This document shows positions 1 to 64,000 of a stretch of 64,000 nt of DNA, piece after piece (positions within the stretch are counted from its first letter, which is position 1; every line of letters starts with the position of its first letter). This stretch comes from Gammaproteobacteria bacterium (GTDB taxonomy: Bacteria; Pseudomonadota; Gammaproteobacteria; Pseudomonadales; JADFDG01). The notes under the pieces are model-generated. The model was not told where the DNA came from and ran no database searches. It was given only the letters and a program-made list of their open reading frames with translations. The translations under genes and the position numbers were made by a program. The stretch covers positions 124,001 through 188,000 of the forward strand of contig JADFDG010000005.1 of the NCBI GenBank assembly GCA_018262975.1, in the 5' to 3' direction.

Positions 1-2
1 AC

Positions 3-101
3 TTCAGCTTGAGCCGCCTGCAACTTCGTGAAATCGAGAGCGTCATTGAGGCCCATAGCCATGAGTTCATTAGCGCGTGGAAAGAGCACTTCGGCGGCTG
101 A
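3..101 (+). CDS. DUF4160-family protein, C-terminal fragment (cut by window edge)
   Basis: Only the last 32 codons lie in the window, ending at TGA 99-101. The readable tail (LQLREIESVIEAHSHEF then ISAWKEHFGG) resembles the C-terminus of DUF4160 proteins: a helix with ExxxxxxH spacing and a terminal AW-x-E-x-F. DUF4160 genes are usually followed directly by a DUF2442 gene, and that is the arrangement here, with a 41-bp overlap. The pair is often listed as a putative toxin-antitoxin module, but no function is proven. The start and most of the protein are outside the window, so the family call rests on the tail and the neighbour. Confidence 0.6.
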   Translation, partial: FSLSRLQLREIESVIEAHSHEFISAWKEHFGG

Positions 102-321
102 AGTCACCCACGTCTCCAGCCATGGCGTTTGGATTCTTGTGCAAGACGAAGAGCTGTTCATGTCATACCAGGATTTCCCCTGGTTCAAGGACCAACCGCT
201 CAAGGCAGTCCTTGCCGTTCAGGAAGCGGCCAACGGCCGTCTCTACTGGCCGGAAATCGACGTGGATCTCACCATCGACATCATCAGGAATCCTGAACGC
301 TTCCCGCTTACGGCCAAGTAG
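61..321 (+). CDS. DUF2442 domain protein
   Basis: An 86-residue product from ATG 61; an in-frame GTG at 28 would add 11 residues that do not resemble the family. The pattern EVTHV...WILVQDEELFMSY, then WF, then LYWPEIDVDLTIDII matches DUF2442: a small alpha/beta domain whose conserved end is WP-x-[IL]-D-x-D-L. It overlaps the preceding DUF4160-like gene, so the two are probably co-transcribed and co-translated. Proteins of this pair are suspected to act as a toxin-antitoxin couple, with DUF2442 in the DNA-binding or antitoxin role; this is inferred from family context only. The stop codon TAG (319-321) is part of the GTAG that opens a REP element. Confidence 0.75.
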   Translation: MSSLARGKSTSAAEVTHVSSHGVWILVQDEELFMSYQDFPWFKDQPLKAVLAVQEAANGRLYWPEIDVDLTIDIIRNPERFPLTAK

Positions 322-491
322 CGAGGGGGCCATGCCCCCGATTTGACGTCGTTAAAACATCGGGCGCATGGCGCCCTCGCTACATGTAGAGAGGGGGCCA
401 TGCCCCCGACCGTTTCCCTGTAGAGAGGGGGCCATGCCCCCGATTGGGCGTCGGAAGAGCAAAAACGTCGGGGGCATGGCCCCCTCGCTAC
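318..491. repeat. REP cluster 1 (five units)
   Basis: Units at 318-341 (+), 359-383 (-), 386-409 (+), 420-443 (+) and 467-491 (-). Each is GTAG, a CGA or AGA link, and a GGGGGC-CAT-GCCCCC hairpin. The unit at 359-383 is a variant whose stem reads GGGCGC...GCGCCC. The whole 174-bp block recurs almost unchanged at 2412-2585. The two outer ends supply the stop codons of the genes on both sides (DUF2442 and vapC). Confidence 0.95.
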
Positions 492-877
492 GGGCGCTCT
501 ACGCGTCGGTCGGTGTGCTTCCTGGCGCTCTTGATGAAGTCGGCGTCAAAAGTCTTGAGCACCTCCTGCTCCTTGCTGAGCGCAAGATGAAACGCATCAG
601 CAAAGTCAAACCCGGCTTCATGCCAGTCAATGACTTGCGCCACGCGTTGGCCATCGCTGACGGTGACGTTGTGCAGGCCACAGATACGCCGGAAAGCCGT
701 GCATATTTCGGCCGGGGTCAGGTCAAAGGCAACGCGTAGCACCCACTCCGCCTCCAGCAGCACCGTATCCGGGATGAAGATGTCCCCGGAAGTGAACAGC
801 TCATGGCAGGCCTTGCTCTGTGCCGGGTTATCGACAACCAGCAATCGCACCAGGACATTGGTATCAATTGCTACCAC
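488..877 (-). CDS. vapC: VapC-type PIN-domain toxin (ribonuclease)
   Basis: A 129-residue PIN domain, the usual VapC length. Acidic residues expected for metal-dependent RNase activity are present: D5 in AIDTNVLVR, E42 in VLLEAEWVL, D94 in FADAFHLAL and D111/D113 in FDADF. VapC toxins cleave tRNA or rRNA and are neutralised by the co-encoded antitoxin. The GTG start at 877 was chosen because a strong GGAGGAGG ribosome-binding site lies just upstream, and it overlaps the end of the AbrB-type antitoxin gene by 14 bp, as is usual for these operons. The stop TAG (488-490) comes from the flanking REP element, so the last residues may differ from the ancestral C-terminus. Confidence 0.9.
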   Translation of the reverse strand: MVAIDTNVLVRLLVVDNPAQSKACHELFTSGDIFIPDTVLLEAEWVLRVAFDLTPAEICTAFRRICGLHNVTVSDGQRVAQVIDWHEAGFDFADAFHLALSKEQEVLKTFDADFIKSARKHTDRRVERP

Positions 878-1127
878 GCCACCTCCTCCGCAAGTCCTGC
901 GCCAAAGCGGCCTCGATCTCCTCGTCAGTCTTCGGCGTGACCTTGCCCTTGAACATGCCAAAGACCTCGGCAAGCTCCGTGGGGGCAAACGGCGCTTTGG
1001 GCTTCAGCAAGAGGCCATCCCCGGTGTCGATCACGATCAGCTCAAGGCCGGGCTCCCAGTGAAGGGCGCTGCGAAAGGCCTTGGGAATGATCACCTGGCC
1101 TTTGCTGGAGAGCTTGGTGGTTTCCAT
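864..1127 (-). CDS. vapB: SpoVT/AbrB-type antitoxin (VapB-like)
   Basis: An 87-residue protein. The N-terminal swapped-hairpin AbrB domain is clear from METTKLSSKGQVIIPKAFR and the following GLELIVIDTGDGLLLKP; the C-terminal half (FGMFKGKVTPKTDEEIEAAL) is the segment expected to wrap the toxin. It would bind VapC and repress the operon through the AbrB domain. The ATG at 1127 is preferred over an upstream TTG at 1139 because family members begin immediately before the TKLSSKGQV motif. It is first in a two-gene operon with vapC. Confidence 0.88.
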   Translation of the reverse strand: METTKLSSKGQVIIPKAFRSALHWEPGLELIVIDTGDGLLLKPKAPFAPTELAEVFGMFKGKVTPKTDEEIEAALAQDLRRRWRGSN

Positions 1128-1165
1128 GGGGGCACCCAAAAGTAAGACGTGTGTAAGATTACGGC
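1128..1165 (-). promoter_or_regulatory. candidate vapBC operator region
   Basis: Upstream of the antitoxin start, GTAAGA occurs twice with an 11-bp period (1142-1147 and 1153-1158), the second followed by TTAC. Repeats one helical turn apart are typical of autoregulated antitoxin operators. No convincing -35/-10 pair could be fixed. Confidence 0.3.
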
Positions 1166-1210
1166 GCCCGCCGCTGCCCCGTCAACCCACGCCCAATCCC
1201 CTCACCACAC

Positions 1211-1302
1211 GTAGCGAGGGGGCCATGCCCCCGATTGGGTGTCGTTAAAACATCGGGCGCATGGCGCCCTCGCTACATGTAGCGAGGGGGCCATGCCCCC
1301 GA
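1211..1302. repeat. REP cluster 2 (three units)
   Basis: Units at 1211-1234 (+), 1252-1276 (-, the GGGCGC/GCGCCC stem variant) and 1279-1302 (+). The block is nearly identical to the first part of the clusters at 318-491 and 2412-2585, including the spacer TCGTTAAAAC. It lies between the vapBC operon and the fic gene. Confidence 0.93.
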
Positions 1303-1336
1303 TTGGGCGCCGGTGGTGGGGGTAGCAAACGGGAAA

Positions 1337-1367
1337 ATGGGTGTAATTGGGTGTAGTATTGGGTGAT
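1337..1367 (+). promoter_or_regulatory. short tandem motif before fic
   Basis: Three close copies of a TGGGTG(T/A) motif: ATGGGTGTA at 1337, TTGGGTGTA at 1347 and TTGGGTGAT at 1359. The last overlaps the fic start codon. It could be an operator or a remnant of slippage; nothing more can be said from sequence. Confidence 0.3.
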
Positions 1368-2415
1368 GCTACTCACCGACACCCTCCGGATCACCCCCGA
1401 AATCCTCGGCCTGATCGCCCGCATCGACGAATTCAAGGGCGCATGGCGGGCCTTGGGCACGCTCGCGCCGGAGCGCCTGTCGGCACTGCGGCGGGTGGCC
1501 ACCATCGAGAGCATCGGCTCGTCCACCCGTATCGAGGGCAGCCAGCTCACCGACCGCGAGGTGGAGCGCCTGCTCTCCAACCTGGCCATCCAGGCCTTCC
1601 ACACCCGCGACGAGCAGGAGGTGGCCGGCTACGCCGAGCTGATGGATCTGGTGTTCAGCGCGTGGCAGGACATCCCGTTCAACGAGAACCACATCAAGCA
1701 ACTGCACCAGGTCCTGCTGCGCCACAGCGGAAAGGACGCACGCCACCGCGGCCAGTACAAGACCAACTCGAACAGCGTCGCCGCCTTTGACGAGGACGGC
1801 ACACAGATCGGTATCGTCTTCGAGACCGCCACGCCTTTCGACACGCCACGCTTGATGGCCGAACTGGTGGCGTGGGTGAACAATGAACGCGCGAAGGGTC
1901 TTCTGCACCCTTTGCTGGTCATCGCGATCTTCGTGGTGGTGTTCCTGGAGATCCATCCCTTCCAGGATGGCAACGGACGTTTGAGCCGGGCATTGACGAC
2001 CCTGCTGTTGCTCCAGGCCGGTTACGCCTGGGTGCCGTACAGTTCGCTGGAAAGCGTGATCGAGCTGAACAAGGAAGCCTATTACCTTGCGCTGCGGCAG
2101 ACCCAGGGAACCATCCGTACGTCAGCGCCCGACTGGCAACCCTGGCTGGCGTTCTTCTTGCGCTCGTTGTCCGAGCAGGTTCGGCGCCTCGAAAAGAAAA
2201 TCGAGCGCGAAAGAATCGTGCTGGACGCGCTGCCCCCACTGTCACTGCAGATCGTGGAATTTGCCCGCGAGCACGGGCGGGTAACCATGATGGATGCCAT
2301 CAAGTTGACCGGCGCCAGCCGCAACACCCTCAAGCAGCACTTCCGCGACCTGACCGAACGCAACTACCTCGAGCCACACGGCCGCGGCCGCGGCGCCTGG
2401 TACCGCCTCCCGTAG
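1366..2415 (+). CDS. Fic-domain AMP-transferase, self-inhibited class
   Basis: A 349-residue Fic protein. The catalytic loop HPFQDGNGRLSR begins at H197, matching HxFx(D/E)GNGRxxR; H197 is the expected general base. An inhibitory helix motif SxxxEG (S53 to E57, within SSTRIEG) lies N-terminal to the Fic core, as in intramolecularly inhibited enzymes where the Glu blocks ATP binding. The C-terminal ~70 residues form a winged-helix-like segment (VTMMDAIKLTGASRNTLKQH). These enzymes transfer AMP to hydroxyl side chains of target proteins; the target here is unknown. The ATG at 1366 was preferred to the adjacent GTG at 1363. The stop TAG (2413-2415) is provided by a REP element, and clusters of REPs bracket the gene. 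Confidence 0.9.
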   Translation: MLLTDTLRITPEILGLIARIDEFKGAWRALGTLAPERLSALRRVATIESIGSSTRIEGSQLTDREVERLLSNLAIQAFHTRDEQEVAGYAELMDLVFSAWQDIPFNENHIKQLHQVLLRHSGKDARHRGQYKTNSNSVAAFDEDGTQIGIVFETATPFDTPRLMAELVAWVNNERAKGLLHPLLVIAIFVVVFLEIHPFQDGNGRLSRALTTLLLLQAGYAWVPYSSLESVIELNKEAYYLALRQTQGTIRTSAPDWQPWLAFFLRSLSEQVRRLEKKIERERIVLDALPPLSLQIVEFAREHGRVTMMDAIKLTGASRNTLKQHFRDLTERNYLEPHGRGRGAWYRLP

Positions 2416-2585
2416 CGAGGGGGCCATGCCCCCGATTGGGCGTCGTTAAAACATCGGGCGCATGGCGCCCTCGCTACATGTAGAGAGGGGGCCATGCCCC
2501 CGACCGTTTCCCTGTAGAGAGGGGGCCATGCCCCCGATTGGGCGTCGGAAAATCAAAAGCGTCGGGGGCATGGCCCCCTCGCTAC
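2412..2585. repeat. REP cluster 3 (five units), copy of cluster 1
   Basis: Units at 2412-2435 (+), 2453-2477 (-, stem variant), 2480-2503 (+), 2514-2537 (+) and 2561-2585 (-). It is 174 bp, the same length as 318-491, and differs from it only in two short spacer stretches. Between the two copies lie vapBC, cluster 2 and fic. Confidence 0.95.
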
Positions 2586-2604
2586 GAATGGGGTGTCGTG
2601 TCGG

Positions 2605-3216
2605 TCATTCCGTGGCGATGAAGGCACGGACGGATGCGCGCTGCTTCGCGATGCGCTCCAGTTCCTGCGCATCCCACCTTCCGTAATACGCCACCATGTC
2701 CCGCGCCAGCGGCTGGAACGCCGGTTCGCCCAGCGCGTATTCGCACACGAAGTTCACCAGCGAGCGCCAGTACAGGCGCGCATGCGGTGCAGCACGCATC
2801 AGCCGCTGCACCGCGTCGCGCGCACCGGCCACGTCGTTCGCCAGCACGTGCCCGCGCACTTCCAGCACCAGCAGTTCGCCGTCTGCCATGCGCTGTGCTT
2901 TCGCCTGCGCGATGGCCGCCAGCACCTGCACGCCCGCCTCGGCATCCGGCACGAAGCCGCCGTACACGCCGAACAGCGCCACGCGCGCACGGTCGATCTG
3001 CAGGGACGTTTTCCAGGGCCAGATGGCGGTGGCACCGTCGAGCGCGTTGCGCACCCGCTGCCACTCGGCTTCGTCGCCTGCGCGCCCGAAGTCGCGGCGC
3101 TCGCCCCAGGTGTCGGTGTGCATGCCCACCCACACCTGCAGCAGTTCGCCGGCCAGCACGTACAGCAGCAGCGCGGCGATCACCGCGCCAACCGTGAGTG
3201 CCGGGGCGCGCCGCAT
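2605..3216 (-). CDS. membrane-anchored protein of exopolysaccharide locus
   Basis: A 203-residue protein with one N-terminal membrane segment (about residues 7-25, VGAVIAALLLYVLAGELLQV) and a soluble, helical, probably periplasmic remainder containing WPWKTSLQIDRARV and ARLYWRSLVNF. It starts 5 bp after the stop of the chain-length tyrosine kinase and is last in a four-gene minus-strand block. I do not recognise the family with confidence; position and layout recall VpsP-type accessory proteins of polysaccharide clusters. ATG 3216 is preferred over an overlapping TTG at 3225. Confidence 0.7.
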   Translation of the reverse strand: MRRAPALTVGAVIAALLLYVLAGELLQVWVGMHTDTWGERRDFGRAGDEAEWQRVRNALDGATAIWPWKTSLQIDRARVALFGVYGGFVPDAEAGVQVLAAIAQAKAQRMADGELLVLEVRGHVLANDVAGARDAVQRLMRAAPHARLYWRSLVNFVCEYALGEPAFQPLARDMVAYYGRWDAQELERIAKQRASVRAFIATE

Positions 3217-3221
3217 GCCCG

Positions 3222-5198
3222 TCAACCCTTGGCGTTGTCGGTGTAGCCTTCGTAGCGGCCGTAGTAGCCGTAGTAGTGGTACTGGTGCCGCTGCAGCAGG
3301 TCTTCACCCACCTGGTTGAGCACCGCACCGGCCACCCGCGAACCACGCTCGCCCAGGCGATGCACGCTGTCCGCTACCGCTTCGCGGCTGGTGCGGTCGG
3401 CGTGCACCACGTACACCACGCCATCCGACTGCGCACCCACCACCAGCGCGTCGCTCACCGCGCCCAGCGGCGCGGTGTCGATCACGATGCGGTCGTAGCC
3501 GCGCGTCTTCAGGTCTTCCAGCAACTGCGCGAAGCGCGCCGAAGACAACAGTTCCGACGGGTTCGGCGGAATGGCACCGGCCGGGATCACGTGCAGGTTG
3601 TCGGCCAGTTTCACCACGCAGTCATCGAAGCTGTTCACGCGCGCCAGCAACTGCGCCAGGCCCTTGCCGCCCGGCGGCAGGCCCAGCGCGCGCTGCACCG
3701 ACGGCTTGCGCAGGTCGGCGTCGATCAGCAGCACGGTTTCCAGTTCCGCCAGCGAGCGCGCCAGGCACAGCGCCACCGTGGTCTTGCCTTCGCCCGGCAC
3801 CGTGGAGGTCACCGCCAGCACGCCGCGGCGCGCCACCACGTCATCCAGGATGATGTTGGTGCGCAGCGATTTCACTGCCTCGTCGAAGGCGCGGTCGTGC
3901 AGCTCCAGCGTGGCCTGGTAGGGGTTGCCGTCGCGCGGCAGTTTCAGCAGCGGCAACACGCCCAGCGGCGCCACGCCGATGTCACGCAGTTGCTGCGGGG
4001 TCTTCACGCCGCGGTCCAGCAGCGCCGCCACGAACACGCTGGCGGTGGCCAGCATGAAGGTGAGCAGGAACGCCACCATCACGATCAGGCTCTTGCGCGG
4101 CTTGGCCGGCGCGGTAGCCGCCACACCGGCGTCCACGATGCGCGCGCTGGGCGCTTCCCACTTGCCACTCTCGGCGGTTTCGTTCACCCGCTGCAGGAAG
4201 GTGTCGTAGAGGTAGCGATTCACTTCCACGTTGCGCTGCAACTGGCGCATGCGCGCCTCCTTGCGGCTGATCTCCTGGATCTCGCGCAGCTTGGCGTTGT
4301 ATTCCAGTTCGATGGCGCGCTGCTTGTCGCGCGCTTCCAGCAGCTTGGGGTGCTGTTCGCCGTAGCGGCGCGACAGCTCGGTGGTTTCACCGCGCGCCGC
4401 GGAGAGCTGCTTGTTCAGTTCCTTGAGCTCTTCGGCCGGCACCGCCTGCACGCCCTGCGAGCCCTGCCCGCCCTGCAGGTTCACCAGGTTGTTCTTTTCC
4501 AGGAAGCCCTGCAGTTCGCCCTCGGACTGCTCGAGCTTGCTCTTCAGGTCGGTGAGGCGGCTGCCCAGCCAGGTGGCGGCGCTGCGCGTGATCTGCAGTT
4601 GCACCTCCATCTGGTTCTCGATGTAGGTGTTGGCGATGGCGTCGGTGATCAGCGCCGCCTTGCGCGGGTCCGGGTGCTCGATGCTGATCTTCACCAGTTG
4701 CGTCTTGCGCACCGGCTCGATGCGCAGTGCCTCCTGCAGGCGGCCAGCGACCGCGTCCAGTTTCTCGGCGTCGCTGCGCGCCGGCTTGCTCTCCGCGGGC
4801 AGCACCCAGCCGAGCACGCGCGCTTTCAGGCCGGGCTTCTCGCTGTAGAAAAATTCGTCGTTCACCAGGTCCAGTTGCGCGGCCACGCGGCGGGCAATTT
4901 CCCGCGAGCGCACGATGGCGAACTGCGTTTCGTAGTATTCGCTGCCGGTGGATTCCAGGTCATAGACCTGGTCGATCTTCAGTGCCTTGGCCTGTTGCGC
5001 TTCCACCATCAGGGTGGTGGTGGCCGGGTACAGCGGCGTGATGTTGCTGGCCACCACGTAGGCCACCGCCGCCACCAGCAGCGCCACCAGCAGCACGCGC
5101 CACTTCCACGGGCTGAAGGTTTCCCACAGGTCGCGCAGGTCGATTTCGTCGCCGGCCGCGAAGGTGTCGGGCGCGGCCTGTTCCGGTTGCCGGTTCAT
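3222..5198 (-). CDS. Wzc-like polysaccharide co-polymerase / bacterial tyrosine autokinase
   Basis: A 658-residue inner-membrane protein. N-terminal Wzz domain follows the first membrane helix (about residues 34-53); a central coiled-coil region carries GNVR-type features; a second helix lies near residue 370-395; the cytoplasmic kinase has Walker A TVPGEGKTTVA, Walker A' VLLIDADLRKPS and Walker B DRIVIDTAPLG. The C-terminus is a tyrosine cluster (YHYYGYYGRYEGY), the expected autophosphorylation tail. Such proteins set chain length and coordinate export with the Wza-type pore encoded just upstream (gap about 13 bp). It is the central gene of the exopolysaccharide block. Confidence 0.92.
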   Translation of the reverse strand: MNRQPEQAAPDTFAAGDEIDLRDLWETFSPWKWRVLLVALLVAAVAYVVASNITPLYPATTTLMVEAQQAKALKIDQVYDLESTGSEYYETQFAIVRSREIARRVAAQLDLVNDEFFYSEKPGLKARVLGWVLPAESKPARSDAEKLDAVAGRLQEALRIEPVRKTQLVKISIEHPDPRKAALITDAIANTYIENQMEVQLQITRSAATWLGSRLTDLKSKLEQSEGELQGFLEKNNLVNLQGGQGSQGVQAVPAEELKELNKQLSAARGETTELSRRYGEQHPKLLEARDKQRAIELEYNAKLREIQEISRKEARMRQLQRNVEVNRYLYDTFLQRVNETAESGKWEAPSARIVDAGVAATAPAKPRKSLIVMVAFLLTFMLATASVFVAALLDRGVKTPQQLRDIGVAPLGVLPLLKLPRDGNPYQATLELHDRAFDEAVKSLRTNIILDDVVARRGVLAVTSTVPGEGKTTVALCLARSLAELETVLLIDADLRKPSVQRALGLPPGGKGLAQLLARVNSFDDCVVKLADNLHVIPAGAIPPNPSELLSSARFAQLLEDLKTRGYDRIVIDTAPLGAVSDALVVGAQSDGVVYVVHADRTSREAVADSVHRLGERGSRVAGAVLNQVGEDLLQRHQYHYYGYYGRYEGYTDNAKG

Positions 5199-5211
5199 GA
5201 CTGGGCGTTAC

Positions 5212-5943
5212 TCAGAAGAAACTTTGATCGATGGTGATGATGTCGCCCGGCGCCACCGGCGCATCCACGTCCACCTGCACCGGCATGCGGTTGGGGTCGG
5301 CGTCGCGGATGATGAACAGGCGGCTGCGCGAGGCGCGCGGCGAGAACCCGCCGGCCAGCGAGGCGGCCTTGCGCACGGTCATGCCCGGCTGCCACGGGAA
5401 GCCGCCCGGCTTCTGCACTTCGCCGTTCACGAAGAAGTGGCGGTATTCCAGCACCTGCACGGTGACTTTCGGGTTGAGCAGGTATTCCGGCTGCAAGCCC
5501 GTGGTGATCTGCTGGCGCAGTTGCGCGATGGTGAGGCCGGCCACTTTCAGCTCGCCCAGGAACGGGTAGTTGATGGCGCCCTGGTCGTTCACCAGCACCT
5601 GCAGCGACAGGTCTTCCTCGCCCAGCACGACAATGCCCAGCTTGTCGCCCACGCCCAGGCGGTAGCCGTCGCCACCGCTGGTGACCGGCGGCATGGCCGC
5701 GGGCGCGGTGCTTGTCGCAGTGCCGGTCGCAGCGTCCGGCGTGGATGGCGCGGCCTGTGCGGGCAGTGCGGCCGGTGCTGCTTGCGCGGCGGCCGGCGCA
5801 TTTTCGCCGGGCACGACCAGCCGCGCTTCGCTGGTGAAGATGGAGCTGTCGGCCAGCGCGCAGCCGGTACCGGCCAGCGCGACCGCCAAAACAAACACAG
5901 CGGCCAGGAGCCGCTGCGTGTACTGCAGGAAGGAAACGGTCAT
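5212..5943 (-). CDS. Wza/EpsE-type polysaccharide export protein
   Basis: A 243-residue secreted protein. A signal peptide (to about residue 30) is followed by a long Ala/Pro-rich linker, then a polysaccharide export (poly_export) domain beginning YRLGVGDKLGIVVLGEEDLS and a SLBB-like segment (VNGEVQKPGGFPWQPGMTV). The Cys at GTGCALAD looks like an acylation site, but Gly occupies the -3 position where lipoboxes have Leu/Val, so lipidation is uncertain. It would form or gate the outer-membrane/periplasmic export channel partnered with the adjacent tyrosine autokinase. Stop-to-start spacing suggests one transcript with both neighbours. Confidence 0.88.
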   Translation of the reverse strand: MTVSFLQYTQRLLAAVFVLAVALAGTGCALADSSIFTSEARLVVPGENAPAAAQAAPAALPAQAAPSTPDAATGTATSTAPAAMPPVTSGGDGYRLGVGDKLGIVVLGEEDLSLQVLVNDQGAINYPFLGELKVAGLTIAQLRQQITTGLQPEYLLNPKVTVQVLEYRHFFVNGEVQKPGGFPWQPGMTVRKAASLAGGFSPRASRSRLFIIRDADPNRMPVQVDVDAPVAPGDIITIDQSFF

Positions 5944-5967
5944 GCGTTATCCGGGCGCGTGGCCCCG

Positions 5968-7167
5968 TCAGAGCGTCAGGACGGCGTTGAGGGCGATCAC
6001 GTCGCGGTCGTAGTCGAGCGTGTTATCGGTGGAATCGTCTTCGTGCGTCCGGTACGACAGCCCGAACAGTGCCCAGCGACGGAACTTGTAGTCCACGCCG
6101 AAACCGAGGTCACTGGCTTCGTCTTCGCGGGTGGCGCCTTCGTAGGTGGTGGTGGCTTGCGACACGCTCACCCACGGTTCCACGCGCTCGGTGAGCAGGT
6201 GCGAGAAGCGCGCCGACACGGTTTCGGTTTTCTTGGCGTCGGCACCCGGCACGTCGCTTTCGCTGTACGACTGGGCGAGACTCAGGTCCAGCAGGTTGCG
6301 TTCGCTCGGCGACCACTTCACGCCCACCTTGTAGGACGGGTCGCTGAGGTCTTCGCGCACAGCATCCTTGAAGTTCTTTTCCTGCATACCGGCCTTGGCG
6401 TAACCGGTGGTCTTGCCGGACACGTCCCACTCCACGCCCAGCAGGTATTCCAGGCCGGTGTTGTCGGCGCTGTTGCCGGCGGTGTAGTCGTAGCGCGACA
6501 GGTTCACCTCGGCGGTGGCGTCGGTGCGGCCACCGACTTTCCACAGGAACTTCGCGCCGATGCCGGTCTTGTCGTAGTCGAGGAAATCGGTGCGCAGTTC
6601 GTTGTTGGTGTAGTTGCGGCGAGTCAGGTCGCCGCTCAGCACCAGGCGACCACGGCTGCCGGACTGGCCCAGCGCCATGGCGCCGTTGGCGGCGGTTTCG
6701 CGGTAAGTATCCGGCTCGGCGTCACACACCGGCAGGCCACCATCCACGCGGCAACCGCGCGTGTTGCCACTGCCGCGCGGATCGTGGCCCTGGCGGATGC
6801 CCATGCCGCCGCTCATGGCGAGGTTGGCCTTGAGCATGCTGCGGCCGTTCAAACCGAAGGTGTAGTCCAGGAAGTTGTCGTCGCTGTTGTCGGTGACGAA
6901 ACCGCCGGTGACCTGCGCCTTGAGTTCGCCGAATTCCTCGTCGTCACCCACGCGCACCAATACGCCCGGGCTCACGGTGAGAATCAGCGTTTCGTTCTCG
7001 CCGCCGGCCGGCTCGCCGTAGAAGTTGCTGTCCTGCGCAACGCCGAGGTTCAGCGTGGGCACGATGTCGTGCAGGTCGGTGCGGATCACTGCCGGCTCGG
7101 GTGCCAGCGCTGCGTTGGCGATGACCGGCGCCATGGTGGCGGCCAGCAGCAGGGAAATCTTCCTCAT
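5968..7167 (-). CDS. outer-membrane beta-barrel protein of exopolysaccharide locus (EpsL-like)
   Basis: A 399-residue protein with a signal peptide MRKISLLLAATMAPVIANA and then alternating amphipathic strands throughout, ending in a hydrophobic strand DVIALNAVLTL as outer-membrane barrels do. Strand pairs such as WALFGLSYRTHEDDST and YAKAGMQEKNF are typical. It resembles the barrel proteins (EpsL/BBP2 type) found with exopolysaccharide export genes and may act as an outer-membrane secretion pore or docking protein. First gene of the block. The ATG at 7167 was chosen because the signal peptide starts there; the reading frame is open further upstream but that part is repeat and non-coding sequence. 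Confidence 0.82.
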   Translation of the reverse strand: MRKISLLLAATMAPVIANAALAPEPAVIRTDLHDIVPTLNLGVAQDSNFYGEPAGGENETLILTVSPGVLVRVGDDEEFGELKAQVTGGFVTDNSDDNFLDYTFGLNGRSMLKANLAMSGGMGIRQGHDPRGSGNTRGCRVDGGLPVCDAEPDTYRETAANGAMALGQSGSRGRLVLSGDLTRRNYTNNELRTDFLDYDKTGIGAKFLWKVGGRTDATAEVNLSRYDYTAGNSADNTGLEYLLGVEWDVSGKTTGYAKAGMQEKNFKDAVREDLSDPSYKVGVKWSPSERNLLDLSLAQSYSESDVPGADAKKTETVSARFSHLLTERVEPWVSVSQATTTYEGATREDEASDLGFGVDYKFRRWALFGLSYRTHEDDSTDNTLDYDRDVIALNAVLTL

Positions 7168-7432
7168 CGGTGTCCGTCCTGAATGTCCTGAAATTGCATT
7201 GGGTGGCGGCGCCACGCGCCGGCTGCACCATCCTGTTCGCCTTGCCCGGGTGCACCGGCGCGCCATGCGGTCGCGGGTGCCTGGGACTTGCCCCGGTCGT
7301 GCCTTGCATCCGTCGCATCTTCCATGCCACGGATGCTGCTTGCAGGCGGGGCCGCGATTATGCCCCAGCCGCCATCCCGATGCCCGTATTTTGTTTAGCA
7401 AATCAGCCACTAAGCACCCCCCCCCGCTCTTC
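7168..7432. other. upstream region of exopolysaccharide block; no gene seen
   Basis: This 265-bp stretch precedes the outer-membrane barrel gene on the minus strand. It contains a run of nine C at 7417-7425 and an AT-richer patch (7388-7400, ATTTTGTTTAGC). No confident promoter, RNA gene or reading frame was found. Confidence 0.5.
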
Positions 7433-7501
7433 GTAGAGAGGGGGCCATGCCCCCGAGCTTTTGCTTTAATCGACAAATCGGGGGCATGGCCCCCTCTCTA
7501 C
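7433..7501. repeat. REP inverted pair
   Basis: Units 7433-7456 (+) and 7477-7501 (-), consensus sequence, separated by a 20-nt spacer. The unit is preceded by GCTCTTC, an extension shared by many copies. Confidence 0.95.
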
Positions 7502-7517
7502 AGGGGATACCGGCCGG

Positions 7518-7532
7518 GGTAACCCGTTTACC
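7518..7532. promoter_or_regulatory. small inverted repeat upstream of desaturase
   Basis: GGTAA (7518-7522) and TTACC (7528-7532) flank a 5-nt spacer, 84 bp upstream of the desaturase start. Possible operator for a lipid-responsive regulator; weak evidence. Confidence 0.2.
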
Positions 7533-7615
7533 GTATACGCACATTTCTGGGGTGGAACGTCCCGCCCAATGACCTTAGAGTCACGGCACTCCCTGCTCAG
7601 CCGTATGTAGTAGCC

Positions 7616-8464
7616 ATGACCCTCTTCCGCCACCGCGCCGACATCCCGGCCGCGCTGTTCGTGCTTGGCGTGTTCGCCCTGCAGCTCACCGTGTTCTTCG
7701 CCGTGGACAACCCCTGGCACGCGGCCGGCTACGTGGCCCTGCTGATGCTGGCCCAGGTGTCCTGCGGGGCCATCTGCCACAACCACCACCACGTGAACAT
7801 CTTCACCCGCCGCCCGCTCAACCGGCTGCTGGAGGTGGTGATGTACCTGCAGACCGGCACCAGCCCCTACTCCTGGACCATCCACCACAACATCGGCCAC
7901 CACCACGAATACCTGCACCCGGACACGGACCCGTCGGCCTGGCAGCACAAGGACGGTCGCAGGATGCACCGCCTCTATTACGATTTCGTGCAGGCCGCGC
8001 GCATCTACCCCGAGATCTGGCGGATCGGCCGCCATTACCCGGTGCTGTTCACCCGCTTCAAGCGCATGTTCGTGCTCAGCAACCTGGTGCTGCTGGCCTT
8101 CGTGGCGCTGGACCCGCTGATGGCGCTGATCGTGTTCGTGGTGCCCATGCTGCTGATGCTGGTGCTGCTGCTGGACAACACCTACCTGCAGCACTCCGGC
8201 CTGGCGCTGGACAACCACCTGGTGGCCTCGCGCAGCGTGGAGAACCGCCTGTACAACCTCACCAGCTGGAACCTGGGCTACCACGCCGCCCACCACATGC
8301 GCCCGGGCATCCACTGGACCGAACTGCCGGCCCTGCACGCGCAGATCCGCCCGCAGATCCCGCCGCACCTGATCACCACCAGCGTGATGGGCCTGCCCAG
8401 CGAAGCCGAAAAGGCCCTCCTCCGCGCCCAGGCCACCGCCGACGGCGCCGCCCGCTCCTCGTAG
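7616..8464 (+). CDS. membrane fatty acid desaturase
   Basis: A 282-residue membrane protein with the histidine boxes of the acyl-lipid desaturase superfamily: HNHHH (about residue 55), HHNIGHHHEY (about 90-99) and GYHAAHHMRPGIHWTELPALH (about 220). These bind the di-iron centre that inserts a double bond into fatty acyl chains. Hydrophobic segments lie at about residues 12-50 and 160-190. It stands alone on the plus strand between repeats and has no visible redox partner. The stop TAG (8462-8464) belongs to a REP element. The acyl substrate and regiochemistry cannot be read from sequence. Confidence 0.88.
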   Translation: MTLFRHRADIPAALFVLGVFALQLTVFFAVDNPWHAAGYVALLMLAQVSCGAICHNHHHVNIFTRRPLNRLLEVVMYLQTGTSPYSWTIHHNIGHHHEYLHPDTDPSAWQHKDGRRMHRLYYDFVQAARIYPEIWRIGRHYPVLFTRFKRMFVLSNLVLLAFVALDPLMALIVFVVPMLLMLVLLLDNTYLQHSGLALDNHLVASRSVENRLYNLTSWNLGYHAAHHMRPGIHWTELPALHAQIRPQIPPHLITTSVMGLPSEAEKALLRAQATADGAARSS

Positions 8465-8611
8465 AGAGGGGGCCATGCCCCCGATTGCTCTTCGCCCTTC
8501 GCTCTTCGTAGAGAGGGGGCCATGCCCCCGATCTTTTCGCGTTGATGGGATAATCGGGGGCATGGCCCCCTCTCTACAGAAGAGCTATCGGAGGCACGGC
8601 CCCCTCTCTAC
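8461..8611. repeat. REP cluster (four units)
   Basis: Units 8461-8484 (+), 8508-8531 (+), 8553-8577 (-) and a decayed 8587-8611 (-) with GGAGGCACGGCC in the stem. The first supplies the desaturase stop codon. Confidence 0.93.
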
Positions 8612-8630
8612 AGGAAAGCGGAGCAAGTCC

Positions 8631-8870
8631 ATGTCCTGCTGCCAGTACGTTTCCCTGCACCAGCTGGTGATCCTCATCGATCGCCTGCGCAACGCCCCGC
8701 TCACCGCCGACGAGCGCGCCGAGCACGAGCGCTTCTTCCTCAAGTGCGTGCCCACCCCCGAGGCGCTCGCCTTCGTGCTGCACCCCGAGCAGCACCCGGC
8801 CAATCCGCACCCCGGCACCGTGCCGGACAACGACACGCTCGCGCGCGTCGCGGCGGCCATGCGCGGCTGA
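8631..8870 (+). CDS. small hypothetical protein
   Basis: A 79-residue reading frame from ATG 8631 with a weak GGAG about 8 nt upstream. It is helical and charged (ADERAEHERFFLKCVPTPEALAFVL would form one long helix after the first 20 residues), with no membrane segment and three cysteines (CC near the N-terminus). I do not recognise the family. It lies between REP clusters, and the non-repeat codon usage looks like that of real neighbours, so it is probably expressed. Confidence 0.55.
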   Translation: MSCCQYVSLHQLVILIDRLRNAPLTADERAEHERFFLKCVPTPEALAFVLHPEQHPANPHPGTVPDNDTLARVAAAMRG

Positions 8871-8876
8871 ACTGAT

Positions 8877-8937
8877 ATCGGGGGCATGGCCCCCTCGCTA
8901 CATCCTGCTCTTCGTAGAGAGGGGGCCATGCCCCCGA
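8877..8937. repeat. REP pair, tail-to-tail
   Basis: Units 8877-8901 (-) and 8914-8937 (+). The GTAG ends face each other across a 12-nt gap, the reverse of the usual pair arrangement. Confidence 0.9.
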
Positions 8938-9044
8938 CGCTTTTTCCTACCCCGACCCGCGCCTCCCTCCCGCACCGTTCAACGCCAATCGCCACTCACC
9001 GGCGCCGCTGCCATTCGGCAAAGTGCACCCCATCGCTACACGGA

Positions 9045-9063
9045 TGTAACGCAATGGGTTACA
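9045..9063 (+). promoter_or_regulatory. candidate HigA operator
   Basis: TGTAAC (9045-9050) and GTTACA (9058-9063) form a perfect 6-bp inverted repeat with a 7-nt centre, ending 3 bp before the higB start codon. HigA antitoxins repress their own operons at such sites. Confidence 0.55.
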
Positions 9064-9066
9064 CTC

Positions 9067-9360
9067 ATGATCAGTTCGTTCAGGCACAAGGGGCTGGAAG
9101 AGTTCTACCGCACCGGTAGCACCCGCGGCATCAAGGCACAGCACGCGCCCAGACTGAGAATCCTGCTCACCGTGCTTGAAGCCGCACGAGCCCCCTCCGA
9201 CATTTCACCGCCGGGCGCCCGTTCGCCGGCATTCGGGCTCCATCCATTGAAAGGCGCGCGTCAAGACGAATGGGCAATGACAGTGCAGGCAAACTGGCGC
9301 CTGACCTTTCGCTTTACACCCAACGGCACCGGGTCGCTGGACTATGAGGACTACCACTGA
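9067..9360 (+). CDS. higB: HigB-type toxin (RelE-fold mRNA interferase)
   Basis: A 97-residue protein of the HigB/plasmid-maintenance-system-killer family. The pattern begins ISSFRHKGLEEFYRTGSTRGI and ends WAMTVQANWRLTFRFTPNGTGSLDYEDYH, with the conserved NWRLTF strand and the acidic D-Y-x-D-Y-H tail. HigB cleaves mRNA at the translating ribosome. It precedes its antitoxin, the toxin-first order usual for hig modules. The start ATG follows directly on a palindrome that would be the autoregulatory operator. Confidence 0.93.
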   Translation: MISSFRHKGLEEFYRTGSTRGIKAQHAPRLRILLTVLEAARAPSDISPPGARSPAFGLHPLKGARQDEWAMTVQANWRLTFRFTPNGTGSLDYEDYH

Positions 9361-9392
9361 TCGGCGCTGCCACTCGCAGCAAGGTGACCACC

Positions 9393-9716
9393 ATGAATGC
9401 GCGCGCGCCCGATAAGGGCATGTTCAACCCCGCCCACCCCGGCGAAGTACTGCGGGACGGGTACCTTCACGCCCTCGGCCTGACCCAGGCCAAGGCGGCC
9501 GAGTTGCTCGGTGTGTCGCGCAAGACCGTCTCCGAACTGGTCAATGCACGCGCACCCGTCACCGCCGAGATGGCGATGCGAATTTCGCTCGTGTTCGGCA
9601 CCGACCCGGCCTTCTGGCTGCGCATGCAGGCCACCCGCGACGCCTGGGAGGTCCAGCAACGCGCCAAGGAAATCCGCAAGACCGTAACCCCCTACACCCG
9701 CCATTGCTCCTCGTAG
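9393..9716 (+). CDS. higA: HigA-type antitoxin (XRE helix-turn-helix)
   Basis: A 107-residue protein. It begins MNARAPDKGMFNPAHPGEVLRDGYL and has an XRE helix-turn-helix (LTQAKAAELLGVSRKTVSELVN), both diagnostic of the VapI/HigA family. It neutralises HigB and represses the operon. ATG 9393 is preferred because AAGGTG lies 7 nt upstream; a GTG at 9384 is the alternative. The gap to higB is 32 bp. The stop TAG (9714-9716) is taken from the adjoining REP element, so the residues just before it may have been changed by the insertion. Confidence 0.93.
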   Translation: MNARAPDKGMFNPAHPGEVLRDGYLHALGLTQAKAAELLGVSRKTVSELVNARAPVTAEMAMRISLVFGTDPAFWLRMQATRDAWEVQQRAKEIRKTVTPYTRHCSS

Positions 9717-9813
9717 AGAGGGGGCCATGCCCCCGAGTCGCTCTTCGTAGCGAGGGGGCCATGCCCCCGATTTGCTAAGATCAATCGCATCGGGGGCATG
9801 GCCCCCTCTCTAC
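9713..9813. repeat. REP cluster (three units)
   Basis: Units 9713-9736 (+), 9747-9770 (+) and 9789-9813 (-). The first supplies the higA stop codon; the last ends 18 bp before the yajQ start. Confidence 0.95.
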
Positions 9814-9831
9814 ATGATGGGGACCCGCGGC

Positions 9832-10314
9832 ATGCCGTCGTTCGACACCGTTTCCGAGATCAACATGCACGAAGTCACCAACGCCATCGACCAGGCGGTG
9901 CGTGAAATCGAGCAGCGTTTCGACCTGCGCGGCACCGGTGCCGAGGTGCGCCTGGAAAAGACCGTGATCCACCTCGTGGCCACCGCCGACTTCCAGCTCA
10001 AGCAGGTGCGCGAGATCGTCGAGGCCAAGCTGATCAAGCGCGGCATCGACATCACCTGCCTCGAGGAAGGCAAGGTGGAAGGCGCCGGCAAGGAACTGCG
10101 CCAGACGCTCACCGTGAAGGAAGGCATCGACCAGGAGCACGCCAAGAAGATCGTCGCGCTGGTGAAGGAAGCGAAGATGAAGGTTCAGGCCTCCATCCAG
10201 GGCGACAAGGTCCGCATCACCGGCAAGCAGCGCGACGACCTTCAGGAAGCCATCGCCCTCATCAAGAACGGCAAGATCGGCATCCCCCTGCAGTTCAACA
10301 ACTTCCGCGACTGA
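9832..10314 (+). CDS. yajQ: YajQ-family nucleotide-binding protein
   Basis: A 160-residue protein, the normal YajQ length. It begins MPSFDTVSEINMHEVTNAID and contains the two repeated ferredoxin-like halves; FDLRGTGAEV, GKELRQTL and the C-terminal RDDLQEAIALIKNGKIGIPLQFNNFRD are characteristic. Family members bind nucleotides and, in Xanthomonas, an XC_3703-type member is a cyclic-di-GMP effector acting with a LysR-type regulator. ATG 9832 matches the family N-terminus; two in-frame ATGs at 9814/9817 would add MMGTRG. A REP element occupies the position where a promoter or leader would be expected. Confidence 0.92.
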   Translation: MPSFDTVSEINMHEVTNAIDQAVREIEQRFDLRGTGAEVRLEKTVIHLVATADFQLKQVREIVEAKLIKRGIDITCLEEGKVEGAGKELRQTLTVKEGIDQEHAKKIVALVKEAKMKVQASIQGDKVRITGKQRDDLQEAIALIKNGKIGIPLQFNNFRD

Positions 10315-10340
10315 CCGGCGCTCTTCGCTCTCCGCTCTTC

Positions 10341-10409
10341 GTAGAGAGGGGGCCATGCCCCCGATTTTTTGAAAGGCAAAGAGCATCGGGGGCATGGCCC
10401 CCTCCCTAC
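10341..10409. repeat. REP pair upstream of RAYT
   Basis: Units 10341-10364 (+) and 10385-10409 (-, ends CCTCCCTAC). The 20-nt spacer (GAAAGGCAAAGAGC core) is approximately the reverse complement of the spacer of the pair on the other side of the RAYT gene. Confidence 0.95.
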
Positions 10410-10467
10410 AGAACGTGGCGGCGATGTCTGCTTAAGGGCGGACGGCCCGCGCTGCATGCTCTGCGCC

Positions 10468-10935
10468 ATGAGACAGCAGAGTCATCTTCGCCTCGGTCGC
10501 CACAGTGCGTCCGGCCAGCAATACCTCATCACCGCCGTCACCCACCAACGTCGCCCGTTCATGGCCGACTTCGCCATCGCCCGCCAGGTGATCGAGGCCA
10601 TGCGTCACGCCGATGCACGCGGTGACGCTTGCACGTTCGCCTTCGTGGTCATGCCCGACCACATTCACTGGCTGGTGTCGCTGGAGAATGCACAAAGCCT
10701 TGCCGTGCTGGTGGGCACCATGAAGTCGCGCGCCGCGCGACTGGTCAACGCACACTGCGCGCCCGCGCATCGCTTCGTCTGGCAACCGGGCTTTCATGAC
10801 CGCGCGCTGCGCCGCCACGAAAATGCGCATGCCATCGCGGATTACATCGTTGCCAACCCGCTACGCGCGGGGCTTGCCGCGGAAATCGGCGACTACCCCC
10901 ACTGGGACATCTGCCCCGGCGATGCTTCCCTGTAG
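10468..10935 (+). CDS. REP-associated tyrosine transposase (RAYT, Y1/HUH family)
   Basis: A 155-residue protein of the Y1 transposase (IS200-related) superfamily. It has the RAYT order: a GRHSASGQQYLITAVTHQRRPF start, then the HUH-type motif VVMPDHIHWLVSL (about residues 68-80) that holds the metal, and FHDRALRRHENAHAIADYIVANPLRAGL, whose Tyr in DYIVANP is the likely catalytic nucleophile. RAYTs nick single-stranded REP hairpins next to the GTAG tetranucleotide. This gene is bracketed by two REP pairs in mirror orientation and its own stop TAG (10933-10935) is part of one. ATG 10468 is preferred; an in-frame ATG at 10456 is possible. Neither has a good Shine-Dalgarno sequence. All key residues are present, so it may be active. 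Confidence 0.93.
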   Translation: MRQQSHLRLGRHSASGQQYLITAVTHQRRPFMADFAIARQVIEAMRHADARGDACTFAFVVMPDHIHWLVSLENAQSLAVLVGTMKSRAARLVNAHCAPAHRFVWQPGFHDRALRRHENAHAIADYIVANPLRAGLAAEIGDYPHWDICPGDASL

Positions 10936-11000
10936 AGAGGGGGCCATGCCCCCGACGCTCTTCGCCTTTCAACAAATCGGGGGCATGGCCCCCTCTCTAC
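10932..11000. repeat. REP pair downstream of RAYT
   Basis: Units 10932-10955 (+) and 10976-11000 (-). The spacer core GCTCTTCGCCTTTC mirrors that of the upstream pair at 10341-10409, so the transposase gene lies between inverted copies of the same composite. Confidence 0.95.
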
Positions 11001-11002
11001 AA

Positions 11003-11061
11003 TAGGTGTATCTTTGGAGACACATTATGGGTCACCTAAAGCCTTTATGCATCTCCAAAGA
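11003..11061 (+). promoter_or_regulatory. nested inverted repeats, candidate HipB operator
   Basis: Two interlocked palindromes lie before hipB. TCTTTGGAGA (11011-11020) pairs perfectly with TCTCCAAAGA (11052-11061), and TAGGTG (11003-11008) pairs with CACCTA (11033-11038). The second arm of the long repeat ends 5 bp before the hipB start. HipB-type dimers bind such half-sites and repress the operon. Confidence 0.55.
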
Positions 11062-11066
11062 GACAT

Positions 11067-11330
11067 ATGAACGATCTCGCATCCGTCGCCGAAGCCCTGC
11101 GCCTTCTCCGCCGCGAGGCAGGCCTCAGCCAAGCGGAGCTGGCCAGCCGCGCCGGCGTGGCGCGCGTCACCGTGGCCCGGATGGAAGCGGCCAGCCAGGG
11201 GGACATGAGCGTCTCGGCCCTGCTGCGCCTGCTCACCGCTCTGGACCAGGAGTTGCTGGTCCGGCCAGCCGGCCATCGCCGCACGCTCGATGACATCCTC
11301 GCCGAGCAACGCCAGGGTGGCCGCTCGTGA
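11067..11330 (+). CDS. hipB: HipB-type antitoxin (XRE helix-turn-helix)
   Basis: An 87-residue DNA-binding protein. The XRE helix-turn-helix spans about residues 10-45 (LRLLRREAGLSQAELASRAG, then VARVTVARMEAA), followed by SALLRLLTALDQELLV, the usual HipB dimerisation strand. It would bind and inhibit the HipA kinase and repress transcription at the palindromes immediately upstream. Its TGA overlaps the GTG start of hipA by 4 bp (GTGA), indicating translational coupling. It sits directly after a REP pair. Confidence 0.88.
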   Translation: MNDLASVAEALRLLRREAGLSQAELASRAGVARVTVARMEAASQGDMSVSALLRLLTALDQELLVRPAGHRRTLDDILAEQRQGGRS

Positions 11331-12661
11331 GGCTGGAGGTACGCGTCAACGGACGCAAGGTCGCCTCGCTGTTCCGGGAGGCAGAAGACTACGTTCTGCT
11401 CTACGACCGGGATGCCGCGGAAAGCGACTTCGTGTCATTGACCATGCCGGTGCGTGCGCGCCCGTGGATATGGCCACGCGCGCTGCACCCGTTCTTTCGC
11501 CAGAACCTGCCCGAGGGCTACCTGCTGGGCATCCTTCGCGAATCATTCGGGCGCTACCTCGACGGCACCGACCTGTCGCTGCTCGCGCTCGTCGGCGGCT
11601 CGGGCATCGGTCGCGTCACCGTAGTACCGGAGGGCAAACCGGATGCAGGTCCCGTAACCGCCTTCGACCTGCAACGCGTGCTGCACGGCGACAACAGCGC
11701 AGCCGCTTTCGAAGCGCTGGTGCGCGAACACGCACTGAATGCGGTGTCCGGCGTATACCCGAAGTTCCTCGCGCCGCCAGACCACACGCCAATCGTCAGC
11801 GGCCGCGTGACGTTGCGCACCGGGCGTTACCTGGTGAAGGGATCGGGGGAACGCACCCCGTTCCTGGCCATGAACGAACACTATTCACTCGCCGTGTTGC
11901 GGCGCACCGGCGCGCTGCCGGTGGTGGATTCACGGTTGTCCGACGATGGCCGCGTGCTGGCGGTGACCCGCTTCGATGTGGATGGGCATGGTCATCCGCA
12001 CCGCGGCCTGGAAGACGCCTGCAACCTGCTGGGCCGTCCCCCCGAGGAAAAATACGCACCCACCACCGAAGAAGCGCTGCGGGCACTTCGCACCTACCTG
12101 GCGCCCGGCACGGCTGTGCGCGACCTGGAACGACTGGGCTGGCTGATCCTGTCCAGTTACGTGATCCGCAACGCCGACCAGCACAGCAAGAATCTCGCGC
12201 TCTGCTACACGTGCGCGGACGACGTCGAACTGGCACCTGCCTATGCCGTGGTGACGACGCAGGCTTACCCGGAATTTGCGCGGAATATTCCCGGGCTCAG
12301 CATCGAAGGCCGCAAGTCGTGGGTGGCCGGAAAGTCGCTGCAGCGACTGTTCAATGTGCGGCTGGGCATTTCGCCCTCTCGCTTCCGGGAAATGACTGAA
12401 TGCCTGTGCGAGGCCGCTACGGAAACCGGCCGCGAACTGCTGCCGATGGCCCGCGAGTACCCCGAGCGGGCCGACGTGATTCGCAACATGCTGCATGCCT
12501 GGAACGACGGGATGGAAAGCATTCGCAGCGCGAAGCCGGCGCCTGCGCAAAGGGCGCTGCAGCCGGACCTGGATGCCGCCGGACTTGGCCACCGCGACAG
12601 GCCGGCGGGCAACACCGTGGTCGGAAAATCACCCCTGATCGGCAAGAAGCGCCCCTTCTGA
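11327..12661 (+). CDS. hipA: HipA-family Ser/Thr kinase toxin, atypical metal site
   Basis: A 444-residue HipA-family protein. The N-terminal couple-HipA domain (VNGRKVASLFREAEDYVLLYD, then LHPFFRQNLPEGYLL) and the kinase core are recognisable: SGVYPKFLAP, GRYLVKGSGERTPFLAMNEHYSL, and the catalytic loop IRNADQHSKNLAL. HipA enzymes phosphorylate glutamyl-tRNA synthetase or related targets, causing growth arrest. One feature is odd: the motif that normally reads AP-x-YD-[VI]-x-S, whose Asp binds magnesium, reads LAPAYAVVTT, with Ala (codon GCC) at that Asp. The kinase may therefore be weakened or inactive. The C-terminus carries about 50 extra residues rich in Pro/Arg. GTG start overlaps hipB. 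Confidence 0.87.
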   Translation: MRLEVRVNGRKVASLFREAEDYVLLYDRDAAESDFVSLTMPVRARPWIWPRALHPFFRQNLPEGYLLGILRESFGRYLDGTDLSLLALVGGSGIGRVTVVPEGKPDAGPVTAFDLQRVLHGDNSAAAFEALVREHALNAVSGVYPKFLAPPDHTPIVSGRVTLRTGRYLVKGSGERTPFLAMNEHYSLAVLRRTGALPVVDSRLSDDGRVLAVTRFDVDGHGHPHRGLEDACNLLGRPPEEKYAPTTEEALRALRTYLAPGTAVRDLERLGWLILSSYVIRNADQHSKNLALCYTCADDVELAPAYAVVTTQAYPEFARNIPGLSIEGRKSWVAGKSLQRLFNVRLGISPSRFREMTECLCEAATETGRELLPMAREYPERADVIRNMLHAWNDGMESIRSAKPAPAQRALQPDLDAAGLGHRDRPAGNTVVGKSPLIGKKRPF

Positions 12662-12676
12662 CCACCCCAAAAAAAT

Positions 12677-12744
12677 GTAGAGAGGGGGCCATGCCCCCGA
12701 GCTTTTCGCTTTTCAACAAATCGGGGGCATGGCCCCCTCTCTAC
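12677..12744. repeat. REP inverted pair
   Basis: Units 12677-12700 (+) and 12720-12744 (-), between the 3' ends of hipA and slyX. Spacer GCTTTTCGCTTTTCAACAA resembles that of the RAYT-downstream pair. Confidence 0.95.
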
Positions 12745-12761
12745 AGAAAAGCAGGGGTGTA

Positions 12762-12983
12762 TCAATAATGCGGCGGCGGGGGCTCTTCGCCGGGGGTGCC
12801 GTGCATCAGCGGCACCAGCATCTCCACCTGCTCGCGGGTGCGGCGCAGCAGGGCCTCGAGGCGGGCGATCCGCTGGTCCTGCTCCACCACCACCTTGTTC
12901 AGCTGGTCCACGGTGTCGTCCTGGAACGCCAGGCGGCTTTCCAGCTCGGTGATGCGCGCCAGCAGGGCGTCGGTTTCGGTCAT
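12762..12983 (-). CDS. slyX: SlyX family protein
   Basis: A 73-residue protein, the usual SlyX length. It is a coiled coil (ARITELESRLAFQDDTVDQL, then NKVVVEQDQRIARLEALLRRT) ending in the family-typical Pro-rich PPPPHY tail. The cellular role of SlyX is unknown. ATG 12983 gives the normal N-terminus; the open frame upstream of it is antisense to the diguanylate cyclase gene. It is divergent from that gene with about 70 bp between. Confidence 0.93.
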   Translation of the reverse strand: MTETDALLARITELESRLAFQDDTVDQLNKVVVEQDQRIARLEALLRRTREQVEMLVPLMHGTPGEEPPPPHY

Positions 12984-13052
12984 GGTGGCATTCGCGACAG
13001 GTTTCGATCGGTGGCGTATGCTCAGGCGGCGCCCCCGCCCGGTCAAGCGTAG

Positions 13053-14081
13053 ATGCCGCGAATGGATATCGACGAACTCATCAGCACCCTGCGCCGCAAC
13101 GAGCAGATCGTCCGCAAGCTGTTCGACATTGAAAGCAGCATCCTTGGCACCACCCGCTTCCGCGACCTCTTCGAGAACCTGCTCACCCAGATCGAGCAGC
13201 AGTTCAACATCCCCCACGTGTGGCTCACCCTGGTGCACGACGAGGCCATCACCTCGCTGATCGCCGACCTGCAGCAGTCGCCGCAAACGCGCAACCACCT
13301 GGTGATCGTCGAGCAGCGCACCTTCAACGCGCTGGTGGGCACCGGCGACGACCCGCACCTGGTCAACGCCGGCCTGGACCGCTACCTGCCGCTGGTACCG
13401 CCGGCCTTCCGCGGCAGCCTCGGCTCCATGGCCATCGCCCCCATCCGTTTCGAGGGGCGCATCATCGGCAGCTTCAACCAGGGCGACGGCGATGCCGGGC
13501 GGTTTTCCCCGGACAAGGACACGTTTTTCCTGCGCCAGCTGGCGGTGAAGGTGTCCATCTGCCTGGCCAACGTCACCGCCCACGAGCAACTGCGCGTGCT
13601 GGCCACCCGCGACCCGCTCACCCACCTGCCCAACCGCCGCGAGCTCGAGCAGATCCTGCACCGCGAGTTCGAGCGCGCGCGCCGCCAGGAGGTGCCGCTG
13701 GCGGTGGTGTTCCTCGATTGCGACGACTTCAAGCAGGTGAACGACAAGCTCGGCCACGACGCCGGCGACGCCTACCTGCACCACGTGGCCCGCGAACTGT
13801 CCGCGGCCATCCGCACCTCCGACTGCGCCTTCCGCTTCGCCGGCGACGAGTTCGTGCTGGTACTGCCCGGCCAGACCGAGGTGGAGGCCCGCCAGATGGG
13901 CGAGCGCCTGCGCAATCGCTTTGCCGGCTCGCCGCTGGTGTACGGCGGCGCCCCGGTGCCGGTGAAGCTGAGCCTGGGGGCCGCCTGCTCCCGCGAGGAC
14001 GGGGTGCCCGATGCCCAGGCCCTGCTGCGCCTGGCCGACGCCCGCCTCTACGAGGACAAGCGGACCAAGCACCAGCGGTGA
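13053..14081 (+). CDS. GAF-like / GGDEF diguanylate cyclase
   Basis: A 342-residue cytoplasmic protein. The N-terminal ~190 residues look like a DUF484/GAF sensor (FENLLTQIEQQFNIPHVWLT, then AIAPIRFEGRIIGSFNQGD). A GGDEF domain follows from RDPLTHLPNRRELEQIL, with signature FAGDEFVLVLPG; Ala in the first position is compatible with activity. An RxxD inhibitory I-site (RTSD) lies five residues before the signature, so product feedback by c-di-GMP is expected. No membrane segment. It probably makes c-di-GMP in response to a cytoplasmic ligand. ATG 13053 was chosen; ATG 13062 is possible. Confidence 0.9.
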   Translation: MPRMDIDELISTLRRNEQIVRKLFDIESSILGTTRFRDLFENLLTQIEQQFNIPHVWLTLVHDEAITSLIADLQQSPQTRNHLVIVEQRTFNALVGTGDDPHLVNAGLDRYLPLVPPAFRGSLGSMAIAPIRFEGRIIGSFNQGDGDAGRFSPDKDTFFLRQLAVKVSICLANVTAHEQLRVLATRDPLTHLPNRRELEQILHREFERARRQEVPLAVVFLDCDDFKQVNDKLGHDAGDAYLHHVARELSAAIRTSDCAFRFAGDEFVLVLPGQTEVEARQMGERLRNRFAGSPLVYGGAPVPVKLSLGAACSREDGVPDAQALLRLADARLYEDKRTKHQR

Positions 14082-14097
14082 CCCCTCCTCGCTCTTC

Positions 14098-14148
14098 GTA
14101 GAGAGGGGGCCATGCCCCCGATATGTAGCGAGGGGGCCATGCCCCCGA
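14098..14148. repeat. REP direct pair
   Basis: Units 14098-14121 and 14125-14148, both plus orientation, 27 bp apart. This spacing matches that of the array inside tatB. Confidence 0.95.
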
Positions 14149-14216
14149 TTGGTAGTAGAGCGCGGCCGGGGACGGTATCATCGGTATCCCCACCGGGGCA
14201 CGTCTGGAAAACAATA

Positions 14217-14987
14217 ATGAAAACAATGCGCTGGATTGCCATGGCCGCCCTGGCCGCCACCCTCGCCTCGCTCGCCGGCTGCTCGACCACGCGCCTGCAG
14301 GGTATGACCGAGGACGATGTCTATTACTCGCCGCGCGCCGCCTACGGCGTGCCGCTGTACCTGAGCCCGTTCCGCGGCCAGGTGGACGTGCAGGAGCGCT
14401 GCAACGCCGCCGGTGGTTCCACCACTTTCTGGGACGCGCAGGGCCGCTTCTTCCGCGTGGATTACCTGAAGATCGACGAGCACCCGATGGCGCAGGCGCC
14501 GCGCTTCGCGTCCGACCAGACGCTGCTCAACTCGGTGATGAACAACTACCTGCGCGAAGTGCTGCCCGGCGGCAAGGCCATCGAGGACGCCGACACCGTG
14601 GTGCGCGAGTTCCTCAAGGACCGCGAGCCGCGCGCACTGTTCGTGGTGCTGGACCTGAACGTGGATTCCGGCCGCGTCACCGACCGCAACGACCCGCTCA
14701 TCCGCGGTACCTATTACTACGGCTTCCTGCTGTTCAAGCGCGGTGAATTCATCTACGTGGTGCAGCACTACCAGCCGGCACTGATGAAGGACAAGATGCT
14801 GCAACTGCTCGGCCGCCTGGCCGACAACTTGATCATCCCGGGCAAGACACGCAGCGACACCGAGTCCGAACTGGCGCTGCAGCGCTGGAAGACGTCCTTC
14901 GGCGGCCTGAGTTTCGGCAAGAAGCCGGTGGAAACTGAAAACGAGGAAGGTGGCAACGTCGAAGTCGACGTGCGCCCCTGCGACTGA
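14217..14987 (+). CDS. putative lipoprotein of unknown function
   Basis: A 256-residue exported protein. The signal sequence MKTMRWIAMAALAATLASLAGC ends in a good lipobox (LAGC), so a lipid-anchored periplasmic or outer-membrane protein is expected; the +2 Ser favours the outer membrane. The body contains VDYLKIDEHPMAQAPRF, a repeated FLKDREPRALFVVLDLNVDSG strand region and YYGFLLFKRGEFIYVVQHYQ. I do not recognise the family. The gene precedes a small DUF2834 gene by 3 bp, suggesting one transcript. The start was chosen at the signal peptide; the frame is open upstream through repeats. Confidence 0.75.
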   Translation: MKTMRWIAMAALAATLASLAGCSTTRLQGMTEDDVYYSPRAAYGVPLYLSPFRGQVDVQERCNAAGGSTTFWDAQGRFFRVDYLKIDEHPMAQAPRFASDQTLLNSVMNNYLREVLPGGKAIEDADTVVREFLKDREPRALFVVLDLNVDSGRVTDRNDPLIRGTYYYGFLLFKRGEFIYVVQHYQPALMKDKMLQLLGRLADNLIIPGKTRSDTESELALQRWKTSFGGLSFGKKPVETENEEGGNVEVDVRPCD

Positions 14988-14990
14988 CCC

Positions 14991-15329
14991 ATGCCGAAAC
15001 GTCAGATCATCTACCTGGGCCTGGCCATCGCCGGGCTCTGCCTGACCTGGTACCACAACATCGCCTTCATGCAGGAAAACGGCAGCGCATTCGTACTGCA
15101 GCCGTTCATTGACGGCGTGTTCGCCAACCACGCGTCGTCGTCGATCGGCTGGGACATCACCATCGCCTGCGCCGCCTTCATCACCTGGATGATCCACGAG
15201 TCGCGCCGCATCGGCATGAAGCACACCTGGGTCTACATCGTGCTGACCTTCTGCGTGGCCTTCGCCTTCGCCGGGCCGCTGTACCTGTTCATGCGCGACC
15301 GGCACATGGCGGCGCAGAAGGAAATCTGA
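14991..15329 (+). CDS. DUF2834 membrane protein
   Basis: A 112-residue integral membrane protein with three hydrophobic segments (about residues 6-23, 55-67 and 77-98). The pattern YLGLAIAGLCLTWYHNIAFM, then FIDGVFANHASSSIGWDI and FAFAGPLYLFMRDRHM matches DUF2834, a family of short three-helix proteins of unknown function. It begins 3 bp after the lipoprotein gene and ends just before a 14-bp palindrome that separates it from the nucleotidyltransferase gene. Confidence 0.85.
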   Translation: MPKRQIIYLGLAIAGLCLTWYHNIAFMQENGSAFVLQPFIDGVFANHASSSIGWDITIACAAFITWMIHESRRIGMKHTWVYIVLTFCVAFAFAGPLYLFMRDRHMAAQKEI

Positions 15330-15337
15330 CCAATGGC

Positions 15338-15372
15338 GGTTATACTATGATCGTGAAAATCATAGTATAACC
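15338..15372. promoter_or_regulatory. perfect 14-bp palindrome abutting the nucleotidyltransferase start
   Basis: GGTTATACTATGAT (15338-15351) and its exact complement (15359-15372) flank a 7-nt loop, CGTGAAA. The second arm ends 2 bp before the ATG at 15375, where a ribosome-binding site would normally be. It could be an operator over a TATACT -10 box, or an RNA hairpin that hides translation initiation. There is no U-tract, so a terminator is unlikely. Confidence 0.7.
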
Positions 15373-15374
15373 GG

Positions 15375-16421
15375 ATGTTTACTGAGCTCTCCCCCGCCGC
15401 CCAGACGGCCTACGCGCAACTGCTTGAGGCCTGCCAGGGTGCCGGCTTCCGGCAGACCATCGCCGACATCCCCGGATCCTTCTCGCACAAGCAGGTGAAG
15501 GGCTCGGGCTATTGGTACTACCAGTACTACGACCTTGGCGGCCGCCTGCGCCAGGTTTACGTCGGTCCGGACAGCGATGCCGTGCGCGCCCTTGTCGAGC
15601 AGCGCAAGGAGCCCGCGAGTGACGACAGCCTCGGTCGTCTGGCCCGCGCGGCCGAGGCCCTGGGCTGTGCACCACTCTCCACCCAGCACTACCGTGTGAT
15701 TGCCCGCCTGGCCGAATACGGCTTCTTCCGCGCCGGAGGCATCCTGGTCGGGACTCACGCCTTCCTGGCCTTCGGCAACATGCTGGGCGTGAGTTGGCAC
15801 ACGCTGACCCGCACGCAGGACATCGACTTCGCCCATGCCGGGCGCAACCTCGCCATCGCGCTGCCCGCGGATATAGAAGTCCATGCCGGCAACGCCCTGG
15901 AATCACTGCAGATGGGACTGCTGCCAGGTCTGGGCGCCTCAGGCAAGACTGGCGCCACGTGGCTGAACCCGCGCGATCCGGCATTCCAGATCGACTTCCT
16001 CACCACCCTTCATCGCGAAGGCAGCCAGCCGCTGGCTCACGAGGGGCTGGGCGTGACGCTGCAACCGCTGAAATTCATGGAGTACCTCCTGCAGGACAGC
16101 CAGCAGGCCGCGCTGTTTGCGGCCAGCAAGGCCACCCTTGCCAACGTGCCCGACCCTGCCCGCTATGCCCTGCACAAGTTGCTGGTTGCGGTGGAAAGAC
16201 CCGCCGCGCAGGCCACCAAGGCAGACAAGGACCTGCAGCAGGCTCACGCACTGCTCTGCCTTCTGCGCGAAAGGCGTCCCTGGGACGTGGAGCGCGCCTG
16301 GCAGGATCTGCGGGAACGCGGTGATGGCTGGGTGTCCCGCTCACGCTCCGCGCTCGCTATCATGGCGCGCCGGTCAGGCCCCGACATTCCCGACTGGCTG
16401 CTGGCCATGAAGCCGGCCTGA
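15375..16421 (+). CDS. GSU2403-family nucleotidyltransferase-fold protein
   Basis: A 348-residue protein. A nucleotidyltransferase core is visible as GGILVGTHAFLAFGNMLGVSW followed by TRTQDIDFAHAG, giving the G-[GS] helix and the D-x-D metal pair. A helical domain with KFMEYLLQDSQQAALF and YALHKLLVAVERP follows, similar to AbiEii/MNT-type proteins. Some members of this superfamily act as toxins or defence factors through nucleotide transfer; the role here is unknown. The N-terminal ~95 residues (KGSGYWYYQYYDLGGRLRQVYVG) are family-typical. No Shine-Dalgarno sequence is present; a perfect palindrome occupies that position, suggesting tight autoregulation or leaderless translation. Confidence 0.75.
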   Translation: MFTELSPAAQTAYAQLLEACQGAGFRQTIADIPGSFSHKQVKGSGYWYYQYYDLGGRLRQVYVGPDSDAVRALVEQRKEPASDDSLGRLARAAEALGCAPLSTQHYRVIARLAEYGFFRAGGILVGTHAFLAFGNMLGVSWHTLTRTQDIDFAHAGRNLAIALPADIEVHAGNALESLQMGLLPGLGASGKTGATWLNPRDPAFQIDFLTTLHREGSQPLAHEGLGVTLQPLKFMEYLLQDSQQAALFAASKATLANVPDPARYALHKLLVAVERPAAQATKADKDLQQAHALLCLLRERRPWDVERAWQDLRERGDGWVSRSRSALAIMARRSGPDIPDWLLAMKPA

Positions 16422-16438
16422 CCCCCAGGGACTCCGTC

Positions 16439-17137
16439 ATGCTGCAACCCGACTCCTCGCTCCCCACCGTTCCGCTCAAGCCCGCTCCCTGGGACCTCAC
16501 CGGCCAGGGCTGGATCATCGCCATGAAACTGCCGGCCGACTCGCCGGCGCGCGATGACTTCATGGATCGCTCGCTGCGCGGCCAGGGCCGCGGCGGCTAC
16601 GCGCTGATGATGTTCGTGGACTACGCGAAATCGGATGCCGGCCCCTACCACGAGCTGCTGCTGATCCCCGGCAATTTCCCGTTCGCCGACGGCAAGCGTC
16701 ACCTGTCGATCAGCCGCATCCTCGTGTCCACCTGGGACAGCGTGGTGAACGGCCGCCGCAACTGGGGCATTCCCAAGGACCGCTGCGATTTCGACGTGCA
16801 GTACAACGCCGGTGGCAGCGGCGAGGACCACATCGTGCTGCGCGACAACGGCACCGTGATGGCAGAGCTGAAGCTGAAGGCGACCTGGCCGTTCTCCCTG
16901 CCGATGCTCGGCGGCCTCGTGCCCGAAGCCATGCGCACGCTCGCCCAGCGCTACAACAGCCAGGATTATTTCTACGCGCCGTCGTCCGGCGGCTGGATCC
17001 GTCCGGGCCGCGTGGTGTCGTGGCGCTTCGACAACGCGCTGTTCCCCGACGTGAGCGGCGCGAAAGTGCTGGCGGCGGTGAAGATCCCGAACTTCCGCAT
17101 GACCTTCCCGCTCGCGCGCACCCTGCCGGCCCGCTGA
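16439..17137 (+). CDS. acetoacetate decarboxylase-like protein
   Basis: A 232-residue cytosolic protein resembling the acetoacetate decarboxylase superfamily. The motif GRRNWGIPKDRCDFDV contains the conserved PK; K113 would be the Schiff-base lysine. Upstream, YHELLLIPGNFPF and SISRILVSTWDSVVNGRR fit the family's beta-barrel core. Many homologues are not true decarboxylases but act on other keto acids, so substrate is unassigned. It follows the nucleotidyltransferase by 17 bp and precedes a Bax-like gene by 9 bp. Confidence 0.65.
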   Translation: MLQPDSSLPTVPLKPAPWDLTGQGWIIAMKLPADSPARDDFMDRSLRGQGRGGYALMMFVDYAKSDAGPYHELLLIPGNFPFADGKRHLSISRILVSTWDSVVNGRRNWGIPKDRCDFDVQYNAGGSGEDHIVLRDNGTVMAELKLKATWPFSLPMLGGLVPEAMRTLAQRYNSQDYFYAPSSGGWIRPGRVVSWRFDNALFPDVSGAKVLAAVKIPNFRMTFPLARTLPAR

Positions 17138-17146
17138 CCTGACACC

Positions 17147-17926
17147 ATGAAACGCCAGTTCGTTGCCGTCACCGCGTTACTGCTCGTGCTGGGCGGCGGC
17201 GTGGCGTTGTTTTCCGCGCTGCTGGCGCACTGCACGCCCCCGCCGGCACCCCCGCCGCCGCCGATCGTGCTGCCGCCGCCGGTGAAAGCGGAGACCCTCG
17301 AGCAGATCCGCGAGCGCAAACGGCTGTTCATCGCGCTGCTGCTGCCGATGGTGCAGGCCGAGAACGCGCGCCTGCTGGTGGACCGCGAGCGCATCAACCG
17401 CATCGAGCAGGAACTCGCCGGCGAGGACGACATCAGCCGCGAGGACTTCGAGTGGCTCAAGCAGATGGCCACCGACTACGACCTCGACCCGGCCGCGCGC
17501 CGCAACCCGGAATTCTTTGCCTCGCTGCGCCGCCGCGTGGACATCGTGCCGTCTTCGCTGCTGGTGGCGCAGGCCGCCATCGAGTCCGGCTGGGGGCGCT
17601 CGCAGATCACCCGCGAGGCCAACAATTTCTTCGGCCATTACTGCTACGGCAAGGACTGCGGCGTACCCGCGCCCGGTGCCGGTGACCTGCGCGTGTTCGA
17701 CTCGCCGGAAGACAGCGTGAAGGCGTACATGCACAACATCAACAGCCACGGTGCCTACCGCGCCCTGCGCATGCAGCGCGAGAAGTTGCGCGCCGCCAGC
17801 AAGCAGATCACCGGCACCGCGCTGGCCGGCAGCCTGACTGCCTATTCGGAGCGCGGCGACGCCTATGTCGCCGACGTGAAGGCCATGATCCGCGCCAACA
17901 AGCTCGACCAGCTACCTAACCTGTAA
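17147..17926 (+). CDS. Bax-like glucosaminidase-domain protein
   Basis: A 259-residue protein with an N-terminal membrane anchor (about residues 8-27) and a Pro-rich linker, so the body is periplasmic. The C-terminal half is a mannosyl-glycoprotein endo-beta-N-acetylglucosaminidase (GH73-like) domain: VPSSLLVAQAAIESGWGRSQ, with E146 as the likely catalytic acid, then NNFFGHYCYGKDCG and FDSPEDSVKAYMHNINSH. It probably trims peptidoglycan. The arrangement and size match the E. coli Bax family, whose exact role is unclear. It sits between the decarboxylase-like gene and the thioesterase gene, all closely spaced on the plus strand. Confidence 0.85.
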   Translation: MKRQFVAVTALLLVLGGGVALFSALLAHCTPPPAPPPPPIVLPPPVKAETLEQIRERKRLFIALLLPMVQAENARLLVDRERINRIEQELAGEDDISREDFEWLKQMATDYDLDPAARRNPEFFASLRRRVDIVPSSLLVAQAAIESGWGRSQITREANNFFGHYCYGKDCGVPAPGAGDLRVFDSPEDSVKAYMHNINSHGAYRALRMQREKLRAASKQITGTALAGSLTAYSERGDAYVADVKAMIRANKLDQLPNL

Positions 17927-17936
17927 GGAGATCTTC

Positions 17937-18386
17937 GTGGACTACAACTCGGAACAGATGCGCACCGCCATCGCCAAGGGCATGCCCTTCATCGCCAACA
18001 CCGGCCTGGTGGTGGAGCAGCTGGAGAAGGGCTACACGAAGATGCGCATGCCGTTCGAAGGCAACAAGAACCACGTGGGCACCATGTACGCCGGCGCGCT
18101 GTTCACCCTCGCCGAGTTCCCCGGCGGCGCCATCTTCCTGTCGTCTTTCGACACCACCAAGTACTACCCGATCGTGCGCGACATGAGCATCCGCTTCCGT
18201 CGCCCGGCCACCAGTGACGTGTGGATCGAGGTGAAGGTGTCCGACGAATTCATCCAGAAAGTGCAGGCGGAGACCGAGGCCAACGGCAAGTCCGACTACG
18301 AGTGGGAATCGGAGCTGAAGGACGCCAACGGCACCGTGGTGGCGATTGCGAAGAGCATCTTCCAGCTGCGCAGGATCGGCACCTGA
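17937..18386 (+). CDS. hotdog-fold thioesterase (PaaI/DUF4442-like)
   Basis: A 149-residue protein with the hotdog pattern: NKNHVGTMYAGALFTLAEFPGGAIF forms the central helix, preceded by KMRMPFEGN and followed by VRDMSIRFRRPATSDVWIEVKV. It resembles DUF4442/YiiD-C and PaaI-type acyl-CoA thioesterases; the substrate is unknown. The GTG start is supported by AAGGAG 7 nt upstream, which overlaps the preceding stop codon. It is last in the plus-strand run and is followed by an intrinsic terminator. Confidence 0.8.
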   Translation: MDYNSEQMRTAIAKGMPFIANTGLVVEQLEKGYTKMRMPFEGNKNHVGTMYAGALFTLAEFPGGAIFLSSFDTTKYYPIVRDMSIRFRRPATSDVWIEVKVSDEFIQKVQAETEANGKSDYEWESELKDANGTVVAIAKSIFQLRRIGT

Positions 18387-18403
18387 GCCTGTTCGTCGCA
18401 AAC

Positions 18404-18434
18404 AAAAACGCCGCGCATTGCGCGGCGTTTTTTT
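18404..18434 (+). terminator. bidirectional intrinsic terminator
   Basis: ACGCCGCGC (18408-18416), loop ATT, GCGCGGCGT (18420-18428), then seven T to 18434; five A precede the stem, so it also works on the minus strand. It lies between the convergent thioesterase and hemE genes and is directly abutted by a REP unit. Confidence 0.92.
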
Positions 18435-18459
18435 ATCGGGGGCATGGCCCCCTCTCTAC
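18435..18459. repeat. single REP unit at the hemE 3' end
   Basis: Consensus unit in minus orientation, starting at the last base of the terminator's T-tract and ending inside hemE; its GTAG contains the hemE stop codon. Confidence 0.95.
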
Positions 18460-19520
18460 ATGTGGTAGGCCGCGCTCAGCTCGTGCACGGCCGCCACGAA
18501 CACCTTCGCGCGCTCCGGGTCCGCGAACTGCGAGATGCCGTGGCCCAGGTTGAACACGTGGCCATTGCCCTTGCCGAACGCAGCGAGGATGTTCGCCACT
18601 TCCTCGCGGATGCGCGCCGGCGTGCCGTACAGCACCGACGGGTCCATGTTGCCCTGCAGCGCCACGCGGCTGCCCACGCGTGCGCGCGCGGTGCCGATGT
18701 CCGTGGTCCAGTCCAGGCCCAGCGCATCGGCGCCGGTGTCGGCCATCGCTTCCAGCCACTGGCCGCCGCCCTTGGTGAACAGGATCACCGGCACCTTGCG
18801 GCCCTCGTGCTCGCGGATCAGGCCGTTCACGATCTTCTGCATGTAGGCGAGTGAAAACTCGCGGTAGGCCGCCGCGCTCAGCGCGCCGCCCCAGGTGTCG
18901 AAGATCTGCACCGCCTGCGCGCCCGAGCGGATCTGCTCGTTGAGGTAGGCGGTGACCGCCTGCGCGAGCTTGTCGAGCAGCGCGTGCAGCACCTGCGGCT
19001 GCGAGTACAGCATGGTCTTGGTGTGGCGGAATTCCTTGGAGGAGCCGCCCTCGATCATGTACGTGGCCAGCGTCCACGGGCTACCGGAGAAGCCGATCAG
19101 CGGCACGCGGCCGTTGAGCTCGCGGCGGATGACGCGCACGCACTCCATCACGTAGCCGAGGTCCTTCTGCGCATCCGGCACCGGCAGCGCGGCCACGTCG
19201 GCTTCCGTGCGCACCGTCTTGCGGAAGCGCGGGCCCTCGCCTTCCTCGAAGTACAGGCCCAGGCCCATGGCGTCCGGCACGGTGAGGATGTCGGAGAACA
19301 GGATGGCGGCGTCGAGCGGGAAGCGCTCCAGCGGCTGCAGGGTGACTTCGCAGGCGAACTGCGCGTTCTTGCACAGGTCGAGGAAGGAACCGGCGTTGGC
19401 GCGCGTGGCGCGGTACTCCGGCAGGTAACGACCGGCCTGGCGCATCATCCACACCGGCGTCACGTCCACGGGCTGGCGCAGCAGTGCGCGGAGGAATCGG
19501 TCGTTCTTCAGTTCGGACAT
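18456..19520 (-). CDS. hemE: uroporphyrinogen decarboxylase
   Basis: A 354-residue protein matching HemE throughout. Signatures include [16 protein letters not shown] near the N-terminus, [41 protein letters not shown] and the C-terminal [12 protein letters not shown]. It decarboxylates the four acetate side chains of uroporphyrinogen III to give coproporphyrinogen III in heme biosynthesis, in the cytoplasm. The start at 19520 gives the normal [14 protein letters not shown] beginning. The stop TAG (18456-18458) belongs to a REP element, so the final residues (AAYHM) may be altered from the ancestral end. It is flanked upstream by five more REPs. Confidence 0.97.
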
Positions 19521-19541
19521 GGCACCACCCCTCAAAAAAAC

Positions 19542-19716
19542 ATCGGGGGCATGGCCCCCTCTCTGCGGGATTGTACCCTGTAGAGAGGGGGCCATGCCCC
19601 CGAGCATTTTCATGTAGAGAGGGGACCATGCCCCCGACAGCTCTTCTGTAGCGAGGGGGCCATGCCCCCGATACGTTGAAAGAGCAAAAGCGTCGGGGGC
19701 ATGGCCCCCTCTCTAC
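19542..19716. repeat. REP cluster (five units)
   Basis: Units 19542-19566 (-, GCAG instead of GTAG), 19580-19603 (+), 19614-19637 (+, one stem mismatch, GGGGACC), 19648-19671 (+) and 19692-19716 (-). It fills nearly the whole gap between hemE and gltD. Confidence 0.95.
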
Positions 19717-19746
19717 GAAGAGCGGAGAGCGAAGAGCGGTGCGCGA

Positions 19747-25644
<5,898 letters not shown>

Positions 25645-25723
25645 CGACGTTTCCTCAATGAAATCAAAGTGATAGCGAAAGACGCTGCGGCCGGGACAAG
25701 AGTGCCCAGCCAAAGGGCCGAGC

Positions 25724-25753
25724 ATTCTATATGCAGGGGGGAAAGGGGTACAA
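25724..25753 (-). promoter_or_regulatory. candidate gltBD promoter
   Basis: On the minus strand, TTGTAC (25748-25753) and TAGAAT (25724-25729, within TATAGAAT) are separated by 18 bp, a sigma-70-like arrangement 80 bp upstream of the gltB start. Confidence 0.5.
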
Positions 25754-25777
25754 CCTGACTTTTCCGGATCCGTCAAG

Positions 25778-25794
25778 TGCACCAATGTGGTGCA
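25778..25794 (-). promoter_or_regulatory. candidate NtrC-binding site upstream of gltBD
   Basis: The 17-bp palindrome TGCACC-N5-GGTGCA matches the classical NtrC consensus. It is about 25 bp upstream of the -35 hexamer of the candidate gltBD promoter, in keeping with nitrogen control of glutamate synthase. No sigma-54 -24/-12 element was found at the expected distance, so NtrC might repress or act through another promoter. Confidence 0.55.
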
Positions 25795-25806
25795 TTTTGG
25801 GTCCGT

Positions 25807-25878
25807 GTAGAGAGGGGGCCATGCCCCCGATTGTTTTTGGCGGGCGTAGAGCAATCGGGGGCATGGCCCCCTCTCTAC
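25807..25878. repeat. REP inverted pair
   Basis: Units 25807-25830 (+) and 25854-25878 (-), 23-nt spacer, between gltB upstream sequence and the damX 3' end. Confidence 0.95.
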
Positions 25879-25892
25879 GAAGAGCGAGAGCG

Positions 25893-27254
25893 TCAATCCT
25901 TGCGGCGGCGCAACTCGTCCTGGATGCCCTGGAAGCTGCGTGCCCACGGCTTGAGCTTCTGCAGGTCGGCGGGCAGCTTCGCGATGGCGGCCTTGGCATC
26001 TTCCTTGGTACGCCAGCTGCCGGTGACGGCCACGTACCAGGGCAGGTCCTCGCGCACGGTGCGGAACGTGCGCACGCCCGTGGCTGCATGCTTCGCGCAG
26101 AACTGCCGCACCGCCTCCTCGTTGAAACTGGCGAACAGCTGCAGCGTGTGGCTGGCCGCACGCTCCTTGAGCAGCGATTCCTCGTCGGCGCTGTAGCGCT
26201 TCACCACTTTCTGCGGCTCGGCGACCGGCGCCGGGACCGGCACCGGCTCGACGGCCCGTGGCGGCGGCAACGCGACGGCCGTGCCGTTGGCCGGGGGCGC
26301 GGCCGGCACCGCCGGGGCCACGACCGTGGCCGGCGCCGCGGGCTCCTCCGGCGAGTAGCCATTGATCACCACCGGACGCGGCACCGCCACCGCCAGCGCG
26401 CGGTTGCCGGGAACCACGCCGACCGCCGCGTTGGCGGCGGATGCGCTGCCCGGCGCCGGCAAGGAGAGCGGGATTTCCGCCAGCGTCACCGGCTCGGCGC
26501 TCTCCTCGCCCGGCTCGATGCGCGCGAGCAGCCACAGCAGCAACACCAGCGCGACCACCGTCAGCGCCACGTGCCACACCGGGAAACCGTTGGGCAACAA
26601 CGGCGTGCGCCGCGCCGCACCGGCCTCCAGCAATTCCACGAGCTTGCCCGGCAGGCCCTGCGATTGCCGGTGCAGCTTCGCCATGGCGCGATGCGACGGC
26701 AGTTCGTCCTCGTCGTCCACCGCGAGCCATGCGGCCACGAAGTCTTCGCTTTCTTCTTCGTCGAAGGAACGCAGCAGCACGCGCGCCGGCTGCAGGTCGC
26801 GCTCCAGCGACGCCTCCAGCGTTTCATCACCGGCCATCACCAGCGTCACGGCCGCGTCGCGCGCAACGCCGATCAGGGCGGCGCGCGTTTCCTCGCCGAG
26901 CTCGTGCGCGTCATCCACCAGTAGCACCGGCAGGCGCTGCGCTTCGCGGACCAGCGCCACGCCATCGAGCAGCGCCGCGCGCTCGTCGCCCGCCACCGGC
27001 GGCGTGCCCAGCGCTTCGGTCAGCAGTGCGAAGCACTGCGCGGGACTCATCAGGATGTCGCCGCTCACCCGCGCGACGGCCAGCACGTCCGGATCGGCCT
27101 CGGCACAGAAGCGCTCGACCAGCGCGCTGCGCCCGCAACCGGACGGACCTTCCAGCAACACCAGCGCGTCGCCGCGGTGGATGGATTCGAAGATGGCGTC
27201 GATGGCGGCACGGCGGCCACCGCCCTCGTAGAAGAATCCCGGCGCGTCGCTCAT
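25893..27254 (-). CDS. damX: DamX-like cell-division protein (AAA plus SPOR)
   Basis: A 453-residue protein. An AAA/ExeA-like ATPase domain comes first (Walker [11 protein letters not shown] near residue 36; [10 protein letters not shown] as Walker B). One membrane helix follows at about residue 230-250 ([18 protein letters not shown]), then a long Ala/Pro-rich periplasmic linker and a C-terminal SPOR domain ([17 protein letters not shown] through [18 protein letters not shown]). SPOR domains bind glycan strands without stem peptides at the septum. Unlike enterobacterial DamX it keeps the ATPase domain, the usual state in xanthomonads and pseudomonads. It overlaps the aroB stop by 4 bp (ATGA). 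Confidence 0.88.
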
Positions 27255-28351
27255 GCATCACCTCCGAGGTACGCAGCGAGGGTGGCGCGCAGCATGTCCG
27301 GCGCGAATTCGTCGGTGATCACGCAGCGGCCGATGCCGCGCAGCAACACCAGGCGGATCTTGCCGTGGATGTTCTTCTTGTCGACCTGCATCAGGGACAG
27401 GAAGCCGTCGATGGTGAACGTACCATCGGTCGGCGGCGCAACCGGCAATGCGGCGCGCTCGAGCAGCGCGACGATGCGCGCGCGCTCTGCCTCGGCCATC
27501 CAGCCCAGGCGCACCGACAGGTCGGCGGCCATGGCCATGCCGGCACCCACCGCCTCGCCATGCAGCCAGTTTCCGTAGCCGCAGCCGGTCTCGATGGCGT
27601 GGCCGAAGGTGTGGCCGAGGTTGAGCGTGGCGCGCTCGCCGGTCTCGAATTCGTCGGCGGCCACCACGTCCGCCTTGTTGCGGCAGGAGCGTTCGATGGC
27701 TTCCACCAGCACGGCGGCTTCACGCGCCATCAGCGCGTCCATGTTTGCTTCCAGCCAGGCAAAGAACTGCGGGTCGCGGATCAGGCCGTACTTGATGATT
27801 TCCGCCAGGCCGGCGCTGAACTCGCGCGGCGGCAGCGTGGCCAGCGTCTGCACGTCGATCACCACCACCTGCGGCTGGTGGAAGGCACCGATCATGTTCT
27901 TGCCGCGCGGATGGTTCACGCCGGTCTTGCCGCCCACCGAGGAGTCCACCTGCGACAGCAGCGTGGTGGGTACCTGGATGAATGGCACGCCGCGCTGGTA
28001 GCAGGCGGCGGCGAAGCCGGTCATGTCACCGATCACGCCGCCACCGAGCGCCACCAGCGTGGTGGTGCGGTTGTGGCGCCTGGCCAGCAACGCATCGAAC
28101 ACCTGGTCCAGCGTGGCCAGCGTCTTGAATTCCTCACCATCCGGCAGGACCACTGCGTCCACCTGGCGGCCGTCACGCGCCAGCGCAGCCTGCACGCGCT
28201 CAAGGTACAGCGGCGCGATGGACGTGTTGGTGACGATCATCACCTGCCGCCCGCGGATCCCCGCGTCGAACAACGCCGCCTGGTCGAGCAGGCCTTCGCC
28301 GATGTGGATGGGATAGGCGCGGTCGCCGAGGCCAACGGTCAGTGTTTTCAC
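27251..28351 (-). CDS. aroB: 3-dehydroquinate synthase
   Basis: A 366-residue enzyme of the shikimate pathway that converts DAHP to 3-dehydroquinate using NAD and a divalent metal. The NAD-binding glycine run [38 protein letters not shown] and the metal-site stretch [12 protein letters not shown] are all intact. The GTG start at 28351 gives [18 protein letters not shown], the usual N-terminus; the frame continues upstream only through a REP pair and aroK-antiparallel sequence. It is second in an aroK-aroB-damX operon, coupled to damX by an ATGA overlap, but a REP pair now separates it from aroK. Confidence 0.96.
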
Positions 28352-28375
28352 GGGCGTGATCGGGAAAAGGTGTGT

Positions 28376-28437
28376 GTAGGGAGGGGGCCGTGCCCCCGAC
28401 CGGGAAAAAGCAATCGGGGGCATGGCCCCCTCTCTAC
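28376..28437. repeat. REP pair inside the aroK-aroB operon
   Basis: Units 28376-28399 (+, GTAGGGAG and a T for C in the loop) and 28413-28437 (-). The second supplies the aroK stop codon. The pair fills most of the 82-bp gap between aroK and aroB. Confidence 0.95.
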
Positions 28438-28967
28438 ATGGTAGGGGCGTGGGGTCGGGGCAGACAACTGACGATGGCGCCCACGGCCTCGCGGACGTTG
28501 CCGGCGTTGGTGTTGACCACCAGGTGCGCCACTTCGCGGTACAGGGGTTCGCGTTCGGCGAGGATGCGCTCGAACACCGCGCGCGGATTGTCCGTACGCA
28601 ACAGGGGGCGATTGCGGTCACGCGCGGTGCGCGCCAGCAACTGGTCGATGTCGGCGGAAAGGTAGACCACGAAGCCACGCCCGTGCAGGGCGGCCCGGTT
28701 CTCCGGGCGCAGCACGGCCCCGCCACCGGTGGCGAGGACGATGCGCGAACGGCGGGTCAGGTCGTCGATAACCTGGGATTCGCGACGGCGGAAGCCGTCC
28801 TCACCCTCGACCTGGAAGATCCACGGGATGTCGGCGCCGGTGCGGGCCTCGATCTCGTGGTCGGAATCGATAAAGGAATAGCCCAGCGCTGCTGCCAGCT
28901 GGCGACCCACGGTGGTCTTGCCTGCCCCCATGGGTCCCACCAGGAATACGCTGGGCTGTTCCTCCAT
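28434..28967 (-). CDS. aroK: shikimate kinase
   Basis: A 177-residue kinase phosphorylating shikimate at the 3-hydroxyl. The P-loop [11 protein letters not shown] (about residues 11-21), the shikimate-binding FIDSDHEIE and RRRE, the [11 protein letters not shown] loop and the lid R-x-R (RDRNRPLL) are all present. It starts the aroK-aroB-damX unit 30 bp downstream of pilQ, the common gammaproteobacterial linkage. The stop TAG (28434-28436) is part of a REP; the last residues [10 protein letters not shown] are not conserved in the family and could have been changed by the insertion. Confidence 0.96.
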
Positions 28968-28997
28968 TTAATGCGTTGGCTTGCGGACGGCCAGGGC

Positions 28998-31187
28998 TCA
29001 GCCCTTGGCCGCCAGCTCCTGCACGATCTTCGGCGTGATGAAGATCAGCAGCTCGGCTTTCTCGTCACGACGGACGTCCTTGCGGAAGAAGCGTCCGAGC
29101 AGCGGGAGGTCGCCCAGCAGCGGGGTCTTGATGGTGGCATCGATCGTTTCCGTCTTGAAGATGCCGCCCAGCACGACCGTGTCGCCGTCGTTCACCAGCA
29201 CCACCGTTTCGATGCGGTTGGTGTTGATGACCGGGATGTTGGTGGCGGTGATCTCGCCGACCGAGTCGTTGTTGACCTTCAGCTGCATGATCACCTTGCC
29301 GTCCGGCGTGATCTGCGGCTTCACGGTCAGGCGCAACTCTGCGTCCTTGAAGGAGGTGGACACCGCGCCGCTCGACGAGGCCTCGAAGTACGGGATGGCG
29401 GTACCGGAGGCGATCATCGCTTCCTGCTGGTCGGTGGTCAGCACCTTCGGCGTGGCAACGATCTCGCCGTGGCCGTCGCTGGACAGTGCCGACAGTTCCA
29501 TCTCGAGCAGGCCGGAGTCGAGGTCGAGCATGCCCAGCGCCAGGCGGGAGGCGCCGGCGGTGGTAACGCCCATATCCACGGCGAGCTGGTCCGGGTTCTT
29601 GAACTTGATGTCGGAGAAGCCGAGGCCGGTACCGCTCTCGATGCCCGGACCCGTGCCCGGAGTCACGGCACCGTTGCCGTCGAGCTGCTCGAGCATGCCT
29701 TCCAGCGAACCGGAACCCAGTACGGCACGGTCACCATCGACTGCGTACGAGTTCATGCCCCAGCGCACGCCCAGCTCCTTGGCGAAGTCGGTGGTGGCCA
29801 GCACGATACGCGCCTCGATCAGCACCTGGCGTACCGGTACGTCGAGACGGCTCACCAGCGCGCGGATTTCTTCCAGCTTGGCGCCGGTTTCGACCACGAT
29901 CAGGGTGTTGGTGCGGGCATCGACCGATACCGAGCCGCGCGACGACATGATGCTCTTGTCGCCGGAAAGCAGCTTGGCGATGTCCTCGGCCGTGGCGTAG
30001 TTGATCTGCACGAACTCCGAGCGCAGCGGGGCCAGTGCCTCGGACTGCTTGTAGGCTTCCAGCTCGAGGCGCTCGCGGGCGGCAATCTCGTCAGCCGGGG
30101 CGACCAGCAGTACGTTGCCCACCTGGCGCTTGTCCAGGCCCTTGGTCTTCAGCACGAGATCCAGCGCCTGGTCCCACGGTACGTTCTGCAGGCGCAGGGT
30201 GATGCGGCCACTGACGGTGTCGGAGGCAACCAGGTTGAGCGAGGTGAAGTCTGCGATCAGCTGCAGGACGCTGCGAACCTCGATGTCCTGGAAGTTGAGC
30301 GACAGTTTCTCGCCCGTGTACATGAAGCTGTCGGACTTGCGCTTCTGGCCTTCGGCCACCGACACCGGCTTCACGCCGATGATCATTTCCTTGTCAGCCT
30401 GGTAGGCGAGGTAGTCGAACTGGCCTTTCGGCTGGATGACCATCACCACGTTCTCACCCGACGAGGACGTGACGATGCTGGTAACCGGGGTGGCGAAGTC
30501 GGTGACGTCGAGCTTGCGACGCAGCGATTCCGGCAGCGAGGCGCCCATGAACTCGGCGACGATGCGGCCACCGTCCTGGCGTACGTCAACCGGGATCGAC
30601 GAGGAGGACATGCTGACCACGACCTGGCCTTCGCCATCGGCGGTGCGACGGAAGTCGATGCCGGCGATACCGCGACCGGTCACTTTCGCCTTCAGGCCAC
30701 CGCTGGTGGCGGGAGCGGCGGCAGGGGCCTGCTCGGCCGCGGCGGCAACCGTCGGCGCTTCGGCCGGCGCAACCTGCTGGCCAACCGTCACCACCAGCGT
30801 ATTGCCTTCAACGCGCGCGTTGTAGCCGACCAGCTCGGTGAGGTTGATGATGACGCGGGTGCGGTCACGCGCCTCGACCACCGTCATGCTGCGCGCATTG
30901 CCGGTACCGAGGTTGTGGTACTTGCTCTCGAGGTGGCTCTTGGCACCGACGATGTCCAGGGCGATGCGCGCCGGCTTCTCGATCTGGTAGCCGGTGGGTT
31001 GCGGCGGCGCACCATTGAAGCCCAGGCGGATCTCCATCTGGTTGCCCGGCAGCGCCGCGAACTCCAGCTTCTCCACCGCCAGGTCGTCGGCGACGGCAAA
31101 GCCGGCGAAGAATGCGGCGATCCACAGCAGAAGCGCCTTTGTCGTTGTTTTCATGGCATCGCCTCGAAACAGGTTCGCAATTTTCAT
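28998..31187 (-). CDS. pilQ: type IV pilus secretin PilQ
   Basis: A 729-residue outer-membrane secretin through which the pilus passes. After the signal peptide, two AMIN domains (KLEFAALPGNQMEIRLGFNG; GRGIAGIDFRRTADGEGQVVVSMS) bind peptidoglycan. Secretin-TonB and N1 domains follow (KLSLNFQDIEVRSVLQLIAD), then the secretin core with VPVRQVLIEARIV and the C-terminal LLGDLPLLGRFFRKDVRRDEKAEL. The start at 31187 is supported by GGAGG ten bases upstream; a second ATG at 31154 is the alternative. Last gene of the pilMNOPQ operon. Confidence 0.95.
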   Translation of the reverse strand: MKIANLFRGDAMKTTTKALLLWIAAFFAGFAVADDLAVEKLEFAALPGNQMEIRLGFNGAPPQPTGYQIEKPARIALDIVGAKSHLESKYHNLGTGNARSMTVVEARDRTRVIINLTELVGYNARVEGNTLVVTVGQQVAPAEAPTVAAAAEQAPAAAPATSGGLKAKVTGRGIAGIDFRRTADGEGQVVVSMSSSSIPVDVRQDGGRIVAEFMGASLPESLRRKLDVTDFATPVTSIVTSSSGENVVMVIQPKGQFDYLAYQADKEMIIGVKPVSVAEGQKRKSDSFMYTGEKLSLNFQDIEVRSVLQLIADFTSLNLVASDTVSGRITLRLQNVPWDQALDLVLKTKGLDKRQVGNVLLVAPADEIAARERLELEAYKQSEALAPLRSEFVQINYATAEDIAKLLSGDKSIMSSRGSVSVDARTNTLIVVETGAKLEEIRALVSRLDVPVRQVLIEARIVLATTDFAKELGVRWGMNSYAVDGDRAVLGSGSLEGMLEQLDGNGAVTPGTGPGIESGTGLGFSDIKFKNPDQLAVDMGVTTAGASRLALGMLDLDSGLLEMELSALSSDGHGEIVATPKVLTTDQQEAMIASGTAIPYFEASSSGAVSTSFKDAELRLTVKPQITPDGKVIMQLKVNNDSVGEITATNIPVINTNRIETVVLVNDGDTVVLGGIFKTETIDATIKTPLLGDLPLLGRFFRKDVRRDEKAELLIFITPKIVQELAAKG

Positions 31188-31206
31188 CTGCACATTCCTC
31201 CGGACG

Positions 31207-31782
31207 TCACTCGCCTTCCAGACGAATCGTGCGCGGCCTTTCAACCCAGCCGTCATGGCCATCGGGCACGATCTCCAGTACCGAAACCCTCGATTCCTCG
31301 ACCGTGGCTACACGACCGAAGTTCTTGCCCATGTAGTTGCCCACGCGTACGCGGTGCACGCCACCGTCGGTGTCGGCAACCAGCGCTTCGAGAGCACCAC
31401 CCGGACGGTTGATCGTGCCCACCATCTTCAGGCCCTCGATGTTGTACTGCTCGAGGTATTCCTTGGGACGGGTCAGGTCCGGCGCAACGGCCTTGGTTTC
31501 CATCTCCGGTACCAGCGCCTCGTCCATCGGCGGCTGGAACGGACTACGCAGCTTGTGGGCAGCGTAGGTGAAGGTGGGCTGCGACTTGAATTCCGGCGGC
31601 GGCTGGATGGCACCACGCGGCCGCTGGCGGATCTCGTCGAGTGCTTTCTTCAGGTCGGCGAATTCCTGGTTGGAACTGCAGCCCGGCAGCATCGTGGCGG
31701 ATGCCAGGCAGACGGCCAGGCCCAGGGTCATGCGCATGATTTGCCCACCCATGTTGTGCGAGCGCTCCCGGATGCGGTTCAT
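31207..31782 (-). CDS. pilP: type IV pilus inner-membrane lipoprotein PilP
   Basis: A 191-residue lipoprotein: a signal sequence ending in LPGC, a helical linker (FADLKKALDEIRQRP), an extended stretch with LRSPFQPP and a C-terminal beta domain (EQYNIEGLKMVGTINRPGGALEALV through VRVGNYMGKNFGRVATVEE). PilP bridges the PilN/PilO complex to the secretin PilQ. Its start overlaps the pilO stop by 4 bp (ATGA), so translation is coupled. The long n-region (MNRIRERSHNMGGQIMR) includes an alternative internal start. Confidence 0.95.
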   Translation of the reverse strand: MNRIRERSHNMGGQIMRMTLGLAVCLASATMLPGCSSNQEFADLKKALDEIRQRPRGAIQPPPEFKSQPTFTYAAHKLRSPFQPPMDEALVPEMETKAVAPDLTRPKEYLEQYNIEGLKMVGTINRPGGALEALVADTDGGVHRVRVGNYMGKNFGRVATVEESRVSVLEIVPDGHDGWVERPRTIRLEGE

Positions 31783-32522
31783 TTGCCGCCTTCCTTGGAC
31801 TTCTTGTCCTTCTTGTCTTTCTTGTCCGCCTTGCCCTTCTTGCCCTTCTTGCCCTTGTCGGGGGCAGGTTCGGCAGGGGCCTCTTCGTTGTAGCGGTAGG
31901 TCTTGGCGGTGATCGTCATGTCGAGCACGCGCGCGCGGCTCTGGCTTTCCGACGCTCCCTTCTTGCCGCCGCCCTTGGACTGCTGGGTAACGATGGAGAA
32001 GTCGTGCAGCGTGACGATGCGCGGCAGCGCCGCGATACCGCTCACGAACGCACCGAAGCCGTGGTAGTCGCCGGACACCTTGATGTTGATCGGCAGCTCG
32101 GCATAGAACTCGCGCTTGGCTTCGGTGCCGAGGTCAATGGACGTGAACTCCAGGCCACTGCCCAGGCCCGTGTGGGTGATGTCCTCGAGCAGGCTCGGCA
32201 CCTCGGTATCCTTCGGCAGTTGCCGCAGCAGGGCGCCGAAGGCCTCTTCCATGTCGGCCAGCTGCTTCTTGTAGGCATCGAGGTTCATCGCCTTGAAGGC
32301 CTTTTCCTCGTAATCCTTCAGCAGCGTTTCCTGCTTGTTGCGCTCGGCATCCACCTGCTTGTTGAGCTCGGTGACGAACATGACGTAGCCGGCGAAGATC
32401 ACGACGGCGAACGCACCCAGCCAGATGGTCAACTTGACCACCACCGGCCAGCTGCCAGGGTTGTTCCAGTTGACGCCCCTGAACGAGGCGGTCAATTCCT
32501 GGAACTTGGCTTCCATATTCAC
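31779..32522 (-). CDS. pilO: type IV pilus alignment protein PilO
   Basis: A 247-residue bitopic protein with one membrane segment (about residues 29-50, LTIWLGAFAVVIFAGYVMFV), a periplasmic coiled coil and a ferredoxin-like domain (FYAELPINIKVSGDYHGFGAF). It pairs with PilN and PilP to align the inner-membrane platform. The GTG start at 32522 has GGAGG seven bases upstream, better placed than for the nearby ATG at 32516. The C-terminus carries an unusual tail of about 25 residues that is nearly all Lys, Gly and Asp (KKGKKGKADKKDKKDK), likely disordered. Confidence 0.95.
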   Translation of the reverse strand: MNMEAKFQELTASFRGVNWNNPGSWPVVVKLTIWLGAFAVVIFAGYVMFVTELNKQVDAERNKQETLLKDYEEKAFKAMNLDAYKKQLADMEEAFGALLRQLPKDTEVPSLLEDITHTGLGSGLEFTSIDLGTEAKREFYAELPINIKVSGDYHGFGAFVSGIAALPRIVTLHDFSIVTQQSKGGGKKGASESQSRARVLDMTITAKTYRYNEEAPAEPAPDKGKKGKKGKADKKDKKDKKSKEGGK

Positions 32523-32538
32523 AGGCTAACCTCCGCGC

Positions 32539-33143
32539 TCAGTTCTTCTTCTTCGACTTGGCGTCTTCAGCCGGGGCGGCCCCCTGGCCACCGGCTTCCG
32601 CCGCAGCCTCGGCAGCCTGGTTCTCCAGATCCAGCGTGAGCTGGAACTGGAACATCTCGCCCTGGGCAACGACCTTGACCAGCTGCGGGTTGCGGAACCA
32701 GACCGAACCCTCGAGGCTGCGCATCAGGTTGGAAATGCGGTTGTTGGACTCGGCGACGCCGATGACCTCGAACTTGTTGCCGGTCTGCTTGATGGACGTG
32801 TAGAAGACGCCGTCCGGCAGCGTTTCGACGAACTGGTCGAACACGTGGACGATCACCGGGCGGTTGCCCTGCAGGCCCTGGATCACGTTCATGCGCTCGA
32901 TGAGGCCGTCGCGGCGACGCTGCAGCTCTTCGATCTCGGCGATGCTTTCCTCAAGCTGGGCGATCTGCCCCTCGATGTAGCTGTTGCGGGACTTCTGGTT
33001 CTCGACGTCGGCAGCCACCATCTGCTTCCAGAGGAAGGCGAGGAACAGCGCGGCCACGACCACGCCGGCCAGAACGACGAGGAACTCCTGCATCTCTTGC
33101 TTGCGGCGTTCTTCGCGCCAGGGGAGTAGGTTGATCTTTGCCA

Positions 33144-33144
<1 letters not shown>
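32539..33144 (-). CDS. pilN: type IV pilus assembly protein PilN
   Basis: A 201-residue bitopic protein. The N-terminus MAKINLLPWREERRK is the conserved INLLPWR motif that binds the cytoplasmic actin-like PilM. A membrane helix spans about residues 20-40, followed by a coiled coil and a periplasmic ferredoxin-like domain that pairs with PilO. The C-terminal tail is Ala/Lys-rich and low complexity. The start codon overlaps the pilM stop by one base (TGATG), so the two are translationally coupled. Confidence 0.95.
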
Positions 33145-34397
<1,253 letters not shown>

Positions 34398-34406
34398 TCA
34401 GGAAAA

Positions 34407-36800
34407 ATGCCCAAACTCAAGGCGCTGCCAGCCTTCATCCTGTGGGTTATCTTCAGCGCCGTCTGCGGCATGGTTCTCGTTGCCTCGGCCGCCTACCTGT
34501 ACCTGGTACCCGCCCTGCCGTCCGTCGAGCAGCTCCGCGACGTGTCCTTCCAGATCCCCCTGCGGGTCTATACCCGCGACGGCAAGCTGATCGGGGAGTT
34601 CGGGGAGAAGCGCCGCTCGCCGGCCAGCTTCGACGAGGTGCCCCCCGACCTGATCAACGCCATCGTCGCCGCCGAGGACGACCGTTTCTTCCGCCACCAC
34701 GGCATCGACTACGGCGGCCTGGTGCGCGCCGCCTACGAACTCGTGCGCTACCGCGAGATCCGTTCCGGCGGCAGCACCATCACCATGCAGGTGGCGCGCA
34801 ATTTCTTCCTCGACCGCGAACAGAAATTCACCCGCAAGTTCAACGAGATCCTGCTGGCGCGGCAGATCGAGCGGGAACTGACGAAGAAGGAAATCTTCGA
34901 GCTGTACATCAACAAGATCTACCTCGGGCACCGCGCCTACGGCGTGGCCGCGGCCGCGGAGGTCTACTACGGCAAGCCGCTCAAGGACCTCACGCTCGCG
35001 CAGATGGCAATGATCGCCGGCCTGCCGAAGGCACCGTCCGCGTACAACCCGATCACCAATCCCGAGCGCGCGATGGTGCGCCGCGACTGGATCCTCAAGC
35101 GCATGTACCAACTCGACAGCATCGACGAGTCGCGCTACGAGGCGGCGAAGGCGGAACCCAACACCGCCAGCTTCCATGGCTCGCAGTCGGAAGTCGACGC
35201 GCTGCACGTGGCGGACATGGTGCGTACCTACATGCTCGACAAATACGGACCGGAAGCCACCGACCAGGGCTACCGCGTCTACACCACCATCGACTCGTCG
35301 TTGCAGAAAGCGGCCACCGACGCGGTGTTCCTCGGCCTGATGGCCTATGACCGTCGCCACGGCTGGCGCGGCGCCGAAGCGCACGTCGATCCGGCGACGC
35401 TGCACGCGCTGCCGGGCAGCAACGGCAAGAACGGCGCCTGGCCGGATTCACTCAAGGACGTGCGCCAGGTGAGTTACCTGGAACCCGGCATCGTGCTGGC
35501 CACCAGCGACACCGCGGTGACCGTGCTGCGCCGCGCCGGCGACACCGTGGATATCCCGTTCAGCACCCTGGGCTGGGCGCGCAAGTACATGAGCGCCGAC
35601 GCCATGGGCCCGGCGCCGAAGAAACCCGCCGACGTGGTGAAGCCCGGCGACGTGGTGCGCATCTACGCGCAGAAAGGCGCGCAGGGCTACACCTGGCAAC
35701 TCGGCCAGGTGCCGGGCGCGCAATCGGCGCTGGTGTCGCTGAAGCCCGATGACGGCTCCATCGCCGCGCTGGTGGGCGGCTTCAGCTACATGCAGAGCCG
35801 CTTCAACCGCGCCGTGCAGGGCGATCGCCAGGCCGGCTCGGCCTTCAAGCCGTTCCTGTACGCGGCGGCGCTCGAGCACGGTTTCACGCCGGCGTCGATC
35901 ATCAACGACGCGCCGATCGTCTTCCACGACCCCGGCATGGACAAGGCCTGGCGCCCGGAAAACGACAACGAGAAATTCTACGGGCCGATGCGCCTGCGCC
36001 AGGCGCTGTACCTGTCGCGCAACCTGGTGTCGGTGCGGCTGATCATGCAACTGCCGATCGACCACGTGCTGGACTACACCGCGAACCTGGGGATCCCGAA
36101 GGAAAAGTTGCCACGCAACTTCTCGATGGCGCTGGGCACCGCCAGCCTGTCGCCGCTGGAGATCACCAACGCCTACGCCGTGTTCGCCAGCGGCGGCTAT
36201 CGCACGTCACCGTACCTGATCGACCGCATCGAGGACGGCAACGGCACCGTGCTGTGGAAGGCCGAGCCGCTGCGCGTGTGCCGCAGCTGCAACGGCAGCG
36301 GCAGCCACGCACCGCGGGTGATGGATGAACGCACGGCCTACCAGATGAACTCGATGCTGCAGGACGTGGTCCGCCGCGGCACCGCCACCCGCGCGCTGGC
36401 GCTTGGCCGCGACGACATCGCCGGCAAGACCGGCACCACCAACGATTCGCGCGACGCGTGGTTCGCCGGCTACAACCCGACGCTGGCGACCACGGTATGG
36501 GTGGGCTTCGACCAGCCGCAGACGCTGGGCCGCAACGAGTACGGCGGCACCGCGGCACTGCCGATCTGGATCGATTACATGCGCGTGGCGATGGCAGGCA
36601 AGCCGTCGGCCTACCTGCCGCAACCGCCGGGCATCGTGACGGTGAAGATCGACCCGGCCACCGGACAACCGGCACCACCGGGGCAGGCGGATGCGATCTT
36701 CGAGATCTTCCGCGAGGAGAACCAGCCGACCGGTGCGCCGGCCGCGCCCGCCGGCGGCGGTAGCGAAGGCAACGGCGACACGGTCGAGGAACTGTTCTGA
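34407..36800 (+). CDS. mrcA: penicillin-binding protein 1A (class A PBP)
   Basis: A 797-residue bifunctional peptidoglycan synthase. After one N-terminal membrane helix comes the GT51 glycosyltransferase domain (AAEDDRFFRHHGIDYGG with the catalytic Glu, GGSTITMQVARNFFL, KKEIFELYINKIYLGHRAYG). An OB-like domain is followed by the transpeptidase with SxxK (AGSAFKPF), SxN (SRN) and KTG (GKTGTTND). It polymerises and cross-links glycan on the periplasmic side. It is divergent from pilM, the conserved neighbour. The C-terminus is a Gly/Pro-rich tail. An intrinsic terminator follows. Confidence 0.96.
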   Translation: MPKLKALPAFILWVIFSAVCGMVLVASAAYLYLVPALPSVEQLRDVSFQIPLRVYTRDGKLIGEFGEKRRSPASFDEVPPDLINAIVAAEDDRFFRHHGIDYGGLVRAAYELVRYREIRSGGSTITMQVARNFFLDREQKFTRKFNEILLARQIERELTKKEIFELYINKIYLGHRAYGVAAAAEVYYGKPLKDLTLAQMAMIAGLPKAPSAYNPITNPERAMVRRDWILKRMYQLDSIDESRYEAAKAEPNTASFHGSQSEVDALHVADMVRTYMLDKYGPEATDQGYRVYTTIDSSLQKAATDAVFLGLMAYDRRHGWRGAEAHVDPATLHALPGSNGKNGAWPDSLKDVRQVSYLEPGIVLATSDTAVTVLRRAGDTVDIPFSTLGWARKYMSADAMGPAPKKPADVVKPGDVVRIYAQKGAQGYTWQLGQVPGAQSALVSLKPDDGSIAALVGGFSYMQSRFNRAVQGDRQAGSAFKPFLYAAALEHGFTPASIINDAPIVFHDPGMDKAWRPENDNEKFYGPMRLRQALYLSRNLVSVRLIMQLPIDHVLDYTANLGIPKEKLPRNFSMALGTASLSPLEITNAYAVFASGGYRTSPYLIDRIEDGNGTVLWKAEPLRVCRSCNGSGSHAPRVMDERTAYQMNSMLQDVVRRGTATRALALGRDDIAGKTGTTNDSRDAWFAGYNPTLATTVWVGFDQPQTLGRNEYGGTAALPIWIDYMRVAMAGKPSAYLPQPPGIVTVKIDPATGQPAPPGQADAIFEIFREENQPTGAPAAPAGGGSEGNGDTVEELF

Positions 36801-36841
36801 CGACGCGGGGTGGCACCGGCCGCCCCCCTGTTCCCGGGCAC

Positions 36842-36871
36842 AAAAAAGCCGCGCGATGCGCGGCTTTTTTT
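36842..36871 (+). terminator. bidirectional intrinsic terminator between mrcA and rpmE
   Basis: AAGCCGCGC, loop GAT, GCGCGGCTT, with six A before the stem and seven T (36865-36871) after it. It serves the convergent mrcA and rpmE genes. Confidence 0.95.
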
Positions 36872-36885
36872 CGACCCGCAAGCGG

Positions 36886-37101
36886 TCACTTCTTGCTGGC
36901 GATGACGCCGAAGCGCTGCTTGAACTTGTCGATGCGGCCACCGGTATCCATGACCTTCTGGGTGCCCGTGTAGAACGGGTGGCAGGCGGCGCACACGTCA
37001 ACGTGCACGTCCTTGCAGAGGGTGCTGCGGGTGGTGAAGCTGTTGCCGCAGGTGCAGGAGACCTTGATCTCGTCGTACTGCGGGTGGATTTCCGGTTTCA
37101 T
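36886..37101 (-). CDS. rpmE: 50S ribosomal protein L31 (zinc-binding form)
   Basis: A 71-residue ribosomal protein. The four zinc-ligand cysteines of the C+ form are present (C16 and C18 in SCTCGN, C37 and C40 in [10 protein letters not shown]). L31 bridges the large and small ribosomal subunits. The zinc-free paralogue is not in this window. ATG 37101 yields the normal [14 protein letters not shown]. It is divergent from priA, as in many gammaproteobacteria. Confidence 0.97.
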
Positions 37102-37316
37102 GGGTTCTTCCTCAGGATGTCGTCGCGTCGCCACCCGGTCCGGCTGCCGGTTGCGGCATGAAGCCGCCGGGTACCACGCTGTTTGGCCAACGGCCGGCCG
37201 GAAGGCCCACCGCAAGGGAGGCGGGATGATAGGGAGGCGCCTGCCCGTTGGCAAGCGCGGGCCCGGCCCCGGGTGCTAGACTGCCGGCCTTTTCCGCTCC
37301 CCGGTCGTCCCCCGCC

Positions 37317-39542
37317 GTGCCGCCGATCGTCGTCCGCGTCGCCGTGCCGTCGCCCCTGCGGCGACTGCTCGACTACAGCCTTCCCCCCGCGCTGGCCGGC
37401 GGCGAGATCCGCGGCTGCCGGGTGCGGGTGCCCTTTGGCGCCCGCGAAGTGGTGGGCGTGGTGCTGGACACCACCGACCGGACCGACGTGCCGGCGGACA
37501 AGCTCAAGCCGGTACGCGCACGCCTGGACCCGGTCCCGGTGCTGGCGCCGGACCTGCTGGCCCTGTGCCGCTGGGCCGCCTCCTATTACCACCACGCCCC
37601 GGGCGACGTGATCGCCACCGCCCTGCCCGTGCTGCTGCGCCAGGGCGAGGCCGCCGGGCGCCGCAAGCTGCCGGTGTGGCGGGCCACCCCCGGCGGCCGC
37701 GGGGCGCCGGCCAGCGCAACCGCGCGCTCGGCGAAGCAGGCAGCCGCGCTGGCCGCACTGTGCGCCCACGAAGACGGCATTCCCCGCGCCCTGCTGGACG
37801 GGCTCGGCATCGAGCGCGCCCAGCTGGTGGCGCTGCAGAAGAAGGGGCTGGCCGAAGAGATTGAAGTGGACGTGGAACCGGGCGCCGGCGACGCCGACCC
37901 GGTCCATGCGCCGCTGCTGGCGGAAGTGCCGCTGGTGGCATCGGCCGACCAGGCCAACGCGCTGGCCGCGGTGCGCGCGCAGATCGACGCGTTCCGCGTG
38001 TTCCTGGTGGAAGGCGTCACCGGCAGCGGCAAGACCGAGGTGTACCTGCAACTGGCCGCCGACGTGCTCGCGCGCGGGCGCCAGGTGCTGGTGCTGGTAC
38101 CGGAGATCGGGCTGACGCCGCAAACCGTCGAGCGTTTCCGGCGCCGTTTCAACCGGCCGGTGGTGGTACTGCATTCCGGGCTCAACGACCGCGAACGGCT
38201 CGATGCCTGGCTGGACGCGGCCAGCGGCCGCGCGGCCATCGTGCTCGGTACGCGCTCGGCGGTGTTCACGCCGCTGGCATCGCCGGGGCTGGTGATCGTC
38301 GACGAGGAACACGACGCTTCGTTCAAGCAGCAGGATGGCTTCCGTTACCACGCGCGCGACCTCGCCATCCTGCGCGCGCGCAACGCCGGCGTGCCGGTGG
38401 TGCTGGGCAGCGCGACGCCGGCACTGGAGAGCCTGCACAACGCGGCGTCCGGCAAGTACGCGCACCTGCGCCTGACCCAGCGGGCCGGCAGCGCGGTGAA
38501 GCCGCGCATGGACGTGATCGATATCCGCAAGCAAAAGCTGGTGGAAGGCCTGGGCGAATCGCTGCTGCGCGAGGCGCGCGCGACCCTGGCGCGCGGCGAG
38601 CAGGTCTTGCTGTTCATCAACCGCCGCGGCTTCGCGCCGGCACTGGTCTGCCACGACTGCGGCTGGACCGCCGACTGCCGGCGCTGCGATGCGCGCTACA
38701 CGCTGCACCTGGACCCGCGCCACCTGCACTGCCACCACTGCGGCAGCGAGGCCGGCATTCCGCGCGCCTGCCCGAAGTGTGGCGGTACCGACCTGGTGCC
38801 GGTGGGGCTGGGCACCGAACGCGTGGAACAATCGCTGGGCACTTTGCTACCCGGGGCGTCGCTGCTGCGCCTGGACAGCGATACCGCGCGCCGCAAGGCC
38901 ACGCTGCCGCGCCTGCTCGAGCAGGTACACGCCGGCAAGCCGCTGGTGCTGGTGGGCACCCAGATGCTGGCCAAGGGCCACCATTTCCCGCACGTGACGC
39001 TGGTGGGCATCCTCGATGCCGACAGCGGCCTGCTGAGCGCCGATTTCCGCGCCGGCGAGCGGCTGGCGCAGGTGCTGGTGCAGGTGGCCGGGCGCGCCGG
39101 CCGCGCGGAAAAGCCCGGGCAGGTGCTGGTGCAGACCCGCCAGCCGGACCACCCGCTGCTGGTGCGGCTGCTGAAGGAAGGCTATGACGCCTGGGCACGC
39201 GATGCGCTGGCCGAGCGCAGGATGGCGGAACTGCCACCGTGGACGCGGCTGGCGCTGGTGCGCGCCGAGGCCACCCGTGACACGACCGCGCTGGACTGGC
39301 TGGAAAACGTGAAGGCCGCTGCCAGCGCGCTGCTGGACGACAGCGACCTGCTGCTGATGGGCCCGGCGCCGGCACCCATGGCCCGGCGTGGCGGCCGCTA
39401 CCGGGCGCAACTGCTGGTGCAGGCCGGCAACAGCGGCGAACTGCACCGCTTCCTGGAGCGGCTGGTGCCGCTGATCGAGGCCGACCCGGAGTCGCGGCGG
39501 GTCCGCTGGTCGCTGGACGTGGATCCGGTCGACCTTTACTGA
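37317..39542 (+). CDS. priA: primosomal replication restart helicase PriA
   Basis: A 741-residue helicase that reloads the replisome at stalled forks. The DNA-binding N-terminus (VRVAVPSPLRRLLDYSLP), Walker A GVTGSGKTEVYLQ, DEEHD box, the zinc-binding cysteine block (CHDCGWTADCRRC, CHHCG, CPKCGG) and helicase motifs V-VI (GTQMLAKGHHFPHV, VAGRAGR) are intact. The GTG at 37317 was chosen because upstream in-frame codons are not conserved. A TAGACT box 35 bp upstream (37277-37282) may be its -10. It ends about 60 bp before argS. Confidence 0.95.
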   Translation: MPPIVVRVAVPSPLRRLLDYSLPPALAGGEIRGCRVRVPFGAREVVGVVLDTTDRTDVPADKLKPVRARLDPVPVLAPDLLALCRWAASYYHHAPGDVIATALPVLLRQGEAAGRRKLPVWRATPGGRGAPASATARSAKQAAALAALCAHEDGIPRALLDGLGIERAQLVALQKKGLAEEIEVDVEPGAGDADPVHAPLLAEVPLVASADQANALAAVRAQIDAFRVFLVEGVTGSGKTEVYLQLAADVLARGRQVLVLVPEIGLTPQTVERFRRRFNRPVVVLHSGLNDRERLDAWLDAASGRAAIVLGTRSAVFTPLASPGLVIVDEEHDASFKQQDGFRYHARDLAILRARNAGVPVVLGSATPALESLHNAASGKYAHLRLTQRAGSAVKPRMDVIDIRKQKLVEGLGESLLREARATLARGEQVLLFINRRGFAPALVCHDCGWTADCRRCDARYTLHLDPRHLHCHHCGSEAGIPRACPKCGGTDLVPVGLGTERVEQSLGTLLPGASLLRLDSDTARRKATLPRLLEQVHAGKPLVLVGTQMLAKGHHFPHVTLVGILDADSGLLSADFRAGERLAQVLVQVAGRAGRAEKPGQVLVQTRQPDHPLLVRLLKEGYDAWARDALAERRMAELPPWTRLALVRAEATRDTTALDWLENVKAAASALLDDSDLLLMGPAPAPMARRGGRYRAQLLVQAGNSGELHRFLERLVPLIEADPESRRVRWSLDVDPVDLY

Positions 39543-39556
39543 TCGCCTCCCTCTCT

Positions 39557-39582
39557 GCATGTAGAATCGCGGTTTTACATGC
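39557..39582 (+). promoter_or_regulatory. candidate argS promoter with flanking inverted repeat
   Basis: A TAGAAT -10-like box (39562-39567) sits inside an inverted repeat, GCATGTA (39557-39563) and TACATGC (39576-39582). The repeat may be an operator. Confidence 0.4.
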
Positions 39583-39600
39583 AACGGGCTTGCCGCCTTC

Positions 39601-41361
39601 ATGAAGACTGAACTTTCCGCCCTGCTCGGCCAGGCCGTGGCCACGCTGGTCGCCAACGGCACGCTGCCGGCCGGTACCGCCGCCGACATCCGTCTCGATG
39701 CCACCAAGGACAAGGCCCACGGCGATTTCGCCACCAACCTCGCGATGATGCTGGCCAAGCCGGCCGGCAAGCCGCCGCGCGCGGTGGCCGAGGCCATCGT
39801 GGCCGCGTTGCCGGCCAACGCCATCATCACCAAGGTGGACATCGCCGGCCCCGGCTTCATCAACTTCTTCCTCGCGCAGGGCAGCCAGTTCAACGCGGTG
39901 CGCCGCGTGATCGACGACCTGCACGTGTTCGCGCGCCCGAACGTCGGCAACGGCGAGAAAGTGCTGCTGGAGTACGTGTCCGCCAACCCGACCGGCCCCA
40001 TGCACGTGGGCCACGGCCGTGGCGCGGCCTTCGGCTCGGCACTCGCCAACCTGCTGGAGGCCACCGGCCACCAGGTACACCGCGAGTACTACATCAACGA
40101 TTTCGGCCGCCAGACCGACGTGCTGGCGGTGAGCCTGTGGCTGCGCTACCTGGAGCATTTCGGCGCGCCGGTGCGCATCCCGTCGCGCGCCTACCCGGGC
40201 GCCTACGTGAAGGAATGCGCGATCCGCCTGGCCAACGACTACGGCGAGCGTTTCCGCAAGCATTACGCGGACGTGGTGGACGGCCTGCCGCCGGACCCGG
40301 AAGAAGGCGGCGACGAGGTGAAGGCCCTGCGCGAGCAGCATCTCGACGCGCTGATCGAACGCACCAAGAAGATGCTCGGCGACGATTACCGCGAGCTGCA
40401 GCAGTACGGCCTGGACGAGCAGATGGCGGCGATCCGTCACACGCTCGGCGCGCTGAACGTGAACTTCGACCGCTTCTATTCCGAGCGCGCGCTGGTGGAA
40501 GGCGGCTCGGTGCACAAGGCGCTGGACAAGCTGCGCGCCGCCGGGCATGCCTACGAGAAGGATGGCGCGCTGTGGTTGCGTACCACCGCGCTGGGCGACG
40601 AGAAGGACCGCGTGCTGGTGCGTGACGACGGCTCGTTCACCTATTTCGCCTCCGACGTGGCCTACCACCTCGAGAAGCTCGAGCGCGGCTACGACACGCT
40701 GGTGGACGTGTGGGGCGCCGACCACCACGGCTACATCGCGCGCGTGCGCGCCGCCATCGAGTTCCTGTCCGGCAAGGGCGACCGCTTCCACGTGTCGCTG
40801 ATCCAGTTCGTGACACTGGCGTCGGGCCGCATGGGCAAGCGCAGCGGCAATTTCGTGACGCTGCAGGACCTGGTCGACGAGGCCGGCACCGATGCGACGC
40901 GCTTCTTCTACCTGACGCGCTCGTCGGACCAGCACCTGGAATTCGACATCGACCTCGCGCGCTCGCAGAGCAACGAGAACCCGGTCTACTACCTGCAGTA
41001 TGCGCACGCGCGCGTGCGCAGCATGTTCCGCACGCTCACCGAGCGCGGCTGGCACTACGACGAGCAGGCCGGCCTCGCGGCACTGCCGCAACTGCCGGAA
41101 GAGGCCGCCGCCGACCTGGCGCGCCGCCTCGGCCAATGGCCGGAAACGCTCGCCGCTGCGGCGCGCAACAAGTCGCCGCACATGCTCACGCACTGGCTGC
41201 GCGAGCTGGCGCAGGAATTCCACAGCTACTACAACGCGCACAAGGTCCTGGTGGACGACGCCGCCGCGCGCAATGCGCGCCTGGTGCTCTCCGAGGCCGT
41301 GCGCCGCGTCATTGCCGACGGGCTGGGCCTGCTCGGCGTGAGCGCACCGGACAGCATGTGA
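39601..41361 (+). CDS. argS: arginyl-tRNA synthetase
   Basis: A 586-residue class I synthetase charging tRNA-Arg. The Arg-specific N-terminal Add-1 domain is followed by VSANPTGPMHVGHGRGA with the HIGH-type motif (HVGH), and the KMSKS-equivalent is degenerate (GRMGKRSGNF), as is common in ArgS. The C-terminal anticodon-binding domain ends LLGVSAPDSM. It is upstream of an SPOR protein and hslVU, a conserved gammaproteobacterial order. Confidence 0.97.
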   Translation: MKTELSALLGQAVATLVANGTLPAGTAADIRLDATKDKAHGDFATNLAMMLAKPAGKPPRAVAEAIVAALPANAIITKVDIAGPGFINFFLAQGSQFNAVRRVIDDLHVFARPNVGNGEKVLLEYVSANPTGPMHVGHGRGAAFGSALANLLEATGHQVHREYYINDFGRQTDVLAVSLWLRYLEHFGAPVRIPSRAYPGAYVKECAIRLANDYGERFRKHYADVVDGLPPDPEEGGDEVKALREQHLDALIERTKKMLGDDYRELQQYGLDEQMAAIRHTLGALNVNFDRFYSERALVEGGSVHKALDKLRAAGHAYEKDGALWLRTTALGDEKDRVLVRDDGSFTYFASDVAYHLEKLERGYDTLVDVWGADHHGYIARVRAAIEFLSGKGDRFHVSLIQFVTLASGRMGKRSGNFVTLQDLVDEAGTDATRFFYLTRSSDQHLEFDIDLARSQSNENPVYYLQYAHARVRSMFRTLTERGWHYDEQAGLAALPQLPEEAAADLARRLGQWPETLAAAARNKSPHMLTHWLRELAQEFHSYYNAHKVLVDDAAARNARLVLSEAVRRVIADGLGLLGVSAPDSM

Positions 41362-41369
41362 GGTAACGG

Positions 41370-42029
41370 ATGTCCCGCAATGCCGGCAACAAGAAGCGTG
41401 GCGCGCAGCCGCGCGGTTCCTCGGGTGGCGGCAGCAAGCACTGGCCGTTCTTCGTCGGCGGCCTGCTGCTGGGCTTGCTGCTGGCCGGCGGCGTGTACCT
41501 GCTGAAGATCCTGCCTACCGCGATGGAATTGCGCGAACGGGCCAAGGCCGAGCAGGCCGCCTGCGCCGATGAGCCGGCGCCGTCGAAGAAAGGCGACAAG
41601 CCGGCCGACGCGAAAGCCGCGAAGGCCGACGGCGAGCCGGTGAAGTTCCAGTTCTACACCATGCTGCCGCAGCAGGAAGTGGTGGCACCGGTGGCCGGCG
41701 ACAAGACCACGGTAGCGACGCCGCCACCGCTGCCGCCGGAGGACAAGCCCGCCGCTGCCGACAAGCCCGCCGCGGAGAAGCCGGCGGCGTCCGCCGCGCG
41801 CTTCCAGTTGCAGGCCGGCTCGTTCCGCACCCGCCAGGAAGCGGACCGGCGACGCGCCGAGCTGGTGCTATCCGGCCAGAGCGTGAACGTGCAGAACGTT
41901 AAAACCGGCAATGGCGAGGAGTGGTTCCGGGTCATGGTCGGGCCGTTCGGCAGCGAAGCCGACATGCAGAAGGCACGGCAACAGCTGTCGGCCATGAAGG
42001 TCGATACGCTGCCCATCCGCCTGCGCTGA
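41370..42029 (+). CDS. SPOR-domain protein (FtsN-like)
   Basis: A 219-residue protein with a cytoplasmic start (RNAGNKKRGAQPRG), one membrane helix (about residues 25-47, WPFFVGGLLLGLLLAGGVYL), an Ala/Pro/Lys linker containing FQFYTMLPQQEVV, and a C-terminal SPOR domain (RFQLQAGSFRTRQEADRRRA through WFRVMVGPFGSEADMQKA). The topology and its place between argS and hslV match FtsN, which activates septal peptidoglycan synthesis. It follows argS by 8 bp. The name FtsN is likely but not certain, because the essential N-terminal helices are poorly conserved in sequence. Confidence 0.85.
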   Translation: MSRNAGNKKRGAQPRGSSGGGSKHWPFFVGGLLLGLLLAGGVYLLKILPTAMELRERAKAEQAACADEPAPSKKGDKPADAKAAKADGEPVKFQFYTMLPQQEVVAPVAGDKTTVATPPPLPPEDKPAAADKPAAEKPAASAARFQLQAGSFRTRQEADRRRAELVLSGQSVNVQNVKTGNGEEWFRVMVGPFGSEADMQKARQQLSAMKVDTLPIRLR

Positions 42030-42045
42030 GCGCCTTCCGCCTTTC

Positions 42046-42156
42046 GCAGAGAGGGGGCCATGCCCCCGATGCCCTGTCCTGGCCCCATTGAATCGGGGGC
42101 GGGGCGACCTCACATAGAGGGAGCCGGGGGTGTCGGGGGCATGGCCTCCTCTCTAC
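42046..42156. repeat. REP cluster, partly decayed
   Basis: Unit 42046-42069 (+, GCAG instead of GTAG), a decayed minus unit at about 42092-42118 (stem GGGGGC lost its partner) and 42132-42156 (-, one T in the stem). It separates the SPOR gene from hslV. Confidence 0.85.
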
Positions 42157-42175
42157 ATAACGGGATCAGTATCCA

Positions 42176-42700
42176 ATGACGACAATTGTTTCGGTGCGGC
42201 GCAACGGGCGCGTGGTGATCGGTGGTGACGGCCAGGTTTCGCTGGGCAACACCATCATGAAGGGCAACGCGCGCAAGGTGCGCCGGCTGGGCAACGGCAA
42301 GGTGCTGGCGGGCTTTGCCGGCGGTACCGCCGATGCGTTCACCCTGTTCGAACGCTTCGACGCCAAGCTCGAGAAGCACGGCGGCAACCTCACCCGCGCC
42401 GCGGTGGAACTGGCCAAGGACTGGCGCACCGACCGCATGCTGCGCCGCCTGGAAGCGCTGCTGGCCGTGGCCGACCACACCGCGTCGCTGATCATTACCG
42501 GCAACGGCGACGTGATCGAACCGGAGAACGACCTGATCGCCATCGGCTCCGGCGGGCCCTACGCACAGGCGGCAGCGACCGCGCTGCTGCAGAACACCGA
42601 CCTCGACGCGCGCGCCATCGTCGAGAAGTCGCTGCAGATCGCCGGCAGCATCTGCGTGTTCACCAACAGCAACGTCACCATCGAGGAGCTCGGCGCATGA
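42176..42700 (+). CDS. hslV: ATP-dependent protease subunit HslV
   Basis: A 174-residue threonine protease of the proteasome-beta fold. After Met removal the mature N-terminus is [20 protein letters not shown], with the catalytic Thr first. [21 protein letters not shown] and [14 protein letters not shown] are conserved. It forms a dodecamer capped by HslU. The stop overlaps the hslU start by 4 bp. Start at ATG 42176 immediately precedes the catalytic Thr; a REP cluster ends 19 bp upstream, in the position where a heat-shock promoter or leader would lie. Confidence 0.97.
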
Positions 42701-44046
42701 GCGACATGACTCCCCGCGAGATCGTCAGCGAACTCGACCGCTACATCGTGGGCCAGCATGCCGCCAAGCGTGCCGTGGCCGTTGCCCTGCGCAACCGCTG
42801 GCGCCGCCTGCAACTGCCGGAGGCGCTGCGCCACGATATCGTGCCGAAGAACATCCTCATGATCGGCCCCACCGGCGTGGGCAAGACGGAGATCGCCCGC
42901 CGGCTGGCGCGGCTGGCCAATGCGCCGTTCATCAAGGTGGAAGCCACCAAGTTCACCGAGGTGGGCTACGTGGGCCGCGACGTGGAAACCATCGTGCGCG
43001 ACCTGGTGGAAACGGCGATGAAGATGCAGCGCCAGGAGGCCATGGCGGCCTCGCGCGTGAAGGCCGAGGAAGCCGCCGAGGAGCGCCTGCTGGACGCCCT
43101 GCTGCGCCCCGCACGCGACGACTTCGCGAACGCGCCGCAACAGCCGGCGCCCGGCGACAACGTCACGCGCAACCTGTTCCGCCGCAAGCTGCGCGCCGGC
43201 GAACTGGATGACCGCGAGATCGAGATCGACGTGGCACAGACCCAAGTGGGCGTGAACATCATGGCGCCGCCGGGGCTGGAGGAAATGACCAGCCAGCTGC
43301 AGAGCATGTTCGCCAACATGGGCCGCGACCGCCGCAAGACGCAGCGCATCAAGGTGAAGGAGGCACTGAAGCTGGTGCGCGAGGAAGAAGCCGCCAAGCT
43401 GGTGAATGACGAGGAGATCAAGGATGCCGCGCTGCGCGCCGTGGAACAGGGCGGCATCGTGTTCATCGACGAGATCGACAAGGTATGCCGGCGCGGCGAA
43501 ACCAGCGGCGCCGACGTGTCGCGTGAAGGCGTGCAGCGCGACCTGCTGCCGCTGATCGAGGGCAGCACGGTGAACACCAAGTACGGCCCGGTGAAGACCG
43601 ACCACGTGCTGTTCATCTGCTCGGGCGCTTTCCACCTGGCCAAGCCGTCGGACCTGATCCCGGAACTTCAGGGCCGCCTGCCGATCCGCGTCGAGCTGGA
43701 GGCGCTGAGCGCGCAGGACTTCGAGCGCATCCTCAAGGAACCGACCAACTCGCTCACCACGCAGTACCGCGAGCTGCTCGGCACCGAGGGTCTCAAGGTG
43801 GAATTCGGCGACGACGCCGTGCGTCGCATTGCCGAGATTGCCTTCCAGGTGAACGAGCGCACCGAGAACATCGGGGCTCGCCGCCTGCATACGGTGATGG
43901 AGAAGTTGCTGGAGGACGTGTCGTTCGACGCGGCCGACGTGGCGCTCAAGCAGGCCGGTGCGACGCTGCAGATCGATGCGGCGCGTGTTGATCGCGTGCT
44001 CGGTGGCGTGGTGCAGGACGAGGACCTGTCGCGCTACATCCTGTAG
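42697..44046 (+). CDS. hslU: HslU unfoldase ATPase subunit
   Basis: A 449-residue AAA+ ATPase that unfolds substrates for Hsl[21 protein letters not shown] begins the family-typical N-domain; Walker A is [15 protein letters not shown], the pore motif GYVGRD, and Walker [14 protein letters not shown]. The I-domain (residues ~110-240) and C-terminal LSRYIL, which docks into HslV, are intact. The last residue Leu is directly followed by a TAG that belongs to the REP at 44043, so the functional C-terminal tail has been preserved exactly up to the insertion. Confidence 0.97.
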
Positions 44047-44116
44047 AGAGGGGGCCATGCCCCCGATTTGTCGAGCAGCGACGGCGAAGAGCGTCGGGGG
44101 CATGCCCCCTCTCTAC
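44043..44116. repeat. REP pair at the hslU 3' end
   Basis: Units 44043-44066 (+, supplying the hslU stop) and 44093-44116 (-). The second lacks one G and is therefore a perfect palindrome, GGGGGCATGCCCCC. Confidence 0.95.
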
Positions 44117-44117
44117 A

Positions 44118-45638
44118 TCAGGGGGAGGACGGGGCCCTGGCGAGGACGGCGGCGGCTTCCTCGTGGCCGAGGGCCGCGGCGCGCTCGAGGTAATAGCGCG
44201 CCTCTTCCTTGTCCTTGCCCACGTAATTGCCGATCCAGTACATGTAGCCCAGCAGGTATAGCGAGTCCGGCTCGCCGGCTTCCGCCGCTTCGGTCAGCAA
44301 TTCCACGGTGCGGTCGCGGTCGCGCTCGACACCGTTGGCATCCCAGTAGCGCAGGGCAAGGACGCGCTTCGCCATCGCGTCCAGCGGCGCCGCCTCCTCG
44401 AGCAACTTCGTGGCAGCGGACTGGTCCTTCGGCACGCAGGTGCCGTTGTCCAGCATCATGGCGAGATCGCGCATGGCCGGCGGGCTGCCCTGCTTCGCCA
44501 GCGCCTCGAACTGCGGCAGTCGCTCGCACCGCCGTTCCTTCGGCAACTCCCAGTAGGCGACGTTGTTCTGCAGCGTCAGCGCCGCGAGGTCGCCCTTCGC
44601 CGCCAACTGCTCGAGCACCTGCTTGCCGCGCGTGTAGAACGGCTCGCCGCCGTGCTCGATCAGCGCGGCGGCGTAGGTGTAGCGCTCGAAGTCGTTGGTG
44701 AAGGCAGCCTCCGCCTCTGCTGCCTTGAAGTTCTCGATGACCATGTCCGCGCGATCGAGCATGCGAATCATCGGCACCACGCACTGCGGGTTGTGGTAGG
44801 TCTCGTAGCAGGTGCGGAAATGCGCCACTGATTCGCGCACCGACTCGATGTCCTTGCCGTTCATGGCGTTCCGTATGCCTTGCAGCATGTGGTAGCGCGA
44901 CATCCACTCGTCGGTACGGTAGAACGACTTGACGTCCGAATCCCACGCGCGCTGCGCCGCGGCGCGCGCAGCGACCAGGTCCACGCGCGTACCGACGCCG
45001 GCGTAGTAAGCCAGGCCGAGTTCAGTGCAGAGATTCGGGTGATCGCCGACGGTCGGCGAGCACCACGGCGTCAGCACCTCTATGGCCTTGGTCGTACCTT
45101 CCGGCCCCTTGCCCTGCAGCCACAAGGCGTACTCCAGCGCCGCCAGGTCCACGCCCTCGCCGATGGCGCGGTTGAACGCGCGCTCGTAGGCCTCGTCGCC
45201 AAGCGCAGGCGCCGACTTGCGCGCAATGGCCAGTGCACCGCCGGCGTCGACGATGGCCTGTCCCAGCCACACGGCTTCCTTGTCCGCGCGCGCCTTGTAC
45301 TTCTGCCAGGTGGCATCGTCCGCCACCAGCATCGTGCTGATCTGCGCCATCAGCGCGGCGTCGCGTTTCTGGTTCCGGGCGTCCTTGAAGGACGCGTAGG
45401 CGCCGCCGATGAATCGCGCCAGCTTCTCGATCTGCCATTCACCCGACACGTCGATCGGGCCGGCGCTGTAGAAGCCGCTGTCGACCAGGCTGCGCGACAT
45501 GCGGTCGTGGTATTGCCACGCCGCGCTGTGGCTGGAGTAGTTGTCGCGCTGCGAGGCGTGGTAATCGGTGCTGCCGCTGGCATGCGCGAGCCCCGCGCAC
45601 GCCAGCAGCAGGACAAGCAACGGCGCGAAGCCCCTCAC
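44118..45638 (-). CDS. Sel1-repeat-like exported protein
   Basis: A 506-residue protein with an N-terminal signal segment (VRGFAPLLVLLLACAGLAHA). The body is helical, with Sel1/TPR-like repeats best seen near the C-terminus: DAMAKRVLALRYWDANGVERD, then TELLTEAAEAGEPDSLYLLG, and EEARYYLERAAALGHEEAAAV. Sel1 repeats mediate protein-protein contacts; no specific role can be assigned. The GTG start overlaps the stop of the preceding Sel1-like gene by 4 bp (GTGA), so the two are coupled. Confidence 0.75.
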   Translation of the reverse strand: MRGFAPLLVLLLACAGLAHASGSTDYHASQRDNYSSHSAAWQYHDRMSRSLVDSGFYSAGPIDVSGEWQIEKLARFIGGAYASFKDARNQKRDAALMAQISTMLVADDATWQKYKARADKEAVWLGQAIVDAGGALAIARKSAPALGDEAYERAFNRAIGEGVDLAALEYALWLQGKGPEGTTKAIEVLTPWCSPTVGDHPNLCTELGLAYYAGVGTRVDLVAARAAAQRAWDSDVKSFYRTDEWMSRYHMLQGIRNAMNGKDIESVRESVAHFRTCYETYHNPQCVVPMIRMLDRADMVIENFKAAEAEAAFTNDFERYTYAAALIEHGGEPFYTRGKQVLEQLAAKGDLAALTLQNNVAYWELPKERRCERLPQFEALAKQGSPPAMRDLAMMLDNGTCVPKDQSAATKLLEEAAPLDAMAKRVLALRYWDANGVERDRDRTVELLTEAAEAGEPDSLYLLGYMYWIGNYVGKDKEEARYYLERAAALGHEEAAAVLARAPSSP

Positions 45639-46816
45639 TGGCGCGTGCCCGCCATGCGCTCCAGCTCGGCGAACGGCATGGTGAGCGCTTCCTCGAGCCA
45701 TCCGGCGAGGTCTTCGGCAGTCTTGGCATCGTAGGGATGGATCCTGTAGATGCCCTGGATGGCTTCCTTCAGCATGGCGTCACCGCCGTCGGGCTGCACT
45801 TCCACCACCAGCTGCACGTTGGCCGCCATGCACTGGGCATTGCCCGGCGCACAGGTGCGTGCCCACGACAGCGCCTCGACGCTGTCCTGCTCCACGCCGA
45901 TGCCGTTGCGGAATTTCTGCGCCATGATGAACTGCGCTTCGCTTTCCCCGGCGTTGGCGGCCTTGAGGATCCACGCGGTGCCCGCGGCCGGATCGGCCGC
46001 CACGCCGAAGCCACGCTCCAGCATCATGCCGTACATGCGCATGCCCTTGACCTGGCCGGCCTCGGCGGCTTTTTTCGCCCAGGATGCGGCCGTCGCCCAG
46101 TCGGCGTCGGTCATCTGCTGCTTCGAACTGTGCATGGTGGCGAGCCAGAAGTAGGCGCGCGCGTTACCCTTCGCCGCGGCCTTCTCGAATTCCTTCATCG
46201 CCGCGTCCCAGTCGGCGGTGACGCCGGCCCAGCCATTGGCCAGCACCATGCCGCGCTCGACCATCGCGTCGGCATCGGCATCGCCCAGCGCCTGCATCAT
46301 CGCGAACCCGCGCGGACCCTGGTTCTTGTCGACCTGGCCACGCAGCACCATCTTGGCGTGCTCCCGCTTGCCGGCGAGGCTGCCGGCGGCGCCGGCGGCC
46401 TCGAAACTCTTCTGCGCTTCCGGGAATTTCGACGGACCACCCACACCCAGCCACTGGCAGGCGCCCAGCAGATACAGCGATTCGGCGTCGGTCTTGCCGG
46501 CCAGCGATTTCACCCACGCACTCTTGGTGAGCGAGCCGTTCTTCGCCTTGGCCGCCTTGTAGGCGGCGTTGACCGCTGCGTTGGCGGCGTCGAGGCTGTC
46601 GTCGTAGTAGATGTCGAGATCCTTGGCCTTGGCCTGGGCGGCCTTGCGGGCAAAGATCACCGACGGATTTTCCATCGCCTCGACGGTACCCATCTCCAGG
46701 CGCGTAGGCGGCGCGGCGTTCGCTTCAAGCGTGGCTTCCAGGCGTACCGGCTGTTCGGCCACCGCCAGTCCCGCCACCATGCTTCCCATCGCCACCCACA
46801 AGGCCGCGCGCTTCAT
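45635..46816 (-). CDS. Sel1-repeat-like exported protein
   Basis: A 393-residue protein with a signal peptide (MKRAALWVAMGSMVAGLAVA) and Sel1-like helical repeats, including DWDAAMKEFEKAAAKGNARA, WAKKAAEAGQVKGMRMYGMM and AWILKAANAGESEAQFIMAQ. The N-terminal region is Ala/Lys-rich. It is probably periplasmic. Along with the coupled gene downstream it forms a two-protein unit of unknown function. The ATG at 46816 was selected at the signal peptide; upstream in-frame codons run through REP sequence. Confidence 0.78.
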   Translation of the reverse strand: MKRAALWVAMGSMVAGLAVAEQPVRLEATLEANAAPPTRLEMGTVEAMENPSVIFARKAAQAKAKDLDIYYDDSLDAANAAVNAAYKAAKAKNGSLTKSAWVKSLAGKTDAESLYLLGACQWLGVGGPSKFPEAQKSFEAAGAAGSLAGKREHAKMVLRGQVDKNQGPRGFAMMQALGDADADAMVERGMVLANGWAGVTADWDAAMKEFEKAAAKGNARAYFWLATMHSSKQQMTDADWATAASWAKKAAEAGQVKGMRMYGMMLERGFGVAADPAAGTAWILKAANAGESEAQFIMAQKFRNGIGVEQDSVEALSWARTCAPGNAQCMAANVQLVVEVQPDGGDAMLKEAIQGIYRIHPYDAKTAEDLAGWLEEALTMPFAELERMAGTRQ

Positions 46817-46913
46817 CAGTGCTTCTCCATCCGCCAGGGTTGCCCGCGACATGCGGGTGTTTGGCTGATGGTGGGGACAAACGCGGGAAGAAGACAATCC
46901 CGGGATCAGGGGG

Positions 46914-46938
46914 ATCGGGGGCATGGCCCCCTCTCTAC
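46914..46938. repeat. single REP unit
   Basis: Consensus unit, minus orientation, without a partner, followed by GAAGAGCG, the extension common to other copies. It lies between the Sel1 genes and purK. Confidence 0.95.
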
Positions 46939-46964
46939 GAAGAGCGAAAGGCGGGAGAGGAAGA

Positions 46965-48035
46965 TCAGCCGAGCAGGGATTCGAGGCTCGCGATGGCCGC
47001 CGCGTCAGGATTGGTCAGCGTGACGTGGCCGATCTTGCGGCCGGCGCGCTCGGCCTTGCCGTAGTCGTGCACGGCCAGGCCGTCCATCGCCAGCAGCGCC
47101 TGGCGGTCCGGCCAGAAGCCCAGCACGTTCCAGGTGATCACCGGCGCGCGCAGCGCGGTGCTGCCGAGCGGCAGGCCCAGCACGGCGCGCACATGGTTCT
47201 CGAACTGGCTGGTGACCGCGCCCTCGATGGTCCAGTGCCCGCTGTTGTGCACGCGCGGCGCGAACTCGTTGATGAGGATCCCTGCGCCGGTGCGGAAGAA
47301 TTCCACCGCCAGCACGCCGCGGTAATCCAGCGACTGCATCAGCGTGCGCAGGCAGCGTTCGCCCTCGGCGACTTCGTCGCGCGATACCGTGCCGTTCACG
47401 TCCGGCTCGGTGCGCACGAGGATGCCGTCGCGGTGCACGTTCAACGACGGCGTCCAGAAACGGATGTCGCCGTCGGCGCCGCGCACCGCCACCAGCGAGA
47501 ACTCGCCGCGGAAATCGATCTCCGCCTCGACGGTGTACGGCGCCGCCTCGGCGGGAATCGCGGCGATGTCGGCCGCCGAATTCACCTTCCACTGGCCGCG
47601 GCCATCGTAGCCGCCGCTGGCTGCCTTCACGCGGCACGGGAAACCCACCTGCGCGCACGCGGCCGGCAAATCGGCGTGGATGCCGGCCTGCGACCACTTC
47701 GGCTGCGGCAAGCCGAGCGCCGTCAGGTGCTCGCGCTCACGGCGACGGTCACGCTTGAGATCGAGCGCAGCCGGCGTGGGCCACAGCGCGGCGTGCTGCA
47801 TCACCTGCGTGAAGATGCGCGGGTCGATGGTCTCGATCTCGGTGGTGGCCGCATCGAGCCCGTGCGTGAAATCGTTGATCTCCGCCACGTCGAGCTGGCT
47901 GTAGCGCGCCCCGAAATCCAGCAGCGCCGCGTCGTCCTTCGGGACGAGGAAACGGCAGCGCACGCCGAGCGGGATGGCGGAAAGTGCGAGCATGCGGCCG
48001 AGCTGGCCGCCGCCGATGATGCCGAGGGTTTTCAT
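46965..48035 (-). CDS. purK: 5-(carboxyamino)imidazole ribonucleotide synthase
   Basis: A 356-residue ATP-grasp enzyme. It begins MKTLGIIGGGQLGRMLALSA and has CRVKAASGGYDGRGQWKV and EFAPRVHNSGHWTIEG, all hallmark PurK segments. It converts AIR, bicarbonate and ATP to N5-CAIR in purine synthesis; PurE, encoded immediately upstream, then isomerises N5-CAIR to CAIR. The 31-bp gap and shared strand suggest an operon. Bicarbonate is a substrate, of interest given the adjacent SbtA-like permease. Confidence 0.97.
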   Translation of the reverse strand: MKTLGIIGGGQLGRMLALSAIPLGVRCRFLVPKDDAALLDFGARYSQLDVAEINDFTHGLDAATTEIETIDPRIFTQVMQHAALWPTPAALDLKRDRRREREHLTALGLPQPKWSQAGIHADLPAACAQVGFPCRVKAASGGYDGRGQWKVNSAADIAAIPAEAAPYTVEAEIDFRGEFSLVAVRGADGDIRFWTPSLNVHRDGILVRTEPDVNGTVSRDEVAEGERCLRTLMQSLDYRGVLAVEFFRTGAGILINEFAPRVHNSGHWTIEGAVTSQFENHVRAVLGLPLGSTALRAPVITWNVLGFWPDRQALLAMDGLAVHDYGKAERAGRKIGHVTLTNPDAAAIASLESLLG

Positions 48036-48066
48036 CGCGTGGACGTGTGCGTCGTGAAAGTGGATG

Positions 48067-48576
48067 TCAGCCGTTTTCCGGCATGCGCGGATCGTCGCTG
48101 GCCAGCACCTTGTCGGTCTGGTTCTTGCGCCAGGCATGCACCTTGGCGCGCAGCGCGTCATCGGTGGTGGCCAGCGCCTGCGCGGCGAACAGCGCGGCGT
48201 TGATGGCGCCGGCCTTGCCGATGGCGAAGGTGCCCACCGGCACGCCGCCGGGCATCTGCACGATGGACAGCAGCGAATCGAGGCCGTTGAGCGCGTGCGA
48301 CTGCACCGGCACGCCCAGCACCGGCACCGGCGTCTTGGACGCGATCATGCCCGGCAGGTGCGCGGCGCCGCCGGCGCCGGCGATCACGAAGCGCAGGCCG
48401 CGTTCCTCGGCGGTGGCGCCGAATTCGAACAGGCGGTCCGGCGTGCGGTGCGCGGACACCACCTTCGCCTCGTGCGGGATGCCGAGTGCTTCCAGCGTTT
48501 CCACGGCGTGGCGCATGGTTTCCCAGTCGCTGCGCGAGCCCATGACGACGGCCACCAGCGGTTTGTTCGAACTCAT
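48067..48576 (-). CDS. purE: N5-carboxyaminoimidazole ribonucleotide mutase
   Basis: A 169-residue class I Pur[15 protein letters not shown] is the phosphate-binding start, followed by [12 protein letters not shown] with the catalytic His and [25 protein letters not shown]. It catalyses the reversible carboxylate shift N5-CAIR to CAIR. ATG 48576 matches the family N-terminus; a TTG at 48582 is not needed. It precedes purK and follows the permease gene by 32 bp, so a longer transcript nhaA-permease-purE-purK is possible. Confidence 0.97.
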
Positions 48577-48608
48577 CGGCAACTAGCTCCAGGCGCGCGG
48601 ATACGGGG

Positions 48609-49541
48609 TCAACGGTTAACGACGAGATCCGTGTACAACGGGATCCCGACGAGGACGTTGAACGGGAAAGTGATGGCCAGCGAGGCGGTGATCGACAGGT
48701 TGTGGCGGGCCTCGGGGATGGCAATGCGCATCGCCGCCGGCACCGCGATATAGGACGCACTGGCGCCCAGGATCGCAACCATCGCCACCCCGCCGGGCGA
48801 CAACCCGGCCAGTGTACCCGCGACGGCCCCCAGCGCGGCACCCGTCAGCGGCATGAGGGTGCCGAAGGCGACCAGGAAGGGGCCGACCTGGCGCAGGTCG
48901 CCCAGCCGGGACGCGGCGATCAGGCCCATCTCCACCAGGAACAGGGCCAGTGCGCCCTTGAACAGGTCGATGAACAGCGGCGCCACCGGCTCGACCCCGG
49001 CCGGCCCGGCCACCGCGCCGATCACCAGGCCGCCGCCCATCAGCAGGATGCCCTTGTTCAGGAAGATCTCGTGGGCCAGCTGGCCACCGCCGCCGGCACC
49101 GATGCCCGCCCGGCGTGCCAGCCAGATACCGACGCCGATGGCCGGCATTTCGAGCAGCACCACGAATACCGGCAGGTAGGCCTCGTGGGCCACCCCGAGG
49201 CTGTCCAGGTGGGCAATGCCCACCGCGTAGGTGGCCACGCTGACCGAGCCGTAGTGCGCGGCAATGGAAGCGGCATCGGCCACCGGCAACTTGCCCAGCG
49301 CGCGCAGAACCGGATAGCCGATCAGCGGCAGGATCAGCCCCAGCGACATCACCGGCAGCGCCTGCAGCAGCACGTCCTGCAGCGGGAAGCGGGCCAGCTC
49401 CATGCCGCCCTTCAGGCCGATGGCCAGCAACAGGTACAGGCTCAGCGTGTCATAGAGCCCGGTGGGCAGGCGCAGGTCGGAACGCACCAGGCCGGCGAAG
49501 GCGCCCAGCGCGAAGAACAGGATGATGATGTCGATGTTCAT
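48609..49541 (-). CDS. SbtA-like sodium-dependent bicarbonate permease
   Basis: A 310-residue membrane protein with about ten hydrophobic segments. It matches the SbtA/DUF897 family: FALGAFAGLVRSDLRLP near the start, LAIGLKGGMELA, HYGSVSVATYAVGIAHL and VFVVLLEMPAIGVGIWLARR, and late ILGASASYIAVPAAMRIAIPEA. In cyanobacteria SbtA takes up bicarbonate with sodium. No adjacent PII-like SbtB is present. The gene overlaps the stop of nhaA by 4 bp, so the two are translationally coupled. Transport specificity in this organism is inferred from family only. Confidence 0.8.
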   Translation of the reverse strand: MNIDIIILFFALGAFAGLVRSDLRLPTGLYDTLSLYLLLAIGLKGGMELARFPLQDVLLQALPVMSLGLILPLIGYPVLRALGKLPVADAASIAAHYGSVSVATYAVGIAHLDSLGVAHEAYLPVFVVLLEMPAIGVGIWLARRAGIGAGGGGQLAHEIFLNKGILLMGGGLVIGAVAGPAGVEPVAPLFIDLFKGALALFLVEMGLIAASRLGDLRQVGPFLVAFGTLMPLTGAALGAVAGTLAGLSPGGVAMVAILGASASYIAVPAAMRIAIPEARHNLSITASLAITFPFNVLVGIPLYTDLVVNR

Positions 49542-50728
49542 GGGTGACTCGAGTTGGCGGCCGGCAGCACACGTGACAGCACGATCAGCCCGGCGACCGT
49601 CGAAAGGCCAGTGCCGAGCAGGATGCCGAGGCGCGCCTGGTCGATGTACAGGCTGCCCGGCGGCCAGGCCAGGGTGGTGATGAAAAGGCTCATGGTGAAA
49701 CCGATACCACACAGCAGTGACATGCCGTACAGCTGGCCCCAGGTGGTGCCGGTGGGCAAGCGGGCAATGCCCAGGCGGATCACCAGCAGGCTGGCGCCGA
49801 AGATACCCACCTGTTTGCCGAGGAACAGGCCGAGGGCCACCCCCAGCGTGACCGGTTCCATCAAGGTCGCGAGCGTGACGCCCTGCAGTGGCACGCCGGC
49901 ATTGGCAAAGGCGAACACCGGCACGATGAACAGCGTGACCCACGGCTGCAGTTCGCGCTCCAGCGAAGCGACCGGCGAACGCTGGCCGGCGCGATCTCGC
50001 AGGGGGATACACAGTGCCAGCAAGACCCCGGCCAGCGTGGCATGCACGCCCGACTTCAGCACGAAACTCCACATGAAGAAGCCGACCAGCAGGTACGGGG
50101 TGATGCGCGTCACCCCGTTGTTGTTCATCAGGATGAGCAGCGCCAGCGCGCCACCGGCCAGCGTCATCGACAGTTGCGACAACTGGCTGGTGTAGAACAG
50201 GGCGATGACGACGATGGCGCCCAGGTCATCGAGGATCGCCACCGACAGCAGGAAGACCTTCAGCGCCGGCGGCACCCGCCGGCCGAACAGGCTGAGCACG
50301 CCGAGGGCAAAGGCGATGTCGGTGGCCGACGGAATGGCCCAGCCGTGCATGGCCGCCGGGTCGCCGGCGGTCACCTGGCTGAACACCAGCGCCGGCACTG
50401 CCATGCCTCCCAGCGCCGCCACCGCCGGCAAGACCACCTGGCCCAGGCGCGACAACTCGCCCTCGACCACCTCGCGCTTGATCTCGAGGCCGACCAGGAA
50501 GAAGAACACGGCCATCAGGCCATCATTGATCCACAGCAGCAGGGGCTTCTCGATGCCCAGTTCGCCGATGCTGATCTGGCCGCGGGTCTCCAGCAGCGTC
50601 CGGTAATAGACATCGAACGGCCCGTTGGCCAGCAGCAGGGCCGCGATGGCCCCGGCCGCCAGCAGGACACCGCCGATCTTTTCAGGGGAAAAACCGCCGC
50701 TGTGGGCGTCAGGATGGGAGGTCGCCAT
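49538..50728 (-). CDS. nhaA: Na+/H+ antiporter NhaA
   Basis: A 396-residue, 12-helix inner-membrane antiporter exchanging protons for sodium. Hallmarks include VFFFLVGLEIKREVVEGEL, GWAIPSATDIAFALGVLSL and SVAILDDLGAIVVIALFYT, whose two adjacent Asp residues form the ion-binding site. The pH-sensor and helix-X regions are intact. The gene starts close to, and diverges from, the ubiE operon. It is directly coupled (ATGA) to the SbtA-like permease. Confidence 0.95.
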   Translation of the reverse strand: MATSHPDAHSGGFSPEKIGGVLLAAGAIAALLLANGPFDVYYRTLLETRGQISIGELGIEKPLLLWINDGLMAVFFFLVGLEIKREVVEGELSRLGQVVLPAVAALGGMAVPALVFSQVTAGDPAAMHGWAIPSATDIAFALGVLSLFGRRVPPALKVFLLSVAILDDLGAIVVIALFYTSQLSQLSMTLAGGALALLILMNNNGVTRITPYLLVGFFMWSFVLKSGVHATLAGVLLALCIPLRDRAGQRSPVASLERELQPWVTLFIVPVFAFANAGVPLQGVTLATLMEPVTLGVALGLFLGKQVGIFGASLLVIRLGIARLPTGTTWGQLYGMSLLCGIGFTMSLFITTLAWPPGSLYIDQARLGILLGTGLSTVAGLIVLSRVLPAANSSHP

Positions 50729-50756
50729 AGTCCCCTAGTGTAGCCCGCCGCACTGC

Positions 50757-50762
50757 TAGAAT
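50757..50762 (+). promoter_or_regulatory. candidate -10 box of the ubi operon
   Basis: TAGAAT in the context GCTAGAATGGCC, 32 bp upstream of the preferred FFLEELY-protein start. No good -35 was found. Confidence 0.4.
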
Positions 50763-50793
50763 GGCCACCCCCGCGACCCGTCACCGGAATGCC

Positions 50794-51504
50794 ATGCAGG
50801 CCCCCGAGCAACTGCGCACCGAACTGGAGCGTTACCACGCCCTGCGCCAGCACGCCGACCCGGCGTTCCGGGCGCGCCTGCATGCCCTGCAGGCCTTCCA
50901 GGCGCGACGCCTGCAACATACCCATGCCGCCCTGGTGGCCGACCCGCAGTACCGCGACGCCACCGGGCTGTTCCTCGACGACATCTACGGCGGCATCGAC
51001 CTGATGCCCATGGCGCGCGAGATCGAGCGCGCCCTGCCCCTGGCCATGCGCCTGCTGCCCGACTCGGTACTGCGCACCTCCGCCACCGCGCTGGAGATCA
51101 TGGTGCTGCTGCAGTCGGTCGACGAAGCGCTGTGCGAGCTGTATTTCGAAAAGCACGGCCACGCGGAACTGCAACTCGACTACTACATCGCCGCGGTACG
51201 CGAACTCGGCCGTTTCGACGAACGCCGGCGCGTGCTGGCGCTGGTGCGCGAACTCGGCCATGGTCTCGACAAGTACGTGCGCAGCCGGGTGATCTTCGCC
51301 ACCTTCCGCCTGGCCAGCAAGCCGGCGCACAAGTACGGCCTGGGCGCGCTGTACGATTTTCTCGACCGCGGCTTCCGCGTGATGCGCCCGCTGGGCAGCA
51401 CCCATGAACTGTTCGACGGCATGGCCCGCGACGAGGAGGCGGTACTCGATCGCCTCCAGGCCGGCGTTGCCGACCCCTTCCTACTCGAAGGAAAGACGCT
51501 GTGA
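50794..51504 (+). CDS. FFLEELY-motif protein
   Basis: A 236-residue cytosolic, mostly helical protein. The family signature FFLEELYG appears as LFLDDIYGG near residue 60, followed by [31 protein letters not shown]. The function is unknown, but the gene often neighbours ubiquinone genes in gammaproteobacteria. ATG 50794 is preferred to an upstream ATG at 50761, because the latter overlaps a -10-like TAGAAT and lacks a ribosome-binding site. It overlaps ubiE by 4 bp (GTGA), so it is the first gene of a ubi operon. Confidence 0.8.
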
Positions 51505-52262
51505 GCGACCCGAACAACAGGCAGGACACCACCCACTTCGGCTTCGAAACAGTGAAGCGCGAGGAAAAGGTCAAGCGCGTCGCCGGCGTGTTCCACTCGG
51601 TGGCCGCCCAGTACGACCTGATGAACGACCTGATGTCGGCCGGCATCCACCGCCTGTGGAAGCGCTTCGCGCTGGAAGTCAGCGGCGTGCGCCCGGGCCA
51701 GCGCGTGCTGGACCTCGCCGCCGGCACCGGCGACATCAGCATGCTGTTCGCCGACCGAGTGGGGCCGACCGGCACGGTGGTCATGAGCGACATCAACGAT
51801 TCGATGCTGGGCGTGGGCCGTGACCGCGTCACCGACCGCGGCTACGCCGGCAACATCGAGTTCGTGCTGGCCAACGCCGAGAAGTTGCCGTTTGCCTCCA
51901 ACAGTTTCGACATCGTCAGCATCGGCTTCGGCCTGCGCAACGTCACCGACAAGGACGCCGCGCTCGCCGAGATGCACCGCGTGCTCAAGCCGGGCGGCCG
52001 CGTGCTGGTGCTGGAGTTCTCCAAGCCGGTGATCGAGCCGCTGTCACGCCTGTACGACCTCTACTCGTTCAGCCTGCTGCCGAAGATCGGCCGTATCGTC
52101 ACCGGTGACGAGGACAGTTACCGCTACCTCGCCGAGTCCATCCGCATGCATCCCGACCAGGAAACGCTGCGCGGCATGATGGAAAAGGCCGGGCTGGTGA
52201 AGTGCGAGTACTTCAACATGACGGCGGGCATCGTTGCCGTGCACCGGGGATTCAAGGCATGA
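51501..52262 (+). CDS. ubiE: ubiquinone/menaquinone C-methyltransferase UbiE
   Basis: A 253-residue SAM-dependent methyltransferase. It begins [20 protein letters not shown], has the SAM-binding [11 protein letters not shown], and the family motifs [16 protein letters not shown] and [17 protein letters not shown]. It methylates the ring carbon of demethylubiquinone precursors (and demethylmenaquinone where present). GTG start at 51501 overlaps the preceding gene, and the stop overlaps ubiJ by 4 bp. Confidence 0.97.
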
Positions 52263-52948
52263 GCCGCGACCCGCGCGACCGACCCTCGCTGCGCGACACC
52301 GCCACCGGCGGCAGCGTATTCGCGCCGGTACTGACCCTGCTGGAGCGCGCACTAAACGATGCGCTGCGCTATGACCCGGCCACCCGCCAGCGCCTCGCCG
52401 CCCACAAGGGCCGCGTGCTGGCCATCGAGTGCCGCCAGCCGCCGGTGAACGCCTACTTCCTATTCACCGCGGAGGGCGTTGAGATCTACGACAGTTGCGA
52501 GACGGAAACCGACGCCACCATCCGCGCCGGCGCCATCGGCCTGCTGCGCCAGCTGGCGGCCGAGCGCCCGGACGTTGCGCCCGCCGGTGGCGACGTGCAG
52601 GTGGCCGGTGATGCGCGCTTCGTGCAGGAGATCGTGAAGATCGCCCGCGACGTGGATATCGACTGGGAAGAACCACTGGCACGCATCGTCGGCGACGTGG
52701 CGGCACGCCAAGTGGGCGAACTGCTGCGTGGCGCGGCAACATTCTTCATGCGCGCCACCACCAGCCTCAAGCGCGACGGCGAGGATTTCCTGCGCCATGA
52801 ACTGGCGCTGTTCCCGCCCAAGCAGGCGATGCGCGAGTTCCTCACCGACATCGACGAGTTGCGTCTCGACACCGACCGCGTGGCGGCGCGCATCGCCGCC
52901 CTGCGCGCACGCGCCGACGCCCTGGCCGCCGGCAACCGGAACTCCTGA
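52259..52948 (+). CDS. ubiJ: ubiquinone biosynthesis accessory factor UbiJ
   Basis: A 229-residue protein with an N-terminal SCP2-like lipid-binding domain ([33 protein letters not shown]) and a helical C-terminus ([25 protein letters not shown]). UbiJ, with UbiK, scaffolds the soluble Ubi complex and is thought to bind the quinone intermediate. The position between ubiE and ubiB, with ATGA coupling to ubiE, is diagnostic. Sequence is less conserved than its neighbours, so the name rests partly on context. Confidence 0.88.
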
Positions 52949-52952
52949 CGCG

Positions 52953-54557
52953 ATGAGCAACGCCGCGCGCATCCTCAAGGTTCTCAACACCATCGCCCGC
53001 TATCGCTTGCTGGCGCTGCTGCCGGGCCACCCGCTCACCTGGCCGGCGCGTGCGCTGCTGTGGCTGTTCCCGGGACGCTGGCTGCCGGCACCCGCTGCGC
53101 CCGAGGCGGCGCGGCTGCGCCTGGCGCTGGAACAGCTCGGCCCGATCTTCGTGAAGCTCGGCCAGCTGCTCGCCACCCGCCGCGACCTGTTCGACGACGG
53201 GGTGTGCGACGAACTCGCGAAGCTGCAGGACCAGGTGGCGCCGTTCCCCGACCATATCGCGCACGCCATCATCGCCCGCGAGACGGGACGGCCGGTTAGC
53301 GAGGTGTTCGCGCGCATCGACCCGACACCGCTGGCCGCCGCGTCGGTGGCGCAGGTGTACGCCGCGCAGCGCATTGATGGCCGCGAAGTAGTGATCAAGT
53401 TGCTGCGCCCGGGCATCGCCACTGCCATCGAAGCCGACCTCGCCGTGATGCGCATGCTGGCCGGCTGGCTGGAAGCGCTGTGGGACGAGGCAAAGCTGTT
53501 CCAGCCGTCGCGCGTGGTGGCGCAGTACGCCGACACCATCCATGCCGAGATCGATTTGCGCCGCGAGGCCGCGAACAGCGAGCGCATGCGGCTGGCCTTC
53601 GCGGATTCGTCGCTGCTGTACATCCCGCCCATGCACATGGACCTGGTGCGCGAGACCATGCTGGTCATGGACCGCATGCACGGCGTGCCGGTCACCGACG
53701 TGGCGACGCTCGACGCGCTGGGCATCGACCGGCGCGTGCTGGCCACGCGCGGCGTCGAGATCTTCTTCACCCAGGTCTTCCGCGACAATTTCTTCCACGC
53801 GGACATGCACCCGGGCAACATCTTCGTGTCGCGCGAGCATGTGCAGGCGCCGCAATACATCGCCATTGATTGCGCCATCGCCGGCAGCCTGACCCGCGAG
53901 GACCAGCTGCTGCTGGCGCGCCTCACGCTGGCGCTGATCCAGCGCGACTGGCGTCGGCTGGTGCGACTGGTGGACGACAACGGCTGGCTGCCGGCCGGCA
54001 CCGACCTCGACGCCTTTACCCGCGACGTGGAAGCCATTGCCGCGCCGGTGATGGACCGCCCGATCGCCGAGGTGGCGTTCGCGCCCACCGTGCTCAAGCT
54101 GTTTGCGCTGGCCCGGCACTACCACGTGGGCGCACCGGTGCAGTTCATGCTGCTGATCAAGACGCTGGCGCACATCGAGGGCCTCGGCCGCCGCCTGTAC
54201 CCGCAACTGGACATCTGGACCATCGGCCGACCGATGCTGGAAGAGTGGCTGTACGCGCAGTTCTCGCCGGCAGTGGTGGCGAAGGATTTCGCGCGCGCGG
54301 CACCGGACTGGCTCGCGTCCCTGCCCGACCTGCCGCGCCACTTCGACGAGGCCTTCCGCGCACTGCGCCAAAGCGAGCGGCGCCACAACGCGCTGCGCGA
54401 CGAGCTGCGTGCGCGCGAGACGCGGCTCAAGCGCACCGTGGTGCTCACCGGTGCCGGCGCGGCGCTGCTGGTGTCAGGCTTGCTGCAGGCGGGCATTGTC
54501 GCGGGCTTCACCGCGGCTGCCGGCGCGATCCTGCTCGGGGTCGCGCTCTTCCTATAG
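52953..54557 (+). CDS. ubiB: ubiquinone biosynthesis atypical kinase UbiB
   Basis: A 534-residue membrane-associated ADCK/ABC1-type kinase-like protein. It has the KxGQ signature (FVKLGQLLATRRDLF), the AAAS loop (LAAASVAQVYAA) replacing the usual P-loop, the catalytic loop FFHADMHPGNIF and AIDCAIAGSL in the DFG position. Two C-terminal hydrophobic helices (about 495-534) anchor it. It acts as an ATPase supporting ubiquinone synthesis. The stop TAG is embedded in an ATAGAGAGGGGG remnant, a decayed half-REP. Confidence 0.95.
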   Translation: MSNAARILKVLNTIARYRLLALLPGHPLTWPARALLWLFPGRWLPAPAAPEAARLRLALEQLGPIFVKLGQLLATRRDLFDDGVCDELAKLQDQVAPFPDHIAHAIIARETGRPVSEVFARIDPTPLAAASVAQVYAAQRIDGREVVIKLLRPGIATAIEADLAVMRMLAGWLEALWDEAKLFQPSRVVAQYADTIHAEIDLRREAANSERMRLAFADSSLLYIPPMHMDLVRETMLVMDRMHGVPVTDVATLDALGIDRRVLATRGVEIFFTQVFRDNFFHADMHPGNIFVSREHVQAPQYIAIDCAIAGSLTREDQLLLARLTLALIQRDWRRLVRLVDDNGWLPAGTDLDAFTRDVEAIAAPVMDRPIAEVAFAPTVLKLFALARHYHVGAPVQFMLLIKTLAHIEGLGRRLYPQLDIWTIGRPMLEEWLYAQFSPAVVAKDFARAAPDWLASLPDLPRHFDEAFRALRQSERRHNALRDELRARETRLKRTVVLTGAGAALLVSGLLQAGIVAGFTAAAGAILLGVALFL

Positions 54558-54565
54558 AGAGGGGG
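54554..54565. repeat. REP remnant at the ubiB stop
   Basis: ATAGAGAGGGGG matches the left half of the REP unit with one change (GTAG to ATAG), but the hairpin is missing. It contains the ubiB stop codon. Confidence 0.5.
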
Positions 54566-54571
54566 AAGGCA

Positions 54572-54808
54572 TCAGGCCTTCAGCCACTGCACGATCTCGT
54601 CGCGCGTCGGGATGCGACCGCTGCACACCAGTTTTTCGTTGATGACCAGGCCCGGCGACGACATCAGGTCGTACGCAAGCATCTCCTTCATGTCGGTGAC
54701 CTTGGAGAACTCCGCGGCGATACCGGCAATCGTCGCCGCTTCGCGCGCCACCGCCTCCAGCTTGCGGCAGTTGGCACAACCCGAACCCAGGATCTTGACC
54801 GTTACCAT
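54572..54808 (-). CDS. small redox-active thioredoxin-like protein of ars operon
   Basis: A 78-residue thioredoxin-fold protein of the TM0996/thioredoxin_3 type. It begins MVTVKILGSGCANCRKLEAV with a CxxC active site, and has the conserved cis-Pro segment LMSSPGLVINEKLV. Such mini-thioredoxins are regularly encoded behind DUF318/ArsP-type permeases in arsenic operons, possibly supplying reducing power or handling thiol-bound arsenicals. It starts 32 bp after the permease stop. Confidence 0.85.
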   Translation of the reverse strand: MVTVKILGSGCANCRKLEAVAREAATIAGIAAEFSKVTDMKEMLAYDLMSSPGLVINEKLVCSGRIPTRDEIVQWLKA

Positions 54809-54840
54809 GCAACACCTCCACCCCGTCGATTTCCGGACAT

Positions 54841-56280
54841 TCACGCCTGCTGCAACTGCCGGCGGCGCAGCCGCGCAATAGCCACCGCCAGCACGGCAAT
54901 CCACCCGCAAAGAACCAGCAACAACAGGCCCGGACTCACGCCATCCACCCAGGCCCCGTAGAGCAGCCCCGCCGTCACGCTGAATACCGCCACCATGCCC
55001 ACGTAGGCGGCCGTCTTGGCGCGACCGATGACGGCGGCGACCATCAGCATGCTTTGCAGGCTCAACTCCGGATCGGCCATGAGATAGGCGAGCAACGGCC
55101 CCGGGTGCATGCCGAGGTCCAGGAACATGCGCGCCACGGGGACTTCCACCAGCGTCGGGAAGTACATGAACACGCCGAACAGCACCGCGACCGCGTTAGC
55201 CATCACCGTATTGCTGCCGGCCAGGCTCTCGATCCACTCCGGCCGGATGACCTCGCGCACCATGCCGACGATGAATACGCCGACCACCAGCAACACGAAG
55301 ATCTGCTTCACGAAGCGCCACGATTCCCATAGCCATGCCTGGCGGTCATCAACGCCGAGGCGGCCGAGGAAATGCCAGGCTGACCACAGCGTGGCGCCCA
55401 CCGCGACGAACCGGCCGGTGACCCCCACTTCCACGCCGCCGGCATGCGGCGTGATGCGCAGCGTTGCCACCAGCAACGTGGCAGCTGCAAGACCCAGGGT
55501 GACCCAGGTCCAGCGGTTGGCGCCCTCGATGATGTTTTCCATGCCCTTCCAGGCCACGGCGGCAATCAGCAGCAACAGGCCGATGAGCACCGAGCCCTGC
55601 ACGCTCACGCCCTCTTCTCCTTTTGCTGGATCGAAGGGAACCCAGCGCGACAGCGTTTGTTGCCAGGTGTCCACCCAGGACAGCGGCAGATCGACGGCCG
55701 CGAGCGTTGCGGTGAGTGGCCACAATTTCAACGTGCCGGCGATGAGCAGGGCGACCAGCGACAGCAACACGCCGAGGGCCGCCGGCGTGATCACGGCCTG
55801 GCCGGCAAACAGCGCATCGGTCTGCGCGTCATGGCGGGCGTCGTCCCGCCAGAACAGCATCGCCATCAACACGCCAATGCCCATGCCGAACAGCAGGCAG
55901 AGCAGCAATCTCGCGGCAGCGAACTCCGGCCCGAGGATGCTGCCCGTGTAGGCGAGCGCCATGATGTTGCCCGCCGGCGCGAAGAACAGGAAGGTGATGG
56001 CCGGACCGATGCCGGCGCCCTTGCGGAAAATGCCGGCGAACAACGGCACGATGGTGCACGAGCACACCGCCAGCAGTGAACCGGCGGCGGCCGCTGCCGG
56101 GTAAGACACGTGCGCCGGCGTGCTGCGGCCGAGCCAGCGCGTGATGCTGCCCTTGGGAATCAGCGCCGCCATCGCACCGGCGATGAAGAATGCCGGCAAC
56201 AGGCACAACAGCACGTGTGCAGCGAGGTAGGCCGCCAGGTTGCCGGTACCGCTTTTCAGCAAGGGCAGGATCAGGTCCAC
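54841..56280 (-). CDS. DUF318/ArsP-type permease
   Basis: A 479-residue inner-membrane protein with about ten membrane helices. The N-terminal half carries GSLLAVCSCTIVPLFAGIFRKGAG, the conserved CxC-containing motif of PF03773 permeases; the C-terminal half repeats the layout (FMYFPTLVEVPVARMFLDLG). ArsP members export trivalent organoarsenicals; others in the family have unassigned substrates. The GTG start lies 4 bp after the acr3 stop. The operon setting argues for an arsenic-linked role. Confidence 0.82.
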   Translation of the reverse strand: MDLILPLLKSGTGNLAAYLAAHVLLCLLPAFFIAGAMAALIPKGSITRWLGRSTPAHVSYPAAAAAGSLLAVCSCTIVPLFAGIFRKGAGIGPAITFLFFAPAGNIMALAYTGSILGPEFAAARLLLCLLFGMGIGVLMAMLFWRDDARHDAQTDALFAGQAVITPAALGVLLSLVALLIAGTLKLWPLTATLAAVDLPLSWVDTWQQTLSRWVPFDPAKGEEGVSVQGSVLIGLLLLIAAVAWKGMENIIEGANRWTWVTLGLAAATLLVATLRITPHAGGVEVGVTGRFVAVGATLWSAWHFLGRLGVDDRQAWLWESWRFVKQIFVLLVVGVFIVGMVREVIRPEWIESLAGSNTVMANAVAVLFGVFMYFPTLVEVPVARMFLDLGMHPGPLLAYLMADPELSLQSMLMVAAVIGRAKTAAYVGMVAVFSVTAGLLYGAWVDGVSPGLLLLVLCGWIAVLAVAIARLRRRQLQQA

Positions 56281-56284
56281 TCGC

Positions 56285-57307
56285 TCACCTCCCGCGTTCG
56301 TACCACGGCTTGCTGGCGTTGACCACGCGCACCACCAGCAGCATCACCGGCACCTCGATCAGCACGCCAACCACGGTGGCCAGCGCGGCCCCGGAATGAA
56401 AGCCGAACAGGCTGATCGCCGTGGCCACCGCCAGCTCGAAGAAATTCGACGCGCCGATCAGCGCCGACGGGCAGGCGATCTCGTGACGCTCGCCGACGGC
56501 ACGGTTCAGCCAGTAGGCGAGCCCCGAGTTGAACAGTACCTGTATCAGGATCGGCACCGCCAGCAAGGCAATGACCAGCGGCTGCGCGAGGATCTGTTCG
56601 CCCTGGTAGCCGAACAGCAACACCAGCGTGGCCAGCAGCGCCCCCATCGACCACGGGCCGATCCGCGCCATCGCCGCGTCGAAGGCCGCTTGCCCTTGCG
56701 CCAGCAGGGCCTTGCGCCACCACTGGGCGATGGCCACCGGGATCACGATGTAAAGCACCACCGACGTGAGCAACGTATCCCACGGCACGCTGATGGACGC
56801 CATGCCCAGCAGCACCGCGACGATCGGTGCAAACGCAACGATCATGATCGCGTCGTTGACCGCCACCTGGGTCAGCGTGAACAGCGGATCGCCATTGGTG
56901 AGGCGGCTCCACACGAACACCATCGCCGTGCACGGCGCGGCGGCCAGCAGGATCAGGCCGGCTACGTAGCTGTCGATCTGGTCGGCGGGCAGGTACGGCG
57001 CGAACAGGTGGCGGATGAAGATCCACGCCAGCAGTGCCATCGAGAACGGCTTGACCAGCCAGTTCACGAACAGCGTGACGCCGATACCGCGCGTGTGCTG
57101 GCGCAACTCGCGCATGGCGGAGAAGTCCACTTTCACCAGCATCGGGATGATCATCACCCAGATCAGCAGGCCGACGGGGATGTTGACCTGCGCGACCTCG
57201 AGGCTGCCGAACGTCTGGAAGAACGCGGGCAGCAACTTGCCGAGCGCGACGCCGGCGACGATGCACAGGAACACCCACCACGTGAGGTGCCGTTCGAACA
57301 GGTTCAT
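56285..57307 (-). CDS. acr3: arsenite efflux transporter Acr3
   Basis: A 340-residue, ten-helix transporter of the Acr3 (BASS-like) family. The conserved Cys in ILLAAAPCTAMVFVWSRLTNG is the arsenite ligand, and ALIGASNFFELAVATAISLFG is the second signature. It expels arsenite across the inner membrane using the proton motive force. It follows arsC by 5 bp and precedes the DUF318 permease by 4 bp, so the operon is tightly packed. Confidence 0.95.
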   Translation of the reverse strand: MNLFERHLTWWVFLCIVAGVALGKLLPAFFQTFGSLEVAQVNIPVGLLIWVMIIPMLVKVDFSAMRELRQHTRGIGVTLFVNWLVKPFSMALLAWIFIRHLFAPYLPADQIDSYVAGLILLAAAPCTAMVFVWSRLTNGDPLFTLTQVAVNDAIMIVAFAPIVAVLLGMASISVPWDTLLTSVVLYIVIPVAIAQWWRKALLAQGQAAFDAAMARIGPWSMGALLATLVLLFGYQGEQILAQPLVIALLAVPILIQVLFNSGLAYWLNRAVGERHEIACPSALIGASNFFELAVATAISLFGFHSGAALATVVGVLIEVPVMLLVVRVVNASKPWYERGR

Positions 57308-57312
57308 GGGCG

Positions 57313-57792
57313 TTACCTCACCTGGGTGCCGATGCGATCGAGCCCGGCCTTGAGCCGTGCCTTGTCGTTCTTCAATTCATCCAGCGGCAGCGCGAGGAAT
57401 GCCTCGATGCGCGCGCGCAGGATGCGATAGGCCGTCATGAACGCCGCATCGATTTCCTCGTCGGTTCCGGTGGCATGCGCCGGGTCCTCGACGCCCCAGT
57501 GGGTGCGCAGCACCGGGCCGAGGTAGGCCGGGCAGGTCTCGCCGGCCGCACTGCCGCAAACGGTGATCACGATGTCCGGCGTCACCGGCAGGTCGTCCCA
57601 GGACTTGCTGTGGTATCCCTCGGTGGAGATGCCTTCGCGCGCCAGCAGCGCGAGCGATCGCGGATGCACGTACCCGGCCGGCTTGCTGCCGGCACTGACG
57701 GCGCGCCAGCCGGCCGGCGCCAGATGGTTGAAGGTCGCTTCGGCGAGGATCGAACGGCAGGAGTTGCCGGTGCAGAGGAACAGTACGTTCAT
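57313..57792 (-). CDS. arsC: arsenate reductase, LMW-phosphatase (thioredoxin-coupled) type
   Basis: A 159-residue protein of the low-molecular-weight tyrosine phosphatase fold. The P-loop CTGNSCRS (C7 to S14) binds arsenate, and the redox Cys pair is seen in VCGSAAGETCP. It reduces arsenate to arsenite, with electrons from thioredoxin, so that Acr3 can export it. It is second in the operon, 3 bp after arsR. Confidence 0.95.
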   Translation of the reverse strand: MNVLFLCTGNSCRSILAEATFNHLAPAGWRAVSAGSKPAGYVHPRSLALLAREGISTEGYHSKSWDDLPVTPDIVITVCGSAAGETCPAYLGPVLRTHWGVEDPAHATGTDEEIDAAFMTAYRILRARIEAFLALPLDELKNDKARLKAGLDRIGTQVR

Positions 57793-57795
57793 GGG

Positions 57796-58155
57796 TCAAC
57801 CTTTGCGGCGGGTCGCCGGGGTTTCGGGGGTGCAGGCAGCCGGCTCCGGCGGCGCCAGGCATTTGCCTGGCTGCCCGCCACAGCATTCCTCGGTGAGGAA
57901 GGCCACCATGTCGCGCATCTGCGCCAGGTTGGCCCGGTAGCGCAGGAAGCGGCCCTCCTGCGCGACGGTCACCATGCCGGCGTGGCTCATGGCCTTCAGG
58001 TGGAAGGACAAGGTGGTGGCCGGGATGTCCAGGGCAGCGGCGATCGCACCGGCAACCATGCCCTCCTCGCCCTGGCGGACCAGCAACCGGTAGACGTCCA
58101 GCCGCACCGCCGACGCCAGTGACTCGAACACGCGTATGGCCTCGGCCTTGTCCAT
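57796..58155 (-). CDS. arsR: ArsR-family arsenic-responsive repressor
   Basis: A 119-residue winged-helix repressor. The HTH spans IAAALDIPATTLSFHLKAMSHAG. Instead of the classic CxC in the DNA-recognition helix, cysteines lie near the C-terminus (EECCGG and KCLAPPEPAAC), so it belongs to a class that senses As(III) through C-terminal cysteine pairs. It represses the ars operon until arsenite binds. ATG 58155 is preferred to GTG 58164 because GGTGGGG upstream is better spaced. Confidence 0.92.
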   Translation of the reverse strand: MDKAEAIRVFESLASAVRLDVYRLLVRQGEEGMVAGAIAAALDIPATTLSFHLKAMSHAGMVTVAQEGRFLRYRANLAQMRDMVAFLTEECCGGQPGKCLAPPEPAACTPETPATRRKG

Positions 58156-58166
58156 CGACCCCACCC

Positions 58167-58182
58167 TTCCAGAATACTGGAA
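58167..58182 (-). promoter_or_regulatory. candidate ArsR operator
   Basis: TTCCAG-N4-CTGGAA is a perfect 6-bp palindrome ending 11 bp upstream of the arsR start, adjacent to CAATAG-type AT-rich sequence. The position fits autoregulation by ArsR. Confidence 0.55.
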
Positions 58183-58229
58183 CTATTGAAGCATCGCCGG
58201 GACGACCGGTCAAACCGGGACCGCCCCCC

Positions 58230-58280
58230 CTGTCACCCCATCGCCGCAAAACCTTCAACAAGCCGCAAGCAGGCTGTCAT
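58230..58280 (+). promoter_or_regulatory. candidate Pho-box half-sites
   Basis: CTGTCAC (58230-58236) and CTGTCAT (58274-58280) match the PhoB half-site; the latter is followed 5 bp later by CTGACTA. The spacing does not fit a perfect 11-bp Pho box, so the assignment is weak. Confidence 0.3.
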
Positions 58281-58341
58281 CCACGCTGACTACGGTGGCC
58301 GGGCATTTCCCTTTCCCGCCAACTCCCACGGGTGCATTGCC

Positions 58342-60513
58342 ATGGCAGACCACCAGCACGACTCCTCCCTCGAGCTCGAGGACATCGGTACCAATGACTC
58401 CTCCAATACGCACATCGGCGAACTGATCGACGCGCGCCTGTCGCGCCGCCAGGTGCTCGGCGGCGGCCTCGGCGCCGGCGCGGCGATGGTGTTCGGCACC
58501 CTGCCGCTGGTGGGCTGCGCCGACGACGATGACGACAACAGCGTGGCACCGGCCCCGAAGCTGGGCTTCACCGCCGTGGACAAGAGCACCGATGACATCG
58601 TGGTCGTGCCGGAAGGCTACTCGTACAGCGTCCTGTACGCGCTGGGCGACCCGATCGACGACGTGCAGCCCGAGTGGGCCGGCGACGGCACCGAAACCGC
58701 CGACTCCTACCTGAAGCGCTCCGGCGACCACCACGACGCGATCGCCTACTTCGGCCTGTCGGCTTCCGGCGAGTGGTCGCCGAAGAACAGCAGCAACGGC
58801 CTGCTGGTGATGAACCACGAGGCGCTCACCACCATCTACCTGCACGACGCCTACGACAACAACGTGGCGCCGCGCGACGCCGGGCAGGCGCAGAAGGAAA
58901 TCTACGCGCACGGCGTGTCGGTCGTCGAGATCAGCAAGAACCTGGCCGGCGAATTCGAGGTGGTACGCACCTCCGATTTCAACCGCCGCGTGACGGCTCA
59001 GACGCCGATGGTCCTGAGCGGCCCGCTAGCAGGCTCCGACTGGGTGGTGACCAAGTACGACACCAACGGCGTGAACTGCCGTGGCACCGTCAACAACTGT
59101 GCCAACGGCGTCACGCCGTGGGGTACGTACCTGGCCTGCGAGGAAAACTGGGCCGGTTACTTCACGCGCAATGCCGGCGATGCCGCCGCGCGGACTGCCG
59201 CGGAACTGGAGCTGTTCCGTCGCTACGGCATCAAGGACGGCGCCGCCGGCCGCCACAAGTGGGCATCGGTCGATGAAGCCGCCGCCGGCGTGACCGACGA
59301 GCGCTTCAGCCGCTGGAACACCTCGGCGACCGCCGCCAGCGCCGACCTCGACTACCGCAACGAGCACAACACCATGGGCTGGTGCGTGGAAATCGATCCG
59401 TTCGACCCGGCTTCCACGCCGAAAAAGCGCACCGCGCTTGGCCGCATGGGCCACGAGGGCTGCTGGTTCGCCCCCGCCGTTGCCGGCAAGCCGCTGGTGG
59501 CCTACATGGGCGATGACTCGCAGTTCGAGTACATCTACAAGTTCGTATCGACGCAGAACTGGAACCCGGCCGACGTCAACGGCGGTCACGCCGCAGGCGA
59601 CAAGTACCTGGACAGCGGCAAGCTGTACGTGGCGCGCTTCAACAACAACGGTACCGGCACCTGGATCGAGTTGACGCACGGCATCAACGGTCTCACCGAG
59701 GAGAACACGCTGTTCCCGTTCGATTCGCAGGCCTCCGTGCTGGTTGCCACCCGCCTGGCCGCCGACGCCGTCGGCGCCACCAGGATGGACCGCCCGGAAT
59801 GGGGTGGCGTGAACCCGCGTAATGGCGAGGTTTACCTGACGCTGACCAACAACTCGTCCCGCTCGGCCACCAACGCCGCCAACCCGCGCGTTTACGACAA
59901 GGACACCGGCAGCTCCACCACCAGCCTGAACGGCAACGTCAACGGCCACATCGTCCGCTGGCGCGAAACTGACAATAACCACGCGGCCACCGCCTTCGCC
60001 TGGGACATCTACGTGTTCGCCTCGCGCGCCGCCTACCCGGCCTACGTCAACCTGTCGTTCCTCGACGACAGCAACGACATGTCCAGCCCGGACGGCCTGT
60101 GGTTCGACCCGCGCGGCATGCTGTGGATCCAGACTGACGACGGCGCCTACACCGAGGCCATCGCCACGGACGACACCGCCACCAACTGCATGATGCTGGC
60201 GGCGGTGCCTGGCAAGGTCGGCGACGGCGCCTACTACGAGGTCCCCACCGCCACCGGCACCCAGCCAACCTACGTCGGCAAGGCACCGGGCACCGACCTG
60301 CGCCGCTTCCTGGTCGGCCCGGTCGACTGCGAGATCACCGGTGTGTGCATGACCCCGGACAACAAGACCATGTTCGTGAACATCCAGCACCCGGGCGAAG
60401 GCGGGACCCTGCCGCCGACCCTGAGCAACTGGCCGGCAGGCGGTTCCGCCCGCCCGCGCTCGGCCACCATCGTCATCACCCGTGACGACGGCGGCGAGAT
60501 CGGCATCGCCTGA
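58342..60513 (+). CDS. phoX: PhoX-family alkaline phosphatase (Tat-exported)
   Basis: A 723-residue protein of the PhoX/DUF839 family. The twin-arginine signal ARLSRRQVLGGGLGAGAAMVFG begins near residue 31, preceded by an unusually long acidic n-region. The body has family landmarks LLVMNHEALTTIYLHDA, GTYLACEENWAGYF and MGHEGCWFAPAV, and FVNIQHPGEGG near the C-terminus. PhoX enzymes hydrolyse phosphomonoesters in the periplasm using Fe and Ca, and depend on Tat because the metal centre is loaded before export. The tatABC genes lie just downstream, separated by hisE. Confidence 0.9.
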   Translation: MADHQHDSSLELEDIGTNDSSNTHIGELIDARLSRRQVLGGGLGAGAAMVFGTLPLVGCADDDDDNSVAPAPKLGFTAVDKSTDDIVVVPEGYSYSVLYALGDPIDDVQPEWAGDGTETADSYLKRSGDHHDAIAYFGLSASGEWSPKNSSNGLLVMNHEALTTIYLHDAYDNNVAPRDAGQAQKEIYAHGVSVVEISKNLAGEFEVVRTSDFNRRVTAQTPMVLSGPLAGSDWVVTKYDTNGVNCRGTVNNCANGVTPWGTYLACEENWAGYFTRNAGDAAARTAAELELFRRYGIKDGAAGRHKWASVDEAAAGVTDERFSRWNTSATAASADLDYRNEHNTMGWCVEIDPFDPASTPKKRTALGRMGHEGCWFAPAVAGKPLVAYMGDDSQFEYIYKFVSTQNWNPADVNGGHAAGDKYLDSGKLYVARFNNNGTGTWIELTHGINGLTEENTLFPFDSQASVLVATRLAADAVGATRMDRPEWGGVNPRNGEVYLTLTNNSSRSATNAANPRVYDKDTGSSTTSLNGNVNGHIVRWRETDNNHAATAFAWDIYVFASRAAYPAYVNLSFLDDSNDMSSPDGLWFDPRGMLWIQTDDGAYTEAIATDDTATNCMMLAAVPGKVGDGAYYEVPTATGTQPTYVGKAPGTDLRRFLVGPVDCEITGVCMTPDNKTMFVNIQHPGEGGTLPPTLSNWPAGGSARPRSATIVITRDDGGEIGIA

Positions 60514-60529
60514 CCGCTGACGCCCGCCT

Positions 60530-60597
60530 GTAGCGAGGGGGCCATGCCCCCGACGCTCTTGCTCTTCAACGAATCGGGGGCATGGCCCCCTCTCTAC
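60530..60597. repeat. REP inverted pair
   Basis: Units 60530-60553 (+) and 60573-60597 (-), 16 bp after phoX, spacer CGCTCTTGCTCTTCAACGA. Confidence 0.95.
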
Positions 60598-60645
60598 GAG
60601 GAGCGGGACAGGTCGATCCGGTCAATTCAGGAGTATGTCGCCCTC

Positions 60646-60702
60646 CCCGCAAGGACGGTGATGGACGGTTGGGGTATCCTTGCGGGTGCCCCAACCTTTT
60701 TT
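60646..60702 (+). terminator. attenuator-like leader before hisE
   Basis: GGTTGGGG (60667-60674) pairs exactly with CCCCAACC (60689-60696), and six T follow (60697-60702), giving a terminator-like hairpin that ends 10 bp before the hisE start. A competing helix is possible: CCCGCAAGG (60646-60654) is the exact complement of CCTTGCGGG (60678-60686), which lies in the terminator loop. A TATCCT -10-like box (60675-60680) in the same stretch is the alternative reading. Confidence 0.5.
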
Positions 60703-60712
60703 GTGATCCCCC

Positions 60713-61042
60713 ATGAGCGACATCCTCGACGCCCTCCACGAAACCCTGGAACGCCGCAAGGCGGCCGATCCGGAGAAGTCGTACGTCGCCCAGCTGCACC
60801 GCAAGGGCATCAACCAGATCCTCAAGAAAGTCGGCGAGGAATGCGCGGAGACCATCGTGGCCGCCAAGGATGCTGCCGTGACCGGCAGCACCCGCGACCT
60901 GGTCAACGAAACCGCCGACCTGTGGTTCCACACGCTCGTCATGCTTTCGCACCTTGGCGTGAGCCACCGCGACGTGCTCGCGGAACTCGAGCGCCGTTTC
61001 GATCTTTCCGGGCTGGCCGAGAAAGCCAGCCGCAAATCGTAG
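60713..61042 (+). CDS. hisE: phosphoribosyl-ATP pyrophosphatase
   Basis: A 109-residue enzyme of the MazG-like fold, second step of histidine synthesis (PR-ATP to PR-AMP plus pyrophosphate). [21 protein letters not shown] and [18 protein letters not shown] contain the metal-binding Glu/Asp residues. It stands apart from other his genes and is directly upstream of tatA (12 bp), the hisE-tatABC linkage known in several gammaproteobacteria. Confidence 0.96.
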
Positions 61043-61054
61043 GGAGTCACCGCC

Positions 61055-61297
61055 ATGATCAGTACCGGCCAGATCATCGTCATCCTCGTCGTCGTCCTGC
61101 TGCTGTTCGGGACCAAGCGCCTGCGCAACATCGGCGGCGACCTCGGCGCGGCCATCAAGGGCTTCAAGCAGTCGATGGGCGAAGGCGAGCAGGAGGCGGC
61201 CAAGAAGGACGCGCCGCCCAACCAGCAGATCGCGCAGGACGGCGGCCGGGTCATCGACCAGGCCGCGCAGAAGCAGGACGAGACCAAGAAGTCCTGA
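61055..61297 (+). CDS. tatA: Sec-independent translocase subunit TatA
   Basis: An 80-residue protein with a short membrane helix (about residues 4-20, TGQIIVILVVVLLLFG) followed by the hinge TKRLRNIGGDLGAAIKGFKQ and a charged tail. TatA oligomers form the passage for folded proteins. The terminal tail (QQIAQDGGRVIDQAAQKQDE) is polar and disordered, as usual. GGAG lies upstream of the start. It is followed 23 bp later by tatB. Confidence 0.95.
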   Translation: MISTGQIIVILVVVLLLFGTKRLRNIGGDLGAAIKGFKQSMGEGEQEAAKKDAPPNQQIAQDGGRVIDQAAQKQDETKKS

Positions 61298-61320
61298 TCC
61301 GCTGCACGCGAGCCTGACGC

Positions 61321-61845
61321 ATGTTCGACATCGGCTTCGGTGAGTTGCTGGTCTGCGCGATTGTCGCGCTGCTGGTGCTCGGCCCCGAGCGGTTGCCCGG
61401 CGCGGTGCGCACGGTCGGTCGCTGGGTCGGCCGCGCGCGGCACACGGTCAACCAGTTCACCGACCAGATCGACCGCGAGATCCGCGCCGAGGAACTCAAG
61501 CGGCGGATCGAGGAAGAGATGAAGAAGGCCGGGATGAAGGAGATGACCCGCGAGGTCGACGACGTCTCCCGGCAGGTGAAGGAGGCGCTCAACGCGCCGC
61601 TGTCGATTGCCCCGCTGGTGGGCGCCGACCATCTGCGCAGCGAGGGGGCCACGCCCCCGGCAAGTAGCGAGGGGGCCATGCCCCCGGCAAGTAGCGAGGG
61701 GGCCATGCCCCCGACAGGTAGCGAGCAGGCCACACCGCCGGCTTCTGCGTCACCGGACGCGCCGGGTTCGACGCAGGAAGAGCATCGGGGGCATGGCCCC
61801 CTCTCTACAGCACCGACGACCGAAGCGAGTCGTACGCCGCAATGA
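61321..61845 (+). CDS. tatB: Sec-independent translocase subunit TatB with REP-encoded tail
   Basis: A 174-residue protein. The first ~95 residues are normal TatB: membrane helix [21 protein letters not shown], hinge [19 protein letters not shown] and an amphipathic helix through [11 protein letters not shown]. From about residue 106 the coding sequence is made of REP elements: four 27-bp units encode [27 protein letters not shown] and SEQATPPAS, and an inverted unit encodes HRGHGPLST. TatB tails are variable and dispensable, so function is probably kept. TatB receives Tat substrates with TatC. The stop overlaps tatC by 4 bp (ATGA). Confidence 0.93.
61637..61808. repeat. REP array inside tatB
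   Basis: Four plus units at 61637-61659, 61664-61686, 61691-61713 and 61718-61740 (the last decayed), exactly 27 bp apart, and one minus unit at 61784-61808. All are translated in the tatB frame without a stop because the GTAG is phased as AGT-AGC. Confidence 0.95.
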
Positions 61846-62594
61846 CCGATCCGCAACAACCCCGCGAACAAACGCTCATCGAGCACCTGCTGGAGCTGCG
61901 CGACCGCCTGCTGCGCGCGGTGGTCGTGGTGCTGGTGCTGTTCCTGGTGCTGCTGTCGTTTGCCAACGACATCTACCATGCACTGGCCAAACCGCTGCTG
62001 GACGTGATGCCGGAAGGCACGTCGATGATCGCTACCGGCGTGGCGAGCACCTTCGTGGCACCGATGAAGCTCACCGGCTGGGTGGCGTTCTTCATTGCCG
62101 TGCCTTACGTGCTGTTCCAGGTGTGGGGATTCGTGGCGCCCGGCCTCTACCAGCACGAAAAGCGCCTGGCTGCGCCGATCCTGGTGTCGAGCGTGCTGCT
62201 GTTCTACGCGGGCATGGCATTCGCGTATTTCGTGGTGTTCCCGCTGGTATTCGCCTTCTTCACCGCCACCGCGCCGGAAGGCGTGCAGGTGATGACCGAC
62301 ATCGACGCCTACCTGTCCTTCGTGCTGGTGCTGTTCCTGGCCTTCGGTATTGCGTTCGAGACGCCGGTCGCCGTGGTGCTGCTGGTGACCATGGGCATCG
62401 TCAACACGCAGACACTGGCCAATGCACGCCCGTACGTGATCGTGGCGGCGTTCGTGATCGGCATGCTGCTCACGCCACCGGACATCCTCTCGCAGTTCCT
62501 CATGGCGATCCCGATGTGGATGCTGTTCGAGGTCGGCCTGCTAGTCGGGCGGCTGATCGAGAAGCGGCGCGGCACAGGCAGCGGGACGACCTGA
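61842..62594 (+). CDS. tatC: Sec-independent translocase subunit TatC
   Basis: A 250-residue, six-helix membrane protein. [21 protein letters not shown] includes the conserved E and LR at the first helix, and [35 protein letters not shown] and ITPPDILSQ-like [16 protein letters not shown] match the family. TatC recognises the twin-arginine signal. With TatA and TatB it forms an operon downstream of a Tat substrate gene (phoX). Its 3' end overlaps the convergent hydrolase gene by 54 bp. Confidence 0.97.
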
Positions 62595-63476
62595 CGCACG
62601 CGCACCGGCAGCCTCGGCCAGGAAGGCCAGCAGCGCACCCCGCGCGGCCTCGCGTTGCGGCCCGCGCGGACCTAGCGCCGCATTGTGCGGCCCCCGCGTC
62701 GCCAGGAAGCAACGTGAGCTGCCTGCTGCCGCGAAGATGCGCAGGCCGTGCGCATACGGCACCACCTCGTCATCCTTGCTGTGCATCACCAGCAGCGGCA
62801 ATTCGCCCAGGCGGCGTACCGCCTGCTCGGGGGCGTGCTTGCCGGTCACCAGCCAGGACAACGGGTACTGCAACGGCCACAACAACCAGGAACCGGACAG
62901 CGCGTCGCGGGCAATGCGCCGGTAGCTGCTGAAGCCGCTGTCGGCCACCACGGCGGCGAGCTCATCGCGGTACGGATCGGCGGCCACCGCTTCCAGCAGC
63001 AGGGCGGCGCCCAGGCTCTGGCCGAGCGCGAACACCGGCACGCCAGCCTCATGACCACGCGCAAGGCACCAGTCCAGGCCGGCGCGCACGTCGTCGAACA
63101 CTTCCGGGAACGTCGCCTTGCCCTGCGATGCACCGTAACCGCGATAATCCACCAGCAGGACGTCGTAGCCCGCTTCCGGCAGCCAGGCGACGTTGACGAT
63201 GTGGGTACTGATGTTCTCGGCGTTGCCGTGGAAGAAACAGACCACCCCGCGTGGGCGCTGCGCCTGCAGGTGCCACGCAAACAGCTGCACGCCGTCGGCG
63301 GCGCGCAGCGCAACGTCGCGCTTGGCCAGTCCCATCTCCTGCGGATCCAGCACCTGCTGGCGCATCGGGTAGAAGAACAGGTTGGTGCAACCGGCGAGCA
63401 GCAGCGTGCCCGCCAGCGGCAGCACCGCGGCGAACCGCCGCGCGCTAGAAGTAGCGGTGCAGCACCAGTTGCGCAT
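62541..63476 (-). CDS. alpha/beta hydrolase lipoprotein
   Basis: A 311-residue protein with a signal segment ending in LLAGC (lipobox), so likely membrane-anchored. The alpha/beta hydrolase core has [13 protein letters not shown] (oxyanion HG), nucleophile motif [10 protein letters not shown], the acid in [15 protein letters not shown] and the His in [11 protein letters not shown]. The substrate is unknown; the family resembles YfhR/BEM46-like serine hydrolases. The end overlaps tatC by 54 bp in convergent orientation, and the start overlaps the end of the next minus-strand gene by 32 bp. Confidence 0.8.
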
Positions 63477-64000
63477 CCATCACCTCGCGATCGTTGCTTC
63501 CCTGCCCCGCGCCCTGCCAGCGCAGTTGTGCACGCACGCCCCAGTCGCGGCCCAGGTGCCACTGCGCCGCGGCACGCGCCTCGCCGCGCGTGAAGCCGTC
63601 AACGAACTGCAGCGCGCGCGCATCGATCGACCACGCGGCGCGGGCATACTGGCCGGTGAGCCCCAGCGCCGGGCCGGCCGCGGCGTCCAGCAGGTGCTCG
63701 TGGCTGCCATGGTGTTCCAAGCGCCCCTCGACGAAGGCACGCGCCAGCAGGCCATCGCCCAGTTGCCACGCAACGCCGCCGCCACCTTCGAAATGCCGCG
63801 CGGTATGCATCGACAGGTCCGGCAGCAGCGCACGCTCGAAGCCACCACGCACCCGCCATGACCAGGCAGGGAAGAAGCGATCGCGCGGCGCCAGGCTGAA
63901 CACGTTGGCCACGTCGAGGTGGTCCAGTTTCGCTTCGCCGGCGCGCAGGTGCAATTCGATGTCGAACATCTCCAGCTCCGCGCCGGGCAGGTAGCCGTCC
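63445..64000 (-). CDS. DUF4105-like protein, C-terminal part (cut by window edge)
   Basis: The frame is open to the window edge, so only the last 185 codons are seen. The readable start is GYLPGAELEMFDIELHLRAG, followed by LDHLDVANVFSLAPRDRFFPAWSWRVRGGFER, which resembles the C-terminal barrel region of DUF4105 (Lnb-type) outer-membrane-associated proteins, ending with a terminal aromatic HRYF as barrels do. The N-terminal catalytic-like domain of that family lies outside the window. The assignment rests on pattern resemblance. Confidence 0.6.
   Translation of the reverse strand, partial: DGYLPGAELEMFDIELHLRAGEAKLDHLDVANVFSLAPRDRFFPAWSWRVRGGFERALLPDLSMHTARHFEGGGGVAWQLGDGLLARAFVEGRLEHHGSHEHLLDAAAGPALGLTGQYARAAWSIDARALQFVDGFTRGEARAAAQWHLGRDWGVRAQLRWQGAGQGSNDREVMDAQLVLHRYF

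Follow-up and report, generated by a model that had tools for sequence, protein, structure and literature searches.

The 64-kb window (the whole stretch of 64,000 nucleotides that was analysed) carries a single-copy gene that very probably encodes a group-3-like RAYT, a domesticated IS200/IS605-type Y1 transposase, together with its cognate REP family. The gene and the family were observed along with inverted flanks, genome-wide copies, a REPIN arrangement, stem covariation and a local excess of copies. With one RAYT, one REP family and hundreds of near-identical copies, the genome is a clean model for the birth and spread of REPs. Apart from the local peak, which is unusually clear, it is an ordinary, well-formed REPtron of the already known RAYT-REP partnership.

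The RAYT gene and its flanking repeats

Inspection of the window's ORFs placed the TnpA-REP/RAYT gene at 10468-10935 on the + strand, with an ATG at 10468, a stop at 10933-10935 and a product of 155 aa. The sequence-only reading had called this a Y1/HUH transposase gene, and the profile searches bore it out. NF047646, the NCBIfam equivalog for REP-associated tyrosine transposases, scored 138.6 bits against a cut-off of 80, and PF01797 (Y1_Tnp) in Pfam scored 46.3 bits. The sole solved relative at E <= 0.001 was PDB 4er8, a TnpA-REP (E 8.5e-6). The assignment is based on the ORF, these three matches and the flanking REPs. The HUH motif (H65-x-H67) and the catalytic Tyr126 were assigned by alignment, and these residues were conserved in all 14 usable relatives, after three further rows had been dropped for wrong orientation. 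When counted by hand in the alignment, Y126 lies opposite Y115 of 4er8, which the available part of PMC8266576 names as catalytic. The closest named relatives, among the 80 of 111 loci kept, share about 50-55% identity and belong to Pseudomonas and other gammaproteobacteria.

The whole genome gave one match to PF01797 and, with the protein itself as query, again one; the PF01797 model also finds matches in 5 of the 14 control genomes. The RAYT is thus present as a single copy, and no rival RAYT that would match the REP better was found. An insertion sequence of the IS200/IS605 type, multicopy and self-moving, was rejected on account of the one copy and of the IS200 equivalog NF033573, which scored 35 bits, under its cut-off of 55. 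There was no evidence of RAYT fragments captured in REP arrays, a phenomenon described by others; 15-mers of the gene region that recur elsewhere are scattered, with at most three overlapping in any one place.

The gene lies between inverted REPs of the genome-wide family. The upstream REPIN (10341-10409, +) consists of two inverted REPs with a 21-base spacer, and the downstream REPIN (10932-11000, +) is an inverted copy of it, the entire elements agreeing at 65 of 69 bases. Both pairs were thus found where they had been claimed to be. Their spacers, earlier described as approximate reverse complements, are identical at 18 of 21 bases once one of them is reverse-complemented. The TAG stop of the RAYT (10933-10935) falls within the GTAG of the downstream REP. 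On opposite sides of the gene lie HigBA (9067-9716) and a HipBA-like pair (11067-12661), in which the HipA N-terminal domain scored above its cut-off and the HipB models below theirs. The ORF between these two pairs (9772-10314) is one that we take to be yajQ-like.

The repeat family in the window and the genome

The 24-base unit GTAGNGAGGGGGCCATGCCCCCGA had 52 matches in the window at <=3 mismatches and none in each of 100 dinucleotide shuffles, the comparison that the earlier reading had proposed. With A fixed at position 5 and <=7 mismatches, 54 matches were obtained, of which 45 had at most one mismatch; at this threshold five shuffles together yielded 6, all with 7 mismatches. The earlier estimate of about 55 copies therefore holds, and 41 of the copies are exact. 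Furthermore, 38 of the 54 matches lie in 0-20 kb, in agreement with the concentration described there. A density near one per kb had also been claimed. This is close to the value for the window (0.8 per kb) but describes a local peak only, the average for exact copies in the genome being 0.12 per kb (383 in 3.306 Mb).

The first copies in the window form an array of five REPs (+ - + + -) at 318-491, the second of which has a compensated stem, GGGCGC/GCGCCC. An array of three (+ - +) at 1211-1302 has the order, spacers and stem variant of the first three REPs of that array, and an array of five at 2412-2585 is a third copy of the composite unit. A composite array with shared order, spacers and compensated stem thus occurs three times in 2.3 kb (318-2585), keeping the gene for a MazE-type antitoxin apart from a Fic gene, and cassette exchange between these arrays is possible.

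The unit matches also define REPINs at 7433-7501, 12677-12744, 25807-25878, 28376-28437 and 60530-60597, an array of four REPs (+ + - -) at 8461-8611 and two REPs in - + order at 8878-8937. The HigA-like ORF 9384-9716 takes its TAG stop from the first of three REPs (+ + -) at 9713-9813. Two direct REPs are present at 14098-14148 (+), single REPs at 18436-18459 (-) and 46915-46938 (-), and an array of five (- + + + -) at 19543-19716. A + - pair at 42046-42156 has a 63-base spacer, and at 44043-44116 a REP is accompanied by a second copy with a one-base loop deletion, which counts as 7 mismatches ungapped. At 61637-61808, four tandem REPs repeat every 27 bases, the fourth having diverged to 7 mismatches, and one inverted REP accompanies them. 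These are read in frame in the C-terminal tail of ORF 61321-61845 as SEGAMPPAS-type repeats, and have been turned into coding sequence. The ORF presumably encodes a TatB-like protein, and the next one (61842-62594) a TatC-like protein.

The genome-wide count of the unit, likewise proposed at the outset, gave 383 exact copies (193 + 190) in 3,306,067 bases and 29 contigs, while a reversed control pattern gave 0. The 22-base core occurred 507 times at <=1 mismatch. The copies were then compared in a sample of 1,185,599 bases, about 36% of the genome, comprising the RAYT contig (C25) and 52 stretches elsewhere. It contained 264 copies at <=5 mismatches, 176 of them exact apart from position 5, where 152 copies have A and 98 have C. 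The GTAG head is near-invariant, with G kept at position 4 in 262 and at position 1 in 260 of the 264 copies. The pairing of the stem is conserved: its six pairs showed 15 both-sided changes against 0.71 expected from column composition, although these are confined to two pairs and come in part from near-identical arrays, and thus represent few, non-independent events. The other altered cells comprised 5 one-sided changes and 33 broken pairs.

Inverted pairs are the dominant arrangement. Neighbouring REPs were in '+-' order in 80 of 126 cases and in '-+' order in 12, with a median spacer of 20, and lone '+-' pairs make up 53 of 119 clusters. Moreover, the spacers of these REPINs are related. 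When 61 of them were scored against the spacer flanking the RAYT, the median was 14, compared with 10 for their own shuffles, and 22 of the 61 exceeded the 95th percentile of the shuffles. Four REPINs that were folded each formed one long hairpin, as expected of inverted repeats. The family therefore has the features of REPs and REPINs, namely a GTAG-type head and hairpin at high copy number, mostly in inverted pairs with related spacers.

Searches of the genus and family returned this genome only, the sole member of either in the searched set, and presence and absence were therefore compared across the order. A RAYT-like match was found in 46 of 145 order genomes including this one, the best matches in the other 45 of 144 having 46-53% identity, while the REP unit at <=1 mismatch was found in 1 of the 145, this one. 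In this comparison, made across the order, the repeat was not found to be equally abundant in relatives that lack the RAYT. The order relatives whose RAYT flanks were inspected carry other REP-like units next to the gene, and a 13-mer is repeated at the gene in 29 of the 35 named RAYT loci examined, out of 80. The pattern fits one RAYT with one REP and fast turnover, RAYT and lineage being confounded.

The proposal that the RAYT generated this family is supported, since the inverted flanks, copy number, REPINs, covariation and build-up all fit it, with the same confounding of RAYT and lineage. By analogy with studied relatives, binding, cutting, mobilisation and authorship of the copies would fall to the RAYT protein. 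It would bind the single-stranded GTAG-plus-hairpin unit, use Tyr126 to cut next to it, and move or copy REP pairs as non-autonomous elements. The REPINs would settle chiefly in intergenic space and at the 3' ends of genes, while the RAYT gene would stay in place, marked by its two inverted REPINs. New copies have probably gathered preferentially in the roughly 100 kb surrounding it.

Build-up around the gene and competing explanations

Leaving aside the four REPs that flank the RAYT, 29 REPs in 10 clusters were counted at up to 10 kb from the gene. Outside its contig, 137 copies and 79 clusters in 985,796 sampled bases correspond to 2.8 copies and 1.6 clusters per 20 kb, with maxima of 14 copies and 7 clusters in 46 full 20-kb stretches. 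This contig is 6% of the genome yet carries 89 of the 383 exact copies. Successive 20-kb stretches along it contain 0, 1, 12, 19, 31, 2, 40, 10, 4 and 8 copies, with the RAYT at 134.5 kb. A second dense stretch, of 31 REPs in 13 clusters, is located 35-55 kb from the gene, with the trough of 2 between. A near-total lack of REPs was seen at 0-35 kb and 100-120 kb of the contig, adjoining very dense stretches. An age gradient was not established: exact copies made up 24 of the 29 near the RAYT and 87 of the 137 off its contig (Fisher p 0.052), and 61 of the 94 remaining ones on that contig. Additionally, similarity to the RAYT-flanking spacer did not fall with distance from the gene (14.8, 14.2, 14.1).

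Build-up was also evaluated for five other RAYT-REP pairs from three genomes. Vreelandella utahensis has two RAYTs 25 kb apart, RAYT-A at 137 kb and RAYT-B at 162 kb of contig C11, with different REP families, and each family is richest near its own RAYT. For family B, 24 of 37 matches lie <=40 kb from RAYT-B, 10 of these <=1 kb. A further 6 copies are located on the A side at 92-104 kb, and a control pattern matched once. For family A, whose pattern is degenerate, 21 of 39 matches lie at 43-138 kb, in one 94-kb stretch ending at RAYT-A, with 3 matches <=1 kb from that gene and none at 138-283 kb. No build-up was found in P. protegens FD6, where the near stretches held 2, 0, 0 and 0 copies and the mean elsewhere was 0.94. 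Family B of Pseudomonas sp. KUIN-1, at 1 mismatch, was found in 0 of the 4 near stretches and reached up to 14 elsewhere. Family A of KUIN-1 (104 matches genome-wide) had 15 matches in four near stretches against 2 in 16 others at 1 mismatch. This excess was not counted as dispersed build-up, because other stretches reach 13 at 3 mismatches and the near copies are mostly one tandem array beside the RAYT. That array (KUIN-1 5175208-5176679, locus L194) adjoins the RAYT; in it, GTGGGAGT and GTGGGAGC REPs alternate, repeating about every 181 bases. With both V. utahensis families showing build-up and FD6 and KUIN-1 family B showing none, the phenomenon is common but not general.

The possibility was considered that the local excess is unconnected with the RAYT, the region being accessory and rich in gene exchange, with loose intergenic space in which REPs of whatever origin survive selection and are spread by recombination between arrays. 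The RAYT stretch contains HigBA, HipA-like, Fic and MazE-type antitoxin genes, and the second dense stretch contains Fic and HipA genes; these toxin-antitoxin and Fic genes keep a permissive region in contention. The threefold composite array between small accessory genes is in line with it, as is KUIN-1 family B, dense far from its RAYT and absent near it. However, ordinary genes are present in the dense stretches as well (URO-D in that of the RAYT; acyl-CoA dehydrogenase and EF-Tu-type GTPase in the second), and the V. utahensis families peak at different RAYTs within one region, for which an effect of the region alone is insufficient. A permissive region is accordingly given an appreciable, though minority, chance of accounting for the excess. 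The Fic and HipA genes of the second dense stretch are situated at 94-97 kb of the contig (13889-16878 of locus L006).

Alternatively, the RAYT may now be inactive and the REPs kept as functional hairpins, their copy number reflecting selection rather than mobility. This reading draws on the placement of the copies as determined with a crude ORF caller. REPs lie close to gene 3' ends, and 23 of them, the RAYT's own included, provide the TAG stop of the upstream called ORF. REP clusters occupy 49 tandem, 36 convergent and 16 divergent gaps. Divergent gaps thus receive 16 of the 101 intergenic clusters, fewer than their share of all gaps (118 of 506) would give. Not all copies are intergenic, since 29 of the 134 clusters fall within ORFs that the caller predicted. 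The available text of PMC3733652 names roles in 3'-end mRNA protection, as terminators and as gyrase sites. Against selection alone stand the intact RAYT ORF with its catalytic residues, the identity of 176 of the 264 sampled copies except at position 5, and the sharing of entire REPINs including their spacers, which indicates copying of the pair; this explanation is considered unlikely. It is extremely improbable that the repeat is a terminator, a CRISPR-like element or a simple GC palindrome unlinked to the transposase. The G+C-rich stem is by itself terminator-like, but the GTAG head hardly varies, the unit as defined has no T run, and inverted copies with shared spacers flank the RAYT on both sides.

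Within the preferred reading of a RAYT with its cognate family, it may tentatively be proposed that a RAYT acts by preference in the vicinity of its own gene, and not just in the period after its arrival, each RAYT leaving a lasting gradient of its own REP family; this is regarded as possible rather than probable. The suggestion comes from the gradient seen here despite genome-wide copies and from the two separate peaks at the V. utahensis RAYTs. Local copying might proceed via short-lived single-stranded REPIN intermediates, or the RAYT protein might stay near its gene. The gene-centred peak and the internal control offered by two RAYTs in V. utahensis make local RAYT action countable over many genomes.

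Comparison with known RAYT-REP systems

Build-up of REPs near a rayt is already published (PMC2817692, PMC8266576, in the sections available). PMC2817692 describes REPs piled within <=200 kb of the gene in three marine gammaproteobacteria and the betaproteobacterium Thauera, and reads this as copying after gene arrival; in Thauera, more than one third of the many copies lie near the rayt (PMC2817692, PMC8266576). PMC8266576 sets the Marinomonas REPs near the rayt in contrast to the general genome-wide spread. A literature search on 'local hopping' of REPs returned no paper, the phenomenon being described in other words in the part of PMC2817692 available, and the available portions of PMC3686654 and PMC8049555 contain nothing on REP distance from the RAYT. 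Similarly, the supply of TAG stops by REPs was rejected as a new observation, since PMC3733652, in its available text, already states that GTAG REPs often give TAG stops, along with a preference for unidirectional and convergent gaps.

The accumulation around the gene thus resembles that of Marinomonas Ma and Mb, Thauera and the marine gammaproteobacterial RAYTs as portrayed in those sections, whereas here about three quarters of the exact copies (294 of 383) lie off the RAYT contig. The E. coli TnpA-REP (PDB 4er8) with its y and z REPs shares a homologous protein and the GTAG head; the E. coli REPs differ in their longer, bulged stems (group 2) and, in the available part of PMC12306157, are without clear clustering. 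As in P. fluorescens SBW25, the apparent unit is an inverted REP doublet with its spacer; the doublets there are random in extragenic space according to the part of PMC3116915 available, while here they are non-random. A close parallel in organisation is with the group 3 REPtrons of Stenotrophomonas and Pseudomonas, as outlined in the available sections of PMC2817692 and PMC8266576. These likewise have an IS200-like single-domain transposase, flanking REPs, inverted pairs and hundreds of copies, with a GTAG head (nearly) adjoining a perfect stem and a loop of 2-4 bases. The present system differs from them in its unit sequence, in the three bases and one variable base that separate GTAG from the stem, and in having one RAYT and one family where those often have several.
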